Shown in pieces: positions 1-38,716 of a DNA stretch of 38,716 bases (its first letter is position 1; every line of letters starts with the position of its first letter). The translations under genes and the position numbers were made by a program. Location of the stretch: assembly GCA_001767195.1 (NCBI GenBank), contig MEKU01000011.1, positions 1 through 38,716 of the forward strand, read 5' to 3'. Under the pieces are notes generated by a model that ran no database searches, was not told the origin of the DNA, and worked only from the letters and a program-made list of their open reading frames with translations. The stretch is from Acidobacteria bacterium RIFCSPLOWO2_02_FULL_67_21 (GTDB lineage Bacteria; Acidobacteriota; Vicinamibacteria; Vicinamibacterales; UBA2999).

Positions 1-46
1 TCTCTTAATCTGCGGGTTGGGGGTTCGATTCCCCCCCGGCTCACCA
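1..46 (+). tRNA. tRNA-Lys (CTT), 3' part only
   Basis: The window opens inside a tRNA. Reading back from the encoded CCA (44-46) gives a discriminator A (43), acceptor strand 36-42, a perfect five-pair T stem (GGGGG/CCCCC, 19-23 and 31-35) around the loop TTCGATT, a five-base variable loop (14-18), the 3' anticodon stem (9-13) and the anticodon loop CTCTTAA (2-8). With U33 at position 3 the anticodon is CTT, which reads AAG (lysine). The D arm and 5' acceptor strand lie outside the window. The 3' end of a tRNA is a common integration site, and the next 2 kb are accessory-type DNA. Confidence 0.9.
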
Positions 47-960
47 CCTTTTCATCAGCACCTTCGGTCGGCGCCAAGTAGTTGAAAAGTGGTGCCGTTG
101 CGGCGGTTCGATTGAATCGATTTCCGTCGTACGCGATTCCGTCCGGGAAGAACAGCTCCTGTAGCCGCTGCCTGTAGTCGAGCGACGCCTGCACCCACAG
201 GTCTGACGCGCGCGGCAGGATGCGTTCTGCGAACGCCAGGATGCCCTCGCCGAGGTGTCCGCACTGTGCCTGGCGTTCGGGAAAGTACGTCTCCAGCGCT
301 TTGCTGACACTCGGGTTCATGGGCATCCAGAGTTCCTCGCGGACGGCGGCTTTGTAGAGCGCGACGGACTTCCTGAAGCGGCGCGGGACAAGCAATCGGA
401 TCGTCCATGTGTGCAGGTAGCGGAACAGCTCCGCGTGGCGAATCAGGCACTGCCGGAAATCGACCGGCACACACCGGTTCACGAGGTAGAGGAACACCAG
501 GTGGCTGGTACTGTCCTTCTCGACGTCGATCGGCAGCTTGTCGGGGAAGCAGCGAATCGTCTGCTGGCGCCCGGACCCGAAGGCGATGTGCGGGTAGTCC
601 TCGGGCCGTAGCCAGTTGTCGCGCATCAGGCCGAAGAAGCGCCGCTTGTCATCCTCGGGACTGAGCCACCAGTAGCACCGGTCGCCCAGCACCGCATCGA
701 GAATCATCACCCGCTCGACCATTCGACCGAGCGTCCGCAGACGCCGATTGCGGTTGTCGACTCGCCCGATCGCTTCGTAGAGCGGCTTGTGGTGGACGTG
801 GTACAGCCGTCCGCGTCGCACCGGTCCCGGCTCCATGGCGCGGGCGAGTCCTCGCGCCACGAGTCGGGCAACGAACTCGCGGCTGTTCTGGCCGCGCGCC
901 GTACCGGTGAACGCGCAGTACTGCCGTTCCAGGACGTGGTGTACTCGTTTCGGTACCGTC
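1..960 (-). CDS. Mobile-element-type protein with N-terminal HTH-like segment, 3' end open at window edge
   Basis: This minus-strand frame has no stop before the window edge. The recognisable protein begins near 932 with LERQYCAFTGTARGQNSREF, which reads like a winged-helix/replication-relaxation type segment. It continues with YHVHHKPLYEAIG, ERVMILDAVL, FPDKLPIDVEKDSTSHLVFLYLV and a basic C-terminal half, about 310 residues in all. The pattern resembles uncharacterised proteins carried on plasmids and integrative elements; I cannot name the family with certainty. The start is unclear: no ATG is in frame near 960, the frame stays open further upstream, and the 5' part overlaps the opposite-strand gene. 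At the other end the frame reads straight through the antisense of the tRNA, so its native C-terminus was probably replaced at the tRNA junction. Confidence 0.6.
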
Positions 961-1577
961 GAGACTTGCCGCCCGCCATCGCGAAGACATGCTCCGCCAA
1001 AGAGAGTTGGTTTATCTTCCCCGCCGGGCACGCGAAGTACCGATTCGAGCGACGCGCGGCGAATCCCTTGGTCCCTCGCACGGACTTGCAGCAGATCAAG
1101 ATTCCGAACGCGACTCCGGAGATCATTCGTAAGTACGCGCTATCGGACGAACAGGCCCTGCTTGCGATCGTGCGGTACAACCGATTGATCGACATCTTCA
1201 CCGGCGTCACTACCTACTCCCTGCAAAACCATCTACGGACGTCCGTTGCCGGAATCGGCCAGATCGAAGTGGACGAGTTGTACATTGGCGTCAACACGAA
1301 GGGCGTTCATTTCGTGATTCCGGTGCAGGCCAAGGGCCGAACCGACCGCTTGGGCATCATTCAGGTGTGGCAGGACGTTAGCTTCTGCAAGTCCCAGTTT
1401 CCGGCGCTTGTCCCTCGACCGATTGGCGTGCAGTTCCTGCCTGACGGTGCCGTCGCGATGATGGAACTGGCCGTTGAAGGTGAGAACGTCAAAATTGCTG
1501 AAGAGCGACATTACAGACTCGTCGCGAAGGACGAACTGACAGACGCTGAGCTGGCCAAGCTTCGTACACGCGCCTGA
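789..1577 (+). CDS. PD-(D/E)XK-like endonuclease family protein, probably 5'-truncated
   Basis: From about residue 45 the protein matches a family I recall beside DNA methyltransferases and often annotated as endonuclease. Its blocks are DVVYSFRYR, IKIPNATPEII, ALLAIVRYNRLIDIFTG, YSLQNHLRT, GQIEVDELYIGV and FVIPVQAKG. The acidic IEVDELY segment followed by PVQAKG resembles a PD-(D/E)XK core with QxK, and EERHYRLV closes the domain. The first ~40 residues look unlike the family and coincide with the antisense of the coding-like segment of the minus-strand neighbour, so the true 5' end was probably lost in a recombination near 910-960. The stop is TGA at 1575-1577. It lies just upstream of an HNH-type gene in the same direction, suggesting a restriction or defence cassette remnant. 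The nuclease role is inference. Confidence 0.6.
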   Translation: MVDVVQPSASHRSRLHGAGESSRHESGNELAAVLAARRTGERAVLPFQDVVYSFRYRRDLPPAIAKTCSAKESWFIFPAGHAKYRFERRAANPLVPRTDLQQIKIPNATPEIIRKYALSDEQALLAIVRYNRLIDIFTGVTTYSLQNHLRTSVAGIGQIEVDELYIGVNTKGVHFVIPVQAKGRTDRLGIIQVWQDVSFCKSQFPALVPRPIGVQFLPDGAVAMMELAVEGENVKIAEERHYRLVAKDELTDAELAKLRTRA

Positions 1578-1630
1578 AGACGTACGAGGTGAGTCAGGCT
1601 GCACGCCTAAAGGCGAACGAGGAGCTGACG

Positions 1631-2182
1631 ATGGGTCCGGCTTGGATGACGCCGGCTGACACTTGGGTCGAAGCGATTGAGCGGTACGTCGCGTTCATCC
1701 AAGTTCCCGCTTGGCGAGCAAGAGCGCCCGGGACGGACGGGACGGAACCACGGGAGTGCTTACCGGCAGCTGAGGCCGCCCGTCTGAAGGCGTCGATGCG
1801 CCGGGTGGCCAAGCTTCTCGCGTCGAGACGGGGCCTGCGACACTCTCGGTGTCGGCCCGAACGTTCAGACCTTGACGAACTGCTGAAACACTGTGGGCGC
1901 GGCGTCGGCAAGGAAGAACGCTGCTCCCTCCCTCGGCGGTTGCATTGGCATTTTCAGCGGGCGCTCTTGCTCAATAAAGCGGGCTACGCCTGTCGCTACT
2001 GTGGTCGCAGCGGCTGGCCCTTCGTGAGAGAAGGCCCAAGCGAGCATCGATCCTCCGAGCACCGCCTCGATGATTCGCGCCAAGGCGCGGACGTTCGTGT
2101 TCGCCTTCAGCGCGACGGCCCGCACGGCGCCCTTCACCAAGAGCCGCGGCCCAATGCGCGTCCGACGCGCCGGTGCCCGTAA
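1631..2182 (+). pseudogene. HNH-endonuclease-like gene, 3' part lost
   Basis: The start is ATG 1631, preceded by GAGGAG at about seven bases; an in-frame GTG at 1589 is possible but has a poor ribosome site. The N-terminal ~130 residues look genuine and end with a zinc-knuckle-like stretch, LLNKAGYACRYCGRSGWPF, typical of the front of HNH nucleases of the CxxC type. The expected second half (the DH and N/H parts of the HNH motif and the second CxxC) is absent. After about 2025 the frame gives low-complexity sequence up to the stop at 2182, while the opposite strand looks coding. I read this as a gene cut at about 2025-2035 by recombination. It follows the endonuclease-like gene by about 50 bases and was probably co-transcribed with it. 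Confidence 0.5.
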
Positions 2183-2200
2183 CCGGGTCTTCAGGCCGCG
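2030..2200 (-). pseudogene. Possible TetR-family C-terminal fragment
   Basis: On the minus strand between roughly 2200 and 2030 one frame gives a protein-like segment including ALKANTNVRALARIIEAVL followed by GGSMLAWAFSHEGPA. This resembles the last helices of TetR-family repressors, which often carry LGGSMLxWA near the C-terminus. No DNA-binding domain precedes it, because the space upstream is taken by the end of the SRPBCC gene. It abuts the point where the plus-strand HNH-like gene loses its family features. The assignment rests on a short pattern only. Confidence 0.25.
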
Positions 2201-2241
2201 CGTGTCGCATTCGAAATACGAGCGCCAGCGTGAGCCCGTGC

Positions 2242-2712
2242 TTATGACCCGGTGATCTTTTCAATCGACGCCTTGAGATCATCCAAATCGTCGCTGAGCA
2301 CATGGCGGACCTTGCCCCCAATCGCCCAATCGAGCGGCAGCAGCACCGCCGGCGGCAGCCCCTCAGGGTGCAGCTCGAACTCAATACTGACCTTCGTACC
2401 CGCGGGTACTGGCTCGAACATGAAGGTGGTATCGATGCGCACACCACTCCCAAGAACTCCTCCCTTGTGGTGGGTCACCGTGTAGGTGCGATTCCGCTCG
2501 AACGACGAGATCTCCATCGTCGCGCTGTCGAGACGTCCCATGACCTCTCGGGTTTCGGTCCATCGATAACCCAGGTTGAACGGACCAGTTGACATGACTT
2601 CGATCTTCTTGATCCCGGCGACACGCTCCGCCGCATGCTCGATGTCCGTGAAAAGCTCGAAGACCCGCTCGACTGGAGCCTTTACTTCGGTGGAAACCTT
2701 TACCTTCGCCAT
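2242..2712 (-). CDS. SRPBCC/polyketide-cyclase-like START-domain protein
   Basis: The product is a 156-residue single-domain protein of the SRPBCC (Bet v1-like) superfamily, which binds hydrophobic ligands in a deep pocket or acts in aromatic polyketide metabolism. Visible family features are the opening strand KVKVSTEVKAPVERVFELFTD, the LGYRWTETREVMG strand, the FEPVPAGTKVSIEFEL strand and the long C-terminal helix DDLDDLKASIEKI. The start is ATG 2712, which has a GGAGGG ribosome site six bases upstream; the frame extends 38 codons further, but those residues are not family-like. It has no signal peptide and is probably cytoplasmic. It stands alone between the remnant patch and a gene-free stretch, so no pathway can be inferred. 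Confidence 0.8.
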   Translation of the reverse strand: MAKVKVSTEVKAPVERVFELFTDIEHAAERVAGIKKIEVMSTGPFNLGYRWTETREVMGRLDSATMEISSFERNRTYTVTHHKGGVLGSGVRIDTTFMFEPVPAGTKVSIEFELHPEGLPPAVLLPLDWAIGGKVRHVLSDDLDDLKASIEKITGS

Positions 2713-3636
2713 CGTGAACCCTCCGGTGGTGGATCGGGCCCATGTGGACCCGGTGGTGGGTAACTCTATCATTCGCATGCGCTCTGGCACGGAGAACTCG
2801 TCCTGAGCGAGAAACGTTGATACCAACTATCGATGCTGAATACGGAGCGACCGTCGATCCGACGGCTGCCCGAAGAAAACCCGGCCGAACCGCCCGAATC
2901 TCTACCGACAGCCCGTTGTGACCCACTGAAATTGCCTGTGAACACTGATTGAAAGTGGTGTGTGCATGGAAACGATCTAGCGTGAAACAGGCGAGAACCC
3001 GAGCGCCGCACTGGTCAACACTGCGGCGTTGAGGACCTATCTCGGCGAGCCAAACGTTTGCGAGTTGGAACCGGATCGTCAGCTGGCTCCGACAGCTCGA
3101 TGGCCTCCGAGGGGCTGGGTGATCGCGACGTGACGGCGGCACTGAGATCACACCGTCGAGGCGGCCCGTTCGCATGGCTGGGATAACTTCAGACCCGTCG
3201 AGTGGGTCAAGTGCAGGGGCGCGGTCGGCACCCAATCCGTCGTCGTGTCCGTGGCCAGTGTGGCGAGCGCGGCGGGGCGCGGGGAAGTCTGATCCCTCAC
3301 GCGGGCGCGGTACGCCCGCTGGTGATCGCAATGGTCGAGGCGCCCTTCGGGACTGGATCGATGACGCTGGCGGGCGGCGCAGACCACCGGTGTGACGATG
3401 TATTTCTAGTACACGTCAGCGCGTCGCGGCGCGATAGACTGGCTGTCGACCTCGCACACCGACCGTCGCACCGCGTTCGTTGGGCAGCAGCGCCCTCGCG
3501 CAGGCGCGACAGGTATACGGCGGTGGCTCCGGCAACAACGAACGCGGCGCCGAACTAAAGGAAACGCTCGCAGGCCCCGCCCGTATTCTCCCTTCGGGTC
3601 GAACAGGCGCCGGGTGGTGCGGGCGGGAGTCCTGCC
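2713..3636. other. Long intergenic stretch without a supported gene
   Basis: About 920 bases separate the SRPBCC gene from the groES promoter. Short open frames occur on both strands but none has a recognisable domain, natural composition or a ribosome site. Compared with its flanks, 2800-3000 is less GC-rich. I see no tRNA, repeat array or clear terminator here. Confidence 0.6.
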
Positions 3637-3666
3637 TTGACAGGCCTCTTTCACGGCCGTTATGAT
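3637..3666 (+). promoter_or_regulatory. Sigma-70-type promoter of groES-groEL
   Basis: A perfect -35 TTGACA (3637-3642) is followed after 18 bases by -10 TATGAT (3661-3666). The expected start of transcription, about 3673, lies inside the CIRCE operator, so bound HrcA would block initiation. The predicted leader is about 105 bases. Confidence 0.85.
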
Positions 3667-3692
3667 TAGCAGTCACATTAGGTGAGTGCTAA
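3666..3692. promoter_or_regulatory. CIRCE operator (HrcA binding site)
   Basis: TTAGCAGTC (3666-3674), nine spacer bases, then GAGTGCTAA (3684-3692). This matches the CIRCE consensus TTAGCACTC-N9-GAGTGCTAA with one mismatch in the left arm. CIRCE is the inverted repeat bound by the heat-shock repressor HrcA. It overlaps the end of the -10 element and the predicted start site. hrcA itself is not in this window. Confidence 0.93.
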
Positions 3693-3777
3693 CTCACCGT
3701 GTCGCCTGCCTCGATTTCAAAGGATTTGCACGGGCCTCCGCGGCCCGGCGCCGCTCCCACACAGTTGGAGTTGTCAT

Positions 3778-5705
<1,928 letters not shown>

Positions 5706-5733
5706 GCTCGAGGTTTGAAGCGGATAGCACGCA

Positions 5734-5765
5734 GGCCGGGTCCTTTCGGACCCGGCCCTTTTCTT
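5734..5765 (+). terminator. Rho-independent terminator after groEL
   Basis: A perfect ten-pair stem GGCCGGGTCC/GGACCCGGCC (5734-5743 and 5748-5757) with loop TTTC is followed by the T-rich tail CTTTTCTT. It sits 28 bases after the groEL stop. Confidence 0.92.
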
Positions 5766-6046
5766 GTACCGGCGCGTACAGTGAGGTCGGCTTGAGCCTG
5801 CCCGGAACGAGCGTGAGCGAACACCCGGCGATGCCTACGTATGCAATGGCAATGGGCCGATTGAGTGTCTTGGTGCCCTCCGGAGAGCCCCTTGTCACCC
5901 AGGCGGGCACTGTTCGGTCCACGGCATGTGCAAGGTGCTCAGCGTTCCCGGGGCCCGGCTCGTTCATGCGGCACTCCCGTTGCGCCGATACTCCGTGCGA
6001 ACGGGTTTGACGAATTGTCGCGGCCCGCTGGAGGCCGGGAGGCGCC

Positions 6047-6544
6047 ATGGGTCCACTGGGGGAACTGCTCGCGACCGACCATCGGCAGACGCTGGAGTTT
6101 TTCATCGTTGGCCTTCAGGACGTGTCCGAGCCCACCATCGATCGAGAAGAGCTGTTGTATAACGCCAGTGTGCTGGCGCACTACGCTCAGGTCTCGACAC
6201 AGGCCGGCGTCGAATGGCCAGCTCCCGCGGATCTCAGCGAAGTCTTCGACCATTTTGTGTCAGACACCACCCTGCTGCGCGACAGCCTGATGATGGAAGT
6301 GGCCGGCACGCAATGCCTCCTATTGGCGGGGTTCTTCGAGGATCAGATGCGCCGGCGGCACAACATCCGCTGGTACGCGGAGTTGGGCTCCGGTTTCTTC
6401 AGCCAAGCAGCCGTCCACGAACGGTCCTCGCGCAAAGCCCGGATCCTCGACTCGATTGCCCGGCGCTTCGAACCGTGGCGTCAACGGCACGCGCGGCTGA
6501 GCCGTACATTGCGGGACCAGCCCTATCTACTAACCCCCTCCTAA
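6047..6544 (+). CDS. Hypothetical protein, 165 residues
   Basis: The start ATG 6047 has a good ribosome site (GGGAGG about five bases upstream) and high GC in third positions, supporting a real gene. The protein is mostly helical in appearance, with no signal peptide or membrane span. Noticeable stretches are LLATDHRQTLEFFIVGLQ near the N-terminus, MMEVAGTQCLLLAGFFEDQM in the middle and RWYAELGSGFFSQAA toward the C-terminus. I do not recognise the family. It lies between the groEL terminator and the KaiC-type operon, with about 440 bases of gene-free DNA after it, so it is probably a single-gene unit. Confidence 0.7.
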   Translation: MGPLGELLATDHRQTLEFFIVGLQDVSEPTIDREELLYNASVLAHYAQVSTQAGVEWPAPADLSEVFDHFVSDTTLLRDSLMMEVAGTQCLLLAGFFEDQMRRRHNIRWYAELGSGFFSQAAVHERSSRKARILDSIARRFEPWRQRHARLSRTLRDQPYLLTPS

Positions 6545-6987
6545 CCGCACCGCTCCGGTAGTCCCAAAGCATGTTCGAGGGCTGGAGTATTTCTGGTCTC
6601 TGCTCTGCTCTGGAGCAGTGCGGTCAAGTCCCAATCTTCCTGTAAAAGCGCGAGGCGTGGCATCTCCACGCAACGTTAGAAACGAACGGAAACTAGGACG
6701 CCTTGCCGATTTTTTCCAAGAACTGGTGAGAGCGTCATGCCTCGTGTCTGCTGAGGCGACGCATAAGGAAAAGAGCGCTGATATGTAAACAGCCCTCGTC
6801 GAAATCTCGGCTCAATTGACAACCGAAGTCATATCAACGCTGCAACTGAGCCGTGGCGCGCGGGAGGTCGAGCCGTCGGCGATGGCGTCGAAGACGGTCC
6901 CCGGCGGGCCCAGACGGTCAGATCTTAATCACGCCGGCGAAGCGCGATTCGAGGTAAGGTGCATCGTGGTCCTTCCGCGAACAGACG
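6545..6987. other. Intergenic region upstream of the KaiC operon
   Basis: No gene is supported in these 440 bases. They hold a short perfect palindrome CTGCTCTGGAGCAG near 6606-6619 and a TTGACA at 6816-6821 without a convincing -10 at the right distance. It probably contains the promoter of the downstream operon, but I cannot place it. Confidence 0.4.
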
Positions 6988-7401
6988 ATGAGTGCGTATG
7001 AAGATGACCCCGCGCGTACGCTGCTCGAGCGCCTCCCAGCGCTCCAGCGTCCCTGCGATCTCGACCTGTTGGTGTTCTTTGCCAAACACCCGCGAACCCT
7101 GATATCCAGCGAGCAACTCGCTCGGCTGCTGGGCTACCAACTCGAGGAGATCGCTCGGTCGCTAGGTGTCCTGCTTGCGGCGGGCTTCCTGACGCAGACA
7201 CCGACCGTGGCACGCCTGGCGCGGATGTACGTGTTCACGACAGGCGGCACGGACGGCGGATCGCTCCCGGCAGTCGTGGAACTCGCATCCACACGCGAAG
7301 GACGTTTGGCGCTGAGGCGGGCGCTGACACACTCGCCGGCAGGAGGCACGGACGGTCTGGCGGCGCAAGCCGGAGACGACCCAGGAACGGTCGTCGGATG
7401 A
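6988..7401 (+). CDS. Small winged-helix-like regulator, first gene of KaiC operon
   Basis: The 137-residue protein has a helix-turn-helix-like centre, with LDLLVFFAKHPRTLISSEQL and LARLLGYQLEEIARSLGVLL followed by AAGFLTQT and a strand with RMYVFTT. This pattern fits a MarR/ArsR-type winged helix; no metal-binding cysteines are visible. The C-terminal third is low in complexity (Gly, Ala, Ser, Asp). The start is ATG 6988. Its stop region overlaps an alternative start of the KaiC-like gene (7398), so translation is likely coupled. Role as a transcriptional or adaptor partner of the KaiC-like protein is inference from position. Confidence 0.7.
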   Translation: MSAYEDDPARTLLERLPALQRPCDLDLLVFFAKHPRTLISSEQLARLLGYQLEEIARSLGVLLAAGFLTQTPTVARLARMYVFTTGGTDGGSLPAVVELASTREGRLALRRALTHSPAGGTDGLAAQAGDDPGTVVG

Positions 7402-7421
7402 GCAGCAGAGGAGAAACGGTG

Positions 7422-8942
7422 ATGGCAGATCGCGATCTGGTCAAGACAGGTATCAGCGGGCTGGATTCCATCCTGTCGGACGGAATTCCGCGCGGCAACC
7501 TTATTCTTCTCGAAGGCGCGATCGGCACGGGCAAGACGACGCTCGGCGTCGAGTTCGTCTATCGTGGCGCCAGTCAGTTCGACGAGCCCGGTATCATCGT
7601 CCTGTTCGAGGTATCGCCCGATAAGATCGTCCGCGATGCGGCGCAGCTGGGGTGGGATCTCCCGGCGCTCGAGCGCGCGCGCAAACTCAAAATCATCTTC
7701 ACGACCCGCCAGGTGTTCGGGCAGGAGCTGCAGCAGGCAGACAGTGTGCTCCTCGAAGAAGCGGCGGAGATGGGCGCCCGACGCATCTTCGTGGACGGCG
7801 TGCCTGGCGTGATCGGTGTCCCTGGGAACGGCGGGGGCGTGGAGGCTCGGGACACCTTTCACGTCCTCGCCGAGGGGCTGCAGCGCGAGAATCTCACCGC
7901 GGTCCTCGCGGTGGAGGCGACGGCGTTCAACGATCAACGGCTGCTGGCTCTGCCAGAAGAAACCATTGCCGACACGGTCATCCGGCTGCGGATGGAAGAG
8001 GTGACCCGCGCCGCGGTGCGGTCGATTGAGATCGTCAAGTCGCGCGGCCACGATTTTCAGATGGGCCGGCATACGTTCAAAATCGTCGATGGCCGCGGCA
8101 TGGAGGTGTATCGGCGCGTGCAGGCGCCGCGGAGGCCGAGCCGGGACGAGGCCGCGGCGTTCGATCTGACGACGCGCATCACCACAGGTGTGCCCGGCCT
8201 CGACGCGCTGGTGAATGGCGGCTACCTTCTCGGGAGCACGACGGTGATCTCCGGCATCTCGGGCGTCGGCAAGAGCGTCATGGGCCTGCAGTATGTAGCC
8301 GAGGGGGCCCGTTGCGGGCAGCGCAGCCTGATGCTCTCGCTGGACGAACAGGTCCCGCAGATCATCCGCAACGCCAACAGCATCGGGATCGATTTCCAGC
8401 AGCTCATCGACAGCGGCATTGTGCTGGTGCAGTACGACACGCCGCAAGAAATAGAGATTGACCATCACTTCCACGGCATCGAGCAGCTCGTGCAGGAGTT
8501 CAAACCGACGCGCGTGCTGTTCGACAGCCTCTCCACGTATGGCTCGAACCTGGGCACCGAGGGACGCATGTTTCGCGACTTCTTTCACGCGCTGGTCGCG
8601 CTGATGAAGGAGCACCAGACCGTGACGGTGTACAACCACGAGAACCCGGAGATGCTCGGGATGGCGTCGATGATGGGCGATTTCCACATGAGCTCGCTCG
8701 TCGACAACATCCTGCTGATGAACTGGATTGAGCTGGGCGACGCCTTCCGTCTCGGGCTGACCGTGGCGAAAATGCGCGCGAACCCGAATACGCGTGCGAC
8801 GCACGAGTGCGAGATTCTGAACGGCCAGGGTATGCGCGTCCTGCCGCGCCAGATTCCGGCTTCGATGGTTCGTCCGTTTTCAAGTTACCAGAACCTGATC
8901 TCGCGCAATCCCGCGCGGCGTCCGGATCCCAGCGCGACGTAG
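7422..8942 (+). CDS. Double-domain KaiC-like ATPase
   Basis: The 506-residue protein has two RecA-fold KaiC domains. Domain 1 has the P-loop GAIGTGKTT (Lys38), FE at 62-63 where KaiC has a catalytic Glu pair (the second is Val64), and a Walker-B-like RIFVDG. Domain 2 has SGISGVGKS (Lys284), Asp308-Glu309 at the catalytic-pair position, and the Walker-B-like VLFDSL. Near the end, HMSSLVD aligns by eye with KaiC HISTITD, placing Ser424-Ser425 at the KaiC Ser/Thr autophosphorylation pair, followed by LTVAKMR like KaiC NVFKMRG. Start 7422 has GAGGAG seven bases upstream; an in-frame ATG at 7398 overlaps the upstream gene. kaiA and kaiB are not present nearby. The hybrid kinase begins eight bases after its stop, so it probably signals with that kinase. 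Confidence 0.88.
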   Translation: MADRDLVKTGISGLDSILSDGIPRGNLILLEGAIGTGKTTLGVEFVYRGASQFDEPGIIVLFEVSPDKIVRDAAQLGWDLPALERARKLKIIFTTRQVFGQELQQADSVLLEEAAEMGARRIFVDGVPGVIGVPGNGGGVEARDTFHVLAEGLQRENLTAVLAVEATAFNDQRLLALPEETIADTVIRLRMEEVTRAAVRSIEIVKSRGHDFQMGRHTFKIVDGRGMEVYRRVQAPRRPSRDEAAAFDLTTRITTGVPGLDALVNGGYLLGSTTVISGISGVGKSVMGLQYVAEGARCGQRSLMLSLDEQVPQIIRNANSIGIDFQQLIDSGIVLVQYDTPQEIEIDHHFHGIEQLVQEFKPTRVLFDSLSTYGSNLGTEGRMFRDFFHALVALMKEHQTVTVYNHENPEMLGMASMMGDFHMSSLVDNILLMNWIELGDAFRLGLTVAKMRANPNTRATHECEILNGQGMRVLPRQIPASMVRPFSSYQNLISRNPARRPDPSAT

Positions 8943-8950
8943 ACGCCCAC

Positions 8951-11602
8951 ATGGGCCAGCCCACAGACACCTTGTTCGACATCGCGGTGTGGGGGTCGGC
9001 GCTGGAGAAGTACGGCGCCGTCGTCCAGCTGAGCGCCGCGCTCTACGGCGTGGACGAGCAGATCGTCTGCGGGCCCATGCCGACCACGCCGATCGTCGCC
9101 GTGTTCCAGAAGCACGGGTACGAGCCCGGCGCGTTCGCCGAATGCGTCCGGAAATGCCTCGCGCAGCCCAGCGACAACCGGCCCCCGGTCGTCGTCACCG
9201 CGTCGTCAGGACTGGCGGTGGTCGGCGTCTCGCTTCTGCTCGACGGGCACATTGTGGGCGCCGCGGTGGCCGGCTACGCGCTGGTCGGGTTTTGTGAATC
9301 CACGACGATCGCGCGGCTCGCGCGCGAGTCCGGTACGCCCTTCGTGGAACTGTGGGACCTGGCGCGGAGGCTGCCACCGATCCCGGCGCGACGGCTCGTC
9401 CTGCACGGAGAGCTCCTGCAGGTGCTCGGTGACACGCTGCTGCGGGAGAACGATCTCAGGCGGGAATCCGAAGAGACGGCGCTCCAGTTGAGCAAGACAG
9501 GGGCCCTGCAGAACGCGATTTTCAACAGCGCCAACTTCTCGAGCATCGCCACCGACGCGACGGGCGTCATCCAGATCTTCAACGTCGGCGCTGAGCGGAT
9601 GCTGGGTTACACCGCCGCCGACGTGATGAACACCATCACCCCGGCCGACATCTCCGATCCGCAGGAAGTGATCGCGCGCGCCACGGCGCTCAGCGTCGAG
9701 CTCGGCACCCCGATTACGCCAGGCTTCGAGGCCCTGGTCTTCAAGGCCGCACGCGGGATCGAGGACATCTATGAATTGACCTACATCCGCAAGGACGGCA
9801 GCCGCTTTCCGGCGGTCGTGTCGGTCACGGCGCTGCGCGACGACCAGGACGCGATCATCGGCTATCTGTTGATCGGTACCGACAACACGGCGCGCAAGCA
9901 GGTCGAAGAGGAGCGGGAGAAGCTCGACCAGCGGCTGCGCGACCAGCAGTTCTACACGCGCTCGCTCATCGAATCCAACATCGACGCGCTGATGACCACC
10001 GACCCACGCGGCATCATCACCGACGTCAACAAGCAGGCCGAGGCGCTGACCGGGTGCACGCGTGACGAGCTGATCGGCACGCCGTTCAACAGCTACTTCA
10101 CCGATTCGGGCCGGGCCGAGGCGGGCATCAAGCGGGTGCTGAACGACGGCACGGTCACCAATTACGAGCTCATCGCGCGAGCCAGGGACGGCAAGGAAAC
10201 GGTGGTGTCCTACAACGCGACCACCTTCCACGATCGTGACAGGAGTCTGCAAGGTGTGGTCGCCGCGGCGCGCGACGTGACGGAGCTGAAACGCTTCGAG
10301 CAGACGCTGCAGGAGAAGAACGTCGAGCTGGCGCGGGCCAACGATCTCAAGGACGAGTTTCTCGCCACGGTGTCGCACGAGCTCCGGACGCCCTTGAATG
10401 CTGTCCTGGGATGGGCGCGCATGCTGGGGTCGAAGCAATTGCCGCCCGATCGCGCGGAGCACGCGACCGCGGCCATCGAGCGCAGCGCCGCGGCTCTGGC
10501 GCTCATCATTAACGATCTGTTGGATATGTCCCGAATCGTGGCGGGAACCCTTCACCTGGCGCTGCAGCCCGTCGATCTGGTCGCCGTGGCGCAGGCGGCG
10601 CTGGACGTCGTCCGGCCGCTGGCGGTGACCAAGGACGTGCACCTGGCGTTTTCACCCGATCTCCCGGCCATCGAAACCGTCAGCGGAGACGCGGGTCGAC
10701 TCGAGCAGGTGATCTGGAATCTGCTCGCGAATGCGATCAAGTTCACGCCTGAGGGCGGACGTGTGGCTGTCTTCATCGAAACCTCGAAGGACCACATTGA
10801 GGTCAGGGTCGTCGATACAGGCCAGGGCATCAGTCCGGATTTTCTGCCGCACGTCTTCGAGCGCTTCCGCCAGGCCGATGGCACGACGACGCGACGTGAC
10901 ACCGGGCTCGGTCTCGGGCTGGCCATCGTCCGGCAGCTCGTGGAGCTGCACGGGGGAACGGTGCACGCGGCCAGTGAGGGCGTGGGACGCGGCGCGACGT
11001 TCACCATCCGTCTGCCGATGTCAGCCGGCGAGGCTCAAGGAGGTCACGCGGCCGCGGCCGGGGAGCGACGGATCGCGGCGTCGACGGCCTCGCCCATGGC
11101 GCGCGGACCGCGGCTCGATGCGCTGCGCATCCTGGTGGTCGATGGCAGCGCCGACGGGCGCAGCCTGACGTCCTTGGTGCTGACGCAGGCGGGCGCCAGC
11201 GTGACAGCGGTGGCGTCTGCCCGGGAAGCCCTTGAGATGCTCAAAGCGGAGCGGCCCGACGCCCTGGTCAGCGATATCGGCCTGCCGGATGAGGACGGGT
11301 ACGGGCTGATCCGGCAGATTCGGCAGGATGAAGCTGCACACGGAGGGTTTCTCCCCGCGGTCGCGCTGACGGGCTACGCGCGCGCCGTAGATCGGGCTCG
11401 CATCCTCGCGGCAGGATTTCAGGCGCATGTCCCGAAACCCGTTGATCCAGTCCAACTCACGGCCGCGATCACGACCATGACGCACCATCTGCGGGACATT
11501 GGCCGCTGCTCAGATGGTTCGCCGGTGGAACGTGCGCCGAATTCAGATCTCCCGGTTCGCGCGAAACTCCGTCGCCGCCGCAAGGGCTTAGAACGCCCCT
11601 AG
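8951..11602 (+). CDS. Hybrid sensor histidine kinase (PocR-like, PAS-PAS-HisKA-HATPase-REC)
   Basis: The 883-residue protein starts at ATG 8951, eight bases after the KaiC-like gene; earlier in-frame starts would overlap that gene. Residues 1 to about 165 resemble a PocR-type ligand-binding domain (FAECVRKCLAQ, SSGLAVVGVSLLLDGHIVG). Two PAS domains follow at about 190-310 and 325-445. HisKA has the H-box ATVSHELRTPLN with phospho-acceptor His476. The ATPase has the N-box NLLANAIKFTPEGG, DTGQGIS and GLGLGLAIV. A receiver domain at about 720-845 has the phospho-acceptor Asp775 in SDIGLPDEDG and Lys in VPKPVDP. Its acidic pocket reads VVDG rather than VVDD, so one metal-binding Asp is missing. 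There is no transmembrane span; the kinase is predicted to be cytoplasmic. Confidence 0.93.
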   Translation: MGQPTDTLFDIAVWGSALEKYGAVVQLSAALYGVDEQIVCGPMPTTPIVAVFQKHGYEPGAFAECVRKCLAQPSDNRPPVVVTASSGLAVVGVSLLLDGHIVGAAVAGYALVGFCESTTIARLARESGTPFVELWDLARRLPPIPARRLVLHGELLQVLGDTLLRENDLRRESEETALQLSKTGALQNAIFNSANFSSIATDATGVIQIFNVGAERMLGYTAADVMNTITPADISDPQEVIARATALSVELGTPITPGFEALVFKAARGIEDIYELTYIRKDGSRFPAVVSVTALRDDQDAIIGYLLIGTDNTARKQVEEEREKLDQRLRDQQFYTRSLIESNIDALMTTDPRGIITDVNKQAEALTGCTRDELIGTPFNSYFTDSGRAEAGIKRVLNDGTVTNYELIARARDGKETVVSYNATTFHDRDRSLQGVVAAARDVTELKRFEQTLQEKNVELARANDLKDEFLATVSHELRTPLNAVLGWARMLGSKQLPPDRAEHATAAIERSAAALALIINDLLDMSRIVAGTLHLALQPVDLVAVAQAALDVVRPLAVTKDVHLAFSPDLPAIETVSGDAGRLEQVIWNLLANAIKFTPEGGRVAVFIETSKDHIEVRVVDTGQGISPDFLPHVFERFRQADGTTTRRDTGLGLGLAIVRQLVELHGGTVHAASEGVGRGATFTIRLPMSAGEAQGGHAAAAGERRIAASTASPMARGPRLDALRILVVDGSADGRSLTSLVLTQAGASVTAVASAREALEMLKAERPDALVSDIGLPDEDGYGLIRQIRQDEAAHGGFLPAVALTGYARAVDRARILAAGFQAHVPKPVDPVQLTAAITTMTHHLRDIGRCSDGSPVERAPNSDLPVRAKLRRRRKGLERP

Positions 11603-11671
11603 TGTGCGGCCTGGTTGTTGTCAGTGACGGGCTCAGAGCTCTTCGACCTTCATCAGCTAAAGGAGGATTTC

Positions 11672-12073
11672 ATGGACTGTCCTGAGTGCGCGAAGAACGG
11701 CAAGACCGTCGCGATGAAGAAGGACAAGGGGCAGCGGCCAGGTCGGCGACCTGAAAGAGCAGAGCCGATATTCATTGAAGATGATATGTGGGTCTGCCCC
11801 ACCTGTGAGCACGCGGAAGTCGCCAAGGATTCGAGAGGCGGTCAGACGCGGGGAACTTCGAGGTGCGGCATCGGGGCTGCGGTAAAGAGCCGGCGGCACG
11901 GACCCGCCATCCAGCGCGCGACCCGAGCCGATCGTGTGCGTCGGGCGGAATCGGTCGCGATCCCGGTGTTGGCATACATCTGTCGATATAACTTCGAGCT
12001 GAGCACGAACGCGAGCCGGCCCTTCCACGTCCCGGCGACCCGCGATCGCCGCCAGACCCGTGGCAGGGCATAG
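11672..12073 (+). CDS. Small zinc-ribbon protein; C-terminal part doubtful
   Basis: The start ATG 11672 has an excellent ribosome site (AGGAGG, five to six bases upstream). The first ~55 residues contain two CxxC knuckles, MDCPECAKNG and MWVCPTCEHAEVAKD, separated by a basic linker, consistent with a small treble-clef or zinc-ribbon protein. After about residue 58 the frame continues antisense to the 3' end of the radical SAM gene, and its composition (Arg, Ala, Ser rich) looks like a shadow. The real stop may therefore have been lost, leaving an unselected C-terminal extension, or a frameshift occurred near 11840. It follows the hybrid kinase by about 70 bases and may belong to that operon. 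Confidence 0.6.
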   Translation: MDCPECAKNGKTVAMKKDKGQRPGRRPERAEPIFIEDDMWVCPTCEHAEVAKDSRGGQTRGTSRCGIGAAVKSRRHGPAIQRATRADRVRRAESVAIPVLAYICRYNFELSTNASRPFHVPATRDRRQTRGRA

Positions 12074-13350
12074 AAGTGGTCCCACACCGCTTGCGTGCGG
12101 CGCCGGATTTCGTCCGGCGACATCACGGGATGCGCTGCGTAGGCCTTCGGACGGTCCGCCTGCGGGATGAGCCAATGCCGCGTGATGGGGATGCCGCTGA
12201 CGGTCGCGGCGTCGCCACCCAGCTCGCGTTCCCACTTCTCGAAGTCGATGGTACCCGGATAGGGCGTCAGCATCACGAACTGCGCGAAGGTGATGCCCGC
12301 ACGCTCAGCCAGGTCGGCGGTCGCCTTAAACGTTGCAGCACGGTCGCTCGGCAAGCCGAAAATGAACGACCCCAACACGTGCACGCCGTGCAATCGGAAC
12401 GTCTGCAGGCGATCGACGAGCGGCTCGCCCACCAGATTGAATCCCTTGTGCACGTCCTTTAACCCCTCCGGTGTGACCGCCTCGACGCCGACGAGCGCGC
12501 CGCGGATTCGCGCGCGCTTCATGGCCTGCAGGAACGCCGGATCTTCTGCGGCTTCCATGGTGATCTGGGTGAAGAACACCATATCGTCAGGGAGCTTGGC
12601 CAATCCGTCCATCAGGGCGAAGCGCTCGGCGCGAACGGCTTCGAGCTCGCGCAGGTGCGACGGGTCGCTCCGGCGCGCGGCCTGGGCCATGTCTGCCAGC
12701 GTCACAGGGTAAAAATTGTCGTCAGCAAGCGCGATGAACCGGAACCCTCGTCGTCGTAACTCCACCGCCTCGCGGATGACGTTCTGGACGGCCGCTTGCC
12801 TCGCGGTCTGGCCATCGGTGCGCCACACCGAGCAGAACGAGCAATGCTTCGGGCACCCGCGCACCGTCTGGATCGATCCCCACATGTACCGGTCTTTCGG
12901 CAGGAGATCCCACCGGGCGGGCTTGAAGGTCTCGCCACCGATTCTCCCGCCTTCGTAAATCTCACGCGGCGTTCCCGCGGCGCAGTCGTCGATGACGGTC
13001 GCCCACATGAGATCGCCGTCCCCGCGGACAACGGCGTGTGCGCCTCCGCGTGCATGGGCCTCGGCCGGAAAGAGCGTCGAGTGAATACCGCCGAAGACGA
13101 CGTAGGCGCCGCGCGCACGCGCGAGCTGTCCGATTTCGTAGCCACGCAGCGCATTCGCGGTATGGATCCCGATGCCGACGACATCGCCCGGAGCCAGCTG
13201 CGCGGCTTCAAAGGGATCCAGCGTTTCATCAGCGACGATCGGATCGCCCCATCGAGACGGCGTGGCGCCCGCGAGCACATATAGCCACCGCGGCGTAATC
13301 ACAGCGGTGCCGAACGACACATGACTCGGGTTGATCAGGAACACACGCAC
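11842..13350 (-). CDS. B12-binding-domain radical SAM protein
   Basis: The 502-residue enzyme has an N-terminal cobalamin-binding-like domain (VRVFLINPSHVSFG, VGIGIHTANALRGYEIG, YVVFGGIH, AVVRGDGD). The radical SAM core has the iron-sulphur motif CPKHCSFC (Cys156, Cys160, Cys163), followed by a barrel segment with ALADDNFYPV and GALVGVEAVTPEGLKDVHKG. The start is GTG 13350 with GGAGGA seven bases upstream; the frame runs on upstream, but that part is antisense to the end of the M56 gene and not family-like. Such enzymes carry out radical methylations or rearrangements; the substrate cannot be told from sequence. The 3' end overlaps the tail of the zinc-ribbon frame on the other strand. It sits 40 bases downstream of the BlaI-M56 pair in the same direction and may be read with it. 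Confidence 0.9.
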   Translation of the reverse strand: MRVFLINPSHVSFGTAVITPRWLYVLAGATPSRWGDPIVADETLDPFEAAQLAPGDVVGIGIHTANALRGYEIGQLARARGAYVVFGGIHSTLFPAEAHARGGAHAVVRGDGDLMWATVIDDCAAGTPREIYEGGRIGGETFKPARWDLLPKDRYMWGSIQTVRGCPKHCSFCSVWRTDGQTARQAAVQNVIREAVELRRRGFRFIALADDNFYPVTLADMAQAARRSDPSHLRELEAVRAERFALMDGLAKLPDDMVFFTQITMEAAEDPAFLQAMKRARIRGALVGVEAVTPEGLKDVHKGFNLVGEPLVDRLQTFRLHGVHVLGSFIFGLPSDRAATFKATADLAERAGITFAQFVMLTPYPGTIDFEKWERELGGDAATVSGIPITRHWLIPQADRPKAYAAHPVMSPDEIRRRTQAVWDHFYALPRVWRRSRVAGTWKGRLAFVLSSKLYRQMYANTGIATDSARRTRSARVARWMAGPCRRLFTAAPMPHLEVPRV

Positions 13351-13390
13351 AGCGGATCCTCCACGAGGAGTGCGACAGAAGGCGCACGGT

Positions 13391-14854
13391 TCAATGAGGC
13401 TGAAACTCGTTCGCGACAGCTTTGCCGGCGCGTGTAAAGAAACGACCGATTGAGACACCGGCGCTCCGGGCGTGGGCGGCGGTCGCAACAGCGGCGCGCG
13501 CAGCTCCGCTGGCGGCAGACGTCGTGGGGGCCCTGACTGCGTCCCAGGGGGGCGCGACAGGCGCTGGCGCCGAAGCGATGCCAACCGGGGGTGCCGAGGG
13601 CAACGGTACTGCGACCACGGGCACGTTGACGTCCGCCGCAATGACGCGGCTGTCGAGTGGCACCGTCGGAGGGGTGTCCGGCGTTTCGTGCGTGCCCGCG
13701 AATGGGTGAACTGCCGGTTCCGATGGGCCGGACTGTATCGGACGCGTCACCCGCGGGGACATGTGGCGTTGCGGCAGCTTCAGCCCCACCGCGGTGGCGT
13801 TCACCTTCGTGCGAGGTGCCGGCGCGCGGCGCACCTCGATTGCTTGCGCGGCGGCGGCGGCCGGGGCGTTGACGGCAGCCGTCTCGAGGAACATCACGAC
13901 GGGGGCCAGCTGCGTCGACATGACGACGGCGAGCGCCAGAGCGGTCACGCTCACGAGGCTCGTCGCGCTCGCGAGTCGCGCGCCCCGGTCGCGCCTGGGA
14001 TCGAGCAGGCGGCTGACGCGCACGCGTAAGGCCGACGCCGTCGTTGTCGCGGTCGGCACGCCGGCGGCGGAGGCAATCCTACCGGCTTTCGGACTCGATG
14101 CCGCAGCCGCCGCAAGCAGGGAGGAGGCGTAGCGGCGCGTGGCGCCAGTGCGCGACACGACGCGATCGTCGCACGCGGCCTCGCGGTCGACATCCATCCG
14201 TCGCGCGAGGAATCGCACGGCCGGGTGCAGTCCGGCCAGACTGCCGACGACGGCCTGCAGCAGCTGTGACCAGTCGTCGTAGCGATCGAGATGCGCCTGC
14301 TCGTGCATCACGATCTCGTCCAGCGACTCGTCGTTGACCGCGTCGGCCACGGAGCGCGACACGAGGATGACGGGCCGGCTGAGGCCGAGCGCGCACGCTC
14401 CCGTCATGCCGTCGGAGGTTCGAAGTTCGGCTGCCCGGTGGCCGCCGCCACGAGAGGCGACCCACAGCGGCAGGCGCGCTTCGCGCGAACGGTCGAATGG
14501 CGAGGAGGCGCGCTTCAGCCGCCCGAGGGCACGGCAGCTCCTCGCGACCCGCAGCGCGCCGACGGCGGCTGTCATCGCCCAGATGACAACCGCGCAGGCC
14601 ACGACGCCGTCCGGGATCGCCGGCAGCATCAGCGCACCGGCGGCATCGAGGGGTGTCAGGTCGGGCGCCGATGGCGTACCGGTTGCGATCGCCGCGAGTC
14701 CGTGAGCGACCGGGATGGCCAGCACGGCGGCGAGCGCGAGCCACCAGATGGCATGACGAGTCGCGGCGTTGAGCCGCGGCATGGCCCGAACCGCCGCTGC
14801 CGTGATCCAGGCGATTGCCAGTCCCTGCCACATCCAGGTCACGATGAGGGTCAT
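13391..14854 (-). CDS. BlaR1/M56-family membrane metallopeptidase
   Basis: The 487-residue protein has N-terminal membrane spans at about 3-22, 34-58 and 84-101, a cytoplasmic peptidase segment with the zinc motif HEQAH (His184, Glu185, His188) and the downstream DREAACDD that supplies a third ligand. A further membrane span near residue 300 (SVTALALAVVM) leads into a Pro/Ala-rich periplasmic tail of about 170 residues. Unlike BlaR1 of staphylococci it has no penicillin-binding sensor domain, so the inducing signal is unknown. The start ATG overlaps the stop of the BlaI gene by four bases (ATGA), a classical translational coupling. The family role is to relieve repression by the partner BlaI when activated. 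Confidence 0.9.
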   Translation of the reverse strand: MTLIVTWMWQGLAIAWITAAAVRAMPRLNAATRHAIWWLALAAVLAIPVAHGLAAIATGTPSAPDLTPLDAAGALMLPAIPDGVVACAVVIWAMTAAVGALRVARSCRALGRLKRASSPFDRSREARLPLWVASRGGGHRAAELRTSDGMTGACALGLSRPVILVSRSVADAVNDESLDEIVMHEQAHLDRYDDWSQLLQAVVGSLAGLHPAVRFLARRMDVDREAACDDRVVSRTGATRRYASSLLAAAAASSPKAGRIASAAGVPTATTTASALRVRVSRLLDPRRDRGARLASATSLVSVTALALAVVMSTQLAPVVMFLETAAVNAPAAAAAQAIEVRRAPAPRTKVNATAVGLKLPQRHMSPRVTRPIQSGPSEPAVHPFAGTHETPDTPPTVPLDSRVIAADVNVPVVAVPLPSAPPVGIASAPAPVAPPWDAVRAPTTSAASGAARAAVATAAHARSAGVSIGRFFTRAGKAVANEFQPH

Positions 14855-15270
14855 CGCCGGCGTCGCCTCTTGCGTGTGGCGTCGCCAGTATCCGGCGGAC
14901 CGTGTTCGATCAGCTCGCGCACGCGGCGGAGCTCGTCGGCATCCGTTCGCTCGTGTCCGAGCAGATCGAGCACCAGCAGACGAGGCGAATCGTCGAAGAA
15001 TCTGTTCAGGACCTGCGACAGCGCGCTGTGGCGCGCCTCGCTCCGATCGACGGTCGGCAGGTACGCAAACGCACGCCCGTGCTTCTCGTGCGTGACATAA
15101 CTCTTCCGCTCCAGAATGCCAAGGGTCGTGAGGACGGTGTTATACGCGGGTCTATGCGTACCGGCGAGACACTCGACCACGTCCCCGACGGTTGCGCGCT
15201 TGCGTTCCCAGAGCACCCGCATAATGCGCAGTTCGGCGTCCGTGAGCCCCGGCGACGGTGGTCTGGCCAT
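14851..15270 (-). CDS. BlaI/MecI/CopY-family transcriptional repressor
   Basis: The 139-residue winged-helix repressor has the family signature LTDAELRIMRVLWERKRATVGDVVE, YNTVLTTLGILERKSYVTHEKHGRAFAY and a dimerising C-terminal helix region (LLVLDLLGHERTDADELRRVRELIE). The tail ends in a run of Arg. The start is ATG 15270 with an AAGGGAA-type ribosome site eight bases upstream. It is the first gene of a unit with the M56 protease. Two palindromes flank its promoter (15289-15302 and 15343-15361), which fits autoregulation. Confidence 0.92.
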   Translation of the reverse strand: MARPPSPGLTDAELRIMRVLWERKRATVGDVVECLAGTHRPAYNTVLTTLGILERKSYVTHEKHGRAFAYLPTVDRSEARHSALSQVLNRFFDDSPRLLVLDLLGHERTDADELRRVRELIEHGPPDTGDATRKRRRRR

Positions 15271-15288
15271 GCCGTGTTCCCTTGAGCA

Positions 15289-15361
15289 CCTAATTAGTTA
15301 GGGGCACGGAAGCAGCCTACCGCGAGCGTCCCGACCTGTCAACTAATTGTTTAAGAATTAG
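15289..15361 (-). promoter_or_regulatory. Promoter and paired operator palindromes of the blaI-type operon
   Basis: On the minus strand TTGACA (15342-15337) is followed after 17 bases by TAGGCT (15319-15314). One palindrome, CCTAATTAGTTAGG, covers 15289-15302 in the predicted leader. A second, with arms CTAATT and AATTAG, covers 15343-15361 immediately upstream of the -35. The shared TAATTAG-like half sites suggest binding by the adjacent BlaI-type repressor. The motif differs from the TACA/TGTA dyads of staphylococcal BlaI. Confidence 0.65.
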
Positions 15362-15495
15362 CCGGTTCGACGCATGGCCTTCAGGCGCACGGCTTCGTTC
15401 ACCGACGCGAGGACTCGATCGGCGCTGCGTTTCGCACGCTGGACATTCCTCCCCTTGACCGTGTGGACGATGTGGTCGAAGGCGAGGGTGTGCAC
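15358..15495 (-). pseudogene. C-terminal remnant of an unidentified protein
   Basis: Between 15495 and 15358 one minus-strand frame gives a natural-looking tail, with HTLAFDHIVHTVKGRNVQRA followed by a helical, basic segment and the end LKAMRRTG before the stop. Upstream of 15495 the frame loses this character, so only the tail of a gene seems to be left. The stop region overlaps the distal operator palindrome of the blaI-type promoter. I do not recognise a family. Confidence 0.3.
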
Positions 15496-15770
15496 TGACG
15501 CGCCAGGTTGCCAACCGGTCCATTTCGACCGACGAGCGCCACGCGCTGGAGGAGTTTTTGGGGACCCGATTTGGTAAAGCATTCCTCGGTGACGACGGCC
15601 ACATTACGGTCGGCCAGAACGACAAGGATGATGAGGTCGCACGGCGGCGGCGCCACGACGACTGGGCGATCCTCGCCATCTCGAGCGGAGACGTGCTGGT
15701 CGATGACGACGCCAGGCAGTCGACCACCGAGAGCCTGTTCGGGGAAGCCCCGGTCAGGAGGGAGCTGTGG
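15496..15770 (+). pseudogene. Orphan coding remnant, no start or stop of its own
   Basis: On the plus strand, frame of 15558, a natural-looking acidic sequence runs through ALEEFLGTRFGKAFLGDDGH, ITVGQNDKDDEVARRRRHDD and WAILAISSGDVLVDDDARQ. Beyond 15770 the frame becomes the antisense of the crp-like gene. No ATG precedes the block (the nearest options are a CTG near 15495 or the internal ATG 15558) and no stop occurs at the junction. The opposite-strand frame, which is the formal extension of the crp reading frame, is Ser/Arg rich as expected for a shadow. I take this as a gene fragment joined tail to tail with crp. Confidence 0.35.
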
Positions 15771-16447
15771 ACCTTGATGTGGCCCTTGTATTCGATGAAG
15801 CCGAGGTCCCGGAACTTGTTCATGAAAAAGTTGATGCGGGAGCGGGTGGTGCCCACGATCTCGGCGAGCGTCTCCTGCGACAGCTTGAGCTGGAGCGGCT
15901 GGTCCTCCTTGCCGTAGCGCGCCAGCAGGAGCAAGGCACGCGCGAGGCGCTTTTCGCTCGAGTTGAACAGCTGATCGACAAGGTCTTCCTCAATCCGGAT
16001 GTTTCGCGCCAGCATGTGCGAGAGGAACCGGTCGGCCAGCGACGGCCGCGTGTGCAGCATCTCGAGCATCTGGGGTTTCTCGACGACGAGCACCGTGCTC
16101 GCGCTCAGCGCCATGGCGGTCGCCATGCGCCGCGGCTGCCCCGCGAGACACCCCTCGCCAAAGAAGTCCCCAGGCCCCAGGATCGCCACGACCGCCTCTT
16201 TGCTCAGCCGCGACAGCACCGAGAGCTTGACGCTCCCCTCCTGCAGGTAGAACACATCGGTGGCGGGATTCCCTTGCGAGAAGACGACGGCCGACCGGGC
16301 GTATTTGGTGATTGTTCGAGCGATGCCGGCTGAGTCGAGGAACGAGTGAAGCTCGAAAACCGGGAGCGGCTGGCTGCCACACCGGCAGCCAGGACGTGAG
16401 CGACCCCCGGAACGGGCCCGGGAACAGGTTCGCGTTGCCGGAGAGTC
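15768..16447 (-). pseudogene. Crp/Fnr-family regulator lacking start and native stop
   Basis: The core is clearly a Crp/Fnr protein: the cyclic-nucleotide-fold segments VFYLQEGSVKLSV and AVVAILGPGDFFGEGCLAGQ, the dimer helix region ARNIRIEEDLVDQLFNSSEK and the helix-turn-helix TLAEIVGTTRSRINFFMNKF, ending in GFIEYKGHIKVHSSLL. In family members I recall the protein ends a few residues later, but here the frame continues 150 codons into unrelated sequence. At the 5' end the frame is open from 16447, yet contains no ATG, GTG or TTG before the middle of the effector domain (GTG in DVFYLQ). A transposase-like tail abuts this end. Both gene ends therefore appear to have been removed by rearrangement. 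The core itself shows no internal frameshift, so the damage is probably recent. Confidence 0.75.
16372..16390. repeat. Inverted repeat at the 5' breakpoint of the crp remnant
   Basis: GGCTGCC (16372-16378) and GGCAGCC (16384-16390) form a perfect seven-pair hairpin with a five-base loop. It lies where the Crp protein loses similarity to its family, between the crp remnant and the transposase tail. It could be a chance stem or a scar of the rearrangement. Confidence 0.4.
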
Positions 16448-16461
16448 TCATCAGCCGCACT

Positions 16462-16643
16462 CGACACGTCACACGGAACGTGACGCGGTGGCGCGGCGGA
16501 ACGATGGTGGTACGCTGGGTCGCCGCCGGCGTGCTCGAGGCCGTCAAAGGCTTCCGCCGATTGAAAGGACACAAGGCGATGCCGCAGCTCGTCGCCGCAC
16601 TGCGGGCGCGTGATCAGCAGCTCGGTCTTGTCGTGGATGTCGA
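16462..16643 (+). mobile_element. C-terminal fragment of a transposase
   Basis: The plus-strand frame passing through ATG 16504 contains VTRNVTRWRGGTMVVRWVAA, GVLEAVKGFRRLKGHKAMPQ and LVAALRARD. This resembles the C-terminal end of DDE-type transposases, which carry an RNVxRWxxGxMxLRW...FRRxxGY pattern. No catalytic domain precedes it; upstream the strand is occupied by the crp remnant. The formal frame is 16312-16761, but only the stated part looks like transposase. I see no terminal inverted repeats. Confidence 0.45.
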
Positions 16644-16773
16644 GGAGACCCGTGGGTACCTCGCGCCACGCCAACAGCAGGCGGCACAAGTGCGTCACGA
16701 AAACGAGCAACGCTTCGCACCAGCGGGCGTGCGCGATCGTCTCCTGGCCCGCCGCGGTTGAGCAAGCACCAGG

Positions 16774-17004
16774 ATGTTCGAAATCATCGGCGACATCACG
16801 AACATCCAGGTTATCGCCACCGGACGGGGCATCAGGCGTTTGAAGCACCTGCAAAAACGCCATGGCGGCAGGCGCTGGCGGAAACTCAAAGGCGATGCTA
16901 CTGTTCGACTTGTGAATGGATCGCTTCGGCGGGCCGAGATCCATTGGTACGAGGCTCACGGCGTCGGCAAGAAGGGGTTGAAGATCAAGCGTTTCCTGGA
17001 TTGA
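16774..17004 (+). CDS. Small conserved hypothetical protein, 76 residues
   Basis: The product reads MFEIIGDITNIQVIATGRGI, then LQKRHGGRRWRKLKGDATVR, and ends with EIHWYEAHGVGKKGLKIKRF and LD. I recognise this as a widespread uncharacterised small protein found near mobile elements and paired genes in many phyla; no function is known to me. The basic central strand and the EAHGVGKK segment are its most constant parts. The start is ATG 16774. It is five bases upstream of the next small gene, and the two form a recurring pair. The gene appears complete, in contrast to the remnants around it. Confidence 0.75.
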   Translation: MFEIIGDITNIQVIATGRGIRRLKHLQKRHGGRRWRKLKGDATVRLVNGSLRRAEIHWYEAHGVGKKGLKIKRFLD

Positions 17005-17009
17005 CGATC

Positions 17010-17285
17010 ATGAGAGTCCAGCAATCGACGGGGTCCTTCGCGCTGTGCGTGGAAGATGGCGGTTCAGAGGACCTGGAGGCGCGAAAGCTCTATCAAGTGC
17101 TCCCCGACCGCGAAGCTGCACGGGAGGGCTACATTCGGGTCGTCGATGAATCCGGCGAGGACTACATGTACCCTTCCGACCTGTTCGTTCAGGTACGGCT
17201 CCCCGCAGCCGTTGTGAGAAGGCTGAGAGGGTCGGCGCGAGCGGGGTCAGGTGTGGCCCGGCGTCAGATTCCACGAGCGCGATAG
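17010..17285 (+). CDS. Small conserved hypothetical protein, partner of the preceding gene
   Basis: The start is ATG 17010, five bases after the preceding stop. The first ~70 residues follow a known small-protein pattern: FALCVEDGGSEDLEARKLYQ, VLPDREAAREGYIRVVDESG and EDYMYPSDLFVQVRLPAAV. Such proteins normally end shortly after the last segment. Here a further ~20 Arg/Ala-rich residues follow up to TAG 17285 and may be an unselected extension. No function is known to me. The compact, acidic, strand-rich sequence suggests a small beta-barrel-like fold. Confidence 0.7.
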   Translation: MRVQQSTGSFALCVEDGGSEDLEARKLYQVLPDREAAREGYIRVVDESGEDYMYPSDLFVQVRLPAAVVRRLRGSARAGSGVARRQIPRAR

Positions 17286-17505
17286 CAGCAGTAAACCGTG
17301 CTTTCACGGTTGGCGAATGCTAGGTACCGACGGTGACTACGACACGCTGGCGGACAAGTCGGGTGGGGTAGTGGCCCGTGTTCATGGCAGCATGCACCAC
17401 GGCGAACTGCTCCCCTTCCAACTCGTCCAGTCAGTTGGCTGGCGCGCCAGCGAAGGCTGTCTCGCCGAAGCGGCGCAGCCGCGACGACGGGCCTGAACAT
17501 CGGGA

Positions 17506-19701
<2,196 letters not shown>

Positions 19702-20190
19702 TTACGGTGATGGAGTGCCGCCCCGCTGGCTTCGGCGTCGGCGTGTCGGTGGGTCAGAGCGGGATGACGCTGGGGACTGAGCCAGGCAATCCGGACAGCG
19801 CCCCCAGTAGGCGACCTCGGCCTCGTCGATCTCGTAGCCCATGTCGTCGACCGCCGTGAGACAGGGGGCGGAGCCGACCGCGCAGTCGATGTCGACCAGG
19901 CGGCCGCAGATTCGACAGATCAGATGGTGGTGGTTGTCGCCGACCCGATCCTCGAAGCGAGCCGGTGATCCGGCGGGCTGAATGCGCCGGATAAGGCCCC
20001 CGGCGACCAGGACGCCGAGGGCGTCGTACACCGACTGGAGCGAGATGGCACCGATCTCGGCCCTGACGGCCTCGGCCACGGCGTCGGCCGCGATGTGGGG
20101 CTGGCCCGCGACCGCCCGCAAGACAGCCAATCGCTGGGCCGTCACCTGGATACCGCGTTGCCGCAGGAGGTCAGCCGGCGCAGTGGCCAC
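19702..20190 (-). CDS. Fur-family regulator, PerR-like (peroxide response)
   Basis: The 162-residue protein has the Fur winged helix ([40 protein letters not shown]), the metal-site segment [20 protein letters not shown] and a second CPDC near the C-terminus, giving the two CxxC pairs of a structural zinc site. The start is GTG 20190, essentially at the predicted transcription start. It precedes katG in one transcription unit, the usual PerR arrangement, so I prefer peroxide sensing over iron regulation. The last ~25 residues are an Arg/Ser-rich tail of unclear value. Autoregulation is likely, because palindromes overlap its promoter. Confidence 0.9.
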
Positions 20191-20197
20191 GCCAGTC

Positions 20198-20234
20198 AGT
20201 ATAGATCAAGTATTTGATTGGCTCAAAGATTTGA
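20198..20234 (-). promoter_or_regulatory. fur-katG promoter with embedded operator palindromes
   Basis: On the minus strand TTGAGC (20226-20221), a 17-base spacer and TATACT (20203-20198) form a good promoter. The palindrome ATCAAGTATTTGAT (20205-20218) lies within the spacer, and a second, TCAAAGATTTGA (20223-20234), covers the -35. Both are A/T-rich dyads with TCAA/TTGA half sites, plausible for the adjacent Fur/PerR-type protein. The predicted transcript start is within a base or two of the GTG start codon. Confidence 0.75.
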
Positions 20235-20301
20235 CCTCAAGGGAGCTCTACTTCGCAGGGTTTCGGCTCACGGCTGAGTCAAGGATGGAAAGATGCACCG
20301 T

Positions 20302-20307
20302 TATAAT
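20302..20307 (+). promoter_or_regulatory. -10 element of the response-regulator gene
   Basis: A perfect TATAAT lies 11 bases before the ATG at 20319. The expected transcript start (about 20314) leaves a leader of about five bases, too short for a ribosome site. No good -35 is visible 17 bases upstream. Confidence 0.6.
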
Positions 20308-20318
20308 ATTCGCCGGTC

Positions 20319-20714
20319 ATGTCCACATCGGGGTCCCAGGGGGTTGTGCTTGTTGTGGAGGACGATCCGACGGCCCGGGAGTTCTATCGTTCCGTTCTCC
20401 GTCAGGCGGGGTTGAGCGTGGTGTCGGTCGAGGACGGCCTGGCGGCATTGCACGTGATCGAGGCCAGACCTCCCCAGGTGGTCGTCCTGGACCTGGCGCT
20501 TCCCCGCGTCAGCGGGCGCGACGTCTACCGGGAGTTCAAGGCGCGGCCCGAGACGCGCGGCATCCCGATCGTGGTCGTCACCGGCCACGACGTCAGCGAT
20601 CTGGACGAAGCCGATTTTGCCGGCGTCCTGCACAAGCCGCTCGATCCGAACGACCTGATCTCGGCGGTCAGAGGGTGCCTGCCCCGGGCAGGCAGGCCGT
20701 TCGAGCCAACCTGA
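20319..20714 (+). CDS. Single-domain response regulator (CheY-like receiver)
   Basis: The 131-residue protein is one receiver domain. It has the acidic pair in LVVEDDPTAREFYRSVL, the phospho-acceptor Asp in VVLDLALPRVSGRDVY, the Thr switch in VVVTGHD and the Lys in LHKPLDP. There is no output domain, so it must act by protein contact or in a phosphorelay. The start ATG 20319 has no ribosome site and follows a TATAAT by 11 bases, suggesting a leaderless message. It is divergent from fur-katG across a 128-base gap; no histidine kinase is adjacent. Confidence 0.93.
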   Translation: MSTSGSQGVVLVVEDDPTAREFYRSVLRQAGLSVVSVEDGLAALHVIEARPPQVVVLDLALPRVSGRDVYREFKARPETRGIPIVVVTGHDVSDLDEADFAGVLHKPLDPNDLISAVRGCLPRAGRPFEPT

Positions 20715-20769
20715 TCGGGCCCGATTTCCCTCTGGACAGCCCGGCCTCGAGTCGGGTACCGTGTGCTCC

Positions 20770-21231
20770 GTGAAGAAGCTCTGTGCCGTCGTCGGCGCCC
20801 TGTTGGTGGCTGCCCTGGCGAGCGCATCCGTCGCCGGACAGACCAACGCCAAGCTGGTGGTCTACGGAGACCTCGTCTACTTCTTCGGGCCCGGCAAGCC
20901 GCTGAACTGCACGATGAGCAACCGGTTCAAGCGGGGCGAGCCCGTGGGGTTCCGCGCGGCCGCCGTCGATCCGGCCACGGGCAAGCGCGACCGCGCATCG
21001 CAGCTCGTCGTCCACCTGTCGTACGGTGGCAGGACCATGGACGTCCCCATGCGCGATCGGCAGACCGAGCAGCAGCCGGAGCGCGACTTCTGGGTGGCCA
21101 AGTGGGTCGTGCCCGACGATGCCCCGATGGGCGTTGTGAAGTACACGATCGCGGCCAGGGACCCGCAGGGGCGGACCGGCGAGTTCAAGCCATTCGACGT
21201 GCTCGCGTCGCAGATCACGATCGTCGAATAG
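20770..21231 (+). CDS. Secreted hypothetical protein
   Basis: GTG 20770 (or GTG 20761 three codons earlier) gives a clean signal peptide, KKLCAVVGALLVAALASASVAGQ, followed by a ~130-residue mature domain. Prominent stretches are LVVYGDLVYFFGPGKPLNCT, RFKRGEPVGFRAAAVDPATG, LVVHLSYGGRTMDVPMRDRQ and AKWVVPDDAPMGVVKYTIAA. The last, with its closing PFDVLASQITIVE strand, looks like an Ig-like or Big-type beta sandwich. I know no function for this family. It lies ten bases before a lipoprotein gene that uses similar beta-sandwich language, so the two are probably co-expressed and act together in the periplasm. Confidence 0.75.
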   Translation: MKKLCAVVGALLVAALASASVAGQTNAKLVVYGDLVYFFGPGKPLNCTMSNRFKRGEPVGFRAAAVDPATGKRDRASQLVVHLSYGGRTMDVPMRDRQTEQQPERDFWVAKWVVPDDAPMGVVKYTIAARDPQGRTGEFKPFDVLASQITIVE

Positions 21232-21241
21232 CGGGACCGCG

Positions 21242-22729
21242 ATGCGGTGGGCCGGGTTCGGGACTCTCGTCGCGCTCGCCACGGCTGTCGCCTGCTCGTC
21301 CACCGGCGCGTCACCTTCTGAGGAAACCGGCGACTCCCCGGCCGCGTCCTCCGGCGCACCACCCGTCCAGACCCTGACGCTCACATACGACAGGCCGATC
21401 GTCGGCGCCGCGGTTCGCGCGACCACCGCCGGCCTGCCCGCGGGCAAGACCGTAGAGCTCCTGTGGGCCACCGTGAGCGGCGGCTGGGTGATCGAGGACT
21501 CGTACCACTTCCGGGGCAAGAAGTACGTCGACTCGAGCATGCCGCTCGGCCAGTTCGCCGTCGATGCGACGGGCCGGCTGGACGCCCGCTTCACGATTCC
21601 TGAAGACTACGGCGGCATGCATGACGTCGTGGCGCGGATCGACGGCGTGCCCGTCGCCCAGAACGGCGTCGAGGTCACACAGACCTTCGAGATGACCCCC
21701 TCGTCGGGGCCGATCGGCACGCCGATCGAGCTCCGCGTCACCGGGCTGGGGTGGCGGACGATGGAAAGCACCTGGGTGGTGAACTGGGACAACAACCTTG
21801 TGGGCTTTGTCTCCGCGGCCGGCACCGGCGGGTCCGCGGTCGCACGGTTTCGCGCAGCCGGACCGGCCGGCTCCCATGTCGTGAAGGTGCTGACCGGCTA
21901 TCAGGGGCAGGGGTACCTCAACTACGAGCAGTCGCCGGTCGCGCACCTGCCGCGCCCGCAGTTCACGTTCGAAACGACGCCCGGCCAGGCCGCGATGCCG
22001 CCAGTGTACGCCGAACCGTACCCGCGTCAGCCCGTCCCGGATACCGAGATTGCGGTGAGTGGTGCACAGCTGTCGCTCAGTCCGACCCAGGGGGCAGTCG
22101 GGACGCGGGCCGCGCTCCGCGCCGAGGGGCTTCCCGCGGGCGCGACACTGCAGCTCGTGTGGCAGACCTACGTCGGCAACCGCGTGAGCGGCGACGGCTT
22201 CGAGCCGCAGGACCAGCCGATCGGCCCCGTCACGGTCGGGCGTGATGGCCGCATCGACGCGCCGGTGGCCATTCCCGACGACCTGGGCGGACTCCACGGG
22301 ATCGCGCTTCGCGACGGGACGCGTACGCTCGGGCGCGCCTTCTTCGTCATCGAGACCAGCATCGTCTCGATGTCGCCGCTTTCGGGGCCGGTCGGGACGC
22401 CCGTCACCATCCACCTGAAGGGCGTCGGGTGGACGGAGTACGACAACATCTACATCGCCACGTACGACAATGCGTACATGGGCTACGCGTGCGGTTTCAA
22501 CAGCCAGGGCGATGTCGTCATCAACTTCACCGCCACCGGCACTCCGGGCCCGCACATCATCGATCTCTATCCGGGCATCTACCAGGGGCCTCCGTCCGAG
22601 TCGCAGCTGCTCTATCGGCAGCCGCAGCTCACCTACGCCGACGATCATCCGGGCAACCGGATTCCCGCCCTCCGCTTCATCTTCGAAGTCACGCCGGCAC
22701 TCACGAGCCGGTTCATAACCGACCACTGA
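21242..22729 (+). CDS. Lipoprotein made of two tandem-duplicated beta-sandwich halves
   Basis: ATG 21242 gives a lipoprotein signal with the lipobox TAVAC (Cys18). The mature 477 residues are an internal duplication. Half 1 (about 45-255) and half 2 (about 275-485) share the series GLPAGxTxxLxW, DGRID/ATGRLDA, IPxDxGGxHxxxxRDG, then SGPxGTPxxxxxxGxGWxxxxxxxxxxxDN and FxxTGTPGPH/FRAAGPAGSH. Both end in an F-xFE-TP segment. The SGPxGTPxxxxxxG motif resembles IPT/TIG-type Ig folds. No enzyme signature is visible; it is probably an envelope-anchored binding or scaffold protein. The stop lies inside the arm of a long hairpin that reaches into the next gene's leader. Confidence 0.8.
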   Translation: MRWAGFGTLVALATAVACSSTGASPSEETGDSPAASSGAPPVQTLTLTYDRPIVGAAVRATTAGLPAGKTVELLWATVSGGWVIEDSYHFRGKKYVDSSMPLGQFAVDATGRLDARFTIPEDYGGMHDVVARIDGVPVAQNGVEVTQTFEMTPSSGPIGTPIELRVTGLGWRTMESTWVVNWDNNLVGFVSAAGTGGSAVARFRAAGPAGSHVVKVLTGYQGQGYLNYEQSPVAHLPRPQFTFETTPGQAAMPPVYAEPYPRQPVPDTEIAVSGAQLSLSPTQGAVGTRAALRAEGLPAGATLQLVWQTYVGNRVSGDGFEPQDQPIGPVTVGRDGRIDAPVAIPDDLGGLHGIALRDGTRTLGRAFFVIETSIVSMSPLSGPVGTPVTIHLKGVGWTEYDNIYIATYDNAYMGYACGFNSQGDVVINFTATGTPGPHIIDLYPGIYQGPPSESQLLYRQPQLTYADDHPGNRIPALRFIFEVTPALTSRFITDH

Positions 22730-22789
22730 TTCGTACGTAGTGCCGGGCTTCAGCCCGGCTAAAGCCGGGCACTACGGTCGGTTATGAAC
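22711..22789. repeat. Long nested hairpin: 13-bp inverted repeat enclosing a 41-base dispersed palindrome
   Basis: GTTCATAACCGAC (22711-22723) and its exact complement GTCGGTTATGAAC (22777-22789) enclose a 41-base element (22736-22776) that begins CGTAGTGCCGGGCTT and ends AAGCCGGGCACTACG, itself palindromic. The left arm encodes the last residues of the lipoprotein. The whole can fold into a stem between that gene and the TonB receptor. There is no T-tract, so it is not a standard terminator. Related elements occur at 27246, 27651, 30339, 31668, 31703 and 36555. Confidence 0.85.
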
Positions 22790-22846
22790 GCCCGGCGCAA
22801 CTGGTTGACACTCCGCAGACTCCCCGGCCATCATCCAGAATCCGCT

Positions 22847-25800
22847 ATGCAGCAGCTTCCTCGTGTCTTTCGTCGCGTTTCTGTGCTCGTTCTGCTCCTT
22901 GCCGTCCTGGGTGCGCCGGCCGCGCACGGCCAGACGGCGGCCATTGTCACCGGGACCGTGAGCGATGCGTCGGGCGGCGTCCTGCCGGGCGTGCAGCTGA
23001 CGCTGCGCCACACGGCAACGGGCCTCACCCGCGCGACGGCCACAGGACCGGATGGACGCTTCGCCTTTGCCGGCCTGCCGGCCGGCGATTACGAGCTCGC
23101 CGCGGATCTGTCGGGATTCCGCGCGCTCCGGCGCGACCTGGTCGCCACGGTCGGTGAAATCGTGTCGCTGCCGCTCGTCATGGAGGTCGGCGTCGAACAG
23201 GCGATCACGGTCAGCGGCGACATGCCGCTCGTGAACACCGCGACCTCCGAGCTGAGCTTCCTCGTGGGCCAGCAGGCGATCGAGTCGCTGCCGCTCAACG
23301 GCCGCAACTTCACGGACCTGACGCTGCTGCAGCCCGGCGTGCTGCCGTACCCGTCGCGCGACGGCGGGTCGGTCGTGGCGCACGGGCTCGGCATGAGCAT
23401 CAACGGGCAGGACTACCGGTCGAACGTCTACCTGCTCGACGGCACGCTGCTCAACGACTTCACCAATGGACCGGCCGGAAGCGCCGCGGGCACTGCGCTC
23501 GGGATGGAGTCGGTCCGCGAGTTCCGCGTCGAGTCGAACGGCTACAGCGCCGAGTTCGGCCGCAACTTCGGCGGACAGATCAACGTCCTCACCAAGTCGG
23601 GCGCCAACACGGTTCGGGGAAGCGCGTACGAGTTCCATCGCAATGACGCGCTCGATGCGCGCAACTACTTCGACGTCGGCGCCAAGCCCGACTTCGTGCG
23701 CAATCAGTACGGCGGGTCGCTCGGCGGGCCGATCCGGCGCGACCGGTTGTTCTACTTCGTCTCCTACGAAGGGCTGCGCGAGACGCTCGGCAAGACGATC
23801 ACCAGCTTTGTGCCCGACGACAACGCCAGGCGCGGCCTCCTTCCCGACGGCCCCGTCACGATCAGCCCCGCCGTGCAGCCGTATCTGGACGCCATTCCCG
23901 CCGCCAACGGCCCGGCGCTCGGGAGCGGGCTGGCGCCGCACACCTTCGGCTTCGACCAGGAATTGAACCAGGACTTCGCCCAGGGACGCCTCGACTATCA
24001 GGCCGGCGCCGAGCACCGGGTCTTCGGCCGCTACACGTACGACGACGCCAGCCACCGGCTGCCGACCGATTACCCGCAGTTCCCGCGGTCGTTCATCTCC
24101 AGCAACCAGTTCTTCACTGCGGAATACCAGCACGTGCTGTCCGATCGGACCCTCCAGACCCTCCGGTTCGGCTACAGCCGGACACGGATCGGACAGAACG
24201 TGGAGGCGAACCTGTCACGCGGGCTGCCGCCCTTCGTGGCGGGCCGGGCGATTGTCGGCGACATCGACATCGGCGGCATGCAGCGGTTCGGCCCACAGGT
24301 ATCGGCGAACGTCCGACTCGCCCAGAACGTCTACAGCACGCAGTACGACCTGACGCACACGCGCGGGCGGCACCTCATCAAAGCTGGCGTGCTGGCGGAG
24401 CGCTACCGCGACTTCATGACCAACCCGACGTTCAGCCTCGGGATCTATGCGTTCGCGAACGTCAGGACCTTCCTGCAGAACCAGCCGCTCCGGTTCGTCG
24501 GCCTCGGCCCCCAGGGCGACATCGATCGCGACTGGCCCTGGACGCTCTACGGGCTGTACGTGCAGGACCACGTGCAGGTGGCGCCCCGGCTGACGCTCAA
24601 CGCCGGGCTGCGGTACGAGTTCACGACGATGCCGATCGACCAGGGCGGGCGCGACTCGGCGCTCGTAAGCCTCAGCGACACGGCGCCGACCGTCGGGCGG
24701 CTGTTCGACGGTCCGTCGCGGACGAACCTCTCGCCCCGGATGGGCCTGGCCTGGGACGTCTTCGGCGACGGCTCGACGTCGGTGCGCAGCGGCTACGGGC
24801 TGTACTTCAACACCGCCAACCAGCAGAACCTGATCGTGACGGTGACGAACCCCCCGGCCACGCCGCGCTTCGTGATCCCGGGCGCGACGTTCCCGAACCC
24901 GCCGTTCGAGCGTGGCATCGGCAACACGATCCGGCCGATGGACTGGAACATCCGGGATCCGCGGCTGCACTCCTGGAACGTGAACGTGCAGCGGACGCTG
25001 CCAGCCAGCATCATCGCCACGATCGGCTACGCCGGCTCGCGCGGGACTCACCTGTTCCGCAACACGGACATCAACATCCCCACGCCGTCGGCCGGCCCGG
25101 ACGGCCGGCCGTTCTTCGCCGCCGGCCTGCCGCGGCCCAACCGCAGCTTCGGCACCATCGAGCTCAAGAGCAGCGACGGCGAGTCGTGGTATCGCGCGCT
25201 CATCGTCGAGCTGCGGCGCGCATGGACCAACGGCCTGTCGCTGCAGTCCTCCTACACCTGGTCGCGCAGCGAAGACACGACGCAGGCGTCGACCTTCTTC
25301 TCCGACTCGACGAATGGGACGACGGTGGCGTTCCCCGAGATCGATCCCGGCTACAACAAGGGGCCGTCGGACTGGGATACGCCCCACAACTGGGTGTTCA
25401 ACGCGGTGTGGGACGTCCCGGCGCCGGCCGGGCTGAGCGGCGTTCCGCGCGCGCTGCTGGCCGGCTGGCAGGTCACGGGCATCGGCACCGTGCGGAGCGG
25501 GCAGCCGCTGACCGTGTTCGTCCAGAACAACTGGTCGCGGTCGCAGTGGTCGCCGTCGATCTCGCCCACGAGCGGTCTCGACCGTCCCGACCTGGCGCCC
25601 GGGCGTTCGCCGGAGAGCGCGGTGATCGGCCAGCCTGATCAGTGGTTCGATCCGTCCGCGTTCGTCCTGCAGCCGCAGGGCACCCTCGGCAACAGCCCGC
25701 GCGGCGCGTTTCGAGGCCCCGATCTGCGCACCGTCGACCTGTCGGCGGTGAAGCGGATTCCGCTGCGCGGCGGGGCCCGGCTGGACGTGCGGCTGGAGGT

Positions 25801-25957
25801 CTTCAACATCTTCAACCGCGCCAACTTCGGCAATCCGACGCTCATCGCCTTTGCGGGCTCTGGGGCCGGGGACGCGCCGCTGTCGACGTTCGGCCGGACC
25901 CGCTCGACCGTGACGTCGGCGCGGCAGATGCAGCTCGGGATGCGGCTCGTGTTCTGA
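22847..25957 (+). CDS. Oar-like TonB-dependent outer-membrane receptor
   Basis: ATG 22847 gives a signal peptide (RRVSVLVLLLAVLGAPAAHGQ); an in-frame ATG at 22784 lies inside the hairpin and precedes the signal, so I reject it. The mature protein begins with a carboxypeptidase-regulatory domain (IVTGTVSDASGGVLPGVQLT and DGRFAFAGLPAGDYEL), then a plug (SLPLNGRNFTDLTLLQPGV, EFRVESNGYSAEFGRNFGGQ) and a large beta-barrel ending in an aromatic residue (GMRLVF). This arrangement is the Oar/SusC-like type expanded in Acidobacteriota and imports large or complex substrates by TonB energy. Length (1,036 residues) is typical. The symporter gene follows after 25 bases, suggesting coupled uptake across both membranes. 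Ligand unknown. Confidence 0.93.
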   Translation: MQQLPRVFRRVSVLVLLLAVLGAPAAHGQTAAIVTGTVSDASGGVLPGVQLTLRHTATGLTRATATGPDGRFAFAGLPAGDYELAADLSGFRALRRDLVATVGEIVSLPLVMEVGVEQAITVSGDMPLVNTATSELSFLVGQQAIESLPLNGRNFTDLTLLQPGVLPYPSRDGGSVVAHGLGMSINGQDYRSNVYLLDGTLLNDFTNGPAGSAAGTALGMESVREFRVESNGYSAEFGRNFGGQINVLTKSGANTVRGSAYEFHRNDALDARNYFDVGAKPDFVRNQYGGSLGGPIRRDRLFYFVSYEGLRETLGKTITSFVPDDNARRGLLPDGPVTISPAVQPYLDAIPAANGPALGSGLAPHTFGFDQELNQDFAQGRLDYQAGAEHRVFGRYTYDDASHRLPTDYPQFPRSFISSNQFFTAEYQHVLSDRTLQTLRFGYSRTRIGQNVEANLSRGLPPFVAGRAIVGDIDIGGMQRFGPQVSANVRLAQNVYSTQYDLTHTRGRHLIKAGVLAERYRDFMTNPTFSLGIYAFANVRTFLQNQPLRFVGLGPQGDIDRDWPWTLYGLYVQDHVQVAPRLTLNAGLRYEFTTMPIDQGGRDSALVSLSDTAPTVGRLFDGPSRTNLSPRMGLAWDVFGDGSTSVRSGYGLYFNTANQQNLIVTVTNPPATPRFVIPGATFPNPPFERGIGNTIRPMDWNIRDPRLHSWNVNVQRTLPASIIATIGYAGSRGTHLFRNTDINIPTPSAGPDGRPFFAAGLPRPNRSFGTIELKSSDGESWYRALIVELRRAWTNGLSLQSSYTWSRSEDTTQASTFFSDSTNGTTVAFPEIDPGYNKGPSDWDTPHNWVFNAVWDVPAPAGLSGVPRALLAGWQVTGIGTVRSGQPLTVFVQNNWSRSQWSPSISPTSGLDRPDLAPGRSPESAVIGQPDQWFDPSAFVLQPQGTLGNSPRGAFRGPDLRTVDLSAVKRIPLRGGARLDVRLEVFNIFNRANFGNPTLIAFAGSGAGDAPLSTFGRTRSTVTSARQMQLGMRLVF

Positions 25958-25982
25958 GCGAACGTGGGGCGGGTCGCTCCCT

Positions 25983-27251
25983 ATGAAGCTTCACAACAAG
26001 CTCGCGATCGCCCTCCTCCTCGGCATTGCGCTCGGCGCGATGCTCCACCCGTATGCCGGGGCGCCGTGGCTCGCGGCGATCAGCACGCACGTGCTGCGGC
26101 CGATCGGGCAGATCTTTCTGCGCACGATCTTCATGATCGTGGTCCCCATGGTCTTTTCGGCGCTCGTCGTCGGCGTCTATCAGCTCGGGCGGGGGCACGA
26201 TCTGCCGGGCGTGGCCGGCCGGACGCTGGCGTTCACGCTCCTGCTGAGCAGCACGTCGGTCGCCATCGGCATGATCCTCGTCAACGTGCTCCAGCCCGGG
26301 GCCGGCCTGCAGCTTTCCGCCGGCGACGCGGCATCGGGCGTAGACGTCCTCCGCGCGAACGCCGCGGCCGCTCAGCCGCTGAGCGACATCCTGATTCAGC
26401 TCATCCCACGCAACCCGCTCGAATCGGCGGTGCGGGCCCTCGACGGCGAAATGCTGCCGCTGATGGTGTTTGCCGTGATCTTCGGCGTGGCGGTGAGTCA
26501 GATTGCAGGGGGACAGGGGGCAAGGGGGCAAGGGGGCGAAGACCCGGTGCTCGTGCGGGTGCTCGAACAGATCTTCGACGCCTGTATGTGGATCGTCCAC
26601 CTCGCGATGCGGCTGGCGCCTGTCGCCGTGTTCGCCATCGTGTTCAACACGGCGTTCACGTTCGGGACCGGCGTCTTCGCGACGCTCCTCTTCTATGTCG
26701 TCACAGTGGTGGCCGGCCTGCTCATCCAGCAATTCGGCGTCTACGCGGCGCTGCTGTGGACTGCGGCGCGCCGGCCGCCGCTGGAGTTCTTCCGCAACTG
26801 CCGCGAGGTGTACCTCTACGCCTTCTCCACCGCCTCGTCCAACGCCACGCTTCCGCTGTCGCTCGATGTCGCCGAGCGGAAGCTGCGCCTGCCGCCGCAG
26901 ATCTCGCGCTTCGTGCTGACGGTCGGCTCGACCGCCAATCAGAACGGCACGGCGCTCTTCGAAGGCGTGACCGTCCTCTTCCTCGCACAGGTCTACGGGC
27001 TGGACCTCACCCTGGCGCAGCAGATCCGCGTGATGGTGATGTCGATTGTGGCCGGGATCGGAACGGCGGGGGTGCCGGGCGGCTCGCTGCCGATGGTGAT
27101 GATCGTCGCCCAGTCGGTCGGCGTTCCCGCCGAAGGCATGGCGCTCATCCTCGGCGTCGACCGCTTTCTGGACATGTGCCGGACGGCGGTGAACGTCAGC
27201 GGCGATCTGGTGATTGCGGCGCTCGTCAGCGCCCGGCCAGGGCGTGCGTAG
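25983..27251 (+). CDS. Dicarboxylate/amino acid:cation symporter (DAACS/SDF family)
   Basis: The 422-residue inner-membrane protein imports C4-dicarboxylates or acidic amino acids with cations. Family hallmarks are FLRTIFMIVVPMVFSALVVG, the Ser-rich re-entrant loop YAFSTASSNATLPLSL, the cation-site segment GSTANQNGTALFEGVTVLF, GIGTAGVPGGSLPM and the substrate-binding helix LGVDRFLDMCRTAVNVSGD. About eight membrane spans are visible. A Gly/Gln-rich insertion (GGQGARGQGGED) in a loop around residues 176-187 is encoded by four runs of five G and looks like a tandem-repeat expansion. The stop TAG (27249-27251) is part of a repeated CGTAGTGCCGGG unit. Substrate specificity cannot be read directly. 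Confidence 0.93.
   Translation: MKLHNKLAIALLLGIALGAMLHPYAGAPWLAAISTHVLRPIGQIFLRTIFMIVVPMVFSALVVGVYQLGRGHDLPGVAGRTLAFTLLLSSTSVAIGMILVNVLQPGAGLQLSAGDAASGVDVLRANAAAAQPLSDILIQLIPRNPLESAVRALDGEMLPLMVFAVIFGVAVSQIAGGQGARGQGGEDPVLVRVLEQIFDACMWIVHLAMRLAPVAVFAIVFNTAFTFGTGVFATLLFYVVTVVAGLLIQQFGVYAALLWTAARRPPLEFFRNCREVYLYAFSTASSNATLPLSLDVAERKLRLPPQISRFVLTVGSTANQNGTALFEGVTVLFLAQVYGLDLTLAQQIRVMVMSIVAGIGTAGVPGGSLPMVMIVAQSVGVPAEGMALILGVDRFLDMCRTAVNVSGDLVIAALVSARPGRA
26508..26536 (+). repeat. G-quadruplex motif (four G5 tracts) inside the symporter gene
   Basis: Four runs of five G (26508-26512, 26516-26520, 26524-26528, 26532-26536) are separated by the three-base loops ACA, CAA and CAA. The last units form a near-perfect eight-base tandem repeat GGGGGCAA. 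It is in frame and encodes a Gly/Gln/Arg loop. Confidence 0.85.
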
Positions 27252-27301
27252 TGCCGGGCGTGCGTAGTGCCGGGCGTACGTAGTGCCGGGCTTCAGCCCG
27301 G
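27246..27301 (+). repeat. Three tandem copies of a CGTAGTGCCGGG unit
   Basis: Sixteen-base units start at 27246, 27262 and 27278 (GCGTAGTGCCGGGCGT twice, then ACGTAGTGCCGGGCTT); the last runs on into a CAGCCCGGC hairpin arm. The first copy contains the symporter stop codon. These are half elements of the dispersed palindrome family. Confidence 0.8.
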
Positions 27302-27313
27302 CCACATCGATCG

Positions 27314-27400
27314 TGGTGCGGAAGCGGGGACTCGAACCCCGATGGCCTTGCGGCCACTAGCTCCTGAGGCTAGCGCGTCTGCCAATTCCGCCACTTCCGC
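27314..27400 (-). tRNA. tRNA-Leu (CAG)
   Basis: On the minus strand the gene starts GCGGAAGTGG (27400) and ends CGCTTCCGCACCA, with an encoded CCA (27316-27314). The anticodon arm is stem CTAGC, loop CTCAGGA, stem GCTAG, giving anticodon CAG (codon CUG). The long variable arm (GGCCGCAAGGCC) and the T arm (GGGG TTCGAGT CCCC) confirm a class II leucine tRNA. Its total length is 87 bases including CCA. Confidence 0.96.
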
Positions 27401-27458
27401 TCGTGGAGAACACTCTCGCAGGCAGGAACGCTCATTGTACAGGAACGTTGACGTGGCG

Positions 27459-27501
27459 CGAACCCTGTCGGGTTCGCGAGGCGAGCCTGACAAGGCTCGC
27501 C
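27459..27501. repeat. Two adjacent perfect hairpins downstream of tRNA-Leu region
   Basis: CGAACCC-TGTC-GGGTTCG (27459-27476) and GGCGAGCC-TGACAA-GGCTCGCC (27480-27501) are perfect inverted repeats three bases apart. The loops share the TGTC/GACA core in opposite sense. They resemble dispersed extragenic palindromes rather than a terminator, because no T-run follows. Confidence 0.7.
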
Positions 27502-27650
27502 CCACATGGGGCCCGGACGCCGACTCGGCACATGGAGCTGCTGCTCCACATTGAGCCGCCGCGCAAACTGCAGCGCCTGCTCCCGCCTCGCGCGGTCGGC
27601 CATCGTCGACGCGACACGGAGGAGTCAACCAGCGCCGCACCGGGCGTCTG

Positions 27651-27713
27651 GCTCGGCTAAAGCCGAGCACTACGAGCACTACGACCGCATGCTGAAGTCC
27701 GCCTAAAGCGGAC
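27651..27713. repeat. Two diverged members of the dispersed hairpin family
   Basis: GCTCGGC-TAAA-GCCGAGC followed by ACTACG (27651-27674), and GTCCGC-CTAAA-GCGGAC (27697-27713). The stems differ in sequence from the GCCCGGC type, but each change is compensated on the other arm, and the TAAAGC loop side and ACTACG tail are kept in the first. The 335 bases between tRNA-Leu and the methyltransferase gene contain no gene. Confidence 0.65.
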
Positions 27714-27737
27714 ACGACGTCGAGTGTGAATCGTTTC

Positions 27738-28370
27738 TTACGACGTTTTCAGGAAGCGGTCACAGTCCAGAGGCGGGCCCTCCTCACCCTTGAGCAGCAG
27801 CGCAACCGCGCCGTACACGCAGATGCCGGGCGCGCCGCCCTGCCCCGCTTCGGCGGCGATTCGCCCTTCGATGTGCCGCAGCAGCATGTCGCTCATCGGC
27901 GGATACCGGCAGCGCTCGTTCGAGTAGGCCTCCGGAAATCGGACGTGCGCGTGCAGGTCTTCGATGGCGTAGATCCCGTACGGCGGCTTCAGATACCGCC
28001 ACAGATACGTGAGGCTCGCCACCTGATCGTCCGACATGTGGCTTCCGTCGTCGATGATGAGATCAAAGCTGGAGCCGGCGGCGGCGACGAGCAGCTCGAG
28101 CACCTCGGGATCCGACTGGCTGCCGATGAAGATGCGGCTCCGGTCCGATGCGTAGACCGCGTACTTGGACTTCATCTCGACGCCGAAGATGCTCGCGTTC
28201 GGGAAGTATTCCTCCCACACGCGCAGGCTGGCGCCCTTCTTGGTCCCGAGCTCCAGCACGCTCCTCACCTGCCCCCGTCGCTCCTCGTCGAAGAAGAAGC
28301 CGTACGGAATGTCGAAGCGATGCTCCGCCTTGTCGGTCTGGTACTTGTGCATCAGATCCAGGAGCGTCAT
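27738..28370 (-). CDS. Class I SAM-dependent methyltransferase-like protein
   Basis: The 210-residue product starts at ATG 28370, which overlaps the stop of the FkbM-like gene by four bases (ATGA); the longer upstream frame is a shadow. It reads MTLLDLMHKYQTDKAEHRFD, SVLELGTKKGASLRVWEEYF (SAM-binding Gly-rich loop, here LELGTKKGAS), then NASIFGVEMKSK and FDLIIDDGSHMSDDQVASL, and YGIYAIEDLHAHVRFPEA. This pattern is that of CmcI-like and glycan or antibiotic methyltransferases (LELGxxxGxSLxxW...IIDDGSHxxxxQ). It is the last gene of a tight minus-strand series. The substrate is unknown; the FkbM-type neighbour suggests modification of a surface glycan or secondary metabolite. Confidence 0.85.
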   Translation of the reverse strand: MTLLDLMHKYQTDKAEHRFDIPYGFFFDEERRGQVRSVLELGTKKGASLRVWEEYFPNASIFGVEMKSKYAVYASDRSRIFIGSQSDPEVLELLVAAAGSSFDLIIDDGSHMSDDQVASLTYLWRYLKPPYGIYAIEDLHAHVRFPEAYSNERCRYPPMSDMLLRHIEGRIAAEAGQGGAPGICVYGAVALLLKGEEGPPLDCDRFLKTS

Positions 28371-29545
28371 CGCGCGTCTCCGTGCATGTTGAACAGCAGG
28401 AAGCCGCCGCCGGCGCCGGCGATTTCGACCGCCTCGGATGCGGGCCGCGGTTCGTGCAGAACGCCGCCCAGCGGCTGGACGTGCGTGAAGTGCGCGGCCA
28501 GCCGTTCGCACGTCCGCCGGACCTTCGGTCCCGAGGCCTGCATGACGTCTGAAGGAATCTCGATCTGCCACACCACATGCCGGTGCTTCAGGAGGAGGAC
28601 GGCGCCACGATCGAGGTCCATGTTCCAGTCCTGCAGCGCCACCCTCACGAAGCGGATCGTCCGGGGCCGCATACGAAGGCGCGTCATCCATGCGTCCACT
28701 GTCACGAAGGGGACTTCTTCGACGCCGCCGCCGGCGCGGCGCACGGTGCCTGGACCGGCCGAGCCCGCAATGGCGAGCCGTTGCGGCAGCACGCGCCCCT
28801 CGCAGCCGTTGTCGAGCGTATTTCCGACGAGACACAGGTAGGCGGCCGAATCGGGCTCCGCAGCCTGGACGCGCGCACAATCGCCGAGCAGCACCCGGGG
28901 GATGGCCGCGCCTCCGACATGCGCGCCCACATCCAGCATGACGCCGCCGACCGCGAACTCACGGACGGCGGCCAGGTCGTCGAGCGGCAGCTCGGCGTGC
29001 TGAAGGATGCGCCGCGACCGCGCGTCGGCTGCCCCGGCAGGCACCGACCACTGGAGCCTGGCGACCGCCACGCGGCCGATCTCAAACGGCGCGTCGCCGC
29101 GGCGCCAGCGGGCCGTCGCGTCGGCATAGTCGGCGGAGATCGAGGCCAGGTGCGCCGCACGCCGGGCCGCCGCGCGCGTGATACCGGCGCGACGCGCCGA
29201 CTTGGCGGCAATCGCCAGCTGCGCGAGCTTGAGGCGACGGAGCGCCTCCGGCCGGCGGGCCATCGCCGCCTCGGTGCCCCTGAGCGCAGCCACCGCCTGG
29301 CGCAGGGCGCCGGACTCGGCCTGCTCGGCGGCGAGACGCTCCTGCGTGGCCCGGAGTCTGTCGGTGAGCTGGGTGACCCTGTTGTTGGCGACCCCGATCT
29401 CGCGATTCGCCCGCGCCCGCTCCGCGCTGCGGACCTCGGCCGCTCGGCGGCGCTCGCGTTCCAGGCTGGATGCGCGCGCGACGCCTGCCGCGGCAAGCAA
29501 CCGCGTCAACATGCCCTTAGCCGTGCGATACACGGAAGCCGGCAC
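28367..29545 (-). CDS. FkbM-family-like methyltransferase with N-terminal coiled coil, degenerate motif
   Basis: GTG 29545 opens a 392-residue protein. Residues about 25-110 are an Arg/Glu/Ala-rich predicted coiled coil. A methyltransferase domain follows, with the SAM loop GGVMLDVGAHVGGAAIPRVL, RVQAAEPDSAAYLCLVGNTL and the VPFVTVDAWMTRLRMRP segment typical of FkbM proteins. In active FkbM enzymes the next strand carries KxDxEGxE; here the equivalent is RFVRVALQDWNMD, so the conserved Asp and Glu-Gly are not kept. It may be an inactive or re-purposed family member. It overlaps the next methyltransferase gene by four bases and follows the diheme cytochrome gene by 18 bases. Confidence 0.75.
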   Translation of the reverse strand: MPASVYRTAKGMLTRLLAAAGVARASSLERERRRAAEVRSAERARANREIGVANNRVTQLTDRLRATQERLAAEQAESGALRQAVAALRGTEAAMARRPEALRRLKLAQLAIAAKSARRAGITRAAARRAAHLASISADYADATARWRRGDAPFEIGRVAVARLQWSVPAGAADARSRRILQHAELPLDDLAAVREFAVGGVMLDVGAHVGGAAIPRVLLGDCARVQAAEPDSAAYLCLVGNTLDNGCEGRVLPQRLAIAGSAGPGTVRRAGGGVEEVPFVTVDAWMTRLRMRPRTIRFVRVALQDWNMDLDRGAVLLLKHRHVVWQIEIPSDVMQASGPKVRRTCERLAAHFTHVQPLGGVLHEPRPASEAVEIAGAGGGFLLFNMHGDAR

Positions 29546-29563
29546 GCCGCATGGGAACCTGGC

Positions 29564-30454
29564 TCAGGAGCAGCGGCTCCCCGTCCGCTCGCCGCGAACC
29601 CAGCCGGCGAGCATCTGCCACTCGGGATCGCTGCGGCTCTGCCACCGGCGCGGGCCGTTGTGCGTGTACGAGCCGCCGCCGTCGGGATGCAGCGGCTTCA
29701 GCAGAAAGCGGCTCTGCTCGGGGCTCCCCGGGATGACGAGCCGCGAGATGACCTGAAACGCCGCCTTCGCCTGCGCGTCGCTCCATCCCCCGCCGCCGGC
29801 AGGCACGGGCGCAAAGCCGGCCAGCCCGCTGTCATGACAGTTGCTGCACCGAATGTGGCCTTCCCGCGGGTTCGCGAAGATCGGCTGCACGCACGCGCGG
29901 AAGAACTCGAAATCGAGCGGCGGGCCCGGCTTCGCGACATAGCGATCGGCCGGGAAGCTGCGGATCCACGTCAGGATCTGCTGGTACTCGGGATTCTCCT
30001 TCGATGTCCAGTAGGTGCCACCGGTGTGACCGAGGCCGCCCGCCTGGGGGGACAGCGGCTTGAGCAGGAGGCGGCTGCTCTCCGGATCGGCCGTGTTGAT
30101 CACCTGCGTGACCACATCGAAGTTCCGGCGCGACTGCGCCGGCGTCCATCCCTGAGTCGTCTCCGGCGTCTCGAGGCTGAACCGGAGGCTCGTCTGCCAG
30201 GTATGGCACATCACGCATGCGGCATAGCCGGGCATCGAGCCGCCCCTCGGCCGCACGAACAGCAGCTCGATGTTCTTCCGGAAGGTCTCCAGATCCGCCG
30301 GACTCGGAAACGCTGCTACCTGTGCCGTTCCGGCCTGGGCCCGGCTGAAGCCGGGCACTACGGACGCCCGGGGCGCGCCCGATGCTGCCAGCGTCGATGC
30401 GGCCACCCAGCACAGTGCCAGCAGGAGCATGGCGCGGTATCGCATGGCGGTCAC
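29564..30454 (-). CDS. Periplasmic diheme c-type cytochrome-like protein
   Basis: The product has a signal peptide (MRYRAMLLLALCWVAAS region) and two heme-attachment motifs, CVMCH (Cys80, Cys83, His84) and CSNCH (Cys203, Cys206, His207). Each precedes a repeated module with the shape SRRNFDVVTQVIN...ESSRLLLKPLSP and AKAAFQVISRLVI...EQSRFLLKPLHP, so the protein is an internal duplication. GTG 30454 overlaps the upstream stop (GTGA); ATG 30445 is an alternative. Residues 31-39 (SVVPGFSRA) are encoded by a dispersed hairpin element inserted in frame between the signal peptide and the mature domain. Electron transfer for the neighbouring propeller proteins is a reasonable inference. Confidence 0.88.
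   Translation of the reverse strand: MTAMRYRAMLLLALCWVAASTLAASGAPRASVVPGFSRAQAGTAQVAAFPSPADLETFRKNIELLFVRPRGGSMPGYAACVMCHTWQTSLRFSLETPETTQGWTPAQSRRNFDVVTQVINTADPESSRLLLKPLSPQAGGLGHTGGTYWTSKENPEYQQILTWIRSFPADRYVAKPGPPLDFEFFRACVQPIFANPREGHIRCSNCHDSGLAGFAPVPAGGGGWSDAQAKAAFQVISRLVIPGSPEQSRFLLKPLHPDGGGSYTHNGPRRWQSRSDPEWQMLAGWVRGERTGSRCS
30339..30362. repeat. Dispersed hairpin element inside the diheme cytochrome gene
   Basis: GCCCGGCTGAAGCCGGGC followed by ACTACG, identical to the intergenic copies at 31668 and 31703. Its length of 24 bases (eight codons) keeps the frame. Confidence 0.9.
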
Positions 30455-31629
30455 CGGCTCGCCGGCATCGGCGGGTTGACGCGATCGATCGGGAGCACGG
30501 CGGTGCTGATCCGGGCAGGCCGCGCGCCGGTCTTGATCTTTGCGACGACGGCAAGCTTCTTCACGTCGATCGCCAGCGTGTAGTCAGCCCCTGACACGGC
30601 GACATACAAATACCGGCTGTCGGGAGTCGACGTAATCCAGTTCGCGCTCGGACCGACCTCCACCGAGCCGATGTACTTCAGGTCGGGCAGCGACCATGCG
30701 TACACGCGGCTGTCGAGGCGGCTCGAGGCCCACAGCGCCGACCGATCGGGCAGCACCTCGAGGCCGTGCATGTCCCCGGTCTGGATGCCGTCGGCATTCT
30801 GCCGCCAGAGCGGCAGCGGCGGCGGCCACAGCATGTCCACGACCGTGCGGGTGTTCCAGTCGATGACCCAGACGGCATTGATGCCGGTCGCCTGGGCGAA
30901 CATCCGCTTCGGCGAACCGTCCGGATTGGCCTCGAACGCCATCGGCCGCACCTCGTGGTTATCCTTGCCGTACTGCCGGTAGCCGGTCAGCTCCATTCCC
31001 CAGATCACCGTGTCCGTGACCGGATCGATGACCTGGATCGTCGGATCGCCCGGCTTGAGCTCGCCGAAGCTCAGGCCCGCGACCACGTAGTTGTCGTCGG
31101 GCGTCACGTAGGTGTTGTGCACCGGCCCCGCGACCGGAATGCTGCGAATCACCTTGTGCGTGCCGATGTCGATGACGTCAACGACCGAGGCCGCGCGCTC
31201 GATCTTCTGAAACCCGGCGCCCGCGGCGGCCGCCGACACCACCGAAATCGCCGCATAGATCTTCCTGTGCTTCTTGTTGACGACGATCTTGTTGGGGCGC
31301 TCCGACAGCGGGATGCGCATCACCTGCTGCAGGGTCTTCGTGTCGAAGACGTCGACGGTCTTGTCCTGTTCGTTGGCGCAGTAGTAGTAGAGCCCGTCGG
31401 GATGCACCGTGAGATTGTGCGCGTGGGGGCAGCCGCGGATCACTCCGACCACCTGCTGCACCGCCGGGTCGATGATGTGATGGACGTTGCCGGCGTTGTT
31501 GCTCTGGAGGATCCGGACGGCGACTCCGTCGTAGGTGTCGAGCCTCGGAACCTGCTGGGCCTCGGGCGGCGCCGCCAGCAGAAGCAGCCCGGCGATCGTC
31601 GTCAGCGCACGGCGCGTGGCACTCGGCAT
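30451..31629 (-). CDS. Secreted YVTN/cytochrome-cd1-type beta-propeller protein
   Basis: ATG 31629 has GGAGG five bases upstream and gives a signal peptide (RRALTTIAGLLLLAAPPEAQ). The mature ~365 residues are a seven-bladed propeller with YVTN-type blades: NLTVHPDGLYYYCANEQDKT, VDVFDTKTLQQVMRIPLSER, NKIVVNKKHRKIYAAISVVS, VHNTYVTPDDNYVVAGLSFG and NWITSTPDSRYLYVAVSGAD. No heme or metal motif is visible. It overlaps the diheme cytochrome gene by four bases, so the two products are probably made together and may form a periplasmic redox or binding unit. Confidence 0.88.
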   Translation of the reverse strand: MPSATRRALTTIAGLLLLAAPPEAQQVPRLDTYDGVAVRILQSNNAGNVHHIIDPAVQQVVGVIRGCPHAHNLTVHPDGLYYYCANEQDKTVDVFDTKTLQQVMRIPLSERPNKIVVNKKHRKIYAAISVVSAAAAGAGFQKIERAASVVDVIDIGTHKVIRSIPVAGPVHNTYVTPDDNYVVAGLSFGELKPGDPTIQVIDPVTDTVIWGMELTGYRQYGKDNHEVRPMAFEANPDGSPKRMFAQATGINAVWVIDWNTRTVVDMLWPPPLPLWRQNADGIQTGDMHGLEVLPDRSALWASSRLDSRVYAWSLPDLKYIGSVEVGPSANWITSTPDSRYLYVAVSGADYTLAIDVKKLAVVAKIKTGARPARISTAVLPIDRVNPPMPASR

Positions 31630-31667
31630 GTCAACCTCCGTGACGCCTGAGCCTACCACGGGGCGTG

Positions 31668-31726
31668 GCCCGGCTGAAGCCGGGCACTACGTACGATCCG
31701 CGGCCCGGCTGAAGCCGGGCACTACG
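31668..31726. repeat. Two identical dispersed hairpin elements
   Basis: GCCCGGCTGAAGCCGGGC + ACTACG occurs at 31668-31691 and 31703-31726, 35 bases apart and in the same orientation. They sit in the 169-base gap between the YVTN propeller gene and the cytochrome-propeller gene upstream of it. Confidence 0.9.
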
Positions 31727-31798
31727 TACGAACTGGTTGCGGGAAGGTGGCCGGCGCAGGAGCCCCCGCTGGGAGGGACTCCTGCGCCGGAAGACGTG

Positions 31799-33478
31799 CT
31801 ACCGCTGCGCGGTCATCGGGGACCGCTGCTCGCGGATGTATAAGTAGCCGACCTTGAATTCGGGCTGGACGCCGTACCACATGCGGCCCTGCGCATCCAC
31901 CCACATGTCCCGCGTGCCGCGGCTGATGTAGGGGCTCGGATACGCCACGACCTTGCCCGACGGGTCGATCCGGTAGGTCGCCTCGTTGAAGTGCGAGACG
32001 CCCCAGATGTTGTCCTTCGCATCCACGCCAAGGCCGTAGATCGTCGGGTAGGGTCCGGGCAGCTTGTAGACGGTGAACTTCTCCGTCTTCGGCTCGAACT
32101 TGGCAATCGAGGCGTTGAAGTACTGCGCGAACCAGATATTCCCCTTGGAGTCGACCTTCAGACGCCGCGGCCGGCCGTTGTGGATGTCGGGCGGCGGGGT
32201 GTACTTGGTCACCTTGTCCGTCTTCGGGTCGACTTTGCCGATGCTGCCGGTCTCAGCGGCGTTGAATTCAGCAAACCAGACGTTGCCCGCCTGGTCGACA
32301 GCGATGCCGTAGAGGTCGGGCACTTCGGGGAATGCCTTCCACTCCTTCGTCTTCGGGTTGAACTTCACGAGCGGACGGCCCGACGCCCAGATGTTCCCCT
32401 CGTGATCCACCACCGCGGTGTGCTTCCGTCCGAGCACGCCCTCACCCGGCTGCGGCTTCGGCTGGGCAAAGATCGGGGTGTTCGGATCGACCTGCTTGAC
32501 GCGCGGCGCCTTGTAGGGGTCGGCGTAGATCTCGAAGTCCTGCGTCCGCGAGTTGAAGCGGGCCAGCTTGTTCGCGCTGGTCACCGTCAGCCAGACGCTG
32601 CCGTCAGGCAACGGCAGCACTTCGTGGACGCCGCCGCCCTGGCCCGCCGGCATCTGCCACAGCGTGCTCTGGCCCGTCTTCGGATCGATGCGCGCGACGC
32701 CGTTTTCCATCTCCATCCAGACGTTGCCGGCCTTGTCGGGATAGCCGGTGCCCGGCCGGTTCGTCCCCTGGCCGACCGGGTAGTCGACGTAGACGATGTT
32801 CAGCGCATCGTCGCTCCACTGGATCTGAACGTCCTTCCAGGCCGGGAGCTCCTGCGGCGACTGCGGGGTCTTCGAATCGGGACCCAGCACGGCGGCCAGA
32901 TACTTTGCGACTTCGTCGGCCACCTGCGGGTTGACGGTCGTGATCCCGCGGCGCCGCATCCCGTCCATCGCGTCAATCCAGCCGTCGTAGTCGCGGCGGC
33001 CGGAAATCTGCCCCATGCCGTGGCAGTTCATGCAGCTCGTCATGAACCGCTCACGCCCTGGTGCTTCGGGCAACAGCACCGCCGCCTGCGCCTTGCTCAG
33101 CTCGTGCCACTGCACCGGCGCCGCGCGCATCGTGAAGGCCGCCTTGGCGGTCTGCCCCTGCTGCACCGCAACGTTCATTCTCGCCGGCGCGCCGCGGTAG
33201 CCGATCGACCAGGTCCAGACGTTGTAGCTGCCTGGCTCCAGGCCATCGACGATGAACTGGCCCTGGCTGTTCGACAGGACGCTCGTGGTCTTGTGCGTGC
33301 CCTCGCTCCCGCGCATCTCGTCCACGTTCGCGTTCGCGGTATGCTCGGCCCGCACGAAGACTGCGCGCAGCGGCTTGCCGTCAGGCCCGGTAATCGTGCC
33401 GGCGATCGAACCCTGAGCAGCGGCGGATCCGGCCGACAGCAGAACCGCCAGACCCGCTAAGAGTGCCAACCTCTTCAT
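31799..33478 (-). CDS. Periplasmic cytochrome c / virginiamycin-B-lyase-like propeller fusion
   Basis: The 559-residue protein has a signal peptide (MKRLALLAGLAVLLSAGSAAA), a carboxypeptidase-regulatory domain (SIAGTITGPDGKPLRAVFVR and DGLEPGSYNVW), one c-type heme motif CMNCH (Cys149, Cys152, His153) and a Vgb/SMP-30-like propeller. Its blades have the recurrent DxxGNxW signature (DKAGNVWME, DHEGNIWASG, DQAGNVWFAE, DSKGNIWFAQ, DAKDNIWG). True Vgb lyases lack the first two domains, so this is a large redox-linked variant seen in Acidobacteriota. The start ATG 33478 has GGAGGA five bases upstream and follows the TonB receptor by 15 bases, implying they act on the same imported compound. Confidence 0.92.
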   Translation of the reverse strand: MKRLALLAGLAVLLSAGSAAAQGSIAGTITGPDGKPLRAVFVRAEHTANANVDEMRGSEGTHKTTSVLSNSQGQFIVDGLEPGSYNVWTWSIGYRGAPARMNVAVQQGQTAKAAFTMRAAPVQWHELSKAQAAVLLPEAPGRERFMTSCMNCHGMGQISGRRDYDGWIDAMDGMRRRGITTVNPQVADEVAKYLAAVLGPDSKTPQSPQELPAWKDVQIQWSDDALNIVYVDYPVGQGTNRPGTGYPDKAGNVWMEMENGVARIDPKTGQSTLWQMPAGQGGGVHEVLPLPDGSVWLTVTSANKLARFNSRTQDFEIYADPYKAPRVKQVDPNTPIFAQPKPQPGEGVLGRKHTAVVDHEGNIWASGRPLVKFNPKTKEWKAFPEVPDLYGIAVDQAGNVWFAEFNAAETGSIGKVDPKTDKVTKYTPPPDIHNGRPRRLKVDSKGNIWFAQYFNASIAKFEPKTEKFTVYKLPGPYPTIYGLGVDAKDNIWGVSHFNEATYRIDPSGKVVAYPSPYISRGTRDMWVDAQGRMWYGVQPEFKVGYLYIREQRSPMTAQR

Positions 33479-33493
33479 AGTTCCTCCGTTTCG

Positions 33494-36400
33494 TCAGAAG
33501 CTAACCTGGGCCCCCACTCGTATCAGTCGCCCGGCAAGAATTTCCTGCGCGTTCAACCACGCCGGCCCGTATCGACTGTTCAACTGCTGGACCGAGTTCG
33601 CGTTGAACGCGTTATAGAGGTCTAAATTGCCTTCCACCCGGAACCGTCCGAGCTCGAAGATCCGCGTGAACCGGAGGTCCACCTGCTGTGACCGTTCCTC
33701 AAACATCGTCTGAGGCGGAATCAAGTTCAGGGTGACCGTCGCATTGCATACGGCAGCGCCCCGGCAGGACCCCATATTACGCCCGAGCGATGGCGCAATC
33801 TCGGCATTTCTTGCCACGTAGCTGGCCTGGACGGGCAGACCGGGAAGGTTCTGGTACACGGCGCTCGCCCGGAAATCCCATGGTAACGGATAGACCAGCA
33901 GGAACTTAACCTGCGTCTCGGCCGACCAGGGCGGCGTCACGCGGCAATGGTAGAGGTCCTGGCCGGAGTTGACCACATAGCAAGTATCGGTCACCGTCCG
34001 ACCGGTACTCACGCCACCCTGCAGCGTGACCCCCTGGCCCATCCGGGCGCGGACGTTGACATCGACGCCGTTGAAGACCTGAGACGGCTCGCCGAAATTG
34101 TCAGCCTGGGTGATCACATTCTCCACCCGCCCGAACACAGCGGGCCTGATGTCGTACAGGCCGCAGATCCGGCTGCCGCTGATGCCGCTCGGCAGCCGTG
34201 AATCGGTGGGGGCCGTGATGCAGTACTCGTCGTACTGCGATGGATCGACCGCCTGGTTCCTGGTGACCTGCTGGTTGCCGTACGACGTCCGGAAGTACCC
34301 GACATTGACGCCGAGCCCCGGACGCAGCTCGTGCTCGATCGCGATCGACCCTCGCCACAGAAACTCCTGCGCGTCCTGGAATCCGTTCAGGATTTCGTCG
34401 GCATACCGGGTGCCCCGTAGTCCGGTGAGCACCTGCCCGAAGTTCTGGTCCGACAGCGCGCCGCACTCGCCGTTCGCGCCGGGGATCGCGGGGCCGAGCT
34501 CGCAGTCGGGTATGTAGTTGCCGTTCGCGTCGTTCCAGGTGCGCGTGGCGCTGTTGGCCTGCTGCAGAATCGGCTGGTTGAGCGCGACGTTGTTGTTGCC
34601 CGTCGACGATGTCCCGAGGACGTACCGGCCGACCGACGCCTTCAGCGCCGTGCGGCCGTTGCCGAAGATGTCGTAGGCCACGCCAAGGCGCGGGTTCAGG
34701 TTCTTCCAGTCCGGCACGTTCGTGACTTCCGGGAAGTCCCGCGCGGGCACGAAGTAGCCGGCGGCAAACGACTGCGCGACCGCCGTGGCATTGAACGAGT
34801 CGTAGCGCAGGCCCATGTTCAGCGTGAGCTTGCGGATCGTCCACTGGTCCTGCACGAACGCCCCCACTGTGGTCGAGTCGCTTGCACGACCGAGCGGCGT
34901 GGCGTAGACCGTCACGGACAGCGGCACGCGATCGCGGAACGCGTACGACCGCGCGCCGTGGATCTGATCGATCGCACGCTGATTCTTGTTCCGGAACGTG
35001 TACCACTGGTAGGTGAATCCGGTCTTGAACGCGTGGGAACCGGTGATGTACGACGTGGCAAATCGCCAGTTGTACTGGTCGTTCACCGACTGCGTCGAAT
35101 AGCAGCACGGGTTGCCGATGTTGCCCGGCGTGATGCTGCCGGCGCGCGCGCCGTACGTGATGCCGAGCGCCTGATCGGTGATGGCGAAGTCGGTGATCTT
35201 CGTCGGTTCCGGGCGCTTCGAGTTGATCGTCGTCTTGTTGAGCGAGGTGCCGCCCTCGAAAAGGAGGCGGGCGGTCATCGGCCGGCTCCACGACGCGGTG
35301 ATTGCGGTGCTCGGGTTGTAATGGTGGTCGCCGTTGGCCTCCTGCGACGCCGTCGCGACCACCGAGTTCGGGCAGTTGCAATTGTCCTGCACGCTCCAGT
35401 ACGCCGCAATCTTGTCCTTGGCCGACGCCTGCCACGTCAACCGCAGCGAGGCATCCTTGAAGTAGTCGTTCGAGTACGCCGGCCGGCTCGCATCCGGCTC
35501 GTAGAACAGCGTGGTCGGCCGCCGCGGATCCGCCGGCAGCGGCGATACGCCGTGCAGCCGGTTGAAGAAGTTGCCGGCAAAGTACCGCGACGCCACCCAG
35601 TCGCGGACGCTCCCGAAGTACCACAGCGTGTCTTCCTTGATCGGCCCGCCGGCACCGCCGCCCCACTGATAGCTTTCGCGCAGCGACGGGGTCGACGTCA
35701 CGCCCCGGCGGCGGAGCGAGTCGCTCAGGTTGTCGCTCTGCAGATCCGGATTGCTGTAGCTGAAGCCGAAGTTGCCCGCAAAAACGTTGCCGCCTTCCTT
35801 CGGCACGATGTTCACGCGGACGCCGCCGCTGAACGTCTCCGCCGAGGTGCCCGCCAGCTCCACCGCGACCTCGCCGACCGAGAAGGGATTGAAGCTGTAC
35901 ACGGAGCTGTTCAGCATCGTGAGGTTCAAGCCTTCCTGGTTGACGTTGATCTCGTTGGTGCGGCCGCCGTGGACCGCGAAGGCGGCGCCCCGCTCGCCGG
36001 AGATGCCGCCGACATCCTGGCTGGCACCGCGCGCCGCAGGAATCATCGTGGCGTACGACCCGAGCCGCCGGGTCGTGGGCAGCGCATCCAGCGTCGCGGC
36101 CGAGAGCGTCGTCTGCTGCAGCGTGTTCCGCGTGTCGACGAGCGGCGCGGCGCCCGTGACGGTCAGCGTCTCTTCGAGCGCGCCGACCGGGAGGTCCGCA
36201 TTCACGGTGGCCGTGAAGCCGACGGTCAGCTCGAGCCCCTCGCGGCGGACCGAGCCGAAGCCAGGCAGGCTGAAGGTCACGGTGTACACGCCGGGGCGGA
36301 GATCGACGATCTGATATCGGCCCTGGCCGTCGGTGACTGCCGTCCGGACCTTCTCAATCAGGGGGGGCTCGCAGCCTCGACCGTGACGCCGGGCAGCACC

Positions 36401-36540
36401 GCGCCCGACGTGTCGCGCACGACACCTGCAATCGAACCCGCCGCCACGCCTTGTGCGGACGCGTTCGACGCCAGCACGCTCCACGCGGCCATGACCACGC
36501 AGCACGCCACCCTCGAACTGCTCGGCATACCCTGACCCAT
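33494..36540 (-). CDS. Oar-like TonB-dependent receptor, frameshifted at a C7 tract
   Basis: The N-terminus lies in one frame: ATG 36528 or 36540, signal peptide ACCVVMAAWSVLASNASAQG, then SIAGVVRDTSGAVLPGVTVE and ends EAASPP-stop. The rest lies in the next frame from LIEKVRTAVTDGQGRYQIVD to the terminal VGAQVSF, about 950 residues. The two join at seven C on the minus strand (36361-36367); eight C would restore one continuous protein. The receptor has the regulatory domain (DLRPGVYTVTFSLPGFGSV), a plug (FAVHGGRTNEINVNQEGLNL) and a barrel (LNMGLRYDSFNATA, LRFTRIFELGRFRVEGNLDL). It could be a real null, a slipped-strand switch or a sequencing error. It is the first gene before the cytochrome-propeller gene. 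Confidence 0.88.
36361..36367. repeat. Homopolymer G7/C7 tract at the receptor frameshift
   Basis: Seven G on the plus strand (seven C in the coding sense). One extra base joins the two receptor reading frames exactly. Confidence 0.85.
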
Positions 36541-36554
36541 TCCACATCTGCCAA

Positions 36555-36595
36555 CGTAGTGCCCGGCTTCAGCCGGGCTGAAGCCCGGCACTACG
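36555..36595. repeat. 41-base double form of the dispersed palindrome
   Basis: The element begins CGTAGTGCCCGGCTTCAGCC and ends GGCTGAAGCCCGGCACTACG, the same architecture as 22736-22776. It sits just upstream of the frameshifted receptor gene, between it and the pseudouridine synthase gene. Confidence 0.9.
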
Positions 36596-36649
36596 CACCG
36601 AAGAAAGCTCGAAATACGGGGGCATCCTACGCCTGACCGGAGGCGATGG

Positions 36650-37603
36650 TCAATCACGCAGCCGATCGATCAGGGCGCGCATGTCGTCGGGCAGGGGCGC
36701 TTCGAACGTCAGGAGGCGGCCGTCCGACGGGTGCCGGACCGACAGCCGCCACGCGTGCAGCGCCTGCCGCTCGAACGGGATCGCAGAGGCGTCGTGCCCC
36801 TGCGGGCGGTACACCCGCTCGCCGACGAGCGGGTGCCCCCGGCGCGCCGCCTGTACGCGAATCTGATTGCGCTTGCCGGTATCCAGCCGGACCTCCACGA
36901 GCGCCGCCGGGGGAAAGCGCTCGCGCACGCGGTACAGGCTGACCGCCTCTTTGGCCCTGGGGTCGCGCGGGTGCGCCGGCTTCTGCACGAGCGCCCTCGG
37001 GTCCCATGTCAGGAGATCGCGCCACGTCCCCTCGGGCGGAACGGGATGGCCGTGAAGAATCGCCAGATACACGCGCTCGGGCTCCCGTCGCTCGAACTGG
37101 TCCTTGAGCTGCTGTTGCGCGAGTGCGTTCTTCGCGAACACCACGATCCCGGAGGTGTCCCGATCGATCCGATGGACGACGAGCGGCCGGCGGCGCCGGC
37201 CGGACCGCATGTGCTGCCGCACGTATTCCTGCGCGGACGCGGCATCCCTCCGCTGCTGCAGCGGCACGGCGAGGAGCCCGGCCGGCTTGTTGACCACGAT
37301 GAGCGCCGAGTCCTCGTACAGGATCTGCAGCGCACCCGCCGTTGCCGCCCGGCGACGGGCGCTGCCTGGCCGGTCCATCCAGATCCCGATCGCGTCGCCG
37401 GCGCGCAGGCGCGTCCCCGCGTCGTCTATCTTCGCCTCCGCGCTGTTGATGAAGACTTTGCCCCTGCCGAGTGCGTCCACGGCACGTGGCCGCGAGCCAA
37501 GCCGTTCGGGCGCCGCCAGGAACTTGTCGAGCCGGACTCCGGCATCGGTGCCCGACACCGTCCAGGACGGCAGTGTCCGTTGAGACGCTCGCACCCGAGG
37601 CAT
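36650..37603 (-). CDS. RluA-family pseudouridine synthase
   Basis: The 317-residue enzyme isomerises uridine in rRNA or tRNA. It has an N-terminal S4-like RNA-binding domain (GVRLDKFLAAPERLGSRPRA, GRGKVFINSAEAKIDDAGTR), then ILYEDSALIVVNKPAGLLAV and the catalytic motif HRIDRDTSG with Asp147. RKR-type RNA-contact segments (DTGKRNQIRVQAARRGHPLV) and the closing FERQALHAWRLSVRHP complete the fold. Length fits the RluA/RluC/RluD group; the exact target site cannot be assigned. The start is ATG 37603. It appears to be a single-gene unit. Confidence 0.95.
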   Translation of the reverse strand: MPRVRASQRTLPSWTVSGTDAGVRLDKFLAAPERLGSRPRAVDALGRGKVFINSAEAKIDDAGTRLRAGDAIGIWMDRPGSARRRAATAGALQILYEDSALIVVNKPAGLLAVPLQQRRDAASAQEYVRQHMRSGRRRRPLVVHRIDRDTSGIVVFAKNALAQQQLKDQFERREPERVYLAILHGHPVPPEGTWRDLLTWDPRALVQKPAHPRDPRAKEAVSLYRVRERFPPAALVEVRLDTGKRNQIRVQAARRGHPLVGERVYRPQGHDASAIPFERQALHAWRLSVRHPSDGRLLTFEAPLPDDMRALIDRLRD

Positions 37604-37762
37604 TCCGAGAATTGTAGGAGGATCCGTCCGATGTTTCTGCTCGCTGGAGCCGGCGCCGCAGCGCTTGCCGTGTCCGGAGGCTTCAGATGTGGCGCGACAT
37701 CTGTGAGCTGGAGAGTGAACGGCTGCGAATGCAGCCGCGGCGTGCGAGGGGGACCGCTTAGG

Positions 37763-37972
37763 TCAGCTCTCTTCCTCGATCTGCCAGTCGGCCAGCGGCT
37801 GCGGGCCGGGAACGATGCCCTCTATGTCGGGATCGACGCCGTCGGGCGGACGCTCCTGCGAAGACTTCCGCACCTTCGCGTCCTGTCGCTTGGCCGCCTT
37901 CTGCTGACGCCGCTCGCTCAGCGCCTTTTCGCGCTCGCGCTTTGCCGCCGTCGGTCGTGCATTCCGTGCCAT
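37763..37972 (-). CDS. Small basic hypothetical protein, 69 residues
   Basis: ATG 37972 has a good ribosome site (AGGAG six bases upstream). The first ~45 residues are Lys/Arg/Ala/Gln-rich and probably a single helix (TAAKREREKALSERRQQKAA). The C-terminal part, DPDIEGIVPGPQPLADWQIE, is acidic and ordered-looking. I recall similar short proteins beside RNA-binding or cold-shock genes but know no function. It lies downstream of the RRM gene in the same direction, separated by a hairpin-forming heptamer repeat. Confidence 0.7.
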   Translation of the reverse strand: MARNARPTAAKREREKALSERRQQKAAKRQDAKVRKSSQERPPDGVDPDIEGIVPGPQPLADWQIEEES

Positions 37973-37987
37973 GGCCTACTCCTAGTC

Positions 37988-38061
37988 GGTAGCCGGTAGC
38001 TGGTAGCCGTTCTGGGTTCCTGGTTCTGGCTCCTGCTACCACCTACCGACTACCAGCTACC
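37988..38061. repeat. Heptamer-phased inverted repeat (GGTAGnn / CTACCnn)
   Basis: GGTAG occurs at 37988, 37995 and 38002, and CTACC at 38036, 38043, 38050 and 38057, each set at exact seven-base spacing. The two sets are complementary and can pair around a central loop of about 30 bases. The block fills the gap between the RRM gene and the small basic protein gene. Confidence 0.85.
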
Positions 38062-38070
38062 AGCCAGCCC

Positions 38071-38412
38071 CTACCAGCGCGGTTCGGTGCGGCGCCCGGG
38101 TCTGCCCCGTCCGCCGCCGCGCGGCCGGTCGCCGCCGCCGCCGAACCCGCCGTCGCCGCGCGGTGCCGGCGGCCGCGCCTCGTTGACTGTCAACGCGCGC
38201 CCCCCGAGCTGATGCCCGTTGAGATCGGTGACCGCCTTCTGCGCGTCCTCGTCGCTGGCCATCTCGACAAACGCGAAGCCGCGCGGCCGCCCGGTCGCGC
38301 GGTCGCGGACGACAGACACGGTCTCGACCTGTCCCGCCTGCCCGAACAGCGTTTCGAGCTCCTGCTCCGTCGTTTCATAGGGAAGGTTGCCCACGAACAA
38401 TTTCCGGCTCAT
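38071..38412 (-). CDS. RRM-domain RNA-binding protein with Gly/Arg tail
   Basis: The 113-residue protein is a single RNA recognition motif with RNP2 LFVGNL and RNP1 RGFAFVEM, followed by a glycine/arginine/proline-rich tail (GGFGGGGDRPRGGGRGR). It resembles the bacterial and cyanobacterial Rbp proteins, thought to bind single-stranded RNA. The start ATG 38412 has AGGAG five bases upstream; an in-frame ATG 18 codons earlier lacks this and adds non-conserved residues. It is divergent from the phosphorylase gene. Confidence 0.93.
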   Translation of the reverse strand: MSRKLFVGNLPYETTEQELETLFGQAGQVETVSVVRDRATGRPRGFAFVEMASDEDAQKAVTDLNGHQLGGRALTVNEARPPAPRGDGGFGGGGDRPRGGGRGRPGRRTEPRW

Positions 38413-38569
38413 GTCGTCTCCTGTGGCCTCAGCTCTGGCTCGTGGGCGCAGGAGATTGCGAGTCAACGGGGCTCGAATCTGATACGCAGGTCGGCGGGCT
38501 CAGCTTGGGCGGCAGGCACAGAATATCACCAAATGCTACGATGACGGCTTTGCCCGCAGGGATCGCCGA

Positions 38570-38716
38570 TTGACCGCACTGCCCGAACGGATCGCACGCC
38601 TCGATGAGCTCGCCCGTGACGTGTGGTGGAGCTGGACCCCCGACGCGCGGAACGTCTTCCGTCGGCTCGACTACGCGCTCTGGCGCGTGACCGCGCACAA
38701 CCCGGTGCGCATGCTC
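38570..38716 (+). CDS. Alpha-glucan (glycogen) phosphorylase, N-terminal part
   Basis: The last 49 codons of the window read LTALPERIARLDELARDVWW, then SWTPDARNVFRRLDYALWRV and TAHNPVRML. This is the N-terminal domain (DUF3417-type) of alpha-glucan family phosphorylases, where ELAxNLWWSWxPxAxxLFxxLDxxLWxxxxHNPVxLL is the hallmark. These enzymes release glucose-1-phosphate from glycogen or maltodextrin. The likely start is TTG 38570 with an AGGGA ribosome site about eight bases upstream; no ATG is available in frame. The gene runs off the end of the window. Confidence 0.85.
   Translation, partial: MTALPERIARLDELARDVWWSWTPDARNVFRRLDYALWRVTAHNPVRML

Follow-up and report, generated by a model that had tools for sequence, protein, structure and literature searches.

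We read this locus, with a probability of about 0.5, as two adjacent modules: an outer-membrane receptor with a heme-propeller fusion protein, and a conserved redox pair in which a seven-bladed propeller with a top-face pocket is partnered by a diheme cytochrome. We separate the two because the fusion and the receptor vary among relatives, and the pair alone is strongly conserved. The window, by which we mean the whole stretch of 38,716 nucleotides that was analysed, carries the four genes as open reading frames on its minus strand at 29564-36547, confirmed from the frame list and Pfam. The parts that the earlier note had named from the letters alone (a receptor, a three-domain fusion, a YVTN propeller and a duplicated diheme cytochrome) are all present, as judged by Pfam, CxxCH motifs and an internal repeat. 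The features are as follows.

33494-36547, minus strand: outer-membrane TonB-receptor-like barrel, OMP_b-brl_4 with CarboxypepD_reg (Pfam, 109.1 bits against a cut-off of 30, and 42.4 bits, respectively)
about 36361-36367, minus strand: C7 homopolymer, the receptor frame break (reading frames)
31799-33478, minus strand: fusion of CarboxypepD_reg, c-type heme (C149MNCH153) and Vgb-type propeller, 559 aa (Pfam)
31751-31790, minus strand: perfect 17-bp hairpin, 8 nt past the fusion stop codon (fold of the gap)
31668-31725, minus strand: two REP-like repeats between fusion and propeller, at 31668-31690 and 31703-31725 (repeat search)
30451-31629, minus strand: YVTN/YNCE seven-bladed propeller, 392 aa from the likely start ATG at 31629 (PF21783, 32.5 bits against a gathering score of 27.1)
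29564-30454, minus strand: two-repeat diheme c-type cytochrome, CVMCH at 80 and CSNCH at 203 (internal repeat, propeller neighbour)
30339-30361, minus strand: REP-like repeat, in frame within the N-terminal signal/linker region of the cytochrome (repeat search)
36556-36578: further copy of the REP-like palindrome (repeat search)

Two of the reading frames call for comment. The YVTN frame as listed spans 30451-31659, and a GGAGG at 31639-31635 lies five bases before the ATG at 31629; ahead of this ATG several orthologues retain a 'TEV-x-M', the Shine-Dalgarno site in protein translation, and the gene likely starts at 31629. For the receptor, the listed ORF opens out of frame: its signal peptide and the initial half of CarboxypepD_reg are encoded in a different frame, which extends to about 36527 and joins the main frame at the C7 run. 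Since the receptors of two further loci in the same genome (L097 and L100) are likewise split across two overlapping frames, an assembly error at homopolymers is the likely cause, and a pseudogene is the less probable account. Pfam gives the receptor no TonB plug domain match, and the plug region of the sequence is present. A second receptor stands elsewhere in the window, on the plus strand at 22784-25957 (OMP_b-brl_4, 565 bits; region 20761-27251), with two proteins lacking a Pfam match upstream of it and an SDF dicarboxylate symporter downstream.

The propeller and cytochrome genes, which overlap by 4 nt, almost certainly encode one functional unit. When 99 genomes from its family and order were compared, 10 orthologues of the propeller came up, 67-76% identical to it, and each has a cytochrome partner at 63-72% beside it. 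Taking the close and wider groups together, a cytochrome homologue lies within 1.5 kb of 66 of the 67 propeller homologues (on the same strand in 63, with a median gap of 104 bp), and 74 of 75 cytochrome homologues adjoin a propeller. The wider propeller group stands at about 40-45% identity, and its monoheme partners match the second cytochrome repeat. At about 19 places the open frames matched by propeller and by cytochrome are equally long, suggesting fusion of the two; a single frame was verified directly at two places, L075 and L071. Scanning the contigs of 17 named loci, we found the pair in the same order and strand in 16, with the cytochrome clipped by the contig end in two; at the remaining locus, L096, the contig stops inside the propeller gene. 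The other neighbours of the pair vary and include PQQ dehydrogenases, NHL propellers and MBL-fold proteins. Across the phylum the propeller profile matches 16 of 247 genomes, mostly of the window's own order.

Some surroundings of related genes were recorded along the way. Paralogous cytochrome-propeller pairs at L076:664-7643 and L071:3-6759 adjoin ankyrin-repeat genes, and the L076 cluster also has DUF1592/DUF1588/DUF1585 and DUF1552 genes, with a TonB-type receptor after the pair; a literature search found no publication treating both DUF1592 and DUF1552. On plasmid pMR68 of Pseudomonas sp. K-62, a propeller homologue and an annotated virginiamycin B lyase (L111:2493-3542 and 4463-5548) adjoin a mercury-resistance operon.

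An AlphaFold model of the propeller (14 sequences; mean pLDDT 80, pTM 0.81) has seven four-stranded blades, the inner strands of which begin, by DSSP, at residues 73, 112, 170, 227, 290, 329 and 371. Across about 30 sequences one residue per blade is invariant wherever aligned (H71, N113, H171, R228, H288, W331 and R373), and in the model all seven sit at or close to the inner-strand starts; position 330 is N or D in most members. The loops that join the blades form the top face of a propeller, and it is there that NosZ and carotenoid dioxygenases hold a metal through inner-strand histidines (PMC8916777). From these blade positions in the model we infer that the top face has a pocket containing three His and two Arg, which may bind a ligand or a metal, or may be catalytic. 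Caution is in order on two counts, however: YVTN repeats often carry a histidine at this position of the blade, and the invariant His and Arg residues could bind a protein partner or some other ligand.

The cytochrome is an internal duplication, its two halves sharing 35% identity (E 3e-25 in an internal repeat comparison). Each repeat has a CxxCH and a second invariant histidine (H100 and H222 in the numbering of the conservation analysis) within a 'GG..H.G'-like motif, and this second histidine suggests bis-His ligation, which on the sequence is probable for the hemes of this protein. No Pfam family scores above cut-off (of those for class I c-type cytochromes, PF00034 reaches 15.3 bits against 21.3, and PF13442 18.0 against 27), and a search of solved structures returned nothing below E 0.2. 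Because the model (pLDDT 70) gave a single match in the fold search, at Z 2.4, we name no structural family for it.

Put together, these observations suggest how the locus might work. In its top-face pocket the seven-bladed propeller would hold either a ligand or a metal coordinated by the three His, and the diheme cytochrome, probably bis-His, would carry electrons between that pocket and the respiratory chain; the direction of this flow, the handling of a substrate by the pair and its placement in the periplasm are all parts of the proposal. The barrel receptor and the heme/Vgb-type fusion, as the other module, would probably handle an imported compound and need not serve the pair. The pair itself looks like a redox module of soil and aquatic Acidobacteriota, probably periplasmic, that has not been characterised before; a literature search combining YVTN, beta-propeller, cytochrome c and Acidobacteria found no publication. 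The significance of such a module is that Vicinamibacterales are abundant in soil and have a periplasmic metabolism that is mostly unassigned, and an obligate, often fused pair with a widely conserved pocket is a concrete and testable candidate for redox function.

Another way to view the propeller is as a non-catalytic scaffold or assembly partner, comparable to the hydrazine synthase beta subunit or to YncE-like binding propellers, with a pocket onto which the cytochrome or a ligand would dock. PDB sequence matches do include a surface-layer YVTN protein and the beta subunit of hydrazine synthase, and obligate pairing and fusion would suit a structural subunit. However, the seven residues H, N, H, R, H, W and R are kept at 32% identity in the pMR68 protein, which has no cytochrome in the plasmid stretch examined, and the invariance of the pocket in such a protein points to chemistry or a small ligand and not to docking of this cytochrome. 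We consider a scaffold role rather unlikely, while granting it some weight. The same plasmid protein also tells against the redox-pair reading, since without a cytochrome in the stretch examined it indicates that a propeller of this kind is able to exist alone.

A more specific version of the redox reading would make the pair a new metallo-oxidoreductase of the periplasm, found mostly in Vicinamibacterales, with a three-His top-face site in a YVTN propeller (to which two Arg, an Asn and a Trp would contribute) and a dedicated bis-His diheme cytochrome of a new family; we offer this as a tentative proposal that may well prove wrong.

Whether all four genes serve a single import-and-oxidise pathway, in which a compound taken up by the receptor is acted on by the heme-Vgb fusion and the propeller pair takes the electrons, bears on the layout of the locus and on its conservation, and on both grounds we judge such a pathway improbable. 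The genes share a strand, and the description of mostly tiny gaps or overlaps holds for the 15 bp between receptor and fusion, where a GGAGG site is found, and for the overlap of propeller and cytochrome. It fails for the 169 bp between fusion and propeller, counted from the ATG at 31629, which contain the hairpin and two of the REP-like repeats. The sequence 31660-31801 folds at -79.7 kcal/mol (z -5.85), and the hairpin at 31751-31790 lacks a T tract, so it may be where a transcript ends or is processed, and is not a proven terminator. A scan for sigma-70 promoters and terminators found sites no commoner than in shuffled sequence and was uninformative for this organism. Allowing up to 2 mismatches, the 4.19-Mb genome has 405 copies of the REP-like palindrome GTAGTGCCCGGCTTCAGCCGGGC and 0 of its reversed control. 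Because of this gap, with its hairpin and repeats, it is not evident that all four genes share one transcript; against the two-module reading, however, the modules adjoin on one strand here, and a joint transcript running through the gap is possible.

Of the 10 relatives in which the pair has an orthologue, one (genome G011, locus L061) has both a receptor and a fusion of the Vgb type upstream on the strand of the pair; the order there is receptor, small cytochrome, Vgb-type fusion, MBL-fold protein, propeller and diheme cytochrome. This ordered run speaks for a four-gene pathway, but its Vgb-type fusion is only about 23% identical to that of the window, and the arrangement is missing from the other nine orthologous loci. 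The earlier note had itself named a gene order unique to this genome as what would speak against its proposal, and, G011 excepted, that is largely what we found. What survives of the proposed periplasmic set is that its parts look exported (signal-like N-termini, CxxCH) and that two of them carry heme motifs; the single four-gene pathway is unsupported.

The receptor and the fusion have associations of their own. About 14 other members of the fusion family are found in the same genome, and among 98 relatives the best match of the fusion reaches 31-35% identity over part of its length, with no close orthologue in any of them, which argues further against a dedicated pathway. The receptor family is larger still, and the closest relatives of the receptor (59%) are two receptors on contig C17 of the same genome, adjoining another Vgb-type fusion; contigs C17 and C4 both carry receptor and fusion together. 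Receptor-fusion neighbours are enriched, with 7 pairs within 5 kb where 1.5-1.9 would be expected, a count that took in close receptor relatives only. The receptor and fusion of the window are thus one of several such associations, drawn from large families that have expanded in this genome.

Returning to the propeller, a copper enzyme of the NosZ or thiocyanate dehydrogenase type is very unlikely. In favour of such an enzyme are the three invariant His at the inner-strand starts and the fold matches, to NosZ at Z 34.0 (327 residues, rmsd 3.4) and to thiocyanate dehydrogenase at Z 29.7. However, many seven-bladed propellers score equally high (1l0q, Z 38.1), and the lactonase-type NosZ model of clade III (NF052460) gives 44.5 bits against a cut-off of 700, a score on which this candidate was rejected. 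His is found at 3 of the 7 inner-strand starts, by blade position and not structural superposition, where the CuZ site of nitrous oxide reductase has seven, and Pfam finds propeller families only in the 392 aa, with no CuA cupredoxin domain. A 2026 survey, moreover, did not find clade III nosZ in Acidobacteriota (PMC13122619). Foldseek also returns NirN, NirF, AztD and the quinohemoprotein amine dehydrogenase beta subunit; the fold matches span all kinds of seven-bladed propeller and do not settle the function. Quinohemoprotein amine dehydrogenase was rejected, the small cofactor-bearing third gene not being seen beside the pair, and TIGR03866, the beta-propeller of PQQ-dependent catabolism, gives 53.2 bits against 287.3.

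The reading of the fusion as a Vgb-like lyase of cyclic lactones or aromatic natural products is scarcely credible, because, although the Vgb_lyase profile (PF24684) scores 67.7 bits against a gathering cut-off of 50 and Vgb is the best PDB match of the family profile (E about 1e-46), the Vgb residues His228 and His270, which we take from published structures to be catalytic, align with Tyr481 (18 of 18 family members) and Arg523 (15 of 18), and the protein carries a heme motif besides. The lactone-type chemistry suggested in the earlier note is thus contradicted at the aligned catalytic positions. In the alignment, position 270 of Vgb is Ala in chain 2z2p; an inactive Vgb variant was used for the substrate complex (PMC8916777). 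Propellers of this fold are able to host other chemistry, as CylK, related to Vgb by fold, illustrates (PMC8916777). As for the heme, 18 of the 18 family members aligned keep the single CxxCH of the fusion (C149MNCH) and Met174 is almost invariant, a pattern that fits His/Met ligation. The comparisons made here thus correct two ideas, that the four genes form a dedicated pathway and that the chemistry is that of a lactone lyase.

Set beside known systems, the parts of the locus show both likeness and difference. The fusion's propeller is homologous to virginiamycin B lyase, but the fusion lacks the catalytic His and has added N-terminal CarboxypepD_reg and heme domains. Hydrazine synthase, in which a beta YVTN propeller stands with a diheme gamma subunit, likewise joins a propeller to a c-type heme subunit (profile match E 3.9e-9, fold Z 31.8); the window's propeller, however, scores 36.3 bits against the NCBIfam cut-off of 560 for the beta subunit (NF052340), no alpha subunit is seen, and the cytochrome is without a Pfam match above cut-off. 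Thiocyanate dehydrogenase with cytochrome c552 is an oxidoreductase of the periplasm that is built on a seven-bladed propeller and works with a cytochrome c (PMC9456337), but that cytochrome has a single heme, whereas the one here has two hemes and an internal repeat. Nitrous oxide reductase, including the lactonase-type clade III, shares the propeller fold and holds its top-face metal by inner-strand His, and differs in the profile score, the number of inner His and the CuA domain noted above. The YncE and YVTN lactonase-like propellers (PF21783, TIGR02276) have family profiles that the window's propeller matches above cut-off, and it is set apart from them by its conserved pocket, with one residue per blade, and its obligate cytochrome partner.
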